From the NCBI GenBank assembly GCA_937922045.1, contig CAKZXA010000010.1:113977-177976 (forward strand): a stretch of DNA of 64,000 nt. Direction: 5' to 3'. Positions 1-64,000 of this stretch are shown here, piece by piece. Position 1 is the stretch's first letter, and each line of letters begins with the position of its first letter. The translations under genes were made by a program, and so were the position numbers. The notes under the pieces are model-generated. The model did not search any database and was not told the DNA's origin. It saw only the letters and a program-made list of their open reading frames with translations. Origin of the DNA: an uncultured Acidimicrobiales bacterium. Lineage in GTDB: Bacteria; Actinomycetota; Acidimicrobiia; Acidimicrobiales; SZUA-35.

Positions 1-762
1 CCGGTGCTGAGTCGAAGCCTTGACGCAGACTTCAAGGTGATCAATATGGGCACGGTTGCTCCGGTTGGTGTCGCCAGTGATCGACTGGTCGATGTGTCGC
101 TGGCGCCGGGAACCGCCGACTTCGTCGAAGGCCCGGCTATGACACCCGAACTGTGCCAGGCCGCTCTCGCTGTAGGGCGAGATGAAATTCTGAGCCTCGA
201 CGAGGCGTTCGCCTTCGTCGGTGGCGAGATGGGGATCGGCAACACCTCCTCGGCTTCAGCGATCTGTGGCCTGCTCCTCGACCTGTCAGCAGCCGACACC
301 GTCGGTCCCGGCACCGGGGTCGCTGGTGAGGTGCTGGTAGGCAAGCGGGATGTGGTGCAGGCCGGAATCGATCTGCACCGTCCCTCGATCAAAGGCCCGC
401 TCGATGTTTTGGAGCGGGTCGGAGGCTTGGAGATCGCTGGCTTGGCTGGTGCCTATATCGCTTCGGCCCAGAAGGGGCTCCCGGTGATCGTGGATGGTTT
501 CATCACTACCGCAGCGGCCCTGGTCGCCGTCAACCTCAACCCAACCGTGGCCGACTGGTTCATGTACAGTCACCGCTCAGCCGAACCGGCCCATCGCATG
601 GTCCTTGAGCACTTGGGCGCCGAACCACTGCTCGACCTGGGCCTGCGGCTCGGGGAGGGGAGCGGTGCAGCTCTTGTGGCCCCGCTCCTGCAGAGTGCGG
701 TGCGCTTGCACGCCGAGATGGGCACGCTCGATCAGGTCGTCGCCACCGGTCCTGGATCCTGA
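1..762 (+). CDS. cobT: CobT, nicotinate-nucleotide-dimethylbenzimidazole phosphoribosyltransferase (5' truncated by window)
   Basis: Transfers phosphoribose from nicotinate mononucleotide to dimethylbenzimidazole, making alpha-ribazole phosphate for the lower ligand of cobalamin. The frame is already open at the first base, so the start lies upstream; about 253 codons remain of a family length near 350. Family blocks seen are GEMGIGNTSSASA, the loop G-P-G-T-G-V, GFITTAAAL, and near the C terminus LRLGEGSGAAL, whose Glu is the catalytic base in characterised CobT. It lies 11 nt before cobS, with cobC following, which matches the nucleotide-loop assembly branch. The identification is secure; only the N-terminal part is missing. 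Confidence 0.95.
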   Translation, partial: PVLSRSLDADFKVINMGTVAPVGVASDRLVDVSLAPGTADFVEGPAMTPELCQAALAVGRDEILSLDEAFAFVGGEMGIGNTSSASAICGLLLDLSAADTVGPGTGVAGEVLVGKRDVVQAGIDLHRPSIKGPLDVLERVGGLEIAGLAGAYIASAQKGLPVIVDGFITTAAALVAVNLNPTVADWFMYSHRSAEPAHRMVLEHLGAEPLLDLGLRLGEGSGAALVAPLLQSAVRLHAEMGTLDQVVATGPGS

Positions 763-773
763 GGCTGAGCGGC

Positions 774-1574
774 GTGTTCAACCATTGGCACTACGTCTGG
801 TCGGCGGTGATGTTTTACACGCGCCTTCCGGTGCCCGGTTCAGCCCAGCACTCCGAACAGATCCTCAACAAGTCGCGCCAGTACTTCCCCATGATCGGGC
901 TTCTGGTCGGTTCCATCGGGGCTGGCGTGCTGGCCGCGGTGGCTAGCTTCTTGCCGGCGAGCATCGCCGTGCTGGTATCGATGGCGGCGACGGTGCTCGC
1001 AACCGGCGCCTTCCACGAGGACGGCTTGGCCGACTGCTGCGATGGCTTTGGGGCCAGCCGGGATCCGGAAAAGATCCTCATCATCATGAAGGACAGCAGG
1101 GTTGGCAGTTTCGCCCTCGTCGGCGTGCTCCTCGTGTTCGGGCTCAAGTTCTCCGCTCTCACCTCGATCACCGAGACATCGTGGGTGCAGGCCACGGTGG
1201 CTCTTATCGCTGCCCATGTCCTCAGCCGGGTGGCCGCGTCGACCGTGGCCGATCGCTTGCCCTACGCCCGACTGCTGGACCAGGCGACGGGGGGTGAGAG
1301 CAAGATCAAGCCGATAGCGAGTGAACCGCTTTCCATCGCCGAGCGCTTGTATGGGACGAGTTTCGCCCTTGCCCCGCTGGCTGCGGTCTGGTGGGCCTTC
1401 GGCTGGGTCGGAGTTATGGCTAGTCTCGCCAGTGCGGTTACGGTGACGGGGGCGTCCGAGATCTACCTGCGCCGCAGGCTCGGCGGTTACACCGGAGATT
1501 GTCTGGGGGCAACCCAGCAACTGGCCGAAATCGGTGTGTATCTAGCCTTGCTGGCGACCTTTGGGGGAGGCTGA
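774..1574 (+). CDS. cobS: CobS, adenosylcobinamide-GDP ribazoletransferase
   Basis: Integral membrane enzyme that joins adenosylcobinamide-GDP to alpha-ribazole (phosphate), the last step of cobalamin assembly. 266 aa, GTG start. The N terminus reads F-Y-T-R-L-P-V-P, typical of CobS, followed by a hydrophobic stretch and the acidic signature FHEDGLADCCDGFGASRD (residues about 80-98), which is the metal and substrate site of the family. Several membrane segments follow, and the C-terminal GGYTGDCLGATQQLAE is also a family hallmark. It lies between cobT and cobC on the same strand with short gaps, so one operon is likely. Confidence 0.96.
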   Translation: MFNHWHYVWSAVMFYTRLPVPGSAQHSEQILNKSRQYFPMIGLLVGSIGAGVLAAVASFLPASIAVLVSMAATVLATGAFHEDGLADCCDGFGASRDPEKILIIMKDSRVGSFALVGVLLVFGLKFSALTSITETSWVQATVALIAAHVLSRVAASTVADRLPYARLLDQATGGESKIKPIASEPLSIAERLYGTSFALAPLAAVWWAFGWVGVMASLASAVTVTGASEIYLRRRLGGYTGDCLGATQQLAEIGVYLALLATFGGG

Positions 1575-1578
1575 TGAC

Positions 1579-2154
1579 ATGAAGATCGACCTGATCCGCC
1601 ATACGACACCTTTGGTTGAACCCGGCGTTTGCTACGGTCAGGCCGATCTCGACCTTGTCGCCAGCTTCGACAGTGAGCGTGAGGCCGTCTTTGAACGCCT
1701 CGAACAACCGGTGGCCTACGCCGCCGTCTACGCCAGTCCGCTCCAGCGGTGCTGGCGGCTCGCTGAGTTTATGGAACCGGCCCCGGTCGCAGTGCCAGAG
1801 TTGATGGAGTACAACTTCGGTGCGTGGGAGCTGCGCCGCTGGGCCGACATCGATCGTTCGGAATCGGATCTCTGGTCGAACGATGTTGTCAATGTGGCCC
1901 CGCCGGGGGGCGAAACGTTGGCCATGATGAAGGCACGCGTCGACGCCTTCTTCGATCAGCTCATCACCGACCACGGTGAAGACCAGCGCGTCGCTGTTGT
2001 CACCCATTCAGGCGTGCAACGTCTGCTGTTCGCCCGGGTCTTTGAGATTCCGCTTGAGCGCATGTTTCAGTTGCGCTTGGGCTTCGGAGCCGTGGTCACG
2101 ATCGACTATCGGGATCGCTGGGACCGAGCCGCCTTCACGGTGTTGAATCCATAG
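1579..2154 (+). CDS. cobC: CobC-like histidine phosphatase (probable alpha-ribazole phosphatase)
   Basis: 191 aa member of the phosphoglycerate-mutase-like histidine phosphatases. The N terminus MKIDLIRHTTP carries the R-H nucleophile motif; S-P-L-Q-R-C, EYNFGAWE and the second catalytic His in VVTHSGVQRLL follow in the expected order. The ATG at 1579 is preferred to the in-frame TTG at 1561, because the family N terminus begins there and the TTG would overlap the end of cobS. Position straight after cobT and cobS suggests the substrate is alpha-ribazole 5'-phosphate or adenosylcobalamin phosphate. The fold is certain; the substrate is inferred from context. Confidence 0.88.
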   Translation: MKIDLIRHTTPLVEPGVCYGQADLDLVASFDSEREAVFERLEQPVAYAAVYASPLQRCWRLAEFMEPAPVAVPELMEYNFGAWELRRWADIDRSESDLWSNDVVNVAPPGGETLAMMKARVDAFFDQLITDHGEDQRVAVVTHSGVQRLLFARVFEIPLERMFQLRLGFGAVVTIDYRDRWDRAAFTVLNP

Positions 2155-2189
2155 AGTCTGTGGCTCGTCAGCTCGGCGTACCGCTCCGA

Positions 2190-3047
2190 TCAGATGCCGA
2201 GGTTGGCCGCAAACTCGGCCATGGCTTCGGCCGGATCTGAAGCCCGATCGAAGAGAAACGCTGGCACCGCGAGCCGATCGACACCTAGTTCGGTGAGTTC
2301 CTCGATCGAACCCGACGGGTCTTTCGTCAGTTTGGCACTCCCCGCGGTGATCTCGATCGAGGCCGGATCACGGCCAGCATCAGCCGCGGTTTGGCGCATG
2401 ATGTCGATCAACTCTGGCAGGTCTCCGGTGCCGGGGAAGAACCCGTCGCCGATCCGCCCGGCCCGCTCAGCCGCCTTGCGGCTATGACCGCCGATGTGGA
2501 TGGGCACAGCACCGTTGAAGGGCTTGGGGTTTGAGCTGACCTTGCTGAAGTTGACGAACTCGCCCTGGTGAGAAACGGCATCCTCGGACCAGAGGGCTCG
2601 GAGCACGTCGATATATTCGTCGGTTCGGGCTCCCCGTCGTGGCCAGGGGGCATCGAGCGCATCGAACTCTTCTTTCAACCAGCCAACGCCGATACCGAGG
2701 ATCACCCGTCCTTCGGTGAGGGCGTCTACCGTGGCCACCGACTTGGCCAGCACTGCGGGCTGGCGTTGAGGCAGGATCAGGATGCCGGTGGCCAGCTTCA
2801 AGGTCGAGGTGGTAGCTCCGACGAACGACAGCCAGGCCATCGGGTCGGGGATGGGGCTGTCGCCACTGCCTGGCATCTTGCCCGACGGGGAATAGGGGTA
2901 GGTGGACTCGTAGCCCTCGGGATAGAGCACGTGCTCGACGGTCCACAGCGACTCGAACCCAGCGGCCTCGGCCGCGGGGCCGATCAGCCGTGCGCCCGCA
3001 GCGGTAGCGAATCGTCCGGTGTTGGCGAAGATCATGCCGAGTTTCAT
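2190..3047 (-). CDS. LLM-class (luciferase-like) F420-dependent-type oxidoreductase
   Basis: 285 aa with the bacterial luciferase-like TIM-barrel pattern: MKLGMIFANTG at the start, ESLWTVEHV, LATGILILPQRQP, the GRVILGIGVGW block, then VPIHIGGHSRKAAERA and a phosphate-binding C-terminal region. The combination resembles the TIGR03619-type actinobacterial subfamily, which is mostly assigned to coenzyme F420. Cofactor and substrate cannot be read from the sequence. It is a single gene transcribed towards cobC, with 35 nt between their ends, and divergent from the lipoprotein gene at 3104. Confidence 0.85.
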   Translation of the reverse strand: MKLGMIFANTGRFATAAGARLIGPAAEAAGFESLWTVEHVLYPEGYESTYPYSPSGKMPGSGDSPIPDPMAWLSFVGATTSTLKLATGILILPQRQPAVLAKSVATVDALTEGRVILGIGVGWLKEEFDALDAPWPRRGARTDEYIDVLRALWSEDAVSHQGEFVNFSKVSSNPKPFNGAVPIHIGGHSRKAAERAGRIGDGFFPGTGDLPELIDIMRQTAADAGRDPASIEITAGSAKLTKDPSGSIEELTELGVDRLAVPAFLFDRASDPAEAMAEFAANLGI

Positions 3048-3103
3048 GTGGTTCCCCCTACTGAGACCAAGATCGTGATGTCGTCTGAGAGTAGTCCCAA
3101 GTC

Positions 3104-4363
3104 GTGGCTCCTACCTCAGCCGGGTCAGCAGCCTCAAAGAGATCCGCTAGCCACGGCGGTACCGTTGATCGGATCCCGTCTAGACCCTCGCCATACCCAC
3201 AGCTCAAAATCGGGCCGTTCGTCGTGCTGATGTGCTTCCTCGTAGCGTCGTGTACTCAGACGGCTGAAGGCGGCGGCGAGTTGGTGCCACCGTCGACCAC
3301 CAGTTCGCCGACCTCCGCCACCGGTTCATCGACCTCCGCAGCTCTGCTTTCTGTCCCACCGGATCAGTCGTTCACGGTGTACGTGAGCCTCGGTGGCGAC
3401 AACAAAGTAGCCGTACTCGGTCTTGACCCCGATGGTGGGTTGACGTTGCGCGAGAACCTGGCGGTTGACGTCCCAGGACCGGCGGGAGCGATGGTGCTGG
3501 AACCCCTATCGAATCGTCTTCTGGTTGGCGTTGGAAACTCCATCGCCACTATTGCGCTCGACGGGCCGCAACCAATCCTTATCGGATCCACGCCGGTCGA
3601 CGGGGAGCCCGTCTACATAGACCACGCCCTAGACGGGCAACTGCTACTCGCCGCCTACTTCGGTGAAGACCAGGTTCGTAGCTACGCACTCGGCGGCAAC
3701 GATCCTGCACCCCAGCCTTACCCAAGGCAGCAGGTGGACGACTCGGGGATCGAACCACACGCCGTCGTGGTCAACCAGCAAGGAACCAGAGCCTACGCCC
3801 CTCACCGAAACGGCGAAGCGGTGGTCGCATACTCGATCGAGCCAGCAGGAGTGCTCAAACGGATCGGTGCCACACCGACCGAGCCAGGCACCGGGCCACG
3901 GCATCTGGTGCTGAGCCCCGATGATGGTTTCGCCTACGTGATCAACGAACATGCCGACACCGTCACCGTGTATGAGGTCGACGGTGTCGGCATGCTCCAA
4001 ATCAGGCAAACACTCAGCACCCTGCCCGATGGGTTCGACAACGAGGCCAACACCGGCGCCGATATCCACCTAACACCCGACGGGGCATTCCTGTACACAT
4101 CCAACCGTGGTCACGATTCGATCGCCATGTTCTCCGTCGGATCCGATGGGCTGCTCACCGCTCTTGGCCAGGTGCCGACCCAGCCGAGGCCGAGGGACTT
4201 TGGCATGTCTCCCGACGGCCGGTTCCTCGTGGTGGCTGGTCAAGACTCGGGGTTCGTCGAGGCCTACCGCATCGAGGCCGACGGTCGCCTGACCACGGTC
4301 GGGTCGGTAGCGGTAGGAGAACGACCGGTTTGGGTCACCATCGTGGGCAACGACTCAGCGTGA
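3104..4363 (+). CDS. Lactonase-like seven-bladed beta-propeller lipoprotein
   Basis: 419 aa predicted lipoprotein of the 6-phosphogluconolactonase/YVTN-like beta-propeller superfamily. A hydrophobic stretch ends in the lipobox V-A-S-C (Cys50), followed by a Thr/Ser/Pro-rich linker. Blade-like repeats follow: VYVSLGGDNKVAVLGLD, RHLVLSPDDGFAYVINE, DIHLTPDGAFLYTSNRG and FGMSPDGRFLVVAGQDSG. The lactonase subgroup (PF10282-like) fits best because of the repeated G-P-R-H-L and P-D-G-x-F-x-Y patterns. An export signal argues against a cytosolic pentose-phosphate role. The start is uncertain: with ATG at 3104 about 35 residues precede the hydrophobic core, while an in-frame GTG at 3224 would give a very short signal without positive charges. 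Confidence 0.75.
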   Translation: MAPTSAGSAASKRSASHGGTVDRIPSRPSPYPQLKIGPFVVLMCFLVASCTQTAEGGGELVPPSTTSSPTSATGSSTSAALLSVPPDQSFTVYVSLGGDNKVAVLGLDPDGGLTLRENLAVDVPGPAGAMVLEPLSNRLLVGVGNSIATIALDGPQPILIGSTPVDGEPVYIDHALDGQLLLAAYFGEDQVRSYALGGNDPAPQPYPRQQVDDSGIEPHAVVVNQQGTRAYAPHRNGEAVVAYSIEPAGVLKRIGATPTEPGTGPRHLVLSPDDGFAYVINEHADTVTVYEVDGVGMLQIRQTLSTLPDGFDNEANTGADIHLTPDGAFLYTSNRGHDSIAMFSVGSDGLLTALGQVPTQPRPRDFGMSPDGRFLVVAGQDSGFVEAYRIEADGRLTTVGSVAVGERPVWVTIVGNDSA

Positions 4364-4393
4364 GGTCGGCGGTTTCTGAGGAGAACCCTGCGC

Positions 4394-5548
4394 TCAACCC
4401 ATGATTGAACGCTTCGCTACTTCCTCCAACATGACCTCGGTTGCGCCGCCGCCGATGGGCAGGATGCGAGCATCGCGGTACATGCGTTCAACCGGGGTCT
4501 CGCGCATGTAGCCCATGCCGCCGTGGAACTGCACACAGTCGTACATGACCTGGTTGATGACCTCGCACCCGAAGGCCTTGGCCCCCGACATTGCCTTGAC
4601 GTTGTCGGCTCCCTGCTCACCCATCCAGGCCGCGTGATACATCGAAGCTCGGGCCGCGTCGATTCGGGCCTGGTTCATAGCCATACGTTGGCGGATAGCG
4701 CCGAGATCGTAGAGATGACCACCGAAGGCCTTGCGCTCCTGGGTGTAGGCCAGGGTCTGATCGATGGCGGCCTGGGCCGCCCCAACACCCATGCCAATGA
4801 GAACCATGCGTTCGTTCTGGAAGTTCTTCATCGTCTCGTAGAAACCGCGGTGCACGGTTCCGAGCACCTGGTCGTCGGGGATGAAGACGTCGGTGAGAAC
4901 GAGCTCGGCGGTATCGGAACACAACCAGCCGTGCTTGTTCAGCTTCTTAGCCACCTCGAAACCCTCGGTCTCGGATGGGATCAAGAACATGGTGATGCCG
5001 TACTTATTGTCGGGGTCGGTCTTGGCCGCCAGGATCGTCATGTCGCCATAGACCGCATTGGTGATGAAGGTCTTGGTGCCGTTCAGACGCCACCCGTCAC
5101 CATCTTTCACCGCACTGGTGCGGATGCCGGCAACATCGGATCCAGCGTCGGGCTCGCTCACCCCGATCGACAGTACGGTCTGGCCCGAGACCACGCCGGG
5201 AAGCCAGCGTTCCAGCTGCTCGGGAGTTCCTGAGTTGACGAGGTGGGGCCCCGCCATATCGGTGTGGACGAGGACGGTCACGTCGAACCCAGCGAAAGTG
5301 GAGGCACCGAGGGCTTCGGAGAAGGTGGCTGAGGCCAGTGGCCCAAGTCCGAGTCCGCCGTGCTCCTCGGGGATACGAAGGCTGAGCATGCCAAGCTCAC
5401 CCATCTGCGACAAGACCTGGCGTGGCACCTTGCCTTCCTCTTCCCAGGCTTCACCGTGGGGGAGTACTTCCTTGGAGACGAACTCGACCGTCTGGTCGTA
5501 GATGGCTTGGAGCTCATCGGTCATGTAGATATTGCGGTGCCTACTCAT
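4394..5548 (-). CDS. Acyl-CoA dehydrogenase, isovaleryl/long-chain type (FadE19-like)
   Basis: 384 aa flavoprotein that introduces an alpha-beta double bond into an acyl-CoA. Seen: the FAD/substrate blocks IGVSEPDAGSDVAG and FITNA, the helix-G segment NFQNERM (about residue 245), and the C-terminal HGGMGYMRETPVERMYRDAR. The Glu that short- and medium-chain enzymes carry in Y-E-G-T is absent here (I-G-G-G-A-T-E). Isovaleryl- and long-chain-type enzymes instead use the Glu in L-E-R/Q-E-R, which matches N-E-R here. It overlaps the upstream accA1-like gene by 8 nt and ends an operon with accD1 and TetR, so isovaleryl-CoA from leucine is the likely substrate. ATG at 5548 is used; a second in-frame ATG is at 5524. 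Confidence 0.88.
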   Translation of the reverse strand: MSRHRNIYMTDELQAIYDQTVEFVSKEVLPHGEAWEEEGKVPRQVLSQMGELGMLSLRIPEEHGGLGLGPLASATFSEALGASTFAGFDVTVLVHTDMAGPHLVNSGTPEQLERWLPGVVSGQTVLSIGVSEPDAGSDVAGIRTSAVKDGDGWRLNGTKTFITNAVYGDMTILAAKTDPDNKYGITMFLIPSETEGFEVAKKLNKHGWLCSDTAELVLTDVFIPDDQVLGTVHRGFYETMKNFQNERMVLIGMGVGAAQAAIDQTLAYTQERKAFGGHLYDLGAIRQRMAMNQARIDAARASMYHAAWMGEQGADNVKAMSGAKAFGCEVINQVMYDCVQFHGGMGYMRETPVERMYRDARILPIGGGATEVMLEEVAKRSIMG

Positions 5549-7445
5549 TGGTTGTCTCCTGAGTGAACGTGATGAGAACTTGGTTTGATTCGACCTGGTC
5601 GCCGACGGCTGCCCGAACTTCGTCGACGGTGCCCGGCGCCTTGGCCGACAGGGTATGGAGCATCTTCATAGCTTCGATCACGACGAGGGCGTCGCCGGTC
5701 GACACGGTGTCGCCAGGGTTCACGTGAACCTCGGCTACCGCTGCGGGGAAGGGAGCGGCCACCGCCGAAGCCGAGCGGCCGGAAACATCGTCGTCGCCGG
5801 GTGCCCATGCTTCGGTGCGTGGCACGACGGTGAAGGTCTGGGCATGGCCATCGACCTTGACGGTGACGGTACTCGGCGCTCCGAAGCGCACAACGGCTCG
5901 GGACAGGATCGAGCCGTCGGGCTCATCGCCGGTGACCTCGTGGACGATGCCGTCATCGTCGAGCAGCGTGAGCGGCACGCTCGGGCGATGAGGGGTGAGA
6001 CGGAAACTTTGGGCGCCGAGTCGGTGCCAGGGGTCGCTCGACGGGTCTCGAAACGCTGCTATCCAGGCCTGGCGGAATGCGGCCGCGGCCTCGTTGGCGG
6101 CGGGCGGTGGGGCGGGGGGCAAGGTGGTTTCGTCGAGAAATCGGGTGGTCACCCGCCCGTTCGCTACCGCCTCCTGATCGATGAGCCAGCGGTGAAAGCC
6201 GAGGTTGGTTACCAGACCCCCAATGACGAGATCGTCGAGGGCGGCGGCTAGACGGAGGCGAGCCGCCTCACGGTTGGGGCCCGAGCTGATGAGCTTGGCC
6301 ACCATCGAGTCGTAGTGGGGGGTGATGGTGGAGCCTTCGACTACACCAGCATCCCAACGGACACCATCGGGAACACTCAAGGCGGTGATGGTGCCAATCT
6401 GGGGGGCGAAATCGTTGGACGGATCTTCGGCGTTGATGCGAGCCTCGAAGGCGTGGCCACGAAAGGTCACCTCGTCTTGGGTGATCGCCAACTGCCCTCC
6501 ACCGGCAACCGCCAGCTGCAACTCAACGAGATCAAGCCCGGTCACCTCCTCGGTCACCGGGTGTTCCACCTGGAGGCGAGTGTTCATCTCCAAGAAGAAG
6601 TAGTCGCCGTTCTCGTCATCGACGATGAACTCGACGGTGCCGGTTGAGTCGTAGCCGATGGAAGTGGCCAGGGCTACCGCCGCGTTTTGGAGCCCGTTGC
6701 GGGTGGCGTCGGGAAGGTTCGGGGCTGGCGCTTCCTCCAGCACTTTCTGATAGCGACGCTGGACCGAACATTCACGGGTGCCGAGGTGGATGGTGTTGCC
6801 GTTGGCATCGCCAACGACCTGCACCTCGACATGGCGGGGGCGCTGGATGTAGCGCTCAACGATCATGGAACCGTCGCCGAAGGACCGCTCGGCCTCGGTC
6901 GAAGCTTCGGTGAGGGCGGCGTCGAAATCACCCGGAGCGTTGGCGATGCGAATACCTTTACCGCCGCCGCCCGCCGCTGCCTTCACCAGCACGGGGTAAC
7001 CGATGCGGTCGGCCGCCTTGGCCAGCTCGGCCCGGTCTTGGGATTCGTCGAAGCCGGGGATGATGGGCACCCCGGCAGCGGAAGCGAGGCGACGAGCATC
7101 AATCTTTGAGCCCATCTCGTCGATGGCTTCAGGGCGAGGGCCGATCCAGACCGCACCAGCGGCGATCACGGCTCGGGCGAACTCGGCGTTTTCGGCCAGA
7201 AAGCCATAGCCAGGGTGGACGGCGTCCGCCCCGGTCGCTTTGACCGCCTCGATCAGCCGCTCGATCGAAAGGTAGGTCGTGGCCAGATCAGCGCCGCCGA
7301 GCAGGAACGATTCGTTGGCGTCAGCCACGAAAGGCATGGCCGCGTCGGGCTCGGCATAGACGGCAACAGTGGTATGCCCGAGCCGTTGAGCGGTGCGGAT
7401 TACACGGCGGGCGATCTCGCTTCGGTTTGCGATAAGGATTTTCAT
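5541..7445 (-). CDS. accA1: Acyl-CoA carboxylase alpha subunit (biotin carboxylase plus biotin carrier), AccA1-like
   Basis: 634 aa. The first 450 residues or so are biotin carboxylase: ANRSEIARRVIRTAQRLG at the start, the ATP-grasp glycine loop KAAAGGGGKGIRIA, EMNTRLQVEHPVTEEVTG and the VEARI-type block FEARINAEDP. A linker follows, then a C-terminal biotinyl domain with the biotin-accepting Lys in VIEAMKMLHTL (about residue 595). A good ribosome binding site, AAGGAGA, precedes the ATG. With the adjacent carboxyltransferase it should form a biotin-dependent carboxylase; the gene order TetR-accD1-accA1-fadE equals the mycobacterial leucine-catabolism cluster, so 3-methylcrotonyl-CoA carboxylase is the best guess. 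Confidence 0.92.
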   Translation of the reverse strand: MKILIANRSEIARRVIRTAQRLGHTTVAVYAEPDAAMPFVADANESFLLGGADLATTYLSIERLIEAVKATGADAVHPGYGFLAENAEFARAVIAAGAVWIGPRPEAIDEMGSKIDARRLASAAGVPIIPGFDESQDRAELAKAADRIGYPVLVKAAAGGGGKGIRIANAPGDFDAALTEASTEAERSFGDGSMIVERYIQRPRHVEVQVVGDANGNTIHLGTRECSVQRRYQKVLEEAPAPNLPDATRNGLQNAAVALATSIGYDSTGTVEFIVDDENGDYFFLEMNTRLQVEHPVTEEVTGLDLVELQLAVAGGGQLAITQDEVTFRGHAFEARINAEDPSNDFAPQIGTITALSVPDGVRWDAGVVEGSTITPHYDSMVAKLISSGPNREAARLRLAAALDDLVIGGLVTNLGFHRWLIDQEAVANGRVTTRFLDETTLPPAPPPAANEAAAAFRQAWIAAFRDPSSDPWHRLGAQSFRLTPHRPSVPLTLLDDDGIVHEVTGDEPDGSILSRAVVRFGAPSTVTVKVDGHAQTFTVVPRTEAWAPGDDDVSGRSASAVAAPFPAAVAEVHVNPGDTVSTGDALVVIEAMKMLHTLSAKAPGTVDEVRAAVGDQVESNQVLITFTQETTNE

Positions 7446-7470
7446 CGTGGGTCTCCTTCCTTAATCTTCT

Positions 7471-9093
7471 CTACATCCGGTAGACGAGGCCAGGCCCGGG
7501 AGCCGGCTCGTCTTGGATGGCGGCGAGTCGCAGGCACAAGCCCAGGGCATCGCGGGTGTGGACTGGGTCGATGAGGCCATCATCCCAGAGTCGGGAGGTG
7601 GCGTAGTAGGGATCGGAGTGGGTCTCGTACTGATCGGCGACCTCTCGTCGTAGCTCGGCGACCTGTTCGGGAGTGGTCTCATCGCCCTTCATGCCGCCGA
7701 GGCGAATGTCGACGAGCACGGTTTGGGCTGTCTCTGCCGACATGGTGGCGATGCGCGAATTTGGCCAAGCAAACAGGAAGCGAGGTTGGAAGCCGCGGCC
7801 GCACATGCCGTAGTTGCCAGCGCCGTAGGAGCCGCCGACCAGCACGGTGTAGCGGGGCACGGTTGCGTTAGCGACGGCCGCTACCATCTTGGCTCCGTTC
7901 TTGGCGATGCCAGCCGCCTCGGAATCGCGGCCGACCATGTAGCCGGTGGTGTTCTGCAAGAAGAGAAGCGGAATGCGGCGTTGCTCGCACAGCTCGATGA
8001 AGTGGGTGGCCTTGAGCGCCGACTCGGAGAAGATGATGCCGTTGTTGGCGATGATGCCAACGAGCTGGCCCCAGATGCGGGCGTAGCCACAGACGATCGA
8101 GGTGCCCCAGTCGGGTTTGAAGGGCGAGAATCGCGAGCCGTCGACCAGGCGGGCGATGATCTCTGTTGCGTCGAAGGGGATGCGATCGTCGGCCGAGATG
8201 ATGCCGTAGAGTTCGGCTGGATCATAGGCTGGTGGTTCTGGCTCGGCCACATCAACCCAGTCCTGAACATCGGTAACCCGCCGGCGGTTCATAGCTTCGC
8301 ATCGCTCCCGCAGGAGACCGTACGCTTCCTTCTCCGAAGACACGGCGTTGTCACTCACACCAGAGACTTCGGTGTGGAGGATGGCCCCGCCGAGATCGTC
8401 GGGTTCGATGATCTCGCCCAGGGCAGCCTTCACGATTGGCGGGCCACCGAGGAAGATCCGGCCGATGCCTTCCACCATGATCACTTCATCGCTTAGGGCC
8501 GGCACGTAGGCGCCCCCGGCGGTGCAGCCGCCCAAGACGACCGAGAGTTGGGGGAGGCCTTGGGCCGAGAGCCGGGCCTGGCGGTAGAACGAGCCGCCGA
8601 AATGATCCTTGTCGGGAAAGATCTCGTCCTGGAGGGGGAGGAAGGCGCCACCCGAATCGACGAGGTAGATCACGCCGAGCCCGTTCTCGGCCGCGATGTC
8701 TTGGGCCCGGACGTGTTTCTTGATGGCCATGGGGACGAGGGAGCCGCCCTTCACCGTGGCGTCGTTGGCGATGAACATGTAGGGCACGCCCCACACCGTT
8801 CCGATACCGGTGACGATGCCAGCACCCGGTACCTCGTCGTCGTACTGGCCCCAACCGGAGAGTGTTGAGAGCTCGAGAAAGGGCATGTCGGCATCGATCA
8901 CCATGTCGATCCGGTCACGGACCATGATCTTGCCCCGGCCCAGATGTCGATCGATCGATCGCTGCCGCTTGGGCCCGCCATCGATCGCCCACCGCATCCG
9001 TTCGCTCAACGTTTCGGCCAGCTCACGGCTGGCCTCGGCGTTGGTAGCGAACGGGGCCGAGCCCGTATCGATTCGAGATTGGATCTGTCTCAT
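7471..9093 (-). CDS. accD1: Acyl-CoA carboxylase carboxyltransferase beta subunit, methylcrotonyl-CoA type (AccD1-like)
   Basis: 540 aa carboxyltransferase with two crotonase-like halves. It shows GGCTAGGAYVPALSDE and FLGGPPIVKAALGE followed by DDLGGAILHTEVSGVSD, which is the form found in methylcrotonyl-CoA carboxylase beta subunits; propionyl-CoA subunits have a different P-C-A-G-G-A-x-Y block. The second half has QNTTGYMVGRDSEAAGIAK and GGSYGAGNYGMCGR. The ATG at 9093 is chosen over an upstream in-frame start at 9171, because it overlaps the TetR stop as ATGA and begins at the normal family N terminus. The neighbours supply the biotin subunit and the preceding dehydrogenase. Confidence 0.92.
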   Translation of the reverse strand: MRQIQSRIDTGSAPFATNAEASRELAETLSERMRWAIDGGPKRQRSIDRHLGRGKIMVRDRIDMVIDADMPFLELSTLSGWGQYDDEVPGAGIVTGIGTVWGVPYMFIANDATVKGGSLVPMAIKKHVRAQDIAAENGLGVIYLVDSGGAFLPLQDEIFPDKDHFGGSFYRQARLSAQGLPQLSVVLGGCTAGGAYVPALSDEVIMVEGIGRIFLGGPPIVKAALGEIIEPDDLGGAILHTEVSGVSDNAVSSEKEAYGLLRERCEAMNRRRVTDVQDWVDVAEPEPPAYDPAELYGIISADDRIPFDATEIIARLVDGSRFSPFKPDWGTSIVCGYARIWGQLVGIIANNGIIFSESALKATHFIELCEQRRIPLLFLQNTTGYMVGRDSEAAGIAKNGAKMVAAVANATVPRYTVLVGGSYGAGNYGMCGRGFQPRFLFAWPNSRIATMSAETAQTVLVDIRLGGMKGDETTPEQVAELRREVADQYETHSDPYYATSRLWDDGLIDPVHTRDALGLCLRLAAIQDEPAPGPGLVYRM

Positions 9094-9728
9094 GCACTGA
9101 CCCCTGACCAGAATTGTTGGGTGAGTTGGGTGGCGAAGTGGTCGAGGTTGCCGCGTTCGGCATCGAACCATTCGATGGAGGAATTCATAGCGCCGAAGAG
9201 GATGAGGCGGGCGAGGCCTGTGTCGACGTCGGCTCGGATGGCTTTCTCGGTTTTGAGGTTGTCGAGCAGTGCCGTCCAGCGAGCTTCGTAGGCGTCGCGT
9301 ACCGGCACGATCGCGGTGCGCACCGACGGGGGAGCGGTGCGAAAAGTGGTGACGTGGGTTGCGGTGTAGGGGCCATTTTCGAATAGGGCAGCGAGGTGGG
9401 CGCGCACATGAGCTTCGATCTGCTTGGGCCCGCTGGCCGCTTTGGGGCCAGGAGCCGATGCGGTGTCGAAAGCCTGCTGCATGATTTCGATGCCCCGCTG
9501 GAGGATCTCGGTTAACAACTCGTCCTTGGATGAGAAGTGGTAGTACAGCGACCCGGCCTTCATACCTACAACATCGGCCAGTTGGCGCAAGGTGGTAGCC
9601 GCATACCCCTGTTCGAGAAAGAGCGCGGCTGCTTCATCGACGATGCGTTGTCGGCCATCAGCCTTTGGGGTATCGGCGGCAGGGGCATCGGTGATCGTGG
9701 TGCTGCCAGTCTTGGGGTTAGAGCCCAT
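9090..9728 (-). CDS. TetR-family transcriptional regulator of the acc/fadE operon
   Basis: 212 aa. An N-terminal tail rich in Thr and Ala precedes a standard TetR helix-turn-helix: RQRIVDEAAALFLEQGYAAT, then LRQLADVVGMKAGSLYYHF (about residues 45-65). The C-terminal ligand domain is not diagnostic. It is the first gene of the operon and its stop overlaps the accD1 start by 4 nt, so it is probably autoregulated together with the catabolic genes. A perfect inverted repeat 12 nt upstream is the likely operator. ATG at 9728 is used in preference to TTG at 9731. By position it corresponds to the TetR gene at the head of the mycobacterial accD1-accA1-fadE19 cluster. Confidence 0.9.
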   Translation of the reverse strand: MGSNPKTGSTTITDAPAADTPKADGRQRIVDEAAALFLEQGYAATTLRQLADVVGMKAGSLYYHFSSKDELLTEILQRGIEIMQQAFDTASAPGPKAASGPKQIEAHVRAHLAALFENGPYTATHVTTFRTAPPSVRTAIVPVRDAYEARWTALLDNLKTEKAIRADVDTGLARLILFGAMNSSIEWFDAERGNLDHFATQLTQQFWSGVSA

Positions 9729-9739
9729 CAAGGCACCCT

Positions 9740-9757
9740 ACCTAACGACCGTTAGGT
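9740..9757. promoter_or_regulatory. Perfect 8-2-8 inverted repeat, putative TetR operator
   Basis: ACCTAACG-AC-CGTTAGGT, a perfect palindrome in both arms, lies 12 nt before the TetR start codon and ahead of the whole acc/fadE operon. Size, symmetry and the TAAC/GTTA half sites are typical of TetR-family operators. Its role is inferred from position. Confidence 0.75.
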
Positions 9758-9815
9758 GTGTCAACGGCAGTTGGGCCGGATTGCGGCGATCGGAGGCCTG
9801 GGCCCTTCCAGAGCC

Positions 9816-10523
9816 CTAACTTTCGCGCCGTCGCCTTCGTTCGTCGATCCTGGCTGCGAACGCAGCGGCCTCGGTGCGGCGACTCATGCCCAGCTTGGCC
9901 AGCAGATTCGAGACATAGTTCTTCACCGTCTTCTCGGCCAAGAACATCTCCTCGGCGATCTGACGGTTGGAGAGGCCTTCACCGATCAGCTCGAAGATTC
10001 GTCGTTCCTGATCGCTGAGGGCAGCGGCCTTGCCCTCGTCGCTCGTAGCCAATCGACGTATCGCCGACTTGACCACCGCAGCCTCAAGCAAGAGCTCGCC
10101 AGCACCGACCCGCCGAATAGATTCGATGAGATCGTTGCCGCGAATCTGTTTCAGTACGAAGCCTGCAGCCCCGGCCATGGCAGCATCGACGAGGGCCTGG
10201 TCGTCGGAGAAGGAGGTGAGCATGATGCACGCCACCTCGGGAAAGGCCGAGCGGATATCTCGACACACCTCGATCCCGCTCTCCTCGCCGAGTCGAACAT
10301 CGAGTACGGCCACATGGGGCGCCACCTCGCGGATCTTGAGCATGGCTTCGGTACCGCTCGATGCCTCACCCACCACCTGGAGGTCCTGTTCGCCATCAAC
10401 TAGTTGGGCAACGCCGCGACGTACCACCTCGTGGTCGTCCAACAAGAACACCCGCATCGGTTCTGTTGGTGATTGTGCGGGTGTTCCCGAGGACGGCGCT
10501 GGATTTGGGGAGGAAGAGCTCAT
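9816..10523 (-). CDS. DosR/DevR-like NarL-family response regulator
   Basis: 235 aa with an N-terminal receiver and a C-terminal LuxR/NarL helix-turn-helix. The receiver starts MRVFLLDDHEVVRRGV, with the phospho-acceptor Asp in VAVLDVRL, a Thr-Ser switch in MLTSFSDD and Lys in VLKQIRG. The DNA-binding part reads SNRQIAEEMFLAEKTVKNYV followed by SNLLAKLGM. Line by line it follows mycobacterial DosR closely, including LAEKTVKNYVS and the GAGELLL stretch. No histidine kinase gene is nearby. Start choice is open: ATG at 10535, 10523 or 10457; the last gives a DosR-sized protein without the Ser/Pro-rich extension. It sits directly downstream of the multicopper oxidase, 26-38 nt away depending on the start. 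Confidence 0.88.
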   Translation of the reverse strand: MSSSSPNPAPSSGTPAQSPTEPMRVFLLDDHEVVRRGVAQLVDGEQDLQVVGEASSGTEAMLKIREVAPHVAVLDVRLGEESGIEVCRDIRSAFPEVACIMLTSFSDDQALVDAAMAGAAGFVLKQIRGNDLIESIRRVGAGELLLEAAVVKSAIRRLATSDEGKAAALSDQERRIFELIGEGLSNRQIAEEMFLAEKTVKNYVSNLLAKLGMSRRTEAAAFAARIDERRRRRES

Positions 10524-10561
10524 GACAACGACCATCGTAGGTTCAATCGTCGGGTGGTCGC

Positions 10562-12136
10562 CTAGGCGCCAGCACCGTCGTCGTTCCGGTCGTCGCTGTC
10601 GGCCCCGGTCTCGGCCCCGGTCTCGGCCCCGGTCTCTGGTTCCGTTGGATCGAGCGGGCCATCGCTCGTAGCAGTCTTGCGCCAGTTGTGGGGGCGCAGG
10701 GGTACGGCTTCGGCGTCGAAGGAGGGAACCTCCTCGATGATCAGAGCGGTCACCATGCCGAACATGCCATCGGTGCGCTCGACGTGGGTGAGGATATGGC
10801 AGTGCCAGACCCAGACACCTGGGTCGTCGACCCGGAACAGGACGGTGTAGCGCTCGCCGGGCGCCACGTTCAACGTGTCTACCCAGTAAGGCTCATCGAG
10901 CGGGATGCCATCCTTGGCGTAGACGAGCTGAGGAAACTGATGGAGATGCATCGGATGGATCTGAAGACCCTCGTTGTAGTAGGTCACGCTGGCCCAGTCG
11001 CCCTGCTTGAGAGCAACCGGCTCAGTGGCGGGAAAGCTCTTTCCGTTCAGGGTGAGGCCGATGGTGCCCGCATCATTCAGAACCATGGGCATGTCGAGGG
11101 CGAGTTCGAGATCGTCGGGAATGGTGACCCCACTGATCGTTGAGCCATAGGGTATTGGGTTCTCCCCGACACGGAAGACACCAAACATGCCGTTGACGAC
11201 CTGGAGCTGTCCGTGGTTGTGAGCGTGGTACATGCCAATGGCGTCGTCGTCCACAGTGAACGCATAGGTGAAGGTTCCACCGTTGGCTTCGATCGGGTCT
11301 TGGGTGTACGGGGCGACACCGTCCATGTCGTTTGGTGTGTGGACGCCGTGCCAGTGCACGTCGGTTGCGAGCGGCAGGTTATTCAGGACGCGGACCTGGA
11401 CGCTGTCGCCCCGGTCCAGCAGGATCTGAGGTGCGGGGACAACCCCGTTGTAGGTCCACGCCTCGACGAGCTTGCCAGGCTCAACTTCCCATTCAACGAT
11501 CGTGGCTTCCAGATCGAAGACCTTGGTGCCGTCGGCCAGAATCTCCGTTGGCTCCAACACAGGGTTTCCCTTTCCCGCGGTCTCAGCGGGGAATTTGAGC
11601 ATCGATTCCATCATCGCCGCGTCCATGGCCGCATAGTCCATATCGCCGTGGCCGTGGCCCCCTCCGGTTGCGGAGGCTGCCTCGGTTCCCCCCTCGCCGG
11701 TAATCGTGAGGGTGTTGACCATGCCCGAGGCCTCGTGGCCCGCGATGTTGCAAAAGAGTTGGTAGGTGCCGGGGGTCAGCTCGCCCAAGCTCAGCCTGAC
11801 GCTGCCTCCTGGCCCGACTTCGGGGCTGACCTTGCCCATACCTCGGATCTCGACGTTGTGGTTCATGTTCCCGGCATTGGAAATGATCAGGTTGACCTCG
11901 CCTGCAGGCGCGGTCAGATCACCATCGATGGCGAACTCGCTCAATGGCACCTCGATATCGGTGGAGGTGGTGCCAGCCGCCGATTCACCGCCTCCGAGCG
12001 CCATGACCGCGACCACGAGGCCAACAAAGCCGATGGTGGCGACGATGGCCAGGCCGAGAATCAAACCCAGCAGATGGGTGATACTCACGCCTTCGTCCTT
12101 GTACGCCGGAGATGTTGGCCGGTCGATAACAGTCAC
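10562..12136 (-). CDS. Membrane-anchored multicopper oxidase with an N-terminal blue-copper domain (three cupredoxin domains)
   Basis: 524 aa, GTG start. One membrane helix (about residues 17-47) places the rest outside. Residues about 58-148 form a small plastocyanin-like domain whose copper ligands look complete: His in NMNHNVEIR, then Cys, His and Met in CNIAGHEASGM. Two further cupredoxin domains carry oxidase motifs: HWHGVH (about 260), YHAHNHGQ, HPMHLHQFPQ and HCHILTHVERTDGM (about 445). Domain 1 of the oxidase has A where a type 1 Cys would be, so the type 1 site is in the last domain (type B two-domain arrangement). The tail is E-T-G-A repeats. Possible substrates are Cu(I), Fe(II), phenolics or nitrite; sequence alone does not decide. 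It is the likely transcriptional leader of the DosR-like gene. Confidence 0.88.
   Translation of the reverse strand: MTVIDRPTSPAYKDEGVSITHLLGLILGLAIVATIGFVGLVVAVMALGGGESAAGTTSTDIEVPLSEFAIDGDLTAPAGEVNLIISNAGNMNHNVEIRGMGKVSPEVGPGGSVRLSLGELTPGTYQLFCNIAGHEASGMVNTLTITGEGGTEAASATGGGHGHGDMDYAAMDAAMMESMLKFPAETAGKGNPVLEPTEILADGTKVFDLEATIVEWEVEPGKLVEAWTYNGVVPAPQILLDRGDSVQVRVLNNLPLATDVHWHGVHTPNDMDGVAPYTQDPIEANGGTFTYAFTVDDDAIGMYHAHNHGQLQVVNGMFGVFRVGENPIPYGSTISGVTIPDDLELALDMPMVLNDAGTIGLTLNGKSFPATEPVALKQGDWASVTYYNEGLQIHPMHLHQFPQLVYAKDGIPLDEPYWVDTLNVAPGERYTVLFRVDDPGVWVWHCHILTHVERTDGMFGMVTALIIEEVPSFDAEAVPLRPHNWRKTATSDGPLDPTEPETGAETGAETGADSDDRNDDGAGA
10601..10636. repeat. Three perfect 12-bp tandem repeats in the oxidase C terminus
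   Basis: GGCCCCGGTCTC occurs three times head to tail without a mismatch. On the coding (minus) strand it encodes E-T-G-A units in the hydrophilic tail of the multicopper oxidase. The length is a multiple of three, so copy number change would keep the frame. Confidence 0.95.
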
Positions 12137-12252
12137 CAGTACTGCGCTCCCACCCTGATCGGGTTCACCTGAAACGGCGTGGAACTTCCGCGCTCAGAAG
12201 CAGTATCTGCTCAGGGCGCCGACCTCGGTAGGGGCATAGGTCCTGTCCGTAT

Positions 12253-12612
12253 CTACGACAACCAGATCGGGGGCCGTAGAGCATGGTCGAGAACGGCCGA
12301 TTTCAGCTCAGCGATGGCGGCGTTGCGTAGCTTGCTGGTGGTGGCGTGGTCGATGTTGTCGGTGAGAACCTGGAAACTGTCGATGGTTACGACCAGCCCT
12401 TGCGTGACCTCATAGTGCGTGGGGTCGGCCAGGAGATCCAGGCGCAGATCGAAGGCGATGAGGGCGGCGTCGCCGTTAGCGCCGTCGATGACGATCGCCT
12501 TCGGTGGGTGTTCGCGTGCCAACGACCAGCTAACGATCCCCTGTGTTGGATCCACCCCAGAGGGGTCGAGGCCGACGATGCGGGCCTCGGCGTCTACCAG
12601 TCGATTAGCCAT
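12253..12612 (-). CDS. Conserved-looking hypothetical protein, 119 aa
   Basis: No family recognised. Soluble, mixed alpha/beta composition, beginning MANRLVDAEARIVGLDPSG, with central V-V-T-I-D-S-F-Q-V. No signal peptide or membrane segment. Its start overlaps the end of the next gene upstream (the membrane protein at 12605) by 8 nt, which implies translational coupling and supports it as a real gene. The 116 nt between its end and the multicopper oxidase start show no clear element. Confidence 0.6.
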   Translation of the reverse strand: MANRLVDAEARIVGLDPSGVDPTQGIVSWSLAREHPPKAIVIDGANGDAALIAFDLRLDLLADPTHYEVTQGLVVTIDSFQVLTDNIDHATTSKLRNAAIAELKSAVLDHALRPPIWLS

Positions 12613-13636
12613 CCTCGTCCCCTATCGGGTGTATGGGGTGTGCTCCTGAGGATGCCGCCCCGATCTTGATGCCTCGCACTCTCGCTTCGGTTAGCAGGGC
12701 GCCGGGTAACGATGGGGTGAACACGAGAGCGGCGGTCTTGATCAGCTTGGCGGTTTGATCCGATGATGACAGCCCCGAACGGCGAAGCGTTATCTCGGTC
12801 GGCTCGACGAGGTCGACCCCAAGGGCGAGTCCGATGGCGCCTCCGGTGAGGTCGGTTCGATCGATTTCAGCGTCGGTCCCGACATCCACGGCTGGACCGA
12901 AGGTGGCGATAGCCGATCGTCGCAGGAGGACTGCATCGAGGAGTTGAACGGGGTCGTGGACGACAAATCCGGCCGGCACGAAAACTATCCAGCGCTGAGC
13001 GAGCTGATGCAGCATCTTTCCGCTGACCCAGAGAGCGCCGCCAGCGAAGACTAGGGCCAGGATGATTATGAGACCGGCGTTGGCGGCCATAGCAAGAGGG
13101 GGAGCCAGCAATCCGATGGCGGCAAGAAGCCAGGCCAGCTGAATCGGTCCGACGAGAGCGAATCCGGGAGCACGCAAGGCCATGCGCCGTTCGGAGCCAT
13201 AGGCCGAACCGTTGATCATCGGATCGCCGGTGGTGGGCATGAAAGCGATGGTGGTAACCAGCAGGCTCCAAGCCACCGAGACGATGAGAGCGGTGGGCCA
13301 GCGATCGCCGACGAAACCGGCGACCAGGCATGCCGCGGTCGAGGCGGGAGCGAGAATGCGAATTGCGGTTAAGGAGATCGGGTTTGGGACGAGGGTGGCC
13401 ACAAGACCGGCGAACCATGCCGCCCACCACCACAATTCGATGCCGAGCTTTGGCCCGTCGTTGAGGTGATCGAAGGTTTTGGCCAGGCCGTAGCCGGTAG
13501 CCGCCGGCATCGCTAGCCATGCCAGCCGAAGGGGCCAAAGGCCGAGGGCGGCAAGATTTTGGGGCTGGCGCCCGGTGGTTGACGCGCCGGCCGAGACACC
13601 AGTCGATTTTCCTGCCGATCTCGTCGTCTCGCTCAC
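12605..13636 (-). CDS. Hypothetical multi-pass membrane protein, 343 aa
   Basis: GTG start. After a Ser/Thr/Gly-rich N terminus there are hydrophobic stretches at roughly residues 28-50, 68-85, 90-110, 117-133, 160-180 and 182-208, so about six membrane helices, then a cytosolic domain of about 130 residues with DRTDLTGGAIGLALGVDLVEPTEITLRR and a C-terminal H-P-I-H-P. No characterised family recognised. The 8-nt overlap with the 119-aa gene downstream suggests they act together. The region to ligA (13637-13755) is a divergent promoter region. Confidence 0.6.
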   Translation of the reverse strand: MSETTRSAGKSTGVSAGASTTGRQPQNLAALGLWPLRLAWLAMPAATGYGLAKTFDHLNDGPKLGIELWWWAAWFAGLVATLVPNPISLTAIRILAPASTAACLVAGFVGDRWPTALIVSVAWSLLVTTIAFMPTTGDPMINGSAYGSERRMALRAPGFALVGPIQLAWLLAAIGLLAPPLAMAANAGLIIILALVFAGGALWVSGKMLHQLAQRWIVFVPAGFVVHDPVQLLDAVLLRRSAIATFGPAVDVGTDAEIDRTDLTGGAIGLALGVDLVEPTEITLRRSGLSSSDQTAKLIKTAALVFTPSLPGALLTEARVRGIKIGAASSGAHPIHPIGDEDG

Positions 13637-13746
13637 TGGATCCAGTTTGCCGTACTTTGGGAGCGATCACCCTGGTTTGCTCAGCTTCGGTGTGGTGGCG
13701 AGGCGCCTAGCTGATGGGCACCCAGAAGGTCACATGGCGTGGCTAG

Positions 13747-15840
<2,094 letters not shown>

Positions 15841-15861
15841 ACGGGATTCACTCGCGGTGGT

Positions 15862-16431
15862 TTAGAGAGCGTCGAAGATGTGCCTGGTCTGAATGGCGCA
15901 AGAGCTGGTGACATCATCGAACCGGTAGACGCAGACTTCGAGCACGTTGTCGACCGGACGAAGATACCGGCCATTCGGGCACTTGTCGGTGGGCATGAAG
16001 GTGAAGTGGCCGACCGAGCGGGATGCGGTGATCTCGTTTGTGATGGCGCCGGTGTCGTCGAGCACGACGTTCATTTCTTCGGGTGCGATTTCAGATCCGT
16101 TGATGGTGAGACGCGCCCCATAGCCGGGCAAGAGGTCGACGCCAACAGCTTCTCGGCAGGCCACGGCTTCGCCAGCGACAGGTAGGAATCGTTCGATTGG
16201 GCTGCGTTCACCCGGGCTCACGCCAGCCAGCGTTGTGGGTGTTTCCCCTTCCTGACCGGACGACGTACCTGCGGCGCCGGTCGCCGAATCGGCCGATGTG
16301 CGCTCGATACCGACAAAGCTGGGGTCGTCCAGCTTGTTGTCGTCCTGGTAAATAGCGGCGAGGACGAGTGCTCCGACAGCGGCGGCAAGGAGCCCGACGC
16401 TGATGAGCCGTTGGCGGGACTGTGAAATCAT
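15862..16431 (-). CDS. Hypothetical membrane-anchored secreted protein, 189 aa
   Basis: Begins MISQSRQRLISVGLL with a single hydrophobic helix (about residues 10-27), then a disordered Ser/Gly/Thr-rich linker and an external domain of about 110 residues containing four Cys, probably two disulfides (VACREAV, CPNGRY, VCVYRF, SSCAIQ). No family recognised. It is divergent from the PASTA kinase, 50 nt apart, so the two may share a promoter region. ATG at 16431 is used; GTG lies directly before it. Confidence 0.6.
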   Translation of the reverse strand: MISQSRQRLISVGLLAAAVGALVLAAIYQDDNKLDDPSFVGIERTSADSATGAAGTSSGQEGETPTTLAGVSPGERSPIERFLPVAGEAVACREAVGVDLLPGYGARLTINGSEIAPEEMNVVLDDTGAITNEITASRSVGHFTFMPTDKCPNGRYLRPVDNVLEVCVYRFDDVTSSCAIQTRHIFDAL

Positions 16432-16481
16432 CACCCCCTATTGTGCCAAGGGTCCTGTTGCTGCTACTACCATTCGTTGAT

Positions 16482-18611
16482 ATGTCGGGAACGTCTGTCG
16501 GACGCCTCGGCCAAACCCTTGGTGGTCGGTACCAGCTTCTAGCTGTAGTTGGCTCTGGGGCGTCGGCTGAGGTTTACCACGCGAGAGACACGCGCCTAGA
16601 CCGAAGTGTCGCTATCAAGCAGCTGAGGTCGGGATACACCGACGACCCCCGATTTCTGAAACTGTTCCGATCTGAAGCGACGCTCGCCGCCCAGCTCACC
16701 CATCCGAACATCATGACGGTCTTTGACTGGAGCGATGACGCCGACGGTCTCGACGGCGGCCCTTACCTCGTCACCCAGTTGCTACCCGGCGGCACGCTTC
16801 GCAGTGTGCTCAACCAGGCCGGAACCTACGACGAAGACGGCAACATCGTACGTCCGGGCACCTTGTCGATTGCCCAGGTCGCCTTTATCGGCCTGCAGGC
16901 GTCACAGGGCTTGGCCTTCGCTCACGAACAGGGTCTCGTCCACCGGGATGTCAAGCCGGCGAATCTATTGTTCGGGCGAGATGGTCGTGTTCACATCGGC
17001 GACTTTGGCATAGCCAGAGCTGTGGCTGAGGCGGCCTGGACCGAACCTGAAGGGGTGCTGATAGGCACTGCCCGATACGCGGCCCCCGAGCAGGCCACCG
17101 ACGCGCAGATTGATGGCGTCGCCGATATTTACTCCCTCACGCTGTGCCTGGTCGAGGCGCTTACCGGCGACATCCCGCTCATTCGCGAAAACGCACTTGG
17201 GACCATGGTGCAGCGTCAGTCGACCGACGTTCCTGTGGATGACGAGTGGGGCCCGTTGGCTGATGTCTTGGCCTGGGGCGGTCAAGCCGAGTCCGAGGAC
17301 CGAGCCAGCTCAGCGGAGTTTCTCGATGCCATGCTGAGCGCTTGTCGAGAGCTTCCCGACCCAGAACCGCTTGTCTTGCTCGATCTAACCGAGAACCCGA
17401 TCGTAGAGCACGACACGTCGGCCTATGCCGAGACGGGTGCTGGCGTAGGCGGCCAGCCGGCCCCGAATGTGCGCTTCGATACGGGCGGCGCCCTCGTCAT
17501 CACCGATGACGACGCGTCGGACCTGCATCTTCCGCCGCGAGGGCTCTCCCAAGAGGAGGGTGGGGGCTCTGCCGCCGCCGGCCAGGAAGCAAGATCGGCT
17601 AACGAAGCCTTTTGGGGCGATGATTACACCGCCGATACAGGGAAACCAGCTCGGCCACCCCGCCGCCGTGGTTTGCGATGGCTCAAGCGCGTCGTGCTTC
17701 TGCTGCTCGGTTTGGCGCTGGCGGGGGGAGCCGTTGTCGCCGGAGTCGTGTTGGCCGAGTCACGACAAGAGATCGTGACGATCGATGTTCGCTTTCCAAC
17801 CTTTGAGGTCGCCGACTACGCCACGATGACGGCGGCCCAGGTCGAGCAGGAAGTCACGCCTCTCGGCTGGCAGGTACGGGCCACCCAACGCCACCAGGAT
17901 GGAACCGAGATCGGCGACCTGCTCACCCAGCGTCCGGCCGCCGGCACGACTTTGGAGCCAGGCTCTGAGCAGCTCATCGAGCTGGAGTACTCGCTCGGAC
18001 CCGAGATGCGAGTTGTGCCTCAATTGGTCGGTGGTAGCTATGACGACGGGGCAGCCTCGCTGGCCAGTTTGTCATTGACGGTTGGCGATGTGAGCGAGCA
18101 GCACGACGAGCAGGTGGCGGCTGGTGTGGTTCTGGAGGCCATGGTCGATGGCGAAGCCGTTGAGCCCGGCGTCGAACTCGTAACCGGTTCGGTGGTCGAC
18201 CTGGTCGTGAGCTCTGGTCCTGCGCCCCGCAAGATTCCCGACGTTGCATCGATGACACAGGATCAGGCAACGAAGGCCATAAGCGACGCCGGCCTGAAGT
18301 TCGCAATCGAGGAGGAGTTCTCCACCTCGGTAACGGAAGGTGCGCTGATTCGCCAGTCGCCCGATTCGGGCAAGTTCCTTCCTCGGGGTGGAACGGTGAC
18401 CATCGTCGTCTCCAAGGGTCTGCCTTTCGTCGATGTTCCCACGGTGGTCGGAATGACCACAGGGGCGGCCACGACCGAGCTCGAAGATGCCGGATTCCGC
18501 GTTACCGGGGTTGTCGGCTCGCCAAGCCAGCCAGTGGTGCGCACCGACCCGACCGAAGGGTCGAGTCTTCGACTTGGAAGCAGAATCACGATCTACACCG
18601 AAGAGGGATAG
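16482..18611 (+). CDS. PknB-type transmembrane Ser/Thr protein kinase with PASTA domains
   Basis: 709 aa, ATG at 16482; the in-frame start at 16422 adds only a hydrophobic tail-like extension and precedes the normal kinase N terminus. Kinase domain: LGGRYQLLAVVGSGASAEVY glycine loop, VAIKQL (Lys), HRDVKPANLLF catalytic loop, DFGIAR, GTARYAAPEQ and DIYSL. A linker with acidic stretches leads to one membrane helix (V-V-L-L-L-L-G-L-A-L-A-G-G, about residues 410-430). Outside are about four PASTA repeats, the last two starting KIPDVASMTQDQA and DVPTVVGMTTGAA. PASTA kinases sense peptidoglycan fragments and control growth and division. It is not next to rodA/pbpA/fhaB as pknB usually is, so it may be a paralogue. 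Confidence 0.93.
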   Translation: MSGTSVGRLGQTLGGRYQLLAVVGSGASAEVYHARDTRLDRSVAIKQLRSGYTDDPRFLKLFRSEATLAAQLTHPNIMTVFDWSDDADGLDGGPYLVTQLLPGGTLRSVLNQAGTYDEDGNIVRPGTLSIAQVAFIGLQASQGLAFAHEQGLVHRDVKPANLLFGRDGRVHIGDFGIARAVAEAAWTEPEGVLIGTARYAAPEQATDAQIDGVADIYSLTLCLVEALTGDIPLIRENALGTMVQRQSTDVPVDDEWGPLADVLAWGGQAESEDRASSAEFLDAMLSACRELPDPEPLVLLDLTENPIVEHDTSAYAETGAGVGGQPAPNVRFDTGGALVITDDDASDLHLPPRGLSQEEGGGSAAAGQEARSANEAFWGDDYTADTGKPARPPRRRGLRWLKRVVLLLLGLALAGGAVVAGVVLAESRQEIVTIDVRFPTFEVADYATMTAAQVEQEVTPLGWQVRATQRHQDGTEIGDLLTQRPAAGTTLEPGSEQLIELEYSLGPEMRVVPQLVGGSYDDGAASLASLSLTVGDVSEQHDEQVAAGVVLEAMVDGEAVEPGVELVTGSVVDLVVSSGPAPRKIPDVASMTQDQATKAISDAGLKFAIEEEFSTSVTEGALIRQSPDSGKFLPRGGTVTIVVSKGLPFVDVPTVVGMTTGAATTELEDAGFRVTGVVGSPSQPVVRTDPTEGSSLRLGSRITIYTEEG

Positions 18612-18639
18612 AGGGCCAGTAGCCGGCCTTCGCTAAGTC

Positions 18640-18735
18640 AAGCTCCCTTCCGAGCTTGGGGAGAGAGCGAGTGGTTCTAGCATCGCGTCCGTGCCTCTCT
18701 CTTCGAGAAGCCTGTTGCGTTTTGTCAGAAACGCA
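18640..18735. terminator. Two short hairpins between kinase and SCP2-like genes, possible convergent terminators
   Basis: CAAGCTC-CCTTCC-GAGCTTG (18640-18659, 7-bp stem) and TGCGTTT-TGTCAG-AAACGCA (18716-18735, 7-bp stem) lie between two convergent genes. Neither has a U-tract, which is common for high-GC actinobacteria but weakens the call. Confidence 0.4.
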
Positions 18736-18765
18736 GCCTTGCGTTAAGCCGATGTAGCCACGTTG

Positions 18766-19197
18766 CTAGATCGTCATCGCTTCGAGCTTGGTGTACATCT
18801 CTTTTAGCTGGTCTTCATTTTCTATTGGCATGCCTTGAAGCGCCATCAGAACGGTGGCATCGCCTTCAACCAGGATCTTGCCCCCGAAGAAGGCAGCCAT
18901 GAGCGCTTCCGGATCCCGGGTTACGAAGGCGGCTCTCGCCGTCTCATAGTCGAGCGTCATCGTCAGTTCAGGTTCGTCAACATGGCCTTCATCGATGACG
19001 GCTTGCCCACTGGTCGTGTCGATGTGGCCCTTCATCGGCTCATCGGTCATCGACTCGTCAGCGTTGTCGGGCAGATCGGTGATCACGATGTTCACCCGGG
19101 TCTTGATCGGGGGAGCTGGCGTACTGTCCGCGTACTCCGCCCGCAGCGCTCGAGCTGCCGCGATCCATTCGGGACTTAGGAAGACATGGCTGGCCAC
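18766..19197 (-). CDS. SCP2 sterol-carrier-like domain protein
   Basis: 143 aa, GTG start. The pattern of alternating strands followed by LTMTLDYETARAAFVTRDPE and ALMAAFFGGKILVEGDAT matches the SCP2-like lipid-binding fold, whose C-terminal half usually reads F-x-x-G-K-I-x-x-x-G-D. Binds a lipid or acyl chain by inference; no catalytic residues. Divergent from the ferredoxin gene with 29 nt between starts. Confidence 0.75.
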   Translation of the reverse strand: MASHVFLSPEWIAAARALRAEYADSTPAPPIKTRVNIVITDLPDNADESMTDEPMKGHIDTTSGQAVIDEGHVDEPELTMTLDYETARAAFVTRDPEALMAAFFGGKILVEGDATVLMALQGMPIENEDQLKEMYTKLEAMTI

Positions 19198-19226
19198 CCT
19201 CCGAGGCTATCCGGTAGGTTGGCCCA

Positions 19227-19529
19227 ATGCCGGGACGTCAGGAGCGCATCGAGAATCGGGAGCGGGAACCGCTGTGGAAAAACCCGCCGCTCAAGATCGA
19301 TATGGACATCTGCATCAACTGTGATGCCTGCATTCGAGCCTGTCCCCGGCACTTCGGTGCCATCTTCAATCACGACATCGATGTGATCATCATCCCCGAG
19401 CTTTGCTCCGGGTGCCTTAAATGCATTGATCCGTGTCCGGTGGATTGCATTCACCCCGACCCTGAATGGGAGCCTGGCTCCGATGATTGGTGGCAGGCGC
19501 AGGTGAACGACGACCCCTACGCATCATAG
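19227..19529 (+). CDS. 2[4Fe-4S] ferredoxin
   Basis: 100 aa with two complete cluster motifs: C-I-N-C-D-A-C-I-R-A-C-P (about residues 30-41) and C-S-G-C-L-K-C-I-D-P-C-P (about 64-75), followed by VDCIHPDPEWEP. Spacing is CxxCxxCxxxCP in both halves, as in bacterial 8Fe ferredoxins, with a charged N-terminal extension of about 25 residues. Probably an electron carrier; its partner is unknown. ATG start. Confidence 0.92.
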   Translation: MPGRQERIENREREPLWKNPPLKIDMDICINCDACIRACPRHFGAIFNHDIDVIIIPELCSGCLKCIDPCPVDCIHPDPEWEPGSDDWWQAQVNDDPYAS

Positions 19530-19546
19530 GAAGCTAGCCTGCAGGC

Positions 19547-19750
19547 ATGTGCCGACGAACGACATGCAAGAGTTGTGGGCAGCCTTCCTGGTCGGGGTGT
19601 GGAGCCCACGTTGAACAGGTATTGGGCGATGTTGCCCCTGAGGACCGCTGTCAATGTCGCTCATCGACGGCCGCCGATGAAAACGCCGCGTCCGGCGACC
19701 CAGCCGCAGCGCCGCGAGGTTGGCTGGCCAGGCTGTTCGGGAGCCGCTGA
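19547..19750 (+). CDS. Small Cys-rich conserved protein, 67 aa
   Basis: Begins MCRRTTCKSCGQPSWSGCGA, then HVEQVLGDV and D-R-C-Q-C. This pattern (C-x4-C-x2-C-G plus W-x-G-C-G and a later C-x-C) recurs in a short protein I have seen across actinobacteria and other phyla, with no known role. Six or more Cys suggest zinc binding. The C-terminal WLARLFGSR is amphipathic. ATG start 17 nt after the ferredoxin stop, same strand, so co-transcription is likely. Confidence 0.7.
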   Translation: MCRRTTCKSCGQPSWSGCGAHVEQVLGDVAPEDRCQCRSSTAADENAASGDPAAAPRGWLARLFGSR

Positions 19751-19812
19751 TCGCGCCGGGGCCGACCAATAAACAGGCGAGCAAACCATCGCCCACCGAT
19801 TAGTCTGAGTGG

Positions 19813-20136
19813 GTGCCTGAACCGAGAGAACCACTGACGACCGACGATGTCGCCAAGGTCGCCAACCTCGCAATGCTCGATCTCTCAGACGATGAGTTGG
19901 TCACCTTCACCTCCCAGCTGGACGCCGTGTTGGATCTGGCCGGAGAGCTGAATCAGTTCGATGTCGCCGAGGTTGCACCTACTGCGCACCCCTTCGGCCT
20001 GACGAATGTCTTTCGTCCCGACGAACCGGAGCCGGACGACATCGCCGATGCCATTCGAGAAGAGGCGTTGGCCGCCGGGCCTGAGGTCGAGGATCATCAA
20101 TACCGGGTTCCGCCCGCTCTAGGGGAGGCGCTGTGA
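19813..20136 (+). CDS. gatC: GatC, aspartyl/glutamyl-tRNA amidotransferase subunit C
   Basis: 107 aa, GTG start. [20 protein letters not shown] is the standard GatC N-terminal helix pair, followed by Q-L-D-A-V-L-D-L and the conserved tail around FRPDEPEP. GatC bridges GatA and GatB in the complex that converts Glu-tRNA(Gln) and Asp-tRNA(Asn) to amidated forms. Overlaps gatA by 4 nt (GTGA). Confidence 0.95.
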
Positions 20137-21575
20137 ATCAGCGATTTGCAACGGCAACGAACATAGTGGCCGAGGTAAGCAGCGGTGCCCGTTCGGCGGT
20201 CGATGTGGTCGATGAGCACCTGGCCCGCATCGCCACCGACGATGGTGAGATTCATGCCTTCAACACGGTAACCGCCGACGCCGCGAGGGCTCGAGCCGCC
20301 GAGATCGACGAACTCGTGGCTTCCGGCTCCGAACCTGGTCCGCTGGCTGGTGTGCCGATTGCCTTGAAGGACAACATGTGCACTCGTGGTGTTCGCACCA
20401 CCTGTTCCTCGAAAATCTTGGAGGAATGGGTCCCTCCCTACAACGCAACGGTTGTCGAACGACTCGCCGAGGCTGGCGCTGTTGTCGTCGGCAAGACCAA
20501 CCTTGATGAGTTCGCTATGGGTTCATCCACCGAAAACTCAGCCTTTGGCCCCACCCGGAATCCGCTCGACACCGGGCGAGTGCCTGGCGGCTCCTCCGGT
20601 GGTTCAGCCGCCGCGGTGGCTGCCGGTTTCGCTTCACTTTCACTCGGGTCTGACACCGGAGGCTCAATCCGCCAGCCTGCAGCTCTCTGCGGACTGGTCG
20701 GCGTGAAACCAACCTACGGAGCGGTCAGCCGCTACGGTCTCATCGCTTTCGCCAGCTCACTAGATCAGATCGGACCGTTTGCCCACACCGTGGGCGACGC
20801 CGCTCTCATCTACGACGTGTTGGCCGGTCACGATCCCCGAGATTCGACGTCGATTGTTCAACCCCAGGCCTCTGTGCTCACCGATCTGGGAGCGCCGATC
20901 GACGGTTTGCGCGTCGGTGTGGTGAAGGAACTGAGCGGTCAAGGCAACGAAGCCTTCGAACCGGCTGTCGTCCAGGCCGCGGCCGATGCAGCCGAAGCGT
21001 TGGCGTCGGCGGGAGCCAAGGTTGAGGATGTCTCGATTCCGTCTGCGGTCGCCGGCCTGTCGGCCTACTACATGATCGCCCCTGCCGAGGCGTCGTCGAA
21101 CCTGGCTCGCTACGACGGGGTGCGCTATGGACTCCGCCACGACGGCCCCAACACGGCCGCCATGATGAGGGCTTCGCGCACCGCTGGTTTTGGTGACGAG
21201 GTGAAGCGCCGGATCATGCTCGGCACCTACGCCCTCTCCGCTGGCTACTACGACGCCTTCTATGGGAAGGCGCAGCGCATCCGAACGCTGATGATCCAGG
21301 AGTTCGACGAGATCTACCAGAACTACGATGTCCTGCTTTCACCGACATCGCCGTGCGTCGCCTTCGAGTTTGGGGCCAAGGCTGATCCGCTCACTATGTA
21401 CTACAACGATGTCTGTACGATCCCGTCGAACCTGACCGGGCATCCTGCGATCTCGGTTCCTTTCGGTCTTGGGCAAGCCGGTCTCCCGATTGGTGTACAG
21501 ATTCTTGGTCCGATGTTGAGCGAGCCTCGCCTCTTCCAGGTGGCCGCCGCTCTTGAGGAGGTGGCACCCCGATGA
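20133..21575 (+). CDS. gatA: GatA, amidotransferase subunit A
   Basis: 480 aa amidase-signature enzyme that releases ammonia from glutamine for tRNA amidation. The Ser-cisSer-Lys triad is visible: Lys in [11 protein letters not shown], cis-Ser in [14 protein letters not shown] and nucleophile Ser in [15 protein letters not shown] start with a strong ribosome binding site (AGGGGAGG at 20121). Overlaps gatC before and gatB after by 4 nt each, so the three subunits are translationally coupled. Confidence 0.97.
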
Positions 21576-23044
21576 GCCAGACACGTACCGAGACAGAGTC
21601 GGCGAGTAGCGAACCGAATCTTCTGCCCGAGGGTTGGGAGATGGTCATTGGTTTAGAGGTCCACGCCGAGCTGGCGACCCAAACCAAAATGTTCTCGCCG
21701 GCCCGCAACCAGTTCGGCGGAGATCCCAACACCAACGTTCACCCGGTTTGCCTTGGGTTGCCCGGCACCTTGCCGGTGGTGAACGAGAAGGCTGTTGAGC
21801 ATTCGATCCGCATCGGCCTTGCTCTGAACTGCACGGTTCAACGCTGTATCTGGGCTCGGAAGAACTACTTCTATCCAGACATGCCGAAGGACTACCAGAT
21901 AAGTCAGTACGACAAGCCGCTCAACGTCGACGGCTGGCTTGATCTGCCCGGTGGCAGCAGGGTCGGTATCGAGCGGGCCCACATGGAGGAAGACACGGGA
22001 AAGTCGACCCATGTTGGTGTTTCGGGTCGTATTCACGACGCTGGATACAGCCTGGTCGACTACAACCGCGCCGGCGTACCGCTGATCGAAATCGTAACCC
22101 GCCCAGAGATCCGTGGCCCCGAACAGGCGAAGGAATACGTCGAGGAACTGCGTTCGATCCTGGTCACCATCGGTGCCTCCGACGGAAAGATGGAAGAGGG
22201 CTCTCTGCGGGTCGATGCGAACGTCTCGGTTCGGCCGACTGGAGCCGACGAGCTGCGAACCCGATGCGAGGTGAAGAACGTCAACTCGCTGCGATCGCTT
22301 GGCCGGGCCATCATCTATGAGGCCAGGCGCCACGTCGACCTCTACGAGGCCGGCGATTCGCCGCGGCAAGAAACCCGGCATTGGGACGAGGAGGCTGGAC
22401 GGTCTCGCCCTGGCCGGTCAAAGGAAGAGGCCGAAGACTATCGCTACTTCGCCGACCCAGATCTCGTCCCGATCGATCCGTCTGCGGAATGGATCGCCGA
22501 GATCGCAGCGTCGATCCCTGCCCTACCCAAGGAGCGACGCGACGCCCTGATCGGCAAGGGGGCATCCGCTGAGGCCGCCGCCATGGCGGTCGGTCGCCAG
22601 CTTGATGCTCTAGCCTTGGCCGCCATCGAGGCAGGCGCTGATGCCGACAGAGTGCTCACCCATGTAGCCAACAACCTGGCAGTTGACGGAGCGCAGAATC
22701 TCGACGCCGGACATCTCGCCGAGCTGGTCAAGATGGAGACCGATGGAGCGTTGACCGCCACCCAGGCCAAGCAGGTTTTGGCCGAGATGGTGGAAACGGG
22801 GAGCGCTCCTGGCGCTGTGGCCGCCGCTCACGGATTTGAAGCCATGGATACCGGGGAGCTGGAAACACTTGTCGATCAGCTCATCGCCGATAGCCCCGAA
22901 GAATGGGAACGCTTCGTTGCTGGCGATGACAAGGCACGTCACAAGATGCAAGGTTTCTTTACCGGGCAGATCATGAAGGCGACAAAGGGGCAGGCTGACG
23001 GCAAGGCCGTCAATCAACTGCTCAATCAACGGGCCTCCCGCTAG
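21572..23044 (+). CDS. gatB: GatB, amidotransferase subunit B
   Basis: 490 aa. [52 protein letters not shown] and [12 protein letters not shown] are GatB signatures of the kinase domain that activates misacylated t[14 protein letters not shown] and a C-terminal YqeY-like helical region with [13 protein letters not shown] complete it. ATG start with GGAGG upstream inside gatA. Last gene of the gatCAB operon. Confidence 0.98.
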
Positions 23045-23291
23045 CCGTCGTTCGATGCAGACGTCGACTGTTGTAGGCCCAAGGTAGGACTCGTCGTAGG
23101 CCCAAGGTAGTGGGCAAGGTGGCCACGATTTCTAGGTAGCTGCTCTCACGCGTTAGGTCGCCGCGCCGAGCTAGATAGGCTGTTGTCGGATCGTTGTTTG
23201 GGCGCGATCCGCAGAGCACTGGAGGGATCGAATATCACCCGATTGTCGATCTCAGGTAAACCTAACTCGGGCGAGACGCATCTAGTGGGGT
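23045..23291. other. Intergenic region before ECF sigma gene with a 15-bp direct repeat
   Basis: GTAGGCCCAAGGTAG occurs perfectly twice, at 23073-23087 and 23096-23110, a 23-nt period (about two helical turns), and a degenerate third copy follows (GGGCAAGGTGG). This could be a cooperative regulator site. No gene, tRNA or clear terminator seen in the rest. Confidence 0.55.
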
Positions 23292-23849
23292 ATGAGAGTG
23301 GCCACGCTTGGCAGAAACGACGCATCGATAGCTGCGCCGATAAGCGTGTCCGTGCTGCCCGCGCTCTACGATGAGCACTATCGATCTCTCGTCAAGTTGG
23401 CGTCAATATATGTTGACGATCGAGAGTCGGCTGAAGAGGTTGTGCAGGATGCGTTTTTGAAGCTGATGAAGGGGCGCTACTCGATCGAACCCGGCCGAGA
23501 GGCCCCGTACCTGCGCAAGATGGTTATCAACGGCGCTCGTTCAGCGCTAAGAAAGCGCAAGGTTCGGCGGCTCTACAACCCTGAGATTCCCTTGGCTGTC
23601 GCCGCCGCCGAAGTTGGAGGCATCGCGGCCAGCGAGCGAGATCGGATGTTGGAGGCTGTGCGTCGATTGCCATCTCGGCAGGCGTCTGTCTTGATCCTTC
23701 GGTATTATCTCGATCTATCGGAGGGGGAGATAGCGGACACCCTTGGAATGGCGAGAGGTTCGGTCAAGTCTCACGCTCATCGAGGTCTCAAGAAGCTGCG
23801 ACAGATGCTTGAGGAGACAGGCGGGGAGGTGGACAGTGCTTTTGGATAA
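23292..23849 (+). CDS. ECF-type RNA polymerase sigma factor
   Basis: 185 aa. Region 2: LYDEHYRSLVKLASIYVDD and SAEEVVQDAFLKLMKG; region 4: LPSRQASVLILRYYLDLSEG then IADTLGMARGSVKSHAHRG, the recognition helix. Only regions 2 and 4 are present, as in extracytoplasmic-function sigma factors; the SigE/SigM-like actinobacterial type fits. It overlaps the next gene by 14 nt, so its partner is probably the anti-sigma factor. The start at ATG 23292 leaves about 20 unstructured residues before region 2 and is not certain. Confidence 0.9.
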   Translation: MRVATLGRNDASIAAPISVSVLPALYDEHYRSLVKLASIYVDDRESAEEVVQDAFLKLMKGRYSIEPGREAPYLRKMVINGARSALRKRKVRRLYNPEIPLAVAAAEVGGIAASERDRMLEAVRRLPSRQASVLILRYYLDLSEGEIADTLGMARGSVKSHAHRGLKKLRQMLEETGGEVDSAFG

Positions 23850-25617
23850 GGTCGGCGACCTTTTCGGTCGTTCCCGTTCCGCCTCGGCTTTGGATGAGTT
23901 CCCTCCAGTGGACGAAGCCCTCGAAGCCGAACTTCGTCGGGCACTGCAGCGCCAGACCGCCGACGTCGAACCGAGGCCCGATGCGTATGCTCGCCTCGCT
24001 GAGGCGGCGGCAGCTGCTCCCAGCACCGTCCCGAGCTTTGTCCGTCCCCTCGTTTCGGCTGCAGCCGCCTGCGCCTTGTTAGCCGGTGGTGTCATGGCCA
24101 TCAGTCGCTTCGAGACCGTTACGAGTGAGGTCACCTTCGGCTCCCAGGCCGAGAATGCGGCCCTTCCGACGATTGCGCCGAGTCTTGGGCTCGACGATGC
24201 TGATGAGTCGAGCCCGGCTCTGGATGAGGCTGAAGGGCCCGATGTTACGCCCGCACCGGGCGGCGACAAGTCTTTGCTGTCAGCCGACAAGACCGGTGAG
24301 GAACTCGCAAGCTCAACCGTTCCTCTTTCCCAGTCGAGCCGGGTAGCGGCCCCCATCGAACCGGTCTCCTTCGGCGCCGAGACGTTTATCGTCGGTGGCG
24401 GAGCTCTAGGGCTGTGGCCCGAGGAGTCTTCGATCGGTGCTCGGGCGGCGGGCACGACCGCCGATCGAGCGGTGCAAAACTTCCTTCGTCTTGTCGGTGT
24501 GTCTCCGGCGATCGTTGGCGCTGACGATGACGGCGATGTTGTCGCCGTTCACGCCCCAGACGAGAGCGAACCAAACCGTCGAGGGACCGTGCTTTCCGAG
24601 GTGGCGGTCTCCCTTATGGAAGACGGAACCACGATCATCACCGAGGCGATGAGCGATCAGATTCCTCAACTCACGGTGACCCCGAGGGTGTTAGCCGATG
24701 ACGACAAGATCGTCGAAAGCTTGACCGTCTCAGGCCTGGGTATGAGCCTCGATGAGCAGATCCGGGTCGACCTTATCTCAGCGACCGATGGACGTCTCCT
24801 CGAACGGGGCTCCACAACCGGTGGAGCGCAAGGAGACCTGGCAAGGTTCACGATCGATATGGCGGTAGCCGGGGTCGAAAGGGCGTGGGTTGTGGCCTAT
24901 GCCACCGCCGCCGATACGTCCGTCGCCTTTAGCGCTGTGCCCGTCGCCTTTGTTGGATCACGAAGCCAAACGGTGTTCACCGTCGTTGGCCTCCCAGCCG
25001 ACGATCCGGATGGGGGACTCGTGGTGCGGGAAGCGCCCGGTCTTCGCGGCAAGCGGATCGGGGTCGTGCCTCAGGGAACGACCGGGATTCGCCGCACCGA
25101 TCGAGCACCGGTGTTTGTGTCCCCAAGCGCTTGGTGGTTCATCGAGGCTCCTGATGGCACGTCCGGTTGGGTCAGCTCGACCTATCTAGCCTCGCCCGGG
25201 CCACTCTCAAATCCGCAAAGGCTAAGCGTCGGCAACAAGATTGTGGATCTCTTTGATGCCAACCAGTCTCGGTCGGCCGAACTCCTCGCTCGTCTACCGT
25301 TCTCGGAGCGAGTGCCGATCTTCACCGGTACGTTCGACCAGCCGGAGAGGGCCCGAAATGGTGATGATGCTCGGGCCGCGATCGATGCCTCCGAGGTAGC
25401 CAATACCAATCCGGTCGCCAGCCTCCAAGTCGATTACCCCGATGCTGAAGTGAGACAGGCCGCAGTCGCCCTCTTTGGCGACCTTCCCGTCGTGGTGTTG
25501 CGCAGTCCTCAGAGTCCCGAAGAGCTGTTTGTCTACATCGATGCAAGCGCCGAGGAGCCCTTCATCGTGGCGGTGATGACCGTCATCGCTAAGCCCGAGG
25601 TCGAAGAGTCGGAATAG
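23836..25617 (+). CDS. Membrane protein coupled to the ECF sigma factor (putative anti-sigma factor) with Gmad2-like and SH3 domains
   Basis: 593 aa. GTG at 23836 is chosen because GGAGG sits just upstream at 23825-23829, inside the sigma gene, and the longer frame from 23743 would only read across it. Residues 1-60 are cytosolic, then one helix (VRPLVSAAAACALLAGG). Outside: an acidic linker, a beta-rich domain resembling Gmad2 (SLTVSGLGMSLDEQIRV ... WVVAYATAADTS) and a bacterial SH3-like region (GGLVVREAPGLRGKRIGVVP ... GWVSSTYL). No zinc-binding anti-sigma motif (HxxxCxxC) is visible. The role as anti-sigma factor comes from the coupling; SH3-like modules suggest contact with the cell wall. 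Confidence 0.75.
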   Translation: MLLDKVGDLFGRSRSASALDEFPPVDEALEAELRRALQRQTADVEPRPDAYARLAEAAAAAPSTVPSFVRPLVSAAAACALLAGGVMAISRFETVTSEVTFGSQAENAALPTIAPSLGLDDADESSPALDEAEGPDVTPAPGGDKSLLSADKTGEELASSTVPLSQSSRVAAPIEPVSFGAETFIVGGGALGLWPEESSIGARAAGTTADRAVQNFLRLVGVSPAIVGADDDGDVVAVHAPDESEPNRRGTVLSEVAVSLMEDGTTIITEAMSDQIPQLTVTPRVLADDDKIVESLTVSGLGMSLDEQIRVDLISATDGRLLERGSTTGGAQGDLARFTIDMAVAGVERAWVVAYATAADTSVAFSAVPVAFVGSRSQTVFTVVGLPADDPDGGLVVREAPGLRGKRIGVVPQGTTGIRRTDRAPVFVSPSAWWFIEAPDGTSGWVSSTYLASPGPLSNPQRLSVGNKIVDLFDANQSRSAELLARLPFSERVPIFTGTFDQPERARNGDDARAAIDASEVANTNPVASLQVDYPDAEVRQAAVALFGDLPVVVLRSPQSPEELFVYIDASAEEPFIVAVMTVIAKPEVEESE

Positions 25618-25635
25618 CAGGCTCACACCGGTGGA

Positions 25636-27021
25636 TCAGTCGCCGAGAACGACCCACCTATCGCTTCGGAATCGGCGCCGAAGGAAGAAGGCTCGCAGAA
25701 CCATGAAGACGCTCAGAGCCGCCCATAGCCAGCTCAGGGATGCGCCGAGATTGAGCACGGTGGCGGCCATAAGAGCGAAGGCAACGGCGGCTAAGGCCAT
25801 CGTCTTGCCGAGGTAGGCGAGGTCGCCGGCCCCAATCAGAATGCCGTCCAAGGCGAAGACGTAGCCGCTGACGGGAGACATCAAGACGATCCACACAATG
25901 ATGATGCCGGTCGAAGTCACGACTCCTGGGTCGGTGCTGAAGATGGCGGCCACCGGACCGCGGAACGCCAGCACGACCAGTCCGGTGACGACGGCGAAGA
26001 CGACGTCGACCTCGATCATGCGGCTAGCCGCAGCCTTGGCCCTGGTGGCGTCGCCCGCCCCCAACCAATGACCGGTTAAGGCCTGGCCAGCGATCGCCAC
26101 CGCATCGAGACCGAGGGCGATCGTCATCCAGATCTGGGTGCCGATTTGGTGGGCCGCCAGCTCCACAACACCGATACGAGCTGCCACAGCAGCGGCCAGC
26201 GTGAACGATCCCCGTAGGGCGATCGAGCGCATGACGAGGGCCTGACCTGCGAGAGCGATTCGTCGCAGCACGGCGAAATCAGGAGCGAGCGAAACATCAT
26301 GTTGCTTGGCCCACCTAAAGATCGAACCGGCAAACACCAGCCCCACGCCGACCTGGGCGATGACGGTAGCCAAGGCGGAGGCTCCGATGCCGTATCCCAA
26401 CCCGAGGATGAGCACCAGCTCGATGATCAGGTTCGTGAGGGCGCCGACGACCGCGATTCTTAGTGGGGTCTTGGTGTCTTGACGGCCGTTGAAGGCGCCA
26501 GCACCAGCCAGGGAGAGCAAGAGAAAGGGAAGGCCGATCAGGCTGATCCGCAAATAGCGGAGCCCGGCTTCCAAGGGGGCACCAGAGCCGCCCAGCATCT
26601 CGAGCAGGCTTCGGTCGAAGAGTCGGGCCAAGAGGGCGAAGGCCACACCGAGCATGGCGGCGAGCCAGAATCCTTGAACCGATTCCGCCGCCGCTCGTCG
26701 ATGGTTTCCACCACCGACCAATCTGGCCACCGTTGCCGTCGTGCCGTAGGCCAGAAAGATGACGAGCGAGTGGATCGAGAGGAGAACGGTCGAGGCGAGA
26801 GCCAACCCGGCGAGCTCGTCGGTTCCGATGCGGCCAACGATGGCGGTATCGACCAGCACATACAGCGGCTCGGCGATGAGGGTGCCGAGGGCCGGGACCG
26901 CAAGCCGAGCTATCTCCCTGTCGAAAGGTGAGGTGAGCTGCCACCGCTTGAACGACACGTCATGTATCGTCTCGTCGCCCTCCGACACCGGGGGACCAGA
27001 ACCAGAGGCTGGGGTTGCCAT
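25636..27021 (-). CDS. MATE-family efflux transporter (DinF-like)
   Basis: 461 aa, about twelve membrane helices. IARLAVPALGTLIAEPLYVLV then DTAIVGRIGTDELAGLALAS is the classic first repeat of the DinF branch of MATE transporters, and the second half repeats the pattern (VELAAHQIGTQIWM, DAVAIAGQALTGHWLGAGD). Exports cationic compounds by Na+ or H+ antiport in characterised members. Convergent with the anti-sigma-like gene, 18 nt between stops; divergent from the rhomboid gene with almost no gap. Confidence 0.93.
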   Translation of the reverse strand: MATPASGSGPPVSEGDETIHDVSFKRWQLTSPFDREIARLAVPALGTLIAEPLYVLVDTAIVGRIGTDELAGLALASTVLLSIHSLVIFLAYGTTATVARLVGGGNHRRAAAESVQGFWLAAMLGVAFALLARLFDRSLLEMLGGSGAPLEAGLRYLRISLIGLPFLLLSLAGAGAFNGRQDTKTPLRIAVVGALTNLIIELVLILGLGYGIGASALATVIAQVGVGLVFAGSIFRWAKQHDVSLAPDFAVLRRIALAGQALVMRSIALRGSFTLAAAVAARIGVVELAAHQIGTQIWMTIALGLDAVAIAGQALTGHWLGAGDATRAKAAASRMIEVDVVFAVVTGLVVLAFRGPVAAIFSTDPGVVTSTGIIIVWIVLMSPVSGYVFALDGILIGAGDLAYLGKTMALAAVAFALMAATVLNLGASLSWLWAALSVFMVLRAFFLRRRFRSDRWVVLGD

Positions 27022-27050
27022 CGGTTGAGTATGCCCGATTCCCCTCTAGC

Positions 27051-27869
27051 GTGGCGCTTGTGCTCGACGATTCAACAGCATGCTACCGCCACGCCGATAC
27101 CAAGGCCGCGGTCGAGTGTCAGCGATGCGGGCGCCCGATCTGCGCCCAATGCATGAACCAGGCCTCGGTCGGGCATCATTGCCCCGAATGCGTCGCTGGC
27201 GGCGGCCAACAGGTGGTCACCGCTCGACAGATCACCGAGTACCGGCCGCCGCTCACCGTTGCGATCATGGCGGCCAATGCCTTGGCCTACGTGGCTCAGA
27301 CGGTTGTTGGGCGTCAGCTCACCAATGACGGCCTGCTCTTCGGGCCCTTGGTCGGTGCCGGTGAAGTGTGGCGCATCATAACCTCGGGCTTCCTCCATGG
27401 GAGCCTGATGCACATCGGTTTCAATATGTATGCTCTCTGGCTGTTTGGTCGCTCGTTGGAGCGCGGTGTCGGCTCGGTGCGCTACGGCTTGATCTATCTG
27501 GCTGGCCTGCTGGGCGGTGCAGCCGCTGTGCTCGCCTTCAACTACGACGCCCCCACGCTGGGCGCTTCGGGCGCTGTCTTGGGGTTGGCCGGGGGCATTG
27601 CCGGGGTGTCGATGGCTCGGGGCCGATCTCTCCAAGAGACGGGGCTGCTCGGTATCTTCGCCTTCAACCTTGCGCTTCCCTTGCTTGTTCCGCGCATCTC
27701 GTTCTGGGGCCACTTCGGCGGTATCGCCGCCGGCTTTATCGCCGCCTGGATTCTGACCTGGCTGCCGGAGCGGCGACGAGTTCAATCTTCGGTGACGTTC
27801 GGTTTAACCGTCGCCTTCTGTGCCGTGCTGGCTGTCGTCTGTGTCGTCCTCGGCTACCGCGGCGTTTGA
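27051..27869 (+). CDS. Rhomboid intramembrane serine protease with N-terminal zinc-binding B-box-like domain
   Basis: About 272 aa. The N-terminal 45 residues contain CYRHADTKAAVECQRCGRPI and CAQCMNQASVGHHCPECV, a His/Cys-rich zinc ribbon of the B-box type. Then a six-helix rhomboid core: HIGFNMYALWLFGRSLE, catalytic Ser in GASGAVLGLAGG (about residue 173) and catalytic His in WGHFGGIAAGF (about 221). Rhomboids cut membrane proteins within the bilayer. Start is uncertain between GTG 27051 and GTG 27060; a TTG at 27015 would overlap the divergent MATE gene. Its 3' end overlaps the convergent hydrolase gene by 66 nt. Confidence 0.88.
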   Translation: MALVLDDSTACYRHADTKAAVECQRCGRPICAQCMNQASVGHHCPECVAGGGQQVVTARQITEYRPPLTVAIMAANALAYVAQTVVGRQLTNDGLLFGPLVGAGEVWRIITSGFLHGSLMHIGFNMYALWLFGRSLERGVGSVRYGLIYLAGLLGGAAAVLAFNYDAPTLGASGAVLGLAGGIAGVSMARGRSLQETGLLGIFAFNLALPLLVPRISFWGHFGGIAAGFIAAWILTWLPERRRVQSSVTFGLTVAFCAVLAVVCVVLGYRGV

Positions 27870-28547
27870 CGACGAGCCAACGGTTTCGGCGAGGAACGTC
27901 GTAACTCTGTGCCATGCCAGTTCTGAGGCCTTGGGACTGTGGGCCTTGCCGCCAGCGTGATCACCCTCTTCGAAAAACCAGTGACCGCTCTCGGGATAGA
28001 GGTGGAAGTCGGTTTCCCGGCCCCCGATTCTGAGGATGGATTCGGTGACCACCCGATCTTCTTCAGAAACCATGTGATCGTCGGCCCCGAAATGGCCCTG
28101 ATAGATAGCGGTGGCGTCGTCGAAATCGATCGACTGGGTGCCGTAGAAACTGACGACGGCCCCCACCTCTCTGGTCAGGCGGGCCGAGAGCCACAAGGCC
28201 AATGAGCCGCCCATGGAAAAGCCGATGACGGCGATCGGCTGATTGGCGTCAGCCGACGCAGCCCGCAGGGCGTGCGCCGATGACATGACGAGACCGGAAA
28301 GTTCATCGGGGTCGACGCCGGCCAATACGGCCTCGCCTTCCTCGGCGGTGATGGGCTGCACCCCATCGAGTAGATCGGGAGCGAGAACGGTGTAACCGGC
28401 TTCGGCCACCTTGCGGCAGAAGTCTTGCACCCAGGGGGTTAAGCCCCACCATGAATGGAGGACGAGAACCCCTGGGCCCTTGCCTCCGCCGGGCGGCGCA
28501 ACCAGAAAGGCTTCTCCTGCCTTGCGGTCGGTGAAGGGCGAAGTCAT
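27804..28547 (-). CDS. Dienelactone-hydrolase-family protein
   Basis: 247 aa alpha/beta hydrolase. GVLVLHSWWGLTPWVQDF and Y-T-V-L-A-P-D-L are typical of dienelactone hydrolases; the nucleophile motif is GFSMGGSLALW, so Ser replaces the Cys of classical DLH. Later Asp and His are in GHFGADDHMV and YPESGHWFFEEG. The last 20-odd residues are acidic and lie in the convergent overlap with the rhomboid gene. Substrate unknown. Confidence 0.82.
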   Translation of the reverse strand: MTSPFTDRKAGEAFLVAPPGGGKGPGVLVLHSWWGLTPWVQDFCRKVAEAGYTVLAPDLLDGVQPITAEEGEAVLAGVDPDELSGLVMSSAHALRAASADANQPIAVIGFSMGGSLALWLSARLTREVGAVVSFYGTQSIDFDDATAIYQGHFGADDHMVSEEDRVVTESILRIGGRETDFHLYPESGHWFFEEGDHAGGKAHSPKASELAWHRVTTFLAETVGSSSNAAVAEDDTDDSQHGTEGDG

Positions 28548-28654
28548 CGTGTGACTCTAGACCGGAAGCCGCATATTCGTATGCGTTGAGAGCGCTCTTG
28601 ACCTGAAATCTGCCGATCCGCCAGGTCGGGCATGAATCTCCGTACCCTGGAACG

Positions 28655-29665
28655 GTGAAGAGAGGTCCCATCGGTTGGATTCTGGCGGCGTGGCGCTTCG
28701 TCGTCGACGTAGCACTGCGGTGGTATCACGGTCGTGTCGGCGACCTGGCAGCCAGCGTCACCTTCTGGATCCTGATCTCCCTCCCTGCTTCTGTGCTGGC
28801 CCTCCTGGCCATGCTCGACCCGTTGGAGCGGCTGATCAGCATCCTCTTTTCGACTCAGCTCGACGAAGCTCGCCTCGAGGAAGAGGTCGTTACGTTCATA
28901 GGGCAGGTGTTCACCGACGAGTCGGGCGTGATCCGCCGCACGATTGAGTCCTTGTTCGATCAGTCGAACTCTGGACTTTTCATTATCTCGGTCGGCCTCG
29001 CCATATGGTCGATCTCCCGTGGTTTCGCCGGTCTGATACGTGCGCTTGAAGACATCTACGACATCGAGGAACGGCGAGCCTGGTATCACACCAGGGTCGT
29101 GGCTGTAGTGCTCGGCATCGGCTCCATGTTGGTGCCGATTCCTCTCATGCTGATCGACCAGCTCGTCTGGGGCAGGATCGAAGACGGCTCAGCTGAAACC
29201 GCGGTGAGAACCTTCGTGGCGGTGCTGGTGCTGATCCTGTGGGCCTCGGTGCTCTTCCACTTCGGCCCGGCCAAGCGGTATCGCTGGCGTTTCGATCTAC
29301 CCGGCGCGGTGGTAGCCGCTGTGCTGTGGTGGATGATGACGATCGGTTTCACCTGGTACGTGCGAAGGACAAGCGGTGTCACCTCGGCTGTTGGTACCGC
29401 CATCCTGGCCCTGACGTGGATATGGATGGCGGCTCAGGTTCTGCTCATCGGCGGAGCGGTCAATTTCCTCTTCGGGGAGCGTCTCGGCGTGCGGCGAGGC
29501 CGTCGCCCTTGGGCCCTCCCCGAGATGGTGCGCAACGGCACCGACGAGATCAAGAAGATTGTGGTCTCGGACCGTTCGACAACACCGGCTGAGACGGCCG
29601 AACTCCCACAAGTGCCGAACGTGCCACGGAGTTCAGACGGAGCCAGCGGCGGCTCGGCTGCCTAA
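28655..29665 (+). CDS. YihY/BrkB-family membrane protein
   Basis: 336 aa, GTG start. RFVVDVALRWYHGRVGDLAA followed by SVTFWILISLPASVLALL, then SRGFAGLIRALEDIYDIEER, RYRWRFDLPGAVVAAVLWW and TSAVGTAILALTWIWMAAQV match the YihY (formerly BrkB) family of about six-helix inner membrane proteins, once wrongly called RNase BN. The function is unsettled. The C-terminal 50 residues are polar and rich in Ser and Pro. Divergent from the hydrolase gene. Confidence 0.9.
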   Translation: MKRGPIGWILAAWRFVVDVALRWYHGRVGDLAASVTFWILISLPASVLALLAMLDPLERLISILFSTQLDEARLEEEVVTFIGQVFTDESGVIRRTIESLFDQSNSGLFIISVGLAIWSISRGFAGLIRALEDIYDIEERRAWYHTRVVAVVLGIGSMLVPIPLMLIDQLVWGRIEDGSAETAVRTFVAVLVLILWASVLFHFGPAKRYRWRFDLPGAVVAAVLWWMMTIGFTWYVRRTSGVTSAVGTAILALTWIWMAAQVLLIGGAVNFLFGERLGVRRGRRPWALPEMVRNGTDEIKKIVVSDRSTTPAETAELPQVPNVPRSSDGASGGSAA

Positions 29666-29732
29666 CCGGGGTTGGCCGTGCACCGGCCTCGGCCGAAAGG
29701 CGCACCAGACCGCTAGTCGCTAGGCTTTGGTT

Positions 29733-30974
29733 ATGGGAATGATCGAGACCTTTCGGTCGGTGGTCCGGTTCAAGCCGATCGAGTTGGATGCCACCAAGCG
29801 GCGCCTTTCAACCGCGGCTAACGTCGACGATCTTCGACGGCTGGCAAAACGACGATTGCCCGGCGGCATCTTCGACTACATCGACGGGGGCGCTGAAGAC
29901 GAGCGCACCCTGCTCGGCAACGTGAAGGGCTACGAACAACTCGCCTTTCGCCCTCGTGTGCTGCGCGATGTGTCGTCGCTCGATACCAGCATCGAGCTCT
30001 TCGGCCGCAAGCTACCGATGCCGTTCATCCTGGCTCCAACCGGGTTCACCCGCATCGCCCACTCGCAAGGTGAGCTGGCGGTGGCTAGAGCGGCCGCACG
30101 CAAGGATCTTCCCTACGGCCTATCGACGCTAGCAACCCGCTCGATCGAAGAGGTTGCCGCTGTGAGCGATGGCCCCAAGTGGTTCCAGGTCTACACCTGG
30201 AGGGATCGGTCGCTCGTAAAGGACATGCTCGACCGGTGCGCCAACTGCGGGTATGAGGCGATCATGCTCACGGTTGACACCGCAGTGTTGGGTCGCCGGG
30301 AGCGCGATGTGCGCCGGGGCTACACGCTGCCGCCCAAGATCGGCCTCGACACTATTGTCGATGGCATTCTTCACCCGGCATGGACGTTGGACTTTCTCCG
30401 CAACGATCCCATCACCTTCGCCAACGTGGTCGGCCGCAAGGATGATGTCGACGGTTCGAGCGCCGTGGAACTTGCTGAACTGGCCAACAACCAGTTCGAC
30501 CAGGCCCTGTCCTGGTCGGAGATCGAGTGGCTACGTTCGGTCTGGAATGGTCCGATCATGCTCAAAGGCATTCAAACGGTAGAAGACGCTCGCCTGTCTG
30601 TTGAGCATGGCGTCGATGGCGTGATCCTGTCCAACCACGGTGGTCGTCAGCTCGACGGCGCACCGTCGATCATTGAACTGGTGGAGCCCGTGGCGCAGGC
30701 CATCGGAGGCCAGTCGGTGATTATCGCCGATGGCGGTGTGCGGCGGGGCAGCGACATTTTCAAGGCGATTGCGATGGGAGCCGACGCCGTCATGGCCGGC
30801 CGAGCGTACCTTTATGCCCTCGGTGCTGCTGGAGAAGCCGGGGTCGATCATATGCTCGACTTCATGGCCACCGGTTTGGAACGAACGATGGCGCTCACCG
30901 GGTGCCAGTCTGTGGCGGATATCAACCGCGATCTGGTTACCTGGCGCCGCGAGCCCAGCGATTCGATCTCCTGA
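29733..30974 (+). CDS. FMN-dependent alpha-hydroxy-acid oxidase/dehydrogenase (LldD/glycolate-oxidase family)
   Basis: 413 aa TIM-barrel flavoenzyme. Seen: DYIDGGAEDERTL, PFILAPTGFTRIAH, FQVYTWRDR, MLTVDTAVLGRRERDVRRG, the Lys in IMLKGIQTVEDA, the catalytic His-Gly-Gly-Arg in LSNHGGRQLDGAPS, and the FMN phosphate site IIADGGVRRGSDIFKAIAMG. It oxidises a 2-hydroxy acid such as lactate or mandelate; which one is not readable. ATG at 29733 is used instead of TTG 29727. Same strand as engB, 42 nt apart. Confidence 0.92.
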   Translation: MGMIETFRSVVRFKPIELDATKRRLSTAANVDDLRRLAKRRLPGGIFDYIDGGAEDERTLLGNVKGYEQLAFRPRVLRDVSSLDTSIELFGRKLPMPFILAPTGFTRIAHSQGELAVARAAARKDLPYGLSTLATRSIEEVAAVSDGPKWFQVYTWRDRSLVKDMLDRCANCGYEAIMLTVDTAVLGRRERDVRRGYTLPPKIGLDTIVDGILHPAWTLDFLRNDPITFANVVGRKDDVDGSSAVELAELANNQFDQALSWSEIEWLRSVWNGPIMLKGIQTVEDARLSVEHGVDGVILSNHGGRQLDGAPSIIELVEPVAQAIGGQSVIIADGGVRRGSDIFKAIAMGADAVMAGRAYLYALGAAGEAGVDHMLDFMATGLERTMALTGCQSVADINRDLVTWRREPSDSIS

Positions 30975-31016
30975 ATTCCGGCTTCCCGAATCAATACCGA
31001 CCCCAGGACCCCGTAA

Positions 31017-31625
31017 ATGTCAGCACCCATCCAACTTGAGTTTGTCCTGTCCGGCGACCACGTTGATCGCCTTCCCGCCAGCGCGGCCGAAGTTGCGATC
31101 GTCGGACGATCCAACGTGGGCAAGTCGTCGCTGGTGAATGCCGTGTCCAGCAGAAAGAAGCTGGCGCACACGTCGAACACACCGGGACGAACGCGGCTGC
31201 TCAACCTGTTCCGCCTGGCCGACGGCAAGGACCGGTCTGACGGCAAGCTGTCCGCCACCGTGATGGACCTCCCCGGCTACGGCTACGCCGCCACCTCCAA
31301 AGCGATGCGAGCCGACTGGCAGGTGATGATCGAGAACTACTTGCTGGAACGGGAAAACCTGACAATGATCATCGTGTTGGTCGACGGCGAGATTGGTCCA
31401 ACCAAGCTCGATCGCCAAATGCTCGACTGGCTTCGCTCAAATACGTTGCCCCACACGATCGTCGCCACCAAGGCTGACAAGGTGAAATCGTCGAAGAAGG
31501 TACGCCGCCGGAAAGACCTGGCTGCAGGATGCGATCTCGACGTAGGAGACGTTGTGTGGGTTAGCGCTCACAAGGGCGATGGCGTCGACAAACTCAGAGG
31601 TCTCATCCGAGCCTGGATCTCCTGA
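31017..31625 (+). CDS. engB: EngB/YihA ribosome-biogenesis GTPase
   Basis: 202 aa. P-loop in VGRSNVGKSSLVNAV (about residues 27-41), the switch I region NTPGRTRLLN, G3 in MDLPGYGYA, G4 as TKADK and G5 in VSAHKGDG. The order and R-S-N-V-G-K-S-S signature identify EngB, needed for 50S assembly in many bacteria. ATG start with AGGA upstream. The stop codon is followed at once by a hairpin. Confidence 0.96.
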   Translation: MSAPIQLEFVLSGDHVDRLPASAAEVAIVGRSNVGKSSLVNAVSSRKKLAHTSNTPGRTRLLNLFRLADGKDRSDGKLSATVMDLPGYGYAATSKAMRADWQVMIENYLLERENLTMIIVLVDGEIGPTKLDRQMLDWLRSNTLPHTIVATKADKVKSSKKVRRRKDLAAGCDLDVGDVVWVSAHKGDGVDKLRGLIRAWIS

Positions 31626-31648
31626 ATCATCAGCCCTTTGCTGATGAT
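31626..31648 (+). terminator. Hairpin directly after engB
   Basis: ATCATCAG-CCCTTTG-CTGATGAT forms a perfect 8-bp stem starting at the base after the engB stop codon. No U-tract follows, so it is a possible terminator or a 3'-end stabiliser. Confidence 0.45.
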
Positions 31649-31707
31649 GGCTGGTCGAGGGCTTCGAGGGGCTAAGATGCGAGGGCGACAGAAGCCCAGG
31701 AGCAGAC

Positions 31708-32478
31708 ATGAGCTACGACTTTGCGGTCTGGGAAGGACCACCACCCCTTTCCAACGTGCATGGAGCCTCAGAGTTTGAGCGGCGCCGGATGGCAGCCAGC
31801 AGTCCCATCGAGGACGCGCTCCCGTGTGGTTCGATACGAAACCTGGTCACAAGCCTGCTGTCTGTCTACCCAGATCGCGATGCTCCCGGGGTGGTCGATT
31901 CCCCTTGGGTGGACGCGCCGCTGATCAACAATGCGATCGGAACCATGGCGTACCTTCGAGTGGTCGAAAGCCATGCCGACGCTGTTCGCAAGCTGATCGA
32001 TGACGAGTCCGCCCGCCTAGGGCTGGTCGCCTATGACCCACAGGCCGCTCACCTGGTTCCTTCAGCAACCACCGTGGTACGAGCATCCGAGTTCGAACTG
32101 CCGGATACCGACGACCTCTGTGTCCATCTCCAGGCGGTGATGGGTGAAGCTTTGGGTGCCGCAACGCCGATGGTCGGTGTGCTCGAAGAGCGAGCTACCG
32201 GCTACTACGTGCAGTGGATGGCTGATCGCGGCGCCATCGTTCTGGAAGCTCAGGGCGAGGACGTTCTAGCTGCCGGTCTCCGAACCCAGCCCGAGGGACA
32301 ATCGGTGCTGCACTCGTTGGGATTCGACCAGGCCAGGCCGAATTGGCGATGTCTGCTGGAAAACGGCTCAAGCTATCTCGACCACGCAGCGCGCACGCTG
32401 GCCCATGTCCTCACCGAGGTTCGCAGGATTCCACCTGGAGCCAAGATGAGGATCGAGACGTTCCCGATCCCCATCTAG
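31708..32478 (+). CDS. Hypothetical two-domain protein with MSYDFAVW-type N terminus
   Basis: 256 aa, ATG preceded by AGGAG. The N-terminal half (MSYDFAVWEGPPP ... SPWVDAPLI ... GLVAYDPQ) matches a pattern I have seen in uncharacterised actinobacterial proteins: M-S-Y-D-L/F-A-V-W-E-G, then S-P-W and Y-D-P-Q. The C-terminal half (residues about 135-256) is a second alpha/beta domain ending NGSSYLDHAARTLAHVLTEV. No signal, no membrane segment, no catalytic motif. Ends 17 nt from the convergent coxL stop. Confidence 0.65.
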   Translation: MSYDFAVWEGPPPLSNVHGASEFERRRMAASSPIEDALPCGSIRNLVTSLLSVYPDRDAPGVVDSPWVDAPLINNAIGTMAYLRVVESHADAVRKLIDDESARLGLVAYDPQAAHLVPSATTVVRASEFELPDTDDLCVHLQAVMGEALGAATPMVGVLEERATGYYVQWMADRGAIVLEAQGEDVLAAGLRTQPEGQSVLHSLGFDQARPNWRCLLENGSSYLDHAARTLAHVLTEVRRIPPGAKMRIETFPIPI

Positions 32479-32494
32479 CTGACGTCGTTGTGGC

Positions 32495-34786
32495 CTAACC
32501 GGCCGCTTGGATTGCTTCCCACACGGTCTGTGAGGTCAGCGGCATATCGATGTGCTTGATTCCGAGATGGGACACGGCATCGATAACGGCGTTGTGAATA
32601 GCTGGCGTTGAACCGATCGTGCCCGACTCGCCGATGCCCTTAGCTCCCAACGGGTTGCGAGGGCTTGGTGTCTCGGTGTTCGATGTTTCAAAGGAGCACA
32701 GCTCGGCGGCCGAAGGGATGGCGTAGTTCATCAGATTGCTCGTGGTGGGATTGCCGTCATCATCGTAGGCAACGACCTCGTAGAGGGCCTGGGCCGCTCC
32801 CTGGGCGATGCCTCCATGCTGCTGGCCGGTAACGAGCATCGGGTTCAGAATCTTGCCACAGTCGTCGACGGCCACATGGCGGAGCATCTCGACTCGCCCG
32901 GTTTCGGTGTCGACCTCGACCAACGAAATGTGAGCGCCGAAGGGGAAGGTGGCATCGGTGCCGTCGAAGTCGAGCTCGTGGGCAAGACCGGCTTCCATGC
33001 CGTCGGGACGCTTGGTGTCGTCGTTGGCGGCACCGGCCAGGTCGGCCCAGCTGACCGCTGAGCTTGGAACGCCGGTGACCTGCAGGCCACCATCGCCGAC
33101 CACAATGTCGTCGGCATTGGCTTCGAGCATGTGGGCGGCGAGAGATTTGGCCTTGTCGAGGACCGTGCCGCTGGCGACGTGTACCGCTGAGCCCGCTGTT
33201 TGCAGTGAGCGTGAGCCCATCGTGCCTGCGCCTCGCGGAATTTCGTCGCTGTCGGATTGAAGAATCGTGATCTGGTCCATGGGAACGCCGAGCATGTCGG
33301 AGATGATCATGGAGAAGGCGGTGACATGGCCCTGGCCGTGGGCACTGGTGCCGACCCTGGCGGTGACCGAGCCGTCCTCGTTGATCTCAACCGCTCCGTA
33401 CTCGACGTGCAGCCCCGCTGGGGCTGTCACCTCGACGTAGGCGGAAACACCGATGCCGAGCTGCTTAGGATCGCCTGAGGCGCGTCGCTCGGCTTGCTGG
33501 GCGAGAAGCGACTCATAGTCGGCGGCAGCGATCACGGCGTCGAGCGACTTTTCGTATTCACCGTTGTCGTAGTTGGCGCCACCATGGGTGGTGATCGGGA
33601 AGGCCTCGGGAGGGATGAAGTTTTTGCGGCGAATCTCGGCCGGATCGAGGCCAAGCTCGTCGGCTGCCATGTCCATGATTCGTTCGAGCATCTGGGTCGC
33701 TTCCGGGCGACCAGCGCCACGGTAGGCCGCGGTGAACGTGGTGTTGGTGGCGGCCGAACGGGCGTGGAAGCGGAGCTTTGGAATGTTGTAGACACCCTGG
33801 ATCATTGTCTGGGTGAAGACGGTCAAGAAGCCGCCGATCGCTGGATAGGAACCGGCATCGGCCACGATGTCGACATCGAGCCCGGTGATGGTGCCATCGG
33901 CGGTCGTGCCGAGCTTGGCGTAGAGGACCATGGCTCGTCCGTGAGCCATCGAGACCATGTTCTCCGAACGTATCTCGGTCCACTTCACCGGTTGACCGAG
34001 CAGGGAAGCTGCCTTGGCCACGATCATGAACTCGACGTAGGGTCCGGCCTTCGGCCCAAACCCACCACCGACCGCAGGTGCGGCCACGCGGGTTTTGTCG
34101 GGGTCGAAGCCGCACATCCCATCGATCGCTTCTTTCACGGCAATCGGGTTCTGGCTTGGAATCCAGACCGTCATCTGATCGCCATCGGGGATGGCTAGGC
34201 AACCGTTGGTCTCCATCGGAACGCCAGCGAGTCGTTGGCTAACGATGCGTCCCTCGGTTACATGCTCGGCGCCTTCGAGTGGATCGTCGTCGCCGCCGAC
34301 GGCGGTCTCGAAGATCATGTTGGAGCCAAAGTCTTCGAACAGGAGAGGAGCACCGGGCTCGAGCGCTTTCTCCATATCGACAATGACGGGGAGCTGCTCG
34401 TACTCGACGACGACCGCCTCGGCCGCATCGGCTGCGATCTCACGCGTTTCGGCGATGACGGCGGCGACGATGTCGCCGACGAACCTCACCTTGCCCCGCG
34501 CCAGCGGAGGCCGATTGAGCTTGACGTCGAACATGGGAAAGCCCTGGAAATCAGGAAGTTCGATGTTCTCGTGGGTGTAGACAGCGATTACACCAGCGGC
34601 TGCAACCGCTTCGGCGGTATCGATTGAGGTGATCGTGGCGTGGGCGAACGGCGATCTGACGAACATGACATGACCAACACCCTCCACATCCACATCGTCG
34701 TAGAACTGGTCCTGGCCAGCCAGTAGTGACGGGTCCTCTCGCCGCAGCACTGCATTGCCGAGAATCGATCCCTGAACGTCTGCCAT
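32495..34786 (-). CDS. Molybdopterin-binding large subunit of a CoxL-like (form II) dehydrogenase
   Basis: 763 aa xanthine-oxidase-family molybdenum hydroxylase large subunit. Starts with the LRREDPSLLAGQDQFYDDV block, PFAHATI, later FGPKAGPYVEF, the active-site motif TAAYRGAGRPEA (about residue 360) and C-terminal LGAKGIGESGTIGSTPA, whose Glu is the catalytic base. True form I CO dehydrogenases have A-Y-x-C-S-F-R; A-Y-R-G-A-G-R marks form II, whose substrate is unproven. No FAD (CoxM) or 2Fe-2S (CoxS) subunit gene is adjacent within this window. ATG with GGGAG upstream. Confidence 0.9.
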   Translation of the reverse strand: MADVQGSILGNAVLRREDPSLLAGQDQFYDDVDVEGVGHVMFVRSPFAHATITSIDTAEAVAAAGVIAVYTHENIELPDFQGFPMFDVKLNRPPLARGKVRFVGDIVAAVIAETREIAADAAEAVVVEYEQLPVIVDMEKALEPGAPLLFEDFGSNMIFETAVGGDDDPLEGAEHVTEGRIVSQRLAGVPMETNGCLAIPDGDQMTVWIPSQNPIAVKEAIDGMCGFDPDKTRVAAPAVGGGFGPKAGPYVEFMIVAKAASLLGQPVKWTEIRSENMVSMAHGRAMVLYAKLGTTADGTITGLDVDIVADAGSYPAIGGFLTVFTQTMIQGVYNIPKLRFHARSAATNTTFTAAYRGAGRPEATQMLERIMDMAADELGLDPAEIRRKNFIPPEAFPITTHGGANYDNGEYEKSLDAVIAAADYESLLAQQAERRASGDPKQLGIGVSAYVEVTAPAGLHVEYGAVEINEDGSVTARVGTSAHGQGHVTAFSMIISDMLGVPMDQITILQSDSDEIPRGAGTMGSRSLQTAGSAVHVASGTVLDKAKSLAAHMLEANADDIVVGDGGLQVTGVPSSAVSWADLAGAANDDTKRPDGMEAGLAHELDFDGTDATFPFGAHISLVEVDTETGRVEMLRHVAVDDCGKILNPMLVTGQQHGGIAQGAAQALYEVVAYDDDGNPTTSNLMNYAIPSAAELCSFETSNTETPSPRNPLGAKGIGESGTIGSTPAIHNAVIDAVSHLGIKHIDMPLTSQTVWEAIQAAG

Positions 34787-34947
34787 GAAGATTGCTCCCT
34801 AGGTCGCTCTGAAAGATGGGCGCACGTGTTCACGGCCCATCGGACGTTGACCAGTATTGCCGCGAATTGGGCGCGGTGCGAACTTCTCTGCATCAGATGT
34901 CCTTGGAGCGGTACGGATTTGCACCGGGCCGTTGTGGGGGGGGCCGG

Positions 34948-37389
34948 TCACCCTTCCAACGCCAGCTCCAGTACTTCGTCTATGTCAGCGACGAGGTGGA
35001 TGGTGATGGCGGCGAGGATGTCGTCGGGGACATCGTCAAGATCGCGTCCATTGTCGGCCGGGAGCAAGACGGTTGTGATGCCGGCCCGATGGGCGGCCAA
35101 CACCTTCTGTTTGACGCCGCCGATGGGGAGAACCCGACCGCTCAGCGAAACCTCGCCGGTCATGGCCACATCGGATCGAACCCGACGTCCGGTGAGCAGG
35201 CTGGTGAGAGCGGTGGTCATGGTGACCCCGGCGCTCGGCCCGTCCTTGGGGACCGCACCGGCCGGAAAGTGCACATGGATGCGCTTGTCGGCTGGAAATT
35301 CGGTACGGCCGGCGACAAGCGATCGCACGATCGTGGCCGACTCCTTCATGACGTCGCCAAGCTGTCCGGTCAGAATGGGCTCTGCCGCGCTGCCGGATGG
35401 GGCATCGACGAGAGCGGTCTCCACGAACAGCACATCGCCGCCGGCACCGGTTACGGCCAGACCGGTTGCGATGCCAGGGCGATCGATCCGATCAACGACC
35501 TGTTCACGCGGTATCGGCTTGCCTAAAAGTTCGCCCAAGTCGCCGATGGTGATGGTGGTCGGTGGTTTCAGTTCGCCGATGGCGATCGAGGTAGCCGTCT
35601 TGCGGATCACCTTGTCGACCTGGCGCTCGAGCCGACGCACCCCAGCTTCGCGGGTGTAGTCGGCGGCGATGGTGGTAAGAACGTCGTCGTCGATACGGAT
35701 GTCGCCAGGAGTCAGGCCGTTGTTGACGACGAGGCGTTCCAGCAGGTGATCACGGGCGATCGTCGTCTTCTCGGCCACGGCGTAGCCCTCGATGCCGATG
35801 ATCTCCATACGGTCGAGCAGAGGGCCGGGGATGGTGTCGAGAACATTGGCGGTGGCAATGAAGACGACATCGGAGAGGTCGAGCTCGAATTCCAGGTAGT
35901 GATCTCGGAAGGAATGGTTCTGGGCCGGGTCGAGCACCTCGAGCAGAGCTGCCGAAGGGTCACCCTGCCATCCGCCACTGATCTTGTCGACCTCGTCGAG
36001 CAGGATGACCGGATTCATGGTGCCCGCCTCCTTGAGGGCGGCCACCAGGCGGCCGGGTCGAGCGCCGACATAGGTGCGCCGGTGGCCTCGTATCTCGGCC
36101 TCGTCTCGGATGCCGCCAAGGGCCAGCCGCACGAAGGACCGACCGAGGGCGTCGGCCACGGATTCGCCAAGGGAGGTCTTGCCAACTCCCGGCGGACCGA
36201 CCAGGGCCAAGATGGCCCCGGTGCGGCAACGACGGCGAGACGAGTTGTTGGCCTCGTCTTCGTTTTCGCTGCCACCCGGCTCGTTGGATTCTGCTGCCTT
36301 CTCCGCTCGGAGCTTACGAACCGCCAAGTGCTCGATCAGCCGATCCTTTACCTCGTCGAGACCGGTGTGATCGGCATCGAGGATGGAACGGGCCGCGTCG
36401 AGGTCGAGCTGTTCGGTCGAACGCTCAGCCCAGGGAAGGTCGAACACGGTTTCGAGCCAGGTGCGTATCCAGCTCGATTCCATCGATTCGCCACCCGATC
36501 GCTCCAAGCGGTCGAGCTCCTTGCCAACGGATGTGGCGACCTTCTCGGTGATGTGGCCGCCTTCGGACAGCTCGGCCAATTTGGCTCGGTACTGGCCGAT
36601 GTCATCCGAGGACCCCTCGGAGCCGTCGACCTCGGCCAATTCGGACTGGATGGCGGCTAGCTGGCGTCGCAGGATGGCTTGCCGCTGGGTCTTGTCGAGG
36701 TCGTCGGTTACGTCCTTTTGGATCTTCTGTGTGATCTCGATCTCGCTCAAGGCGGTCTTGGCCCATTCCGTTGCCAGCCGCAGCCGTTCCTTCACGTCGA
36801 TGGTCTCCAGCAGCTCGATGCGCTGATCGAGCGAAAGGTCAGGCCAGTAGGCGATTGAGTCGGCCAGGGTTTCGGGTTCATCGGCTGGTGGGAGCAGGGC
36901 GGTCATGCGACGCCCGCCAACCTTGTTGATGAGCGTCACGGCCACTGCTCGGTAGGCCACGGCGAGATCATGGGTTTCGGCGTCGGGCTCGGGGGAGGGG
37001 GTTGGGTTTGCTTCGACCCAGAGTCCGTCGGTTTGGCCGACGACTCCGTTGCCGACCCGAGCCCGACGCTCGGCTCGCAGGGTTACGGAGGGGGATCCGT
37101 CCCGGTTTGTGCTGCGATCTTCGACTGTGGCTACGACGCCTACTGACGCGAACCGACCCTCGGTCCTGGGGACGAGCAGAATGCGAACCGGTTCGGCGCC
37201 TTCGCCGTTGTTCTCACTGTTGTTCTCCCTGTTGTTCTCACTGTTGTTCTCACTGCTGTTCTCACTGTTGAGGAGGCGGAGAAGCTGCTTGGCCTCGTCG
37301 GAGGCAAGGGTGACGGTGACGACCATGTCAGGGAAGACGACACCGTCGGTTGTGGGGAGTACGGGAAGGTGCAGATCTGTTGTAGGCAT
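34948..37389 (-). CDS. lon: Lon ATP-dependent protease with low-complexity insert
   Basis: 813 aa. N-terminal substrate domain, AAA+ module with Walker A GPPGVGKTSLGE (about residue 396), Walker B VILLDEVDKI, then the protease domain with catalytic Ser in KDGPSAGVTMTTAL (about 717) and Lys in IGGVKQKVLAA (about 760). ATG at 37389 (MPTTDLHLPVLPT) is chosen over 37428, as Lon starts near this point. Residues about 41-62 are an N/E/S-rich insert made of 4-residue units encoded by a 12-bp tandem repeat, lying in the N-terminal domain between the second strand and V-R-I-L-L-V-P. A few additional linker residues near SNEPGGSENEDEANNSS are also disordered. Divergent from the 162-aa gene. Confidence 0.95.
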   Translation of the reverse strand: MPTTDLHLPVLPTTDGVVFPDMVVTVTLASDEAKQLLRLLNSENSSENNSENNRENNSENNGEGAEPVRILLVPRTEGRFASVGVVATVEDRSTNRDGSPSVTLRAERRARVGNGVVGQTDGLWVEANPTPSPEPDAETHDLAVAYRAVAVTLINKVGGRRMTALLPPADEPETLADSIAYWPDLSLDQRIELLETIDVKERLRLATEWAKTALSEIEITQKIQKDVTDDLDKTQRQAILRRQLAAIQSELAEVDGSEGSSDDIGQYRAKLAELSEGGHITEKVATSVGKELDRLERSGGESMESSWIRTWLETVFDLPWAERSTEQLDLDAARSILDADHTGLDEVKDRLIEHLAVRKLRAEKAAESNEPGGSENEDEANNSSRRRCRTGAILALVGPPGVGKTSLGESVADALGRSFVRLALGGIRDEAEIRGHRRTYVGARPGRLVAALKEAGTMNPVILLDEVDKISGGWQGDPSAALLEVLDPAQNHSFRDHYLEFELDLSDVVFIATANVLDTIPGPLLDRMEIIGIEGYAVAEKTTIARDHLLERLVVNNGLTPGDIRIDDDVLTTIAADYTREAGVRRLERQVDKVIRKTATSIAIGELKPPTTITIGDLGELLGKPIPREQVVDRIDRPGIATGLAVTGAGGDVLFVETALVDAPSGSAAEPILTGQLGDVMKESATIVRSLVAGRTEFPADKRIHVHFPAGAVPKDGPSAGVTMTTALTSLLTGRRVRSDVAMTGEVSLSGRVLPIGGVKQKVLAAHRAGITTVLLPADNGRDLDDVPDDILAAITIHLVADIDEVLELALEG
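37207..37266. repeat. Five 12-bp tandem repeats within lon
   Basis: GTTGTTCTCACT is present in five head-to-tail copies, two of them with a single base change (CCCT in copy 2, GCTG in copy 5). On the minus strand they encode S-E-N-N units of Lon. The array is in frame, so slippage would alter length without a frameshift. Confidence 0.95.
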
Positions 37390-37450
37390 GCGGGTCTTTC
37401 TGGCTGGCCAACCAATGCGGCCGTCCAATGCTACGGGTGAAGTAAGTTAG

Positions 37451-37462
37451 ATTACATGTAAT
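37451..37462. promoter_or_regulatory. Perfect 12-bp palindrome in the lon divergent promoter region
   Basis: ATTACATGTAAT is self-complementary and AT-rich against a GC-rich background; a partial second copy, ACATGTAA, lies at 37472-37479, 20 nt downstream. They are between lon and the 162-aa gene, so an operator governing one or both is plausible. Part of the second copy lies just ahead of the ribosome binding site AAAGGAG. Confidence 0.6.
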
Positions 37463-37488
37463 ATAGAAAGCACATGTAAAGGAGCCTC

Positions 37489-37977
37489 ATGTCTCGTCCC
37501 CCCTGTGATCAAACCGAAGTAGCGACCTGGCTCAGCCAGCGACTGCCGAACGAATGGTTCGTCGAACCTCCGTCGGTTCGAGTCGACAAGGATGAGATTC
37601 TGGTCGTCGGCACGCTTGTCGAAGCCGATGGCCAAGCCGAAACACAGCTCGTGAGCTTTCGCGAACAGACCCGTCAGCAGCGCATCGAAATCGCTGAGGG
37701 TGCCCAAATGATGTGGAAACGCTCGGTCTCATGGGGAGCCCGACTCGGCGACGTCGAGGCGAGATTTACCACTGCCTCAGTGCCGGTGATGACCCGGCTG
37801 CGGTTCGACGAACGTCATGTGCTCGACACGCTGATCGACGCCGGTGTCGCTCGGAGTCGTTCCGAAGCTCTGGCTTGGTGTGTGCATCAGGTGGGAAAGA
37901 ACCAGGAAGAATGGATCGGGCGACTCAAGGATGCGATGAGCGAGGTCGAACGTATTCGCGGCGAAGGACCGAAGTAG
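37489..37977 (+). CDS. Hypothetical protein with ribbon-helix-helix-like C-terminal segment, 162 aa
   Basis: ATG with a good ribosome binding site (AAAGGAG). Residues 1-60 form a beta-rich domain (NEWFVEPPSVRVDKDEILVV), then helices, and the C-terminal third (MTRLRFDERHVLDTLIDAGV then ARSRSEALAWCVHQV) has the strand-helix-helix look of a ribbon-helix-helix DNA-binding domain. Not a recognised named family. The paired palindromes upstream would fit autoregulation. Divergent from lon, 99 nt between starts. Confidence 0.65.
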   Translation: MSRPPCDQTEVATWLSQRLPNEWFVEPPSVRVDKDEILVVGTLVEADGQAETQLVSFREQTRQQRIEIAEGAQMMWKRSVSWGARLGDVEARFTTASVPVMTRLRFDERHVLDTLIDAGVARSRSEALAWCVHQVGKNQEEWIGRLKDAMSEVERIRGEGPK

Positions 37978-38021
37978 GCGCCGCTCACAGGGATTTGCGA
38001 TTACTCGCAGGGATGTTGCGA

Positions 38022-38597
38022 CTAGATGTTGCTCGGACGCTCGGTCGAAAGCCAGTGTTCGTAGCGGGCTGAATCGATCCAGGCCCCCGTCCGATCGGCG
38101 AAGGCGGCTGCAGCCGGGGTCATGAGAGCTGTTTCGCCGCTGCGAGCTCGGGTGGAAGAAACGGTCTCGTGCCCTTTGAGTTCAAGGCGTAGATCGCCCG
38201 GTACGTCGAACCCTGAACGAGGGGCGACGGCCAGTCGGGGGAGTGCCGCGAGGGCTCGGTCGCGCTGGTCTCGAGATCCATACCAGTGCTGTTCCTGGAT
38301 CTGGTGCCACTTGTCGGCCCCGAGAATAAGTACGTCATAGTCGGCGGCGATGTCGGCGAGAAGCTGGTGATCGGTCACCACCACACGCAGCCAGTCGATG
38401 TCTTCAACCGACGCTCGCACCGCCTCTACGCGGTGATCAAAACGTGGAAGCTGCACCGTCTCCTTGGCCAGTGCCACCCTGCTGATGGCCAGTTCGATGC
38501 TGCTGAGATCGTGGGCGAGGCGTGCTGCCTCCGCGATGGCGAGATGGGCCACGGTTGGCGGGTTGAACGAACCAGGGTAGACGCCGATGCCAGTCAC
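38022..38597 (-). CDS. Nucleotidylyltransferase-superfamily protein (NadD/CoaD-like fold)
   Basis: About 192 aa from GTG 38597. GVYPGSFNPPTVAHLAIAEA is the cytidylyltransferase-like nucleotide site (H/T-x-x-H as T-V-A-H, with Ala where Gly is usual), LILGADKWHQI follows the NadD pattern, and ETVSSTRARSGE corresponds to the I-S-S-T-x-x-R motif. NadD is the closest functional match, but the changed motif and the isolated position leave the substrate open. A longer frame starts at 38684 and would run to 8 nt from the neighbouring divergent reading frame. Confidence 0.75.
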   Translation of the reverse strand: MTGIGVYPGSFNPPTVAHLAIAEAARLAHDLSSIELAISRVALAKETVQLPRFDHRVEAVRASVEDIDWLRVVVTDHQLLADIAADYDVLILGADKWHQIQEQHWYGSRDQRDRALAALPRLAVAPRSGFDVPGDLRLELKGHETVSSTRARSGETALMTPAAAAFADRTGAWIDSARYEHWLSTERPSNI

Positions 38598-38718
38598 GCT
38601 GATCGAGAGTATCGCCCCGCTTGGGGGAGCGACGTGTTCCTGGCGGAAAGCTGTGGGAACCGTCCTGTCTCGTAGATGGCGCAAGTAGTCTGTGTCGGTG
38701 AACCTGGGGCGAGCGGAA

Positions 38719-38734
38719 AACCGGATTTCCGGTT
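38719..38734. promoter_or_regulatory. 7-2-7 perfect inverted repeat between the nucleotidylyltransferase and PLD genes
   Basis: AACCGGA-TT-TCCGGTT, 33 nt before the PLD start and 121 nt from the other gene's start. Either an operator or a 5'-UTR hairpin. No regulator gene is adjacent. Confidence 0.4.
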
Positions 38735-38766
38735 CGCCTCAAGGGCCGAGGCAGGAGAACGCCCAC

Positions 38767-39918
38767 GTGGATTCGGATCCGAATCAGCTGAGCCGACAAG
38801 ACGACCATGGGGTCGGGCGCGCCGTGTCGCCTCTTCTGCTTCTGCCGACGGACTCCTTCGTGGCCGAACTGCATGAGCGGCTCGTCAGCGTTCGCTCACA
38901 GGTGTGCATCCAGCTGATGACCTTCGATGGTGATACGGCCGGGCAGGCGGTGGCCGACGCCCTGATCGAGGCGGCAGAGCGCGGGGTCTCGGTGCGGCTA
39001 CTGATCGACAGCTTCGTAGAGAAGGCGGTAAGCGATACGTCGGTTCGACGCCCTGAGGTCAGCGATGAGTTCGTCGCCACGAACGCGATGTACGAACGAC
39101 TACGGCAGAACGGTGTCGTCCTACGGTTCACCAACCCGACCGGCCGGTTTGGCCAGTTCACCTTCGCTCGCAACCACAAGAAGCTCTTCGTGCTCGACGA
39201 CAGTGCCTACCTCGGCGGCATCAACGTTTCGGACCACAATTTTGCCTGGCACGACTTCATGGTTCGCGTCGAGGTTCCCGAGATCGTCGACACCCTTCTC
39301 GCCGACTTTGAGGCGACGATGGAAGGTCGTCGCCTGGAGACGGATCGACGCTTTCGCCGCACCTCTATAGGCCCGACAGCCGTCGTGAGCGACGGCGCAA
39401 TCGAAGGGCTCTTCGATGAGCTGATCGTGGACGCCCGCCAGGAGGTTGTACTCGCCTCTCCCTACGCTGACGACGTGGGCCTGTGCCGAGTCCTGGCTCG
39501 GTGCAAGGCGCCCAACCGCACGATCATTCTTCCTCGAACCAGCAACGTCCTGTTCTATCGACTTCTCGGTCCCTACACGAGGTGGCGCCTGAGGCGAGCT
39601 GGAGTGTCGGTCACGACCTATCGCAACTTCTCCCATTCCAAGTTCCTCCTCATCGATGACGCCTCATTGCTGATCGGCTCGTCTAACTTTGGGCGACATA
39701 GCTTTTGGTACAACCAGGAGATCTGCTTGCTCATCACCGACCCCGACTTCATAGCTCATTTCAAGGCAGCCATGACCGATGACGTCGAGTCGATCGAGGA
39801 GAAGACGGCACCCCTCGCTCTCGTCGGTGGCGCGCTCGTTGCCTACTTCTTTCACGCCTGCCTGTTGATGCTGCGCCGAGTCATGGCCCCCCGGGTGCCG
39901 GTTCTGTCGCCCCGGTGA
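38767..39918 (+). CDS. Phospholipase D-family protein, cardiolipin-synthase-like
   Basis: 383 aa from GTG 38767, which has AGGAG 9 nt upstream; an in-frame start at 38692 adds a poorly structured 25 residues. Two HKD motifs are complete: HKKLFVLDDSAYLGGINVSD (about residue 137) and HSKFLLIDDASLLIGSSNFG (about 294). The first half is VCIQLMTFDGDTAGQAVADA, typical of cardiolipin synthases and related PLDs. A hydrophobic C-terminal helix (ALVGGALVAYFFHACLLML) suggests membrane attachment. It overlaps the next gene by 4 nt (GTGA). Confidence 0.88.
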   Translation: MDSDPNQLSRQDDHGVGRAVSPLLLLPTDSFVAELHERLVSVRSQVCIQLMTFDGDTAGQAVADALIEAAERGVSVRLLIDSFVEKAVSDTSVRRPEVSDEFVATNAMYERLRQNGVVLRFTNPTGRFGQFTFARNHKKLFVLDDSAYLGGINVSDHNFAWHDFMVRVEVPEIVDTLLADFEATMEGRRLETDRRFRRTSIGPTAVVSDGAIEGLFDELIVDARQEVVLASPYADDVGLCRVLARCKAPNRTIILPRTSNVLFYRLLGPYTRWRLRRAGVSVTTYRNFSHSKFLLIDDASLLIGSSNFGRHSFWYNQEICLLITDPDFIAHFKAAMTDDVESIEEKTAPLALVGGALVAYFFHACLLMLRRVMAPRVPVLSPR

Positions 39919-40544
39919 ATGACCTTCGACGCCGGCGACGAGAACTCTGGTTGATCAGCGGATCGCTGGCCGTCACTGCAGTGGGGATTTGGGCGACCGG
40001 CAAAGCCATCGGCTCGTCGCTCTTGTCCTACGTTGGCTTCATGAGCGGGGCCTGTACCTTCCTGCCCCTGCCAGCCGATGCCTGGGTTCTGCACGCAGCT
40101 ACAGCCAACACGCCACTGACGGTTGGGCTTATCGGTGGATTGGTAAACGCCGTCATCGTTCTCATCGAGCGCCTGTGGGTGCTGCGTTTCGTCGATCATC
40201 CTTCCTTCGATCGGTTCAAACGTTTCGTCGGAACAAATCGCTACGTCGACTGGACCGAACGCCACCTCTTCATAGGCCTCGTGGTCGGCGGCTTCAGCTT
40301 CATACCCTTTGAACCGTTTCGCCTTGTCGCCGTGCTGCGTGATTACACACCATCTCGGTACGCCCTGGCCACCTTTGTCGGTCGCGGTTTCAGGTACTAC
40401 TGGTTGGCTCGGGCCGGTTCGATCTTTGCTGGGCTCGGTGTCGTCAAATACGCGGTGTGGATGAGTCTGGCTTTCTTCGCAGTAGGCCTCTACCGCTCGT
40501 ACCGGACGTTCAAAGCCGATGGCGAGACAAGTCCGCAGGCCTGA
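39915..40544 (+). CDS. VTT/DedA-like membrane protein
   Basis: 209 aa, GTG start coupled to the PLD gene. Five or so membrane segments with GACTFLPLPADAWVLHAA in the first half and GGFSFIPFEPFRLVAVL then FVGRGFRYYWLARAG in the second, the arrangement of VTT-domain (SNARE-associated/DedA) proteins, which move lipids or lipid carriers. Divergent sequence, so family membership is moderate. The pairing with a cardiolipin-synthase-like enzyme supports a role in membrane lipid handling. Confidence 0.65.
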   Translation: MNDLRRRRRELWLISGSLAVTAVGIWATGKAIGSSLLSYVGFMSGACTFLPLPADAWVLHAATANTPLTVGLIGGLVNAVIVLIERLWVLRFVDHPSFDRFKRFVGTNRYVDWTERHLFIGLVVGGFSFIPFEPFRLVAVLRDYTPSRYALATFVGRGFRYYWLARAGSIFAGLGVVKYAVWMSLAFFAVGLYRSYRTFKADGETSPQA

Positions 40545-40578
40545 GCCACGTCTGCAGGCCCGAGTCATAGCGGCTCGG

Positions 40579-41382
40579 TTAGCGTTTGAGCTGAGGTCCG
40601 AGAGGCACGCCTTTGAGTGCGGCGCGAGTAATGAGCGAGGGCAGGTTGCGCAACAGGTGATTCGCTCCGAGCCGCCTGGGTAGGCCCACGTAAAGCGTGT
40701 CGGCTTCGACCGCGTCGACCGAGAGTTGGGCGATCCTCTCGGGAGATACTTTGGGAATGAGCTGAAGTCGATTGAGGCGTTTAACCATCGGCTGCAGATC
40801 AACCGCTTCCTCGAGCTTGTCCCACATGGGGGTATCCACGGGACCGGGGGCCATCACGGTTGTTTTGATGTTCGTGTCCTTGAGTTCCATCGTCAGAGCG
40901 GCGGCGAAGTTGGTAATGCCAGCCTTGGTTGCGCAGTAGCTGGCTAGCCCGGGAAAGCCCCCCGTTGCCGCTACCGAGCTGGTGAAGAAAAGGTGTCCTC
41001 GATTGCGGACCACCATGCCATCGAGCGCAGCCCGCGACAAGACGAGTGGCGCTTCTAGGTTGAGGCGCACGACATTGCGGATCGCGGCTGCGTCGACGTT
41101 GTGGAACCAGGCACTTGTTTCGACGCCGGCATTGTTGACCAGAATGTCGACGGGTCCGACCTCGCCCTCGACCCTGGCGATGAGTCCATCGGTGACGACG
41201 GGATCGGTTAGGTCGGCCACGAAGGCCGTGCCGTTGACGGCTTGAGCCACGGCTTCGAGCGGTTCTTTACTTCGCGCCACCACCGAGACTTTCGAGCCGC
41301 GACGGGAAAACTCGCGCGCCAGCGCCGCTCCAATACCTCGTGAGGCTCCGGTGATCAACACATGGCTTCCAGCTAGTTCCAT
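40579..41382 (-). CDS. Short-chain dehydrogenase/reductase
   Basis: 267 aa from ATG 41382; the longer frame from 41613 has no SDR features and crosses the divergent promoter. NAD(P) site in VLITGASRGIGAALAREF, N-N-A-G-V, catalytic Ser in FTSSVAATGG and Y-x3-K in SYCATKAG. The Arg residues after the glycine motif (EFSRRGSK) favour NADP. C-terminal 50 residues are extended (GLPRRLGANHLLRNL), as in membrane-associated acyl SDRs. Divergent from a zinc alcohol dehydrogenase. Confidence 0.87.
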   Translation of the reverse strand: MELAGSHVLITGASRGIGAALAREFSRRGSKVSVVARSKEPLEAVAQAVNGTAFVADLTDPVVTDGLIARVEGEVGPVDILVNNAGVETSAWFHNVDAAAIRNVVRLNLEAPLVLSRAALDGMVVRNRGHLFFTSSVAATGGFPGLASYCATKAGITNFAAALTMELKDTNIKTTVMAPGPVDTPMWDKLEEAVDLQPMVKRLNRLQLIPKVSPERIAQLSVDAVEADTLYVGLPRRLGANHLLRNLPSLITRAALKGVPLGPQLKR

Positions 41383-41383
41383 A

Positions 41384-41409
41384 GACCCAACTATGGCTAG
41401 TGTTGGGTC
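41384..41409. promoter_or_regulatory. 8-bp-arm inverted repeat next to the SDR start, divergent SDR/ADH region
   Basis: GACCCAAC-(10 nt)-GTTGGGTC, perfect arms, 1 nt upstream of the SDR start codon on its strand. Its position would block SDR translation initiation or transcription; it could be an operator for both divergent genes. The remaining 115 nt to the ADH start hold no other clear site apart from AAGGAA before the ADH ATG. Confidence 0.5.
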
Positions 41410-41524
41410 GGTTCCGCAAGGGGCTGGCACCGCCCGGCAGCTGTGGAGTTGCCAGGCGGCGATACCCAAGAGCGACATCCGATACACACACGCAGATAGA
41501 CGACGCAACAGAAGGAACGAGCTG

Positions 41525-42616
41525 ATGAAAGCAGCAGTACTGGAAACATCGCCAGGTGAACTGGTCATCGACGAGATTTCCATCGCTAAGCCGGTGGCCG
41601 GCGAGGTGCTCATCCAAACGCTGGCTAGCGGTCTCTGTCACAGCGACCTGCACGTGATGGAGGGCCTGTTGCCAAACGCGCTTCCGGCCGTACTCGGCCA
41701 CGAGGCCGCCGGTGTGGTGCAGGCGGTTGGCGAGGATGTGCCCGATTTGAAGCCAGGCGACCGGGTGGTGTCGTGTCTCACGATGTTCTGCGGGGTCTGC
41801 GCCGAATGCGCGGCCGGTCGAACCTATCTCTGCGCTAAGCGGCGGTCGCTGGCCTCTCGCTCCGATGGCTCTCCTCGTCTGAGCCGCGGCGATGGCGAAC
41901 CTTTGCATGCCCTCGCCGGTCTCGGTGGCTTCGCCGAGGAAATGCTTGTTCATCACAACGCGGTAGTGAAGGTACCCGACGATCTGCCGTTGGTTCAGGG
42001 CTCCCTCCTGGGATGTGGCGTGCTTACGGGCGTTGGCTCTGCTCTGCGGGGGGCCAAGGTGGAGCCGGGCTCTACGGTGGCCGTCATCGGTTGCGGCGGT
42101 ATCGGTCTCAACATCGTGCAAGGAGCCCAATTGGCGGGCGCGGCTCGAATCATCGCCGTAGATCTTCACGATTCGAAGCTGGAGTTGGCCAAGACCTTCG
42201 GTGCCACCGATGTGGTTTCGGCCAGTGGTGGAGATCCGGTTGTGGCGGTGAAGGAGCTCACCAAGGGCGGCGTCGACTATGCCTTCGAAGCCATTGGACT
42301 CACAGCCACGGCTCAACAGGCTTTCGAGATGATAAAGCCCGGTCGTACCGCTTACCTGGTCGGGGTGCCCCCGATCGGAGCTCAGATCGAGCTCCACGGA
42401 GCCATGATGACGTTGCAGGCCAAGGGCCTTCAAGGATTGTTCATGGGGATGAGCCGTTTCAAGGAAGACATCCCGATGATGGCCGACCTCTACCTCCAGG
42501 GTCGCCTGAAGCTCGATGAGTTGGTGGCAGCGACGATCACACTCGACCAGGTGAACGAGGGCTACGAGGTGATGAGGAAGGGCACCGAGGCTCGATCTGT
42601 CATCGTGTTCGACTGA
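41525..42616 (+). CDS. Zn-dependent alcohol dehydrogenase
   Basis: 363 aa from ATG 41525 with AAGGAA upstream. Catalytic zinc Cys in [25 protein letters not shown], structural zinc Cys in CGVCAECAAGRTYLC (four Cys), Rossmann motif VIGCGGIGLNIV and the following VDLHD. Same MDR branch as the mycothiol-dependent enzyme at 48137 and about equally long, but the coenzyme-like SGDGVHTD motifs differ. Oxidises a primary alcohol or reduces an aldehyde; the divergent SDR may use the same intermediate. Confidence 0.88.
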   Translation: MKAAVLETSPGELVIDEISIAKPVAGEVLIQTLASGLCHSDLHVMEGLLPNALPAVLGHEAAGVVQAVGEDVPDLKPGDRVVSCLTMFCGVCAECAAGRTYLCAKRRSLASRSDGSPRLSRGDGEPLHALAGLGGFAEEMLVHHNAVVKVPDDLPLVQGSLLGCGVLTGVGSALRGAKVEPGSTVAVIGCGGIGLNIVQGAQLAGAARIIAVDLHDSKLELAKTFGATDVVSASGGDPVVAVKELTKGGVDYAFEAIGLTATAQQAFEMIKPGRTAYLVGVPPIGAQIELHGAMMTLQAKGLQGLFMGMSRFKEDIPMMADLYLQGRLKLDELVAATITLDQVNEGYEVMRKGTEARSVIVFD

Positions 42617-42641
42617 CACGATTCAGGCGGCGGACCGCAGC

Positions 42642-42670
42642 CGAACAAATGTTCGTTTTTGTGGTATCCT
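42642..42670 (+). promoter_or_regulatory. SOS (LexA) box and -10 element of alkB
   Basis: CGAACAAATGTTCG at 42642-42655 matches the Gram-positive LexA consensus CGAAC-RNRY-GTTCG at every position. TATCCT at 42665-42670 is a -10 (TAnnnT) 9 nt further on; transcription would start about at the ATG (42677), so the mRNA is predicted to be leaderless. LexA bound here would cover the -35 area. Confidence 0.8.
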
Positions 42671-42676
42671 TCTGGC

Positions 42677-43294
42677 ATGGCACGAGCGCCGTCTGGCCCG
42701 AAACTTCTGCCGCTTAGTCTTTTCGCGGCTGGTGAACCCGCCGTCTCCAGCGAGGTGTCATTTGTTCGTCGCGACCTCGATCCGTGCTGCTGGGTCGACT
42801 ACGCCGAAGGTTTTCTATGCGGCGCCGATCAGCTTTTGGCGTATTTGGAAACGGCCTTTGTCTGGGAGCGAGGTCGGCGGCTGATGTACGGCACCTGGTA
42901 CGACGAGCCGCGTCTGACGGCCAGGTTGGAGCTAGGGGCGTCGTGCGTTCCCGAGGTGGTCCGTAGTGCAGCCGAGGTGCTGGGCCAGCACTACGAACGC
43001 AGGTTCTCGGGCTTGTTTTGCAACTACTACCAAGATGGTCAGAACAGTGTGGCGTGGCATGCCGACCGGATCGGCCAAACCAGGGTTGATCCGCTCGTGG
43101 CCATCATCAGCCTTGGCGGTCCTCGCACCTTTGCTATGCGTGAGCAAGGGCGCAGCGAGGCAGCCGCTCGGTGGTCGATGCATTCCGGCGATCTTCTCGT
43201 GATGGGCGGTGCCACACAGCATCACTGGGAACACGCCATTCCGAAGATCCGGCTTGCGCCGCCACGGATGAGCCTGACGACCAGAGCTGGGTAA
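42677..43294 (+). CDS. AlkB-like 2-oxoglutarate/Fe(II) DNA-repair dioxygenase
   Basis: 205 aa from ATG 42677. Iron ligands: H-x-D in WHADRIG (about residue 133) and the second His in HHWEHAIPK (about 187); the 2-oxoglutarate Arg pair is in RMSLTTR. MYGTWYDEPR and FCNYYQDGQNSVAWHAD are the substrate-lid and N-Y-Y strands of AlkB. Removes methyl lesions from nucleic acid by oxidation. The consensus SOS box upstream makes it a damage-inducible gene. Its stop is 2 nt from the convergent patatin gene stop. Confidence 0.9.
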   Translation: MARAPSGPKLLPLSLFAAGEPAVSSEVSFVRRDLDPCCWVDYAEGFLCGADQLLAYLETAFVWERGRRLMYGTWYDEPRLTARLELGASCVPEVVRSAAEVLGQHYERRFSGLFCNYYQDGQNSVAWHADRIGQTRVDPLVAIISLGGPRTFAMREQGRSEAAARWSMHSGDLLVMGGATQHHWEHAIPKIRLAPPRMSLTTRAG

Positions 43295-43296
43295 GG

Positions 43297-44187
43297 CTAG
43301 ATCCGACGAGTGGTGTCGGTGAGAGATGGCAGGTCTTTGAGGAATTGCTGCGAGCTGTCGAAGCTTCGTTCGATCAGTTCCGATGAACGGGAGAAGTCGA
43401 ACGAGTTGGTGTCGGTCGGCGTGGTCTGTGGCATTTGAAGGATCGGATAACGAGAGGCCAGCTCTGTCATATCGCCGGCGATCTGGTTGCGCTGCATGAT
43501 GATGCTCGCATGCATCCCCATCTCGACCAGGTTGTTGGGAAGACGGTTTGGCATGCCCGATGGGTTGCAGTTGAGGATGACCATGCTCTTAGCTCCGACC
43601 GCGATGGCCTGGCGAATCGGCACGTTGGCCGCGACCCCTCCGTCAACGTACCAACAGCCCTCCAGCTGAACCGGGGGGAAGACGCCTGGAATGGCGGCAG
43701 AGGCAAGAAGCGACTGCTTCAGCTTTCCGCTGCGCAACACCTTGGGCTTGCCAGCGAGAAGGTCGGTGACGACGATGCCGGTTGGGATCGACAGCTCTTC
43801 GATCGTGGCCGGCATGTTTTGGGAATCGATGAGGGCGCCGAGATGATCGGGTGCGCAGGTGGCTACAGATCTTCGTCCAAACCCGCTGCGAGCGAGATGG
43901 AGGACAGCGCCAAATCGACTGTTGCTTCCAAACACGGTTCGCCGGTCGATCTGTTTCCAGATACTGGTGAGAGCGTCTGCTGCCGTCTTTGGGTCGTGGG
44001 AAACCCGAACACCATTGAACGCTCCAACGGAGGTCCCCACGACAAGATCAGGGGTAATGCCGGCCTCGACGAGGGCACGAATCATGCCGACATGGGTGGC
44101 GCCATAGGAGCCGCCTCCGGCCATGACGAAGCAGAGAGGACGTGGCCAAAGGCCAAGTGAATTGTGGGTTCCGTTGTTGGGGTTCAT
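43297..44187 (-). CDS. Patatin-like phospholipase
   Basis: 296 aa. Oxyanion loop MAGGGSYGATHVGMIRAL, nucleophile Ser in VVGTSVGAFNGV (GXSXG), and catalytic Asp in VDGGVAANVP, so the Ser-Asp dyad is present. The remaining sequence fits bacterial RssA-type patatins. Acts on acyl esters, probably phospholipids. ATG start at 44187, but an internal ATG at the oxyanion loop exists. The 104 nt to the next gene show nothing clear. Confidence 0.87.
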   Translation of the reverse strand: MNPNNGTHNSLGLWPRPLCFVMAGGGSYGATHVGMIRALVEAGITPDLVVGTSVGAFNGVRVSHDPKTAADALTSIWKQIDRRTVFGSNSRFGAVLHLARSGFGRRSVATCAPDHLGALIDSQNMPATIEELSIPTGIVVTDLLAGKPKVLRSGKLKQSLLASAAIPGVFPPVQLEGCWYVDGGVAANVPIRQAIAVGAKSMVILNCNPSGMPNRLPNNLVEMGMHASIIMQRNQIAGDMTELASRYPILQMPQTTPTDTNSFDFSRSSELIERSFDSSQQFLKDLPSLTDTTRRI

Positions 44188-44291
44188 CCGCCTACACCGC
44201 TTCGTGCCGAAGTTCCAGTCTAGCTAGGAAGTCCGGTTGCGCTCGTCGCTCGGGAGGCAGTGAATGTGCTGATTTGCCTGAGGTAAATCGC

Positions 44292-45101
44292 CTACGATGC
44301 CCTGACCCAGTCGACGAGAGCGGTGCGTACCTCGGCGGATTGTTCGATCATCATCATGTGGCCGGCGTTGGTGATCGTGATGGATGCAGCCTTAGCAGCA
44401 GAGGCCAAGGCAGCACCTGCTTTGGCTGGGGTCATCTTGTCGGCCTCGCCCATGACGATTTGGATCGGCACGTCGCATACATGGGCGGCACTCTCCGCTC
44501 CGTCGTAGCTAGCGCAGGCCGCCAGGTCGGAGGCGAGAACGCCGGGTTGGCTGCGACCGACCAAGGCCCGAGCCCCACCGGTCATGGAAAGCCCCGGGGT
44601 TGGATGGGGTGAGAGGTGGCTCGACCGAGCATGGCTCCACCCGGTCATGAGGGCTGCAGCCCGATCCACGTCGTCGGTTGCCGCCGCCAGTAGTTCAGGA
44701 TGGACGGGCATGGCGCCTGCCGTGCCCATCAAGACCAGTGAGGCGGCCGTGCCGGGGTGACGGCGAGCTGTTTCGAGGGCGACGAACGTTCCCATCGAGT
44801 GGCCGACGAGGTGGCTGCCCTTGAGGTCGGCGACGTCGAGGAATTCGGCGAGCCAGTCGGCCATCTCCTCAATCGAGTTCAGCGCCTGTCCTTGGGATCG
44901 GCCGTGGCCGGGCAGGTCGACGGCGGCGACGCGGATGCCTTTGTAGGCCAAGTACCGGGTTTGGAGAAACCAGACCGACGAGTCCATGCCCGCGCCATGG
45001 ACGAGCACCATCACCGGTGCCTTGTGGTCGAGGGCGGGGTCGTCGAGGGCTCGGCCACCGGTTGTGACCTGGGTTTCGAATCCGTTCACCTGGATCTTCA
45101 T
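44292..45101 (-). CDS. Alpha/beta hydrolase
   Basis: 269 aa. VMVLVHGAGMDSSVWFLQ oxyanion region, VDLPGHGRSQG, nucleophile Ser in LVGHSMGTFVAL, Asp in VMGEADKMTP and His in ITNAGHMMMIEQ. Complete triad. Start overlaps the metY stop by 4 nt (ATGA), so translation is coupled. In actinobacteria metX/metY pairs often include homoserine acetyltransferase (MetX), itself an alpha/beta hydrolase, but this protein is shorter and lacks MetX signatures. Confidence 0.85.
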   Translation of the reverse strand: MKIQVNGFETQVTTGGRALDDPALDHKAPVMVLVHGAGMDSSVWFLQTRYLAYKGIRVAAVDLPGHGRSQGQALNSIEEMADWLAEFLDVADLKGSHLVGHSMGTFVALETARRHPGTAASLVLMGTAGAMPVHPELLAAATDDVDRAAALMTGWSHARSSHLSPHPTPGLSMTGGARALVGRSQPGVLASDLAACASYDGAESAAHVCDVPIQIVMGEADKMTPAKAGAALASAAKAASITITNAGHMMMIEQSAEVRTALVDWVRAS

Positions 45102-46390
45102 CGCTGGCTCGCCTTCAGCGCTCGGGCGAGGTCTTCGTTGATGTCTTCGGGATCCTCGAGCCCGACCGAGAGCCGGATGAGATCCTCACCGATGCCGGCC
45201 GCTTCCAGATCGACGCCGCTCATCTGCTGGTGGGTGGTGCTGGCCGGGTGAATCACGAGTGTCTTTGCATCGCCGATGTTGGCGAGGTGCGACGCCAGCT
45301 GGACCGCCTCGATGAACTTGCGTCCCGCTTCCCGTCCTCCCTTGACACCGAAACTGAGTATCGATCCGGCGCCCTTGGGGTAGAGGCGTTTGGCCAGCTC
45401 ATGATCGGGGTGGGATACAACCCTCGGATGGCGAACCCAGCCGACAGCATCGTTTGCTTGCAACATGTCGAGCACGGCATCGGTGTTCTGCACGTGTCGA
45501 GCCATGCGCAGGGGCAGGGTCTCGACCCCCTGGAGGATTTGGAAGGCGTTGGCAGGACTCATAGCGGCGCCGAAGTCTCGTAAACCTTCGGCTCGGGCCC
45601 GCATCCCAAGCGCGTTTGGTCCGTACTCTTCGGCGAAGGTGAGTCCGTGGTAGCCAGCGTAGGGTTCGGTCAGGGTTGGGTGCTTGCCAGCTGCGATCCA
45701 GTCGAAACGGCCTCCGTCGACGATCACGCCACCGAGGGCAACGCCGTGGCCTCCAAGAAATTTGGTGGCCGAGTGCATGACGACGTCGGCGCCGTGTTCG
45801 ATCGGTCGGATCAGGTAGGGCGAGGCAAAGGTCGAGTCGACCATAAGCGGTAGGTCGCTGGCGTGGGCGACGTCGGCGACCGCCTGGATATCGAGCACCT
45901 CTATCCCCGGGTTGCCGAGCGTCTCAGCGAACACGATCTTCGTGTTCGGTTGGATGGCGGCCGCGAACGCTTCGGGGTCGCGTGGATCGACGAAGGTGGT
46001 GGTTATCCCGAACCGGGGCAAGGTCAGGTTCATCATGTTGTGTGAGCCGCCGTAGATGTTGCGAGAGGCCACGATGTGGTCGCCTGCGCTCAACAGCGAC
46101 GTTACCGCCACATGGAGAGCGGCTTGCCCGCTCGCTGTACACACCGCACCGGCGCCACCTTCGAGGGCCGCGATTCGCTCTTCCAGCACAGCCACCGTCG
46201 GATTCGAAATCCGACTGTAGAGATGGCCTGGCACCTCAAGGTTGAACAGGGCGGCTGCGGTGTCGGTGTCGGGGAAGCTGTACGACGTGGTGAAATAGAT
46301 GGGCACGGCCCTGGCCCCGGTGGTCGGGTCAGGCTCCTGTCCGGCGTGCAGGCTAAGCGTGTCGAATCGCAAAAGGTCGGGCTCGATCAT
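45098..46390 (-). CDS. metY: MetY, O-acetylhomoserine sulfhydrylase
   Basis: 430 aa PLP enzyme. [20 protein letters not shown] start, [54 protein letters not shown], and the PLP Lys in [12 protein letters not shown] (about residue 210). The Y-F-T-T-S-Y and long form (430 aa versus about 390 in MetB/MetC) identify the MetY branch, which makes homocysteine from O-acetylhomoserine and sulfide. First gene of the pair with the alpha/beta hydrolase. Confidence 0.93.
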
Positions 46391-46447
46391 GGCCTAAGCT
46401 TATGCAGCCTGAAGCCGAGGGACACGAGCCTTGTGGCCTGAGGCCTG

Positions 46448-46963
46448 TTAGACCACTTGCCAGGCCCAGATCGACCAGGTTGCGATCATGATCAGACCGA
46501 GAACGAGATCGATCAGCACACTGAAGCCGAAACCCTTAGCCATGCCCTTGGTTGCAGTCCACGCTGCTGAAAGATCCTTCTTGAGTAGGAACTCGGTGCC
46601 CAGTACGCCGGCGAGTGCGCCGACGATGACACCGACAACCGGGATGAGGAAGAAGCCGATGACGGCGCCGATCAGGGCACCGAGTTGAGCCCAGCCGGAT
46701 GCCCCTGATGCCTCCGAGGTGCGTTTGGGGATGATGAGCCCCTTGACGAAACTGGCAGCCACGATTGCGCCCATCACCGCGAGAACGATCCAGCCCAACG
46801 TTGAGAACCCGACCATGAGCCCGTAGACCACGGCGACGGCCAGTATGAGGACCAGACCGGGGATGACGGGCACGATTATGCCGGCCAGGCCGATCACCAT
46901 GACGACCGCCGCCGCCACCGTCCACAGCATCTCGGCATCTTCTGTTGTGGCTAGCGGGTCCAT
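46448..46963 (-). CDS. DUF456 family membrane protein
   Basis: 171 aa with four to five membrane helices, GLAGIIVPVIPGLVLILAVA and the glycine-rich LGALIGAVIGFFLIPVVGVI block, the pattern of DUF456. Function unknown. Its ATG overlaps the preceding DUF1697 stop by 1 nt (TGATG). Confidence 0.85.
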   Translation of the reverse strand: MDPLATTEDAEMLWTVAAAVVMVIGLAGIIVPVIPGLVLILAVAVVYGLMVGFSTLGWIVLAVMGAIVAASFVKGLIIPKRTSEASGASGWAQLGALIGAVIGFFLIPVVGVIVGALAGVLGTEFLLKKDLSAAWTATKGMAKGFGFSVLIDLVLGLIMIATWSIWAWQVV

Positions 46964-47505
46964 CAGCGGCCGAGCTCGGTCGATGCCAGGTCGACGAGGG
47001 CGTTGACCGTACGCCAGTTGCGGGCTGTAACCGTGATGCCCAGGGAACGCTCCATTGCGGCATAGGTCAGCTTCGACCCGGCCACCCCCTTGTCGTAGTC
47101 GAAATAGAGTTCGCCGTTGGCTATGGCTAGGCGATCAGGGGCGAACCGCTCCACGTCGATGTCATCGATAGAGGAGGGAGCCGGATCACAGAAGCCAACG
47201 TGCAAAAGCTTGGGGAAGGCGGCCGAATCGGGGAAGGGGTTGGCGGCGATGGTGGCCGATAGCTGCTCGACGGTTCGGGCCATGAGCGGCACGCCCACGT
47301 CGAACGTCTTGGTCAGCACGGTTCGAACCGCCTCGATGGCGGTGGCCTCGTCATCGTCGAAGCTGGCCACAATGTTGCCCGACTGGAGGTAGGTGCGCGG
47401 CTCGACGAAGCCGGCTGCAGCCAGGGCCTCGCGAAGCGGCGCCATTGCTACCTTGTTGTGCCCGCCGACGTTGACGCCGCGCAGCAGGAAGATCCAGCGG
47501 GTCAC
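46963..47505 (-). CDS. DUF1697 family protein
   Basis: About 180 aa. WIFLLRGVNVGGHNKVAM and TYLQSGNIVAS are DUF1697 hallmarks, with VGFCDPAPSSI and ELYFDYDKGVAGSKLT later. GTG at 47505 is 2 nt after the MBL stop; ATG at 47532 gives 9 extra residues and a 25-nt overlap. Function unknown. Sits between the MBL gene and DUF456 with no free spacing, so the four genes from mscR to DUF456 look like one operon. Confidence 0.82.
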   Translation of the reverse strand: MTRWIFLLRGVNVGGHNKVAMAPLREALAAAGFVEPRTYLQSGNIVASFDDDEATAIEAVRTVLTKTFDVGVPLMARTVEQLSATIAANPFPDSAAFPKLLHVGFCDPAPSSIDDIDVERFAPDRLAIANGELYFDYDKGVAGSKLTYAAMERSLGITVTARNWRTVNALVDLASTELGR

Positions 47506-47507
47506 GT

Positions 47508-48137
47508 CTATCCGCTCTGTTCGGCCCGCCATGCTGGAAGGCTGGCGGCTTCGGCGCCGATCGAGGTGGAGTCGCCATGTCCGGTATGTACCACGGTCTC
47601 GCTCGGCAAAGTAAACAGCTTGTGCTCGATCGAATCGAGGATCAGGTCGTAGCTGCTGAATGACCGGCCGGTTGCACCCGGCCCACCGTTGAACAGGGTG
47701 TCGCCGCTGAAGACGAGGCCTTCGGCCGCGCTATGGAGACAGCAGCCGCCGGGGGAGTGACCCGGTGTGTGGAGAACGGTCAGCTCGTTTCCACCGACGG
47801 TGATCAGCTGGCCATCGGCCAGCGAGTTGTCGACCCTTCGGTCGGGGTAGAGCGCCTCCCACAGCATCGTGTCCTCGGGGTGGAGGTAGATGGGGGCGCC
47901 GGTTTCATCGGCCAGCTCGGCTGCGGCGTTGATGTGATCGTTGTGGCCGTGGGTGGAGAAGATGGCCTTGAGCGTGCGTTCGCCGATGGCGTCTCGGATG
48001 GGCCGATGATCGTGGGCCGCGTCGAGCACAATGGCCTCGTTGTCGTCGCCGATGATCCAGACATTGTTGTCTACTTCAAAGTCGCCGCCGTCGAGGCTGA
48101 AGATTCCTGAGGTGATGACGTGATCGAGCCGGAACAT
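47508..48137 (-). CDS. Metallo-beta-lactamase-fold hydrolase linked to MscR
   Basis: 209 aa. Two-metal site STHGHNDHINAA (H-x-H-x-D-H), His in LHTPGHSPGG, Asp in FSGDTLF and His in VHTGHGDSTS. ATG at 48137 overlaps the mscR stop by 1 nt; a long in-frame extension upstream only reads through mscR in another frame. In mycobacteria an MBL protein also follows mscR. By analogy it may hydrolyse S-formylmycothiol to formate and mycothiol; this is inference. Confidence 0.85.
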   Translation of the reverse strand: MFRLDHVITSGIFSLDGGDFEVDNNVWIIGDDNEAIVLDAAHDHRPIRDAIGERTLKAIFSTHGHNDHINAAAELADETGAPIYLHPEDTMLWEALYPDRRVDNSLADGQLITVGGNELTVLHTPGHSPGGCCLHSAAEGLVFSGDTLFNGGPGATGRSFSSYDLILDSIEHKLFTLPSETVVHTGHGDSTSIGAEAASLPAWRAEQSG

Positions 48138-49222
48138 CAGATGATCACCACCGAACGAAGGACCTCGCCGCGTTCCATCTTGTGGAAGGCTTCTTCGACG
48201 TCGTCGATGGCGATCGTCTCGGAAACGAATCCGTCGAGGTTGAGGCGTCCCTGAAGGTAAAGGTCGATGAGCATGGGAAAGTCTCGACTCGGGAGGCAAT
48301 CGCCGTACCAGCTCGACTTGAGGGCCCCGCCCCGTCCGAACAACTCGATGAACGGCAGCTTGATCTCCATCGTCGGGTTCGGCACGCCGACGAGAACGAC
48401 GGTTCCGGCCAGGTCGCGGGCGTAGAACGCCTGCTCGTAGGTTTGGGGCAGGCCGATGGCCTCGATGGCCACATCTACCCCATTGCCGTCGGTCAGTTCC
48501 CTGATCTTCTCCACCGGGTCGACGTTGGTTGAGTTGATCGTGTGGGTGGCGCCGAAGCCCTTGGCCCATTCGAGCTTTGTGTCGTCGATGTCTACGGCGA
48601 TGATGGTCTTGGCTCCGGCCAGGCGGGCGCCTTCCAGCGCCGCATTGCCAACACCACCGCAGCCGAAGACGGCCACGGTGTCGCCGCGCCCAACCTCGCC
48701 GGTATTGACCGCGGCGCCGATGCCGGCCATCACGCCGCAACCGAGAAGACCAGCGACTTCGGGCTTGGCCGCAGGATCGACCTTGGTGCATTGGCCAGCA
48801 GCGACCAACGTCTTCTCGCAGAAGGCACCGATACCAAGGGCGGGTGAGAGTTCGGTGCCGTCGGTCAGTGTCATCTTTTGGGTGGCGTTGTGGGTGGCGA
48901 AGCAGTACTGGGGCTTGCCCCGGAGACAGGATCGACACTGGCCGCAAACGGCCCGCCAGTTAAGAATTACGTAGTCGCCGGGAGCAACGTCGGTGACATC
49001 TTCGCCCACGCTCTCGACCACACCGGCCGCCTCGTGCCCGAGGAGGAAGGGGAACTCGTCGTTGATGCCGCCCTCTCGGTAGTGGAGGTCGGTATGGCAG
49101 ACACCACAGGCCTGCACCTTGACCACAGCTTCGCCGGGGCCAGGGTCAGGAATGATGATTGTCTCGACCGAAACCGGCTCTCCCTTGGCTTTGGCGATGA
49201 CGCCTCGGACTTCCTGCGGCAT
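48137..49222 (-). CDS. mscR: MscR-like S-(hydroxymethyl)mycothiol dehydrogenase
   Basis: 361 aa zinc MDR enzyme. [17 protein letters not shown] start, catalytic Cys in [30 protein letters not shown], four structural Cys in [15 protein letters not shown], Rossmann [25 protein letters not shown] with the C-terminal [18 protein letters not shown] matches mycothiol-dependent formaldehyde dehydrogenases. It oxidises the formaldehyde-mycothiol adduct. ATG at 49222 has AGGGGG upstream; the longer start at 49249 is less likely. Followed by the MBL gene as in mycobacteria. Confidence 0.88.
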
Positions 49223-49358
49223 GGGTTCCCCCTGTTGGCTTCTAGACACGTGCGCATGGTGTTGGTGCGAGACTAGCCCAACGGATTCCTTTTTGGCATC
49301 CCTCCAAAGAGGTCGAGATGCTCTACCGATTTGCTGGTGCCCCTGGTAGACCAGAGGT

Positions 49359-50306
49359 ATGGGTTATGTAGGCAGTACCTCTTGCAGCCGAGCTGTTGCC
49401 TCCCTCATGATCGCCGTGGGATTGTTGAGCGCCTGCACCGCGGGTGCCGGCGACGGTGACGTCGCCGAAATTGTCGAGGATGAATCGGGCCGGGTAGAAC
49501 TAACCCCGGTCGATGAATCCGATGATGTGTCGACTGGTTCTTCTTCTCAGCTCGGCGCTGTCATCGTGGCCAACTCGCCCGGTTCGGTCAGCGTGAACGG
49601 CACCCAACGGATGATGACGGCCATTCTTGGCTCGGGTGTGCCCTACCTCGGTGGACCCGACATTGCGGCCACCGTCTTGTTCCATAGTCCGAGCGGTGGC
49701 GACCCGATCAGGGTCGAAGCCGACTGGGTGACGACAGACGTCTCACCACTAGGGCTCTACGTGAGCCTGATCGATTTTGCTGAAGATGGTGTGTGGGGTG
49801 TGGCTGTCGAGCTTGACGGCGAGGTCACCGACACCGCCCTGTACGAAGTGGTACAAGCGTCGGCAACGCCACAACCAGGCGCCCTGGCCCCACTATCGAT
49901 CACACCAATATCGGCCGATGTTGACGATCTGGCTGAGATCACAACCGACCCTGAGCCGGACCCATCCTTCTATGAGCTGTCGATTGGCGATGCGGTGGCC
50001 AACGGTCGGCCCAGCATCGTTGTCTTTTCTACACCGGCCTTCTGTGAGACAGCGTTGTGTGGCCCGACGACCGACATCGTGAAGGCCGCAGTGGCTAGCC
50101 GGGGCGATGTCGACGTTGTCCACGTCGAGCCGTTCGACATCGCCCAGGCGCAACAGGGCGTGAAGGTGCCGATCGAGGCCTTGGCCGAGTGGGGTATCGT
50201 CACCGAACCGTGGGTCTTCGTCGTCGATGCTGAGGGAAAGGTCGTGCGGTCCTTCGAAGGAATCCTCGGCCAGGAGGAGCTCATCCTGGCGCTGGAAGAG
50301 GTTTGA
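49359..50306 (+). CDS. Lipoprotein with C-terminal thioredoxin-like domain
   Basis: 315 aa. Signal peptide ending in the lipobox L-S-A-C (about residue 26), then an acidic linker, a beta-rich middle domain (residues about 65-165) and a C-terminal thioredoxin-like fold: [19 protein letters not shown] (Cys spaced C-x4-C), then [29 protein letters not shown]. The C-x4-C and G-P-T pattern recurs in exported actinobacterial proteins of unknown role; it is not the C-x2-C of classical thioredoxins. ATG start. Upstream of the ilvBN leader. Confidence 0.75.
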
Positions 50307-50356
50307 ACACAGCAGTCCTGGTACATGGGTTGGCACCGGCGCTGCTTCCTGGTTGA

Positions 50357-50413
50357 ATGAAGTCGATGACACAGATCACGCAGGTCGCCGAGATTGTAGT
50401 AGTACTTATGTAG
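50357..50413 (+). CDS. ilvBN leader peptide
   Basis: An 18-codon reading frame, MKSMTQITQVAEIVVVLM, with five branched-chain amino-acid codons in a row (Ile-Val-Val-Val-Leu) just before the stop. It is followed by a GC-rich stem and a terminator before ilvB. This is the arrangement of a branched-chain-amino-acid attenuator. A second ATG at 50366 gives a 15-residue form with GAAG upstream; neither start has a strong ribosome binding site. Confidence 0.8.
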   Translation: MKSMTQITQVAEIVVVLM

Positions 50414-50475
50414 CGCACGTTGCTGCTTCATTGTTGCGTGCGCAAAGCCTCCCTCGGGGAGGCTTTCTCGCTTTT
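50413..50475 (+). promoter_or_regulatory. ilvBN attenuator: upstream stem plus intrinsic terminator
   Basis: Stem A: GCGCACG (50413-50419) pairs with CGTGCGC (50437-50443). Immediately after it AAAGCCTCCC-TCG-GGGAGGCTTT (50444-50466) forms a perfect 10-bp stem followed by CTCGCTTTT, an intrinsic terminator. A ribosome stalled on the leader's Ile/Val/Leu codons would sit at the 5' arm of stem A, since those codons end at 50407. The precise antiterminator pairing is not resolved. Confidence 0.8.
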
Positions 50476-50569
50476 CACGGTCAACCCGTTGACTCGTCGT
50501 CGCAAGAGCAAACGAACCAGACACGACAAACTCAACAGAAACCCAACAGAGACAAAGAATCGAAGGATC

Positions 50570-52387
50570 ATGTCGGACCAAGAACCGATCAGACTCAACG
50601 GGGGGCAAGCCCTCATCAAAAGCCTGGAGATGGAAGGCGTAGAGGTAATCTTTGGCTACCCAGGTGGCGCAATCCTCCCGGTCTACGACCCGATAATCGA
50701 TTCCAAGATTCGTCACGTACTGGTACGCCACGAACAGGGAGCGGGCCACGCGGCTGAGGGTTACGCCCACGCCACCGGCCGCCCTGGTGTCTGCATGGTG
50801 ACGTCCGGGCCGGCCGCCACCAACATCGTCACCCCGCTGGCCGACGCCTACCTCGACTCGGTGCCCATGGTGTGTATCACCGGCCAGGTGGCGCTGGCTG
50901 CGATCGGCACCGACGCTTTCCAGGAGTGCGACACCACCGGGATCACCCGCTCGGTCACCAAGCACAACATGCTGGTGACCCGAGCCGAAGATATCCCGAT
51001 GGCGGTCAAGGAAGCTTTCCATATCGCCACCACCGGTCGCCCTGGTCCCGTGCTCATCGACATCCCCAAGAACATTGTGGATGCCAACAACCCCGACGCC
51101 TATTTCGACTTTGTCTACCCCGACACCGTCGATCTACCCGGGTACAGCCCCGATGGCCGCCCCAGCGATGATTCGATCGACGCCGCTCTTGAACTGCTGG
51201 CCGCGGCCGAACGTCCCGTCCTTTACGTCGGTGGCGGCGTGCTCAAGGCTCGGGCCGCCGAAGCGGTACTTCGGTTGGCCGAGATGGGCGACATCCCGGT
51301 GGTGACCACGCTCATGGCCCGAGGCGCTGTCCCCGATGATCACGAGCTTTGCCTTGGCATGCCCGGCATGCACGGCAACTACACCGCGGTCACCGCTATT
51401 CAGCGCTGCGATCTGCTGATCGCTATGGGTTCCCGGTTCGACGATCGGGTCACGGGCAAGGTCGGGGCCTTCGCTCCCGATGCCAAGGTGATCCATGTCG
51501 ATATCGACCCGGCCGAGCATGGCAAGGTTCGGATTCCCGAAGTTTCTGTCGTTGGCGATTGTCGTCTGGTCTGCGAGGCCTTGTTGGCTAAGCTTGAGGT
51601 CAAGGGTGGCGCTTCGGCCTTCGCCGATCACACACCATGGCGCCAGCAGGTTTCCGGCTGGCAGGAAAAGTATCCTCTGGTCTACCAGAGCTCTGAGTCC
51701 GGCGAGCTCCTGAAGCCTCAGCACGTGATCGAGTCGTTGCGAGACAGCTGCCCGCCCGACACCATCGTCACCTCCGGCGTTGGCCAGCATCAGATGTTTG
51801 CCAGCCAGTATTGGACGTTCAACCACCCCTACACCTGGATCAACTCTGGCGGTCTGGGCACGATGGGCTTTTCCATACCGGCCGCCATCGGGGCCAAGGC
51901 CGCCTACCCGGATCGCATGGTCTGGGCGGTCGACGGGGATGGCTGCTTCCAAATGACGGCTCAGGAGCTGATCACCGCTTCGGTGGAGAAGATCCCGATC
52001 AAGGTGGCTCTGCTGAACAATGCCTATCTCGGCATGGTTCGGCAGTGGCAGGAGTTGTTCTACGACAACCGCTACTCCGAGGTCTACCTGTCGCACGACA
52101 TGCCCGACTATGTGAAGTGGGCCGAGTCGATGGGCTGCGTGGCCTTCCGCGTTGAGGACCCAGACGAGATAGCGGCAACGATCGCCAAGGCCAACGCGAT
52201 CAACGACCGCCCTGTGGTCGTCGAGTTCCGGTGTGTTGAGGAAGAGAATGTGTTCCCGATGGTGCCAGCCGGCGGTTCAAACGATGACATCATCGTCGAC
52301 CCGTCCCAGGAACAACCCGCCCATAGCACCGCGGCGCAAGACGCTTCGATGACGGACGCCCAACGAACAGGGGAGAAAGCCAAATGA
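50570..52387 (+). CDS. ilvB: IlvB, acetolactate synthase large subunit
   Basis: 605 aa, thiamine-diphosphate and FAD enzyme, first committed step of valine, leucine and isoleucine synthesis. IFGYPGGAILPVYD, the catalytic Glu in LVRHEQGAGHAAEGYA, GRPGVCMVTSGPAATNIVT, WAVDGDGCFQMTAQEL and the ThDP N-N motif VALLNNAYLGMVRQWQELF. ATG at 50570 has AAGGA upstream; the longer frame from 50420 reads through the attenuator. Overlaps ilvN by 4 nt. Confidence 0.97.
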   Translation: MSDQEPIRLNGGQALIKSLEMEGVEVIFGYPGGAILPVYDPIIDSKIRHVLVRHEQGAGHAAEGYAHATGRPGVCMVTSGPAATNIVTPLADAYLDSVPMVCITGQVALAAIGTDAFQECDTTGITRSVTKHNMLVTRAEDIPMAVKEAFHIATTGRPGPVLIDIPKNIVDANNPDAYFDFVYPDTVDLPGYSPDGRPSDDSIDAALELLAAAERPVLYVGGGVLKARAAEAVLRLAEMGDIPVVTTLMARGAVPDDHELCLGMPGMHGNYTAVTAIQRCDLLIAMGSRFDDRVTGKVGAFAPDAKVIHVDIDPAEHGKVRIPEVSVVGDCRLVCEALLAKLEVKGGASAFADHTPWRQQVSGWQEKYPLVYQSSESGELLKPQHVIESLRDSCPPDTIVTSGVGQHQMFASQYWTFNHPYTWINSGGLGTMGFSIPAAIGAKAAYPDRMVWAVDGDGCFQMTAQELITASVEKIPIKVALLNNAYLGMVRQWQELFYDNRYSEVYLSHDMPDYVKWAESMGCVAFRVEDPDEIAATIAKANAINDRPVVVEFRCVEEENVFPMVPAGGSNDDIIVDPSQEQPAHSTAAQDASMTDAQRTGEKAK

Positions 52388-52908
52388 CCCGTCCTGGAGA
52401 ACTCGAAAACCACACCATTGTTGTCCGCGTCGAAAACAAGGCTGGAGTCTTGGCCCGAGTGGCCGACCTCTTCGCTCGCCGCGGCTACAACATCTTCTCG
52501 CTGGCCGTCGCTCCAACCAACGATGAGCGGTTTTCCAAGATCACCATTGTGGTCACCGTGGAATCGACGCCCCTCGATCAGATCGTGAAGCAGCTGTTCA
52601 AGCTCGTCAACGTGGTGGAGATCGCCCAGTTGCCAGCCGATCAGTCGGTTGAGCGAGAGTTGTTGTTGGCGACGGTCGACGCACCGGCAAAGACTCGCGG
52701 CGAGGTACTTGAGATCGTCGACATCTTCGAGGGCAAGATCGTTGCGGTGTCAGGGGAACAGCTCACCGTTAGCCTCGATGGCAGGCCAGACAAGCTCGAT
52801 GATTTCGAGGCCTTGCTCTCGGAGTACACAATTAGTGATCTTCAGCGTTCCGGGCGAATCGCTCTACCGAAGATCGGTCGTCAGGCCGCCCGGCTACGGG
52901 CCGTCTAG
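52384..52908 (+). CDS. ilvN: IlvN, acetolactate synthase regulatory subunit
   Basis: 174 aa, two ACT-like domains. VVRVENKAGVLARVADLFAR, RGYNIFSLAVAPT and DQIVKQLFKLVNVV are the regulatory-subunit signatures that bind valine. The C-terminal half (ELLLATVDAPAKTRGEVLEI) is complete. ATG overlaps the ilvB stop (ATGA). Usually followed by ilvC, which is not here: pcrA follows instead after a strong hairpin. Confidence 0.96.
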   Translation: MTRPGELENHTIVVRVENKAGVLARVADLFARRGYNIFSLAVAPTNDERFSKITIVVTVESTPLDQIVKQLFKLVNVVEIAQLPADQSVERELLLATVDAPAKTRGEVLEIVDIFEGKIVAVSGEQLTVSLDGRPDKLDDFEALLSEYTISDLQRSGRIALPKIGRQAARLRAV

Positions 52909-52950
52909 GCAAGCCGACGTCGACTGGTCCTTGACAGATCAAGCCTGATT

Positions 52951-53001
52951 CGAGGTCGGCGCGCTCCGGTGTCATTGTGACACTGCAGCGCGCCGACCTC
53001 G
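52951..53001. terminator. 51-nt near-perfect hairpin between ilvN and pcrA
   Basis: A long inverted repeat: outer arms CGAGGTCGGCGCGC and GCGCGCCGACCTCG (14 bp, perfect), then an inner segment that continues to pair through GTGTCA-TTG-TGACAC with one mismatch and one G-T pair. About 24 base pairs with a 3-nt loop. No U-tract. It lies 42 nt after the ilvN stop and 46 nt before the pcrA start, so it may end ilvBN transcription. Confidence 0.65.
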
Positions 53002-53047
53002 CGTCTGCACCTCGGTGAGTCATCGACAAACTAGGGTGGAGGGTACG

Positions 53048-55294
53048 ATGTCGGAGCTCGCAGACACCTCAATGAACGCCTCCATGTTTCTCGATGGGCT
53101 CAACCCGTCTCAGGAGGATGCGGTCACCCATACCGGGGGGCCACTGCTTGTGGTGGCCGGTGCTGGTTCGGGCAAAACGCGAGTGCTCACTCGACGTATC
53201 GCTTGGCTGATCGATCAGGGTCTTTCGCCCTTTGAGATTCTCGCCATTACCTTCACCAACAAGGCTGCGAGCGAGATGAAGGAGAGGGTGGCCGAGCTGG
53301 TGGGCCCGGTGGCCGAAAAGATGTGGGTCAGCACCTTTCACTCGGCTTGTGTTCGCATGTTGCGGCGTGAGGCTGCCGTGCTCGATTTCCCATCGAACTT
53401 CACGATCTATGACCAGGCCGACGCGGTCCGCCTCGTCGGCTATGTGATCCGCGACCACGGCCTCGATCCGAAGCGCTTCCAGCCTCGTTCTATGCACGGT
53501 CTGATCAGCTCGGCCAAGAACGAGGGGTTGTCGGCTGAGCAGTTTGCCGGTCGTGCCACGGTCGTAACTGAAAAACGGGCAGCCGAAATCTACCTCGACT
53601 ATCAGAAGAGGCTGAAGCAGGCATCGGCCATGGATTTCGATGATCTGCTTTTGAACACTGTTCGCATGTTCCGCCTGTCGGATGAAACCCTCCACTACTA
53701 CCAGAGCCGTTTCAAGCATCTTCTGGTCGATGAGTATCAAGATACGAACCCGGTTCAGAACGAGCTGGTGGTGCGCCTCGGCTACCAACACCGACAGGTG
53801 ACCGTAGTAGGCGACTCAGACCAGTCGGTCTACCGCTTTCGGGGTGCCGACATCCGCAACATCAACCAGTTTGAGGACGCCTTCCCCGACACCACGACCG
53901 TGTTGTTGGAGCAGAATTACCGCTCGACCCAAACCATCCTCGATGCGGCCAACTCCGTCATCACCAACAACTTCGGCCGCAAACCAAAGAATCTGTGGAC
54001 CGATGCGGGCAAGGGCGATCGAATCCTCCGCTTCCACGCCGATGACGAGGTCGACGAAAGCCAGTTCATCGCTGGCGAGTTGGCCCAGATGCACGACACC
54101 GGCGATTATCGCTGGGGCGACATGGCGGTCTTCTACCGCACCAACGCCCAGTCCCGCGTTCTGGAGGAGTACTTCATGCGGGTCGGCATCCCGTACCGGG
54201 TGATCGGCGGAACTCGCTTCTACGACCGGCGCGAGGTCAAGGATGCTGTCGCCTATCTCAAGGCAGCTTCTAACCCATCGGATGAAGTCTCGCTCAAGCG
54301 CATTCTGAACGTGCCAAAGCGAGGCGTTGGCGACACCTCGGTCGGCAAGGTCGATGCCTATGCCCGGATGCACGGCCTCGGGTTCATCGATGCCCTTCGA
54401 GACGCTGAGGCGGCCGGTGTTTCTGGCCGCGCCATCAAGGGGATCAACGGGTTTCTCTCCCTGCTCGATTCGTTTAGCAACGCCTTAGAGAAGGGGCCGG
54501 CAGAGACGCTCGAAGCGATACTGCGTGACACCGGCTACGTGTCGGAGTTGGAGGATGATCGGTCGATCGAATCCGAGACCCGTCTCGAAAACTTGCAAGA
54601 GGTGGTCGGTGTCGCCCGTCAGTTCGAAACGGTCGACGAGTTCCTCGAACAGGTCAGTCTCGTGACCGACGCTGACCGCGACGATGACGACGACTCCGCC
54701 GTGATCCTGATGACCTTGCATGCGGCGAAGGGCCTGGAGTTTCCGGTCGTGGCCATCGTGGGGATGGAGGACGGCACCTTCCCCCATATGCGTTCGATGA
54801 CCGACCCCGATGAGATGGAAGAAGAGCGTCGCCTGGCCTATGTCGGTATTACTCGAGCTCGTGATCGTCTCTACCTCACCCATGCCTGGTCGCGGATGTT
54901 GTTCGGCCAGACCCAATACAACCCGCCCTCTCGCTTCCTGGATGAGATCCCATCCGAGCTGATCGACGAGGCCCCCGGTTCTCGGGGCACGAGTTCGCGA
55001 AAGAACACATCGGTCTTCGGTTCGTCTGGCACGCGATCGTCGGGTTCAGGTTCGCGCTTCGCCGGCCGAGACCGCAAGATCGACACCGCCCTCAAGCCTC
55101 GGGGCCCTGTGCCTTCCGGTGCCGACTCGGTCGGGTTGAAAGTGGGCGATGACGTGTCCCACAAGAAGTGGGGCGAGGGCGTCATCATCAACATGGTGGG
55201 GTCGGGCGATAAAACCGAAGCCACGGTGAATTTTCCGTCGGTGGGAGAGAAGACATTGCTCTTGGCCTGGGCCCCGTTGGAGAAGATGGGTTAG
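53048..55294 (+). CDS. pcrA: PcrA/UvrD-family DNA helicase
   Basis: 748 aa superfamily 1 helicase. LNPSQEDAVTHTGGPLLVVA then GAGSGKTRVLTRRI (Walker A), FTNKAASEMKERV, LLVDEYQDTNPVQ (Walker B), VVGDSDQSVYRFRGADI, NYRSTQTILDAAN and VGITRARDRLYLTHA cover motifs I to VI. The C terminus is a Tudor-like domain, GDDVSHKKWGEGVIINM, which binds RNA polymerase in PcrA. ATG at 53048 with GGAGG upstream; GTG at 53015 is inside the hairpin's downstream flank. Unwinds DNA in repair and transcription-coupled processes. Confidence 0.96.
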   Translation: MSELADTSMNASMFLDGLNPSQEDAVTHTGGPLLVVAGAGSGKTRVLTRRIAWLIDQGLSPFEILAITFTNKAASEMKERVAELVGPVAEKMWVSTFHSACVRMLRREAAVLDFPSNFTIYDQADAVRLVGYVIRDHGLDPKRFQPRSMHGLISSAKNEGLSAEQFAGRATVVTEKRAAEIYLDYQKRLKQASAMDFDDLLLNTVRMFRLSDETLHYYQSRFKHLLVDEYQDTNPVQNELVVRLGYQHRQVTVVGDSDQSVYRFRGADIRNINQFEDAFPDTTTVLLEQNYRSTQTILDAANSVITNNFGRKPKNLWTDAGKGDRILRFHADDEVDESQFIAGELAQMHDTGDYRWGDMAVFYRTNAQSRVLEEYFMRVGIPYRVIGGTRFYDRREVKDAVAYLKAASNPSDEVSLKRILNVPKRGVGDTSVGKVDAYARMHGLGFIDALRDAEAAGVSGRAIKGINGFLSLLDSFSNALEKGPAETLEAILRDTGYVSELEDDRSIESETRLENLQEVVGVARQFETVDEFLEQVSLVTDADRDDDDDSAVILMTLHAAKGLEFPVVAIVGMEDGTFPHMRSMTDPDEMEEERRLAYVGITRARDRLYLTHAWSRMLFGQTQYNPPSRFLDEIPSELIDEAPGSRGTSSRKNTSVFGSSGTRSSGSGSRFAGRDRKIDTALKPRGPVPSGADSVGLKVGDDVSHKKWGEGVIINMVGSGDKTEATVNFPSVGEKTLLLAWAPLEKMG

Positions 55295-55318
55295 AAATTG
55301 AACTGGTCAGGCCGATTG

Positions 55319-55333
55319 GCCCACACTGTGGGC
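55319..55333. promoter_or_regulatory. GCCCACA-C-TGTGGGC palindrome abutting the acyl-CoA synthetase start
   Basis: A 7-bp perfect inverted repeat with a single central base ends 1 nt before the ATG of the next gene, where a ribosome binding site would be expected and none is seen. Possible operator or translational control element. Confidence 0.4.
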
Positions 55334-55334
55334 A

Positions 55335-57104
55335 ATGCCCTCAGATCGACCTTCCCCCAATGCCAACTCCTCTAGCAGCACGTCGCCAGTCATCTTGTCC
55401 CGGGCCGATGCTCTGGCCCAGCTAACCGCTCCCGGCCAGTCGCATGAGATCATCGACGGCTCGGTCTTCGACCGTCCGGTGCGAGTTTTCGCCAACGCCC
55501 CCTTTTCGCTTCGTGAGCTGTTCGATACGGCTCGCAGCGATGCCACCTTCCTCGTCTACCGTGATGCCAACCATCGTGACGATGCCGATCGGCTGACCTT
55601 TGAGCAGACCTGGCAGCAGGCTTCGGCTTTGGGCTGGGCCCTGGTCAACGACTACGGCATCGAGCCAGGGGATCGGGTTGCTATCTCCTTGCGTAACTAT
55701 CCGGAGTGGGTCGTGGCCTACATGGCGACGACGTCGATTGGGGCCATCGCCGTGGCCATGAATTCGTGGTGGACACCGGACGAGATGGCCTACGGCCTCG
55801 GCGATTCGGGCGCCAAGATCTTGATCGCCGACACCGAACGGGTCGAACGGTTCCAGGCGATCACGGACCGCCCGCCGATCCCGGTTCTCGCCGTGCGTGC
55901 ACCGAACGCTCAGCACGACGTGATCGACCTGGCCGATGTTTTGGCCTCGGCTTCGGGCCAGCCGATGCCGTCGCAAGCCCCCGGACCTGAAGACATCGCC
56001 TCGATCATGTACACCTCGGGCTCGACGGGCCATCCCAAGGGGGTGGCGTCGTGTCACCGCAACATCATCGCCGCCTTGATGTCGTGGGAGTTGGACGCAG
56101 CAGCCGGTGCCCTGATCAACGCTTCTGCTGGGGGCCCTCCACCGCCGACGTTGCAAGGCCAGGATGGGACCTTGTTGGCAGTTCCTCTCTTTCACGCCAC
56201 GGGCTCGCACGCCGCCTATCTGTCGTCTTACCGGCATCAACGAAAGATCGTGTTGATGTACAAGTGGGATGTAGCCAGGGCGGCCGAGCTGGTCGAGCAG
56301 GAGCAGGTGGTGTCGTTCTTCGGCCCATCGGCCATGACCGGCGACCTCGTGGCCGAGGCCGCCCGCACCAACCGTGATCTATCGAGCCTTTTGGTCGTCG
56401 GTGGAGGAGGGGCGGCTCGCGCCCCCGAGCAGGTGGCCCGCATCGGTTCGACCTTCGAGCGAGCCCTGCCGAACACCGGCTGGGGTATGACCGAGACCAA
56501 CGCCATCGGGGCCGGTATCGGTGGCAACGACTATCTGGCCCACCCGGCCAGCTCCGGTCGCAGCTCGGCCGTACTCGATCTGAGGATTGTCGATGAGGCA
56601 GGGGCCACGCTTCCCGCCGGCGAACGCGGCGAGCTTCAGGTTCGCGGCGCCAGCATCTTCAAGGGCTACTGGAACCGTCCCGATGCTGACGCCGAGACGT
56701 TCGTCGCCGCCGGCGATGGCGGCGCTCCGTGGATGCGCACCGGCGACGTCGCCTATCTGGACGACGATGGGTATGTCTACATTGTCGATCGGATCAAGGA
56801 TCTTGTGATTCGCGGCGGCGAGAACATCGGGTGCGGCGAGGTCGAAGCGGTGCTGGTAGAGCACCCGGCTGTGCTCGAAGCGTGCGTGTACGCCGTTCCC
56901 GATGAACGGCTCGGCGAGGAGGTGGGCGCCACCCTCTTTGTTGATGGGTCCAATTTCGACGAGGCCTCGTTGCGGGAGTTTCTGTCCACCCGGCTCGCCT
57001 CGTTCCAGATACCTCGCTATCTAACGGCTCTAGACGAACCCTTGCCTCGCACCGCTTCGGGCAAGATCTTGAAACGTCAGTTACGGGCTGAAGCCGCACT
57101 GTAG
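55335..57104 (+). CDS. AMP-dependent acyl-CoA synthetase/ligase
   Basis: 589 aa ANL-superfamily enzyme that activates a carboxylic acid as acyl-AMP and then acyl-CoA. P-loop-like IMYTSGSTGHPKGVA, GWGMTETNAIGAG, hinge region MRTGDVAYLDDDGYVYIVDR and the C-terminal Lys in PRTASGKILKRQLR are all intact. The N-terminal 25 residues are Ser/Pro-rich. Substrate chain length cannot be told from motifs. ATG start with no clear ribosome binding site. Confidence 0.92.
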   Translation: MPSDRPSPNANSSSSTSPVILSRADALAQLTAPGQSHEIIDGSVFDRPVRVFANAPFSLRELFDTARSDATFLVYRDANHRDDADRLTFEQTWQQASALGWALVNDYGIEPGDRVAISLRNYPEWVVAYMATTSIGAIAVAMNSWWTPDEMAYGLGDSGAKILIADTERVERFQAITDRPPIPVLAVRAPNAQHDVIDLADVLASASGQPMPSQAPGPEDIASIMYTSGSTGHPKGVASCHRNIIAALMSWELDAAAGALINASAGGPPPPTLQGQDGTLLAVPLFHATGSHAAYLSSYRHQRKIVLMYKWDVARAAELVEQEQVVSFFGPSAMTGDLVAEAARTNRDLSSLLVVGGGGAARAPEQVARIGSTFERALPNTGWGMTETNAIGAGIGGNDYLAHPASSGRSSAVLDLRIVDEAGATLPAGERGELQVRGASIFKGYWNRPDADAETFVAAGDGGAPWMRTGDVAYLDDDGYVYIVDRIKDLVIRGGENIGCGEVEAVLVEHPAVLEACVYAVPDERLGEEVGATLFVDGSNFDEASLREFLSTRLASFQIPRYLTALDEPLPRTASGKILKRQLRAEAAL

Positions 57105-57115
57105 ATGTAGCTGTC

Positions 57116-57137
57116 GCTGATCGCCGTTCCGATCAGC
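57116..57137 (+). terminator. Hairpin after the acyl-CoA synthetase gene
   Basis: GCTGATCG-CCGTTC-CGATCAGC, 8-bp perfect stem starting 12 nt after the stop codon. No U-tract. The rest of the 125-nt gap holds the ribosome binding site of the next gene (GAGGAG at 57219-57224) and no clear promoter. Confidence 0.5.
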
Positions 57138-57229
57138 CCCAAGAGGCTAGCCAGAAGTCGGCTACGAACTCCTCATTTCGACCGCTCCCCGACCGATATG
57201 GCAGGCGTAGGTCTATTTGAGGAGAGCTT

Positions 57230-60200
57230 GTGTCTGCAGCAGTAACGGGCCGAAAGGTAATCAACCTGGCTATGGCCTGGATACTGTTTGCGGCGGTGGC
57301 GGCGGTAGGTCTGGTCACACAAGCCGTACCGCCGGCTTCGGCGGCATCTTCTGACGTCGAGCTAGCTGTGTTGATAGACCGGCTCTACGATGGTGTCGAT
57401 CCCAGTCCTGCGATCGACGACGACCCGGCGCTCCCTCCCACAGCGGGCTATACGCTCGCTGCCAACCAAGACCACAATGGCGAGGTGGCAACCCTCGACA
57501 TCGTTGGGTATCGCGTCACGGCTTCGGTCAACCTTTCTCCTGGCAGCGTCTCGGCTAGTGAGCAGGTGGAGAACCTGCGGTTGGAGATGACCTTGAGCGG
57601 TGGTGCCACCTGGAGTCTCCCCGGTGGCGGTCCCGTCGCCGGTTGTGACTCCGCTGGGAGCTATGCCACCTATGGGCAGGGCACCGACACGCTTATCTGT
57701 GAGGTTGCTGGCCCCCTCCAGACCGGTGACGTGTTCTTCGTTGATGGCGTTGCCATCGTTCCCGGCACGATGAGCGACGGCGATCTGATCGGGATCAGCT
57801 CTAGCTTCACGGCCGACCACATCCCTTCCGGCGACACGGTGGCGGCGGCACCAGCCTCCGGACCTGACACCGTTGTGCGCACCTCGACGAACGACATCGA
57901 TCTTCGAAAGGGCATGGTACGTGATGACGCCTGGGAGTGGGTCACCGACGAGACAGGGGCGGCCACGCATGTGCGGCTCTCTTGGCCGATCTACATCGAG
58001 CCAGCCGACATGGAGACCTCAGGGGGCAAGGGCTTCACCGAGTTCGTGCAAGACACCTTGACGTTCACTGACGATATCGATCTGCTCACTCCTACCTCCC
58101 TGCGGAACGTTGCTACCCTTTCCGGTTGCGGCACGAGAACTGATCCGGTCACATCCGAGTTTACGAACCTGGCCTATTATCACATCCTCTACGACTGGAC
58201 CCGATCTTTCGACGGCCCCTACGTGCAGGATTTTTATGGAGCTCCCGCTGGACTGTGGACCTGTACCCAGGCTGGCGGCGTGGGTACCGATATCGTCGTC
58301 TCGATCGCTGGGGCCGACCTTTCAGCCCAAGGGTTCGCCGCTCCCGGCCCTTCTACTTTCGTCTCACGACCGTTCTTCCAATTGAACGCTGAAACCATCG
58401 AGGTGTACGGCGAACCAGCTGGCCAGAATTACATAGCGATCCTTGCCTCGGGCTACATCAATATTGACATCCCCCTGGGTGATGTTCAGGCCGCCGATCT
58501 TGAGTCCGACGGTGTAGCCGACAACAGCACCAGGATCTGCAATACTGTCGCCGCCGATCTGGCTGCGTCATTGTCATCAGCTCCTGTGGCGGGAACCGTC
58601 GACACCTTGGATGACAATGAAGCATGCATGGAGATCGATTGGACCCCCAACGTGAGCGGCGACTGGTCTGCGTTCATTGGCACCTACACCACTGACAGCG
58701 CCAGTGGTGCTCAGGTGACACCTCTTGCCGGAAACCCCACCGTGAGTACCTCACCCCCGAGACCATCGGCCACCGAGGTCACCGATTCGGCGCTTGCCGG
58801 TCAACGCGCCGTGATCAGGTCACGCGTCGGTACGAGCAGTGGAGATCTAACGCCAACTACGGGAATCGGGATCTGCCAGGCCTTCGACACCAACGTCTAC
58901 AGTGTGGTGGCCAACACCACGCCGACAGGTTTCAATGCTGCAAACAGGATCACGGTGCTCCCGTGGATGGCGATTGAGGAGACCACAAATCGTCCGGCCA
59001 CCGATCCCTTCGATTGGGCCACCGACGCCACCATCCAGTTCGCTTCGGTGCCGACGTGGGCCGACTTCGACGCCATGACCAACATGGACTCCGATGGTGA
59101 CGATGTGGTCGATTGTGACGACCCAGACATAACGTTCGTCGACGACCCCACCACGCTTCCAGGCGGGGCGGCGTCGGCCAACCTCATGCGATTCCAAACC
59201 CAGCCTGGCTACATCCTACGGCCAGGTACCGACCTCTATACCATGATCGAAATCGAGATCTCGCCTACAGCCCCGGCTGGGACCATTGGCATGCATGCCA
59301 CCCGGTTCAAACGAGATCAGGTGACCGAAGCGGGCGTTCCTGGCGGTTGGGACTTCCCATGCGAAACCGACGGTGAACCGTGCTCGTATGATCCCTACGA
59401 CATTGCTAGTCTTCCGCTCGATAGCCCTAGCGCCGCTGGAAAGCCGCAGTCAGCGCAGGCCTTCCGCTCGGCATACTCCGATTCGAACGTGGATCGGCTT
59501 GTCATTGTTGATGCGCTGGCCAGAATACGAAAGTCTGACGTTGGCCCATTGGCCAGCGACTACTCAAACTCGACTCTGTACGACTCCGTGGTGACAATGC
59601 CAGCCGGCGACCCGTGGACGACCTATCAATCAGTCGACCTTACGGCTGGCCCGTCGGGTGCCGTGATAGAGAACGTCACCTTTGTCGACTCGCATCCGTC
59701 GAATCTCATCCTTGATTCTTCGTCCGCTTCGCTGACCGCGGTTATCGATGATTGTGAAGGAACGCAGAATCCCGACTGCATCACCGACCCGCTGGCCAGA
59801 ACGAACACCGGTATCACAACCCATGTTTGGAACGTCGGAACGGTTATCGTCCCTGCGAATGCGACGATGACCGTGAGCATGGAAACCATTTGGATTACAC
59901 CGTTGGTGGCCAACGGCACCGTGATCAGAAACTGGGTTGCCGTAACCGGAGATGGCATACCGGAGAATCCGGTCAAGGTAAGAGATAGCCACAGCTCGGC
60001 CGACAGCACCGTTGGCGTCGATCGTGACGACGACGAGGTCAGGTTGACCGTGCCGCCTGTCTTCCAGCTCCGCAAGACTGTGCTCGATCCGCTCGTGCCC
60101 ACCGACACCGACTTCGATCATCAGGTGGCTTACGGCAACCCGACCACCTCATCCATTGCTTCGGCCGACATCATTGACGTGTTGCCGGTCAACGGCGATG

Positions 60201-63200
60201 TGTACAACCCAGCGACCGATTACAACGGTGACTTCTCGCTGGTATCGGTTGGCCTAGCCGATGCACCTGAAGTTACGAATGTCTACGTCACGTCCGCCAG
60301 CCTTGTCGGCTCGACGACGCCAGCTTCAGGAACGCCGATTGGCGACCTCGACCCCCAGCATCCCGATCACAGTGGAGCGAATGCGCCGGGTGTGGCTGGC
60401 GGCAACTGGGAGTGTCTCTTGGCCGACGTCGGCACGGGTAGCTGCCCGGCCTTGACCGCTGTGACCGGTCTGCGATTCATTCTCGGAGCGATTGGATCCA
60501 ACACGTTTGGCTCGATCGGGCTTACCTTCAACGGAACCAGCAACCTCGGGGACGACATCTACACCAACCGCGTCGGCGCTCGCGCCGCCGGGCTGGCCTT
60601 GCCCGTGTTCTCCGATATGGTTTCCACCGAGATCTTCGCCGCCAGCCTTGGTGACCTCCTCTACAACGACGTCGACGCTGACGGCATCTTTACCCCCGGA
60701 ACCGATGAGCCCATCTCTGGCGTCACCATCGAACTCTTCGATGCGATCACCGGCTCTTCGCTTGGCACGACGACAACCGACGCTGACGGCCGATGGGTAT
60801 TCACCGGCCTCGCCGAAGGCTCTTACTATGTCGAAGTACCAGCAACCGAGTTCGCCTCGGGAGGTCCGCTCCATCTTTCAACACTGACACCCGCCGCATC
60901 GTCGGGTGATGGCCTGGCAGCCAATGAGGACGCAGATCACGACAGCGTCGGCTTCGTTGGAGGCGCCCTCCAGTCAGAAACCGTCGTCGTGACGATCACC
61001 GAGGTGAGCCCCGGTGTTTGGGCCACCAACGCGCCCAACGCCGATGACCCGGTCGATGGCACAACGAACCTCGACCCAGCCGCCCAAGATGCGGCCACCT
61101 ACTTCACGCTCGATCTGGCTCTCCAGCAGCCAAGCCAGATCGGCGACTACGTTTGGCTTGACGAGAACGCCGATGGCGTTCAGGACGCTGGTGAGTTCGG
61201 AATCCCCGGCGTCACTGTCAATCTGCTCAACGCCTCTGGTGTTGTGATCGCGACCGCTGTCACCGATGCCAATGGCTTGTACAGCTTCCCGACGGCCAAT
61301 GGGCCCGGCACCTACACCGTTGAGATCGACGGCGCCACGTTGCCCACCGGAGCGGTGCAAACCTACGACCTCGACGGCGGCGGCGATTCGACTGCAACGT
61401 CCGCTGTTCCCACCGACGGGCTCGATATCTTCGACTTTGGCTACGACCTCGACCCATCGAGCATCAGCGGTACCGTCTTCACCGATCTTCTCAATGACGG
61501 GTCGCAGACTGCACTGGACGGCGATGCTCCGCTTGAAGGCATAACGATCACGCTCGAGGGCACCGACATCTTCGGCAACATCGTCTCGGTGACCGCCACT
61601 ACAGACGCCAACGGCGACTACAGCTTCGACAACCTCTGGCCCGGTGACTACACCGTGACCGAGACCCAGCCGTTGAGTTATGGCGACGGCATCGACACAC
61701 CGGGAACCGGTGGCACCACCTCAACCTCGATCGACGACATCATCGACGTGACCCTCAGCTGGGGCGAGTCGTCGGTAGACAATGACTTCGCCGAGATCCC
61801 GTCATCGCTGGCGGGCACCGTTGAAGTTGATGATGGCACACCGATTGAGGGTGTGACCTTGAACCTGACCGGCACCGACTTAGACGGCAACCCGGTCACC
61901 GCAACGACCACCACCGAAGCCGACGGCTCCTATATTTTTGAGTCGCTTCCAGCCGGCACCTACACGGTGTCCGAGGTACAACCCGCGGCCTATGTCGATG
62001 GCACCGATGTCGCCGGCTCCGAGGGTGGTACCGCGGTCAATCCTGGTGATGAGATCAACACCATCGCCCTGCCCGTCGGCACCGACGCCACCGACTATGA
62101 CTTCGTCGAAGTGCTCCCTGCCTCGATCGCTGGCACGGTGACCGATGAGAACGGTGACCCCATTGTCGGGGTGATGCTCACACTCACCGGCACCGACGAT
62201 CTTGGTGATCCGGTGTCGGTAGTGGTTACCACCGATGCCAATGGTGATTATCTGTTTGATGGCTTGCGTCCTGGTACCTACACGGTGACCGAGACTCAGC
62301 CTGTCGGGTTTGGTGAGGGTGGTGAATCGTCGCCTGATCCTGATGCCACGGTCACGTTGAACACGATTGCTGATCTGGTCTTGACCAGTGGTGAGGCCAA
62401 CATCGATAACGACTTTGTTGAAACGTACTCGTCGCTGTCGGGAACGGTCTTCGTCGACGTAGGCCTCGATGGAGGCGCCCACGATGCTGTTGCTGATCTG
62501 CCGATTGCTGGTGTGACGGTGACGCTGTCCGGAACCGACGCCGCTGGCAACACGGTGACGGCAACGGCTGTCACTGATGCTGACGGCAACTACACCTTTA
62601 CCGACCTTCTGGCTGGTGACTATGTGGTCACCGAAACCCAACCCGCTGGTTACGACGACGGCACCGACGTTGCCGGATCTGCCGGTGGAACGGCCGTCAA
62701 TCCCGGTGATGAGATCAATGCCATTGCGCTGCCTGCCGGAACCGATGCTGTCGACTACGACTTCGGCGAGATTCCGGTTGGCTCGATCGCCGGAACCGTC
62801 ACCGATGAGAACGGCGACCCGATTGAAGGCGTGACCATTACGCTGACCGGCGTTGATTCCTTAGGTAACCCTGTTGCTTCGGTAGTGGTGACCACCGATG
62901 CTAACGGCGACTACATCTTTGAGAATCTTCCACCCGGAACCTATACGGTGACCGAGACTCAGCCGTCTGGCTTCGGTGAGGGCGCTGTAGCTGTTGGTAG
63001 CGAAGGCGGCACTGTGGCCCCCGATGCCGTGACCGGGATTGTGCTCGGTGATGGCACGGTTGCTGTCGACTATGACTTCGTCGAGACCTATGCCTCGCTC
63101 GCGGGCACGGTCTACTATGACGCCAACGAGAACGGCGTCCAAGACCTAGGCGAGATCGGCATTCCGATCGTCGATGTGACCCTCACGGGCACCGATGCTG

Positions 63201-64000
63201 CTGGCAATGCGGTGAACATCACGGTCCAAACCGATACCTCTGGCGGCTATATCTTCACTGGCCTGCTGGCTGGTGATTACACGGTGACCGAAGCCCAGCC
63301 TGCGACCTATCTCGATGGCACCGATGTCGCCGGCTCCGAGGGTGGTACGGCGGTAAATCCTGGTGATGAGATCAACACGATCGCCCTGCCCGTCGGTGTC
63401 GACGCTGTCGACTACGACTTTGCTGAGGTTCAGGCTGCGTCGATTGCTGGCACGGTGACCGATGAGAATGGTGACCCGATTGAGGGTGTGACGTTGACGC
63501 TGACGGGTGTCGATGATCTTGGTGACCCGGTGTCGGTAGTGGTTACCACCGATGCCAATGGTGATTATCTGTTTGATGGCTTGCGTCCTGGTACCTACAC
63601 GGTGACCGAGACTCAGCCTGTCGGGTTTGGTGAGGGTGGTGAATCGTCGCCTGATCCTGATGCGACGGTCACGTTGAACACGATTGCTGATCTGGTCTTG
63701 ACCAGTGGTGAGGCCAACATCGATAACGATTTTGTTGAGACCTATTCCAGTCTTGCTGGCACGGTACTCCATGATGCCAATGAAGACGGGGTTGAGGATC
63801 TTAGCGACGCTGGTATTGAGGGTGTGACGGTTGAGTTGAACGGAACCGACGCTGCCGGTAACCCGGTGTCGTTGACCACGACGACTGATGCTGATGGCAA
63901 CTACAGCTTCGATGATCTGTTGGCCGGTGACTATGTGGTCACCGAAATCCAGCCCGCCGACTACCTCGACGGTGTTGACACCGCCGGTTCTGTTGGCGGC
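57230..64000 (+). CDS. Giant secreted surface protein with SdrD_B-like and repeated Cna-B-type domains (3' truncated by window)
   Basis: Open for all 2257 codons to the window end; the stop lies outside. GTG at 57230 has GAGGAG 5 nt upstream. Layout: signal peptide (residues 1-40, K-V-I-N-L-A-M-A-W-I-L-F then A-S-A); a long unique region (about 41-940) including NMDSDGDDVVDCDDPD, a calcium-loop-like run near 625; a DUF11-like domain (FQLRKTVLDPLVPTDTDF, about 945-1130); two SdrD_B-like domains (SLGDLLYNDVDADG at 1139 and QIGDYVWLDENADG at 1303); then eight repeats from 1410 on. Each repeat starts S-x-x-G-T-V and includes DANGDYxF and G-x-Y-T-V-T-E-T-Q-P. No membrane anchor or LPXTG can be seen, as the C terminus is missing. 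Likely an adhesin or S-layer-like cell-surface protein. Confidence 0.9.
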   Translation, partial: MSAAVTGRKVINLAMAWILFAAVAAVGLVTQAVPPASAASSDVELAVLIDRLYDGVDPSPAIDDDPALPPTAGYTLAANQDHNGEVATLDIVGYRVTASVNLSPGSVSASEQVENLRLEMTLSGGATWSLPGGGPVAGCDSAGSYATYGQGTDTLICEVAGPLQTGDVFFVDGVAIVPGTMSDGDLIGISSSFTADHIPSGDTVAAAPASGPDTVVRTSTNDIDLRKGMVRDDAWEWVTDETGAATHVRLSWPIYIEPADMETSGGKGFTEFVQDTLTFTDDIDLLTPTSLRNVATLSGCGTRTDPVTSEFTNLAYYHILYDWTRSFDGPYVQDFYGAPAGLWTCTQAGGVGTDIVVSIAGADLSAQGFAAPGPSTFVSRPFFQLNAETIEVYGEPAGQNYIAILASGYINIDIPLGDVQAADLESDGVADNSTRICNTVAADLAASLSSAPVAGTVDTLDDNEACMEIDWTPNVSGDWSAFIGTYTTDSASGAQVTPLAGNPTVSTSPPRPSATEVTDSALAGQRAVIRSRVGTSSGDLTPTTGIGICQAFDTNVYSVVANTTPTGFNAANRITVLPWMAIEETTNRPATDPFDWATDATIQFASVPTWADFDAMTNMDSDGDDVVDCDDPDITFVDDPTTLPGGAASANLMRFQTQPGYILRPGTDLYTMIEIEISPTAPAGTIGMHATRFKRDQVTEAGVPGGWDFPCETDGEPCSYDPYDIASLPLDSPSAAGKPQSAQAFRSAYSDSNVDRLVIVDALARIRKSDVGPLASDYSNSTLYDSVVTMPAGDPWTTYQSVDLTAGPSGAVIENVTFVDSHPSNLILDSSSASLTAVIDDCEGTQNPDCITDPLARTNTGITTHVWNVGTVIVPANATMTVSMETIWITPLVANGTVIRNWVAVTGDGIPENPVKVRDSHSSADSTVGVDRDDDEVRLTVPPVFQLRKTVLDPLVPTDTDFDHQVAYGNPTTSSIASADIIDVLPVNGDVYNPATDYNGDFSLVSVGLADAPEVTNVYVTSASLVGSTTPASGTPIGDLDPQHPDHSGANAPGVAGGNWECLLADVGTGSCPALTAVTGLRFILGAIGSNTFGSIGLTFNGTSNLGDDIYTNRVGARAAGLALPVFSDMVSTEIFAASLGDLLYNDVDADGIFTPGTDEPISGVTIELFDAITGSSLGTTTTDADGRWVFTGLAEGSYYVEVPATEFASGGPLHLSTLTPAASSGDGLAANEDADHDSVGFVGGALQSETVVVTITEVSPGVWATNAPNADDPVDGTTNLDPAAQDAATYFTLDLALQQPSQIGDYVWLDENADGVQDAGEFGIPGVTVNLLNASGVVIATAVTDANGLYSFPTANGPGTYTVEIDGATLPTGAVQTYDLDGGGDSTATSAVPTDGLDIFDFGYDLDPSSISGTVFTDLLNDGSQTALDGDAPLEGITITLEGTDIFGNIVSVTATTDANGDYSFDNLWPGDYTVTETQPLSYGDGIDTPGTGGTTSTSIDDIIDVTLSWGESSVDNDFAEIPSSLAGTVEVDDGTPIEGVTLNLTGTDLDGNPVTATTTTEADGSYIFESLPAGTYTVSEVQPAAYVDGTDVAGSEGGTAVNPGDEINTIALPVGTDATDYDFVEVLPASIAGTVTDENGDPIVGVMLTLTGTDDLGDPVSVVVTTDANGDYLFDGLRPGTYTVTETQPVGFGEGGESSPDPDATVTLNTIADLVLTSGEANIDNDFVETYSSLSGTVFVDVGLDGGAHDAVADLPIAGVTVTLSGTDAAGNTVTATAVTDADGNYTFTDLLAGDYVVTETQPAGYDDGTDVAGSAGGTAVNPGDEINAIALPAGTDAVDYDFGEIPVGSIAGTVTDENGDPIEGVTITLTGVDSLGNPVASVVVTTDANGDYIFENLPPGTYTVTETQPSGFGEGAVAVGSEGGTVAPDAVTGIVLGDGTVAVDYDFVETYASLAGTVYYDANENGVQDLGEIGIPIVDVTLTGTDAAGNAVNITVQTDTSGGYIFTGLLAGDYTVTEAQPATYLDGTDVAGSEGGTAVNPGDEINTIALPVGVDAVDYDFAEVQAASIAGTVTDENGDPIEGVTLTLTGVDDLGDPVSVVVTTDANGDYLFDGLRPGTYTVTETQPVGFGEGGESSPDPDATVTLNTIADLVLTSGEANIDNDFVETYSSLAGTVLHDANEDGVEDLSDAGIEGVTVELNGTDAAGNPVSLTTTTDADGNYSFDDLLAGDYVVTEIQPADYLDGVDTAGSVGG
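62211..62422 (+). repeat. Near-identical copy 1 of a 212-nt segment repeated 1317 nt downstream
   Basis: This segment matches 63528-63739 with only two base differences (62347 and 62413). The offset, 1317 nt (439 codons), spans exactly four repeat units: units 3 and 4 recur as units 7 and 8 with the same spacing, and part of unit 2 (61997 onwards) recurs at 63314 at the same offset. Confidence 0.93.
63528..63739 (+). repeat. Near-identical copy 2 of the 212-nt segment
   Basis: Partner of 62211-62422. Both lie in the short-type repeat carrying P-V-G-F-G-E-G-G-E-S-S-P-D-P-D. The low divergence points to recent duplication or gene conversion within the gene. Confidence 0.93.

Follow-up and report, generated by a model that had tools for sequence, protein, structure and literature searches.

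The staphylococcal surface proteins SdrD and SdrC (MSCRAMM) combine an N-terminal head with a stalk of SdrD_B-type modules and a C-terminal sortase signal, and the ligand-binding head of the MSCRAMM Sdr family has an N2–N3 fold. Further points of comparison among actinobacteria are the chaplins, which are short hydrophobic proteins, and the surface proteins of Ilumatobacter coccineum, which we take to be a related actinobacterium. Thirteen ORFs with sorting signals (LPXTG motif) in I. coccineum have been likened to MSCRAMM adhesins, and a role in adhesion has been suggested for them (PMC3910706). In soil and freshwater actinobacteria, the display of proteins carrying LAXTG signals is the task of class E sortases (PMC5148588). 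An N-terminal putative head, a repeat stalk and a sortase motif, LAxTG included, are found in the fibrillar adhesin-like proteins of Firmicutes and Actinobacteria (PMC8286594, PMC9210967), and adhesive domains in these two groups lie N-terminal, distant from the anchor (PMC8286594). The main text of PMC9210967 makes no mention of Acidimicrobiia or Acidimicrobiales.

The window analyzed here is a stretch of 64,000 nucleotides at the end of contig C10 of an Acidimicrobiales draft genome (G000:C10:113977-177976). It encodes the beginning of a giant protein that is probably a cell-wall-anchored, fibrillar adhesin-like protein; we infer secretion, sortase linkage and adhesion. This architecture is of an already known kind. 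The protein resembles the staphylococcal Sdr proteins in its SdrD_B-type stalk, N-terminal head and C-terminal sortase signal, but differs in having no Ser-Asp repeat (judged by eye), an LAxTG instead of an LPxTG motif, and a head for which a profile built from three sequences matches no PDB chain at E 1. The NCBIfam models of full-length Sdr proteins score below their cut-offs (NF012181 for SdrD, 242.9 versus 2500 bits; NF000535 for SdrC, 190.6 versus 1700). Head, stalk and sortase motif are arranged as in the fibrillar adhesin-like proteins, but the domains described in the portions of PMC8286594 and PMC9210967 considered do not include this type of head. The LAXTG signal is shared with class E sortase substrates (PMC5148588), and the present genome has a class E-like sortase; unlike the chaplins, the protein is ~3100 residues long. 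Sorting signals are also shared with the I. coccineum ORFs, the domain make-up of which is not described in the relevant portion of PMC3910706. The original prediction of a candidate new surface system is not supported, as the class E/LAXTG pathway (PMC5148588) and the I. coccineum signals (PMC3910706) are already known and related giant proteins occur in many genomes of the family and class. Within the open-access papers searched, we found no description of the present head family or of its exchanged stalks.

The plus-strand frame of the giant gene is free of stops over its entire length in the window, as had been predicted, and its GTG start is preceded by GAGGAG and followed by a stretch that, by eye, has the character of a signal peptide (Table 1). 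The frame had been described as cut by the end of the window, and it is truncated there; but contig C10, 177976 bases long, ends at exactly the same position, which means that a break in the assembly truncates the gene. The draft genome comprises 4.88 Mb in 128 contigs and is 96.87% complete and 1.47% contaminated. Four annotated upstream neighbors encode the large and small subunits of acetolactate synthase, a PcrA/UvrD helicase and an AMP-binding enzyme, and the six annotated neighboring frames (these four plus some of those on contig C110, discussed below) give no sign of an adhesion operon. A scan of positions 57000–57400 found no promoters or terminators, and Tandem Repeats Finder reported no array in the coding stretch. 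We saw no sign of phage origin: searching viral contigs with the single head protein, a scan that detects close relatives only, gave two pattern matches and no relatives.

Table 1. Features of the giant gene and of its probable continuation (window positions unless another locus is given)
Feature	Position	Strand	Basis or remark
Probable ribosome binding site GAGGAG, 5 nt upstream of the GTG start	57219..57224	+	Sequence reading
First 2257 codons of the giant gene, running off C10	57230..64000	+	Open frame and contig end
Segment resembling a signal peptide, residues 1-38 (RK, then a hydrophobic run, with ASA preceding residue 39)	57230..57343	+	Translation, by eye
Head, residues 39-1138 (~1100), containing every one of the 14 cysteines in the window frame	57344..60643	+	No Pfam match; residues 41-1117 no PDB match
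Last head domain, ~residues 940-1117, DUF11-related via its relatives	60047..60580	+	Cysteine pair in 26/27 aligned members
Stalk of 10 SdrD_B-like modules, the tenth incomplete because the window stops; free of lysine and cysteine	60644..64000	+	Pfam and residue counts
Module 5, residues 1632-1734	62123..62431	+	97% protein / 93% DNA identity to the module at 63440-63748
117-base stretch identical to the start of reversed C110	63884..64000	+	Same reading frame
Probable C-terminal part of the giant protein	L011:11824-14583 (C110)	-	In-frame 117-base overlap; ends LAFTG, hydrophobic segment, RRRKR

The stalk modules score as SdrD_B (PF17210, 427.4 bits versus a cut-off of 29.7, ten stretches), in agreement with the SdrD_B-like modules predicted, and the first of them match a solved staphylococcal SdrD chain in the PDB (10ps_A, 1.4e-21). 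From residue 1632 onward, module lengths alternate between ~103 and ~116 residues. The near identity of module 5 and the later module paired with it in Table 1 points to a recent duplication. Four of the ten window modules have a loop of the DxNxDG type, which looks calcium-binding. The original prediction had also counted at least eight Cna-B-like modules. Domains of the Cna-B/SpaA type carry in each module a lysine that forms a Lys-Asn isopeptide bond. Lysine is entirely missing from residues 1139–2257, and the C110 frame lacks it over its first 834 residues; the stalk should therefore be without such bonds. Cna_B itself (PF05738) has no match anywhere in the genome at E ≤ 0.001, with the control genome of Lactococcus lactis positive. 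On these two grounds, the missing lysine and the absence of Cna_B from the genome, we dropped the Cna-B label; the modules are SdrD_B.

The missing 3' end of the gene probably lies on contig C110. The final 117 bases of C10 are the initial 117 of reversed C110 (L011), and the reading frame is preserved across them. The C110 frame has 919 codons, of which 39 are shared with C10, so it adds 880 residues and ends in ...GPLAFTGASSGRLASGAALMIAAGGALVLGSRRRKRPLSA. If the overlap is a true join, the complete protein would have at least 3137 residues. Seven SdrD_B matches are listed for C110, six of them above the cut-off, the seventh being what remains of the module that the window truncates; this would bring the stalk to about 16 modules. 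The C-terminus of the C110 frame consists of LAFTG, a hydrophobic segment and a basic RRRKRPLSA tail, a sortase signal of the class E type; provided that the 117-base join is true, the giant protein would thus end as a class E substrate does (LAxTG, hydrophobic segment, basic tail). This C-terminus is matched weakly but over its full length by NF058582, the LAVTG model of NCBIfam (16.1 bits, cut-off 27). As the overlap sits in a repeat that recurs inside C110, the join and the number of modules are uncertain, and copies may be missing.

The original prediction had suggested looking downstream for a C-terminal anchor and a linked sortase; the anchor signal is found on C110, and the sortase is on another contig. 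The genome holds three sortases, none of them on C10 or C110. For the one on contig C32, class E is the best model (155.5 bits, just below the cut-off of 160), while the other two score best as class F, likewise below cut-off. The class E model matches all 18 genomes examined at E ≤ 0.001, eight of them above cut-off and one (G008) weakly at 3.2e-5. Because these include genomes without a head match, for example G001, G005 and G011, the class E sortase is no special partner of the head family. Secretion-type start, SdrD_B stalk and LAFTG-type C-terminus on C110 together give good support to the original idea of a secreted, modular, adhesin-like surface protein.

The head comprises about five domains, counted by eye. 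Eleven of its 14 cysteines are invariant across the three full-length heads available. Residues 41–940 and 891–1157 match no Pfam family at E up to 5, in searches whose HMMER filters drop most weak matches, and Pfam sequence search reveals no known adhesive domain in the head. The description of some 900 residues as unique was thus right with respect to Pfam and wrong with respect to relatives, which exist in other genomes. The structure prediction proposed for residues 41–940 yielded AlphaFold models of the head with pLDDT values of 31.6 and 30.6, too low for use. A DUF11-like part had also been predicted, and support for it is indirect only. Pfam gives no score for the window's own last head domain, but DUF11 is matched at E ≤ 0.1 (best 8.9e-6) by 8 of the 27 members aligned for this domain, and DUF11 above cut-off directly precedes the last head domain in two of eight relatives' heads scanned. 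When the first head domain was compared by profile with DUF11, a two-row reference gave a probability of 72.5% but an eight-row reference one of 2.2%, and the DUF11 label was not adopted for it. Among the head domains themselves, profile comparison found no clear similarity (best probability 4.2%).

Full-length relatives of the head occur in two other genomes. One, from the same family (G015, JAHDFH010000022.1), is colinear and 26–29% identical; the other, from another order of the class (G604), is 27% identical, and its frame ends in LANTG followed by a hydrophobic segment and a basic tail. The G604 gene (L056, just upstream of 10867, minus strand) has an in-frame stop between a signal-peptide-like stretch and the head, which could be a sequencing error, a pseudogene or an unusual start. 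With the own genome included in each count, the single head protein matched in 2 of 148 relatives' genomes. A two-row profile matched 13 of 397 genomes of the order and, at the level of the phylum, 3 of 396; a three-row profile matched 17 of 39 genomes of the family and, at the level of the class, 11 of 395. Most of these matches are partial, and the head is patchy even in its own genus (2 of 12 genomes, own included). A profile of the last head domain matched 23 of 396 genomes in the phylum, mostly weakly, with five genomes above 80 bits. A scan of genomic contigs matched 45 stretches and confirmed one relative, on the contig of the G015 protein (G015:C80).

Besides the window's own, 26 fetched giant frames hold the last head domain, and the start of the head was also matched in 21 of these 27 members. 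The 26 are frames fetched from the search matches, not all of those matched: G025, G030, G031, G228, G009:C1 and G009:C2, for example, were not fetched whole, G732 (L057) was left out of the counts, and frames shorter than 1000 residues were dropped. At least one SdrD_B-like module lies downstream of the head in 25 of the 27 members, and 18 have 1 to 16 DUF11-like repeats there. The window protein has ten SdrD_B-like modules and no DUF11 repeat; other members have at most four SdrD_B-like modules in these counts, in which four other frames are also cut at contig ends. Most relatives have DUF11 stalks, with the window protein at the SdrD_B extreme. Both models favor their source proteins, which are the window and C110 modules for SdrD_B and repeats of C8, G806 and G900 for DUF11. 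The C-terminus is closed in 22 relatives (two of them, G016 and G037, with the N-terminal end at a contig end), and 20 of these finish in [LI][ASP]xTG plus a hydrophobic tail, the motif being LAxTG in 16; the two without a sorting signal are G016 and G790. The G016 relative (L098 4473-8852, minus strand) keeps the last head domain and has a different, cysteine- and arginine-containing C-terminus.

The same genome contains other giant or related frames. Contig C92 encodes a second giant SdrD_B protein (L010 1-5139, minus strand, 1713 codons) with its 3' end lost at the contig end, and its first 330 residues match no Pfam family. Contig C8 encodes a 2225-codon giant (L012 3-6677, minus strand) that shares the last head domain, has a DUF11-like stalk and is cut at the contig end. 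An orphan C-terminal fragment of 310 residues, with an SdrD_B module and a LAFTG signal, lies on contig C38 (L014 2840-3769, minus strand); it could be part of the C92 or the C8 gene.

The overlap with C110 might be a mere shared repeat, in which case the gene would have its end at another place, possibly in the C38 fragment, or would lack an anchor. The overlap tract does recur inside C110, where a 150-base query finds it at 99% identity, and C38 offers another orphan end with the same signal. However, C10 and C110 are the sole pair with an exact end-to-end overlap of at least 15 bases among seven contigs compared, four of them as partial sequences, and the frame is kept. Across the whole genome, the last 150 bases of C10 match, beyond C10 itself, two places on C110 at 99–100%, with all others at 81% identity or less; the alternation of module lengths runs on across the overlap, and the C92 and C8 genes, also without 3' ends, could own C38. 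We consider a wrong join improbable. A Cna-B adhesin or a pilus subunit with isopeptide bonds, as in Firmicutes, is far less credible still, although SpaA scores on the modules (PF17802, 224.6 bits, cut-off 23.1) and belongs to the same Pfam clan as Cna_B (PMC8286594). This reading was rejected on the missing lysines of the stalk, on the pilin model NF033902, which scores on the modules but below its cut-off (59.4 versus 95 bits), and on the sortase classes, with E and F instead of C as best models.

Alternatively, the protein could be structural, forming a coat, a spacer or an aggregate scaffold at the cell surface or in the matrix, with the same anchor and a head that has no specific ligand. 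Such a role would suit the expansion of the family in some genomes, with six giant frames in G009 that match the last head domain at least in part, as well as the variable type of stalk among relatives. None of eight relatives' heads scanned contains an adhesive domain above cut-off, with one weak CBM_6 match (E 0.31). Against this, a full-length head with its invariant cysteines is kept across orders of the class, which exceeds what an inert spacer would need, and the head is N-terminal and distant from the anchor, like adhesive domains in Actinobacteria and Firmicutes (PMC8286594). We hold a purely structural role to be rather unlikely, and favor the cell-wall-anchored adhesin-like protein.

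As such an adhesin-like protein, it would be taken through the membrane by its signal peptide, after which a class E sortase would cleave LAFTG and link the protein to the cell wall, with the join and the cleavage both presumed. The ~16 SdrD_B-like modules would form a lysine-free stalk, possibly binding calcium through its DxNxDG-type loops. This stalk would present the cysteine-rich, multi-domain head with its DUF11-related last domain, and the head may mediate attachment to particles, to polysaccharide or to other cells. We tentatively suggest that in this head Acidimicrobiia-type actinobacteria could have a new, undescribed adhesive module, a multi-domain tip stapled by disulfides and kept while SdrD_B and DUF11 stalks of very different length are swapped beneath it, giving wall-anchored feelers of varied reach. 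If the head binds, the family would belong to the machinery with which these bacteria attach, and the head alignments provide a defined target for structural and binding work.

The actinobacterial group concerned is known mostly from draft genomes, and genes of this kind break draft assemblies: the window gene, a paralogue and the second SdrD_B giant are all interrupted where their contigs stop. A 2443-codon frame on contig C100 of the same genome (L013 3880-11208, plus strand) also runs off its contig, and has a weak SpvB match within its first 1200 residues (23.2 bits versus a cut-off of 22).
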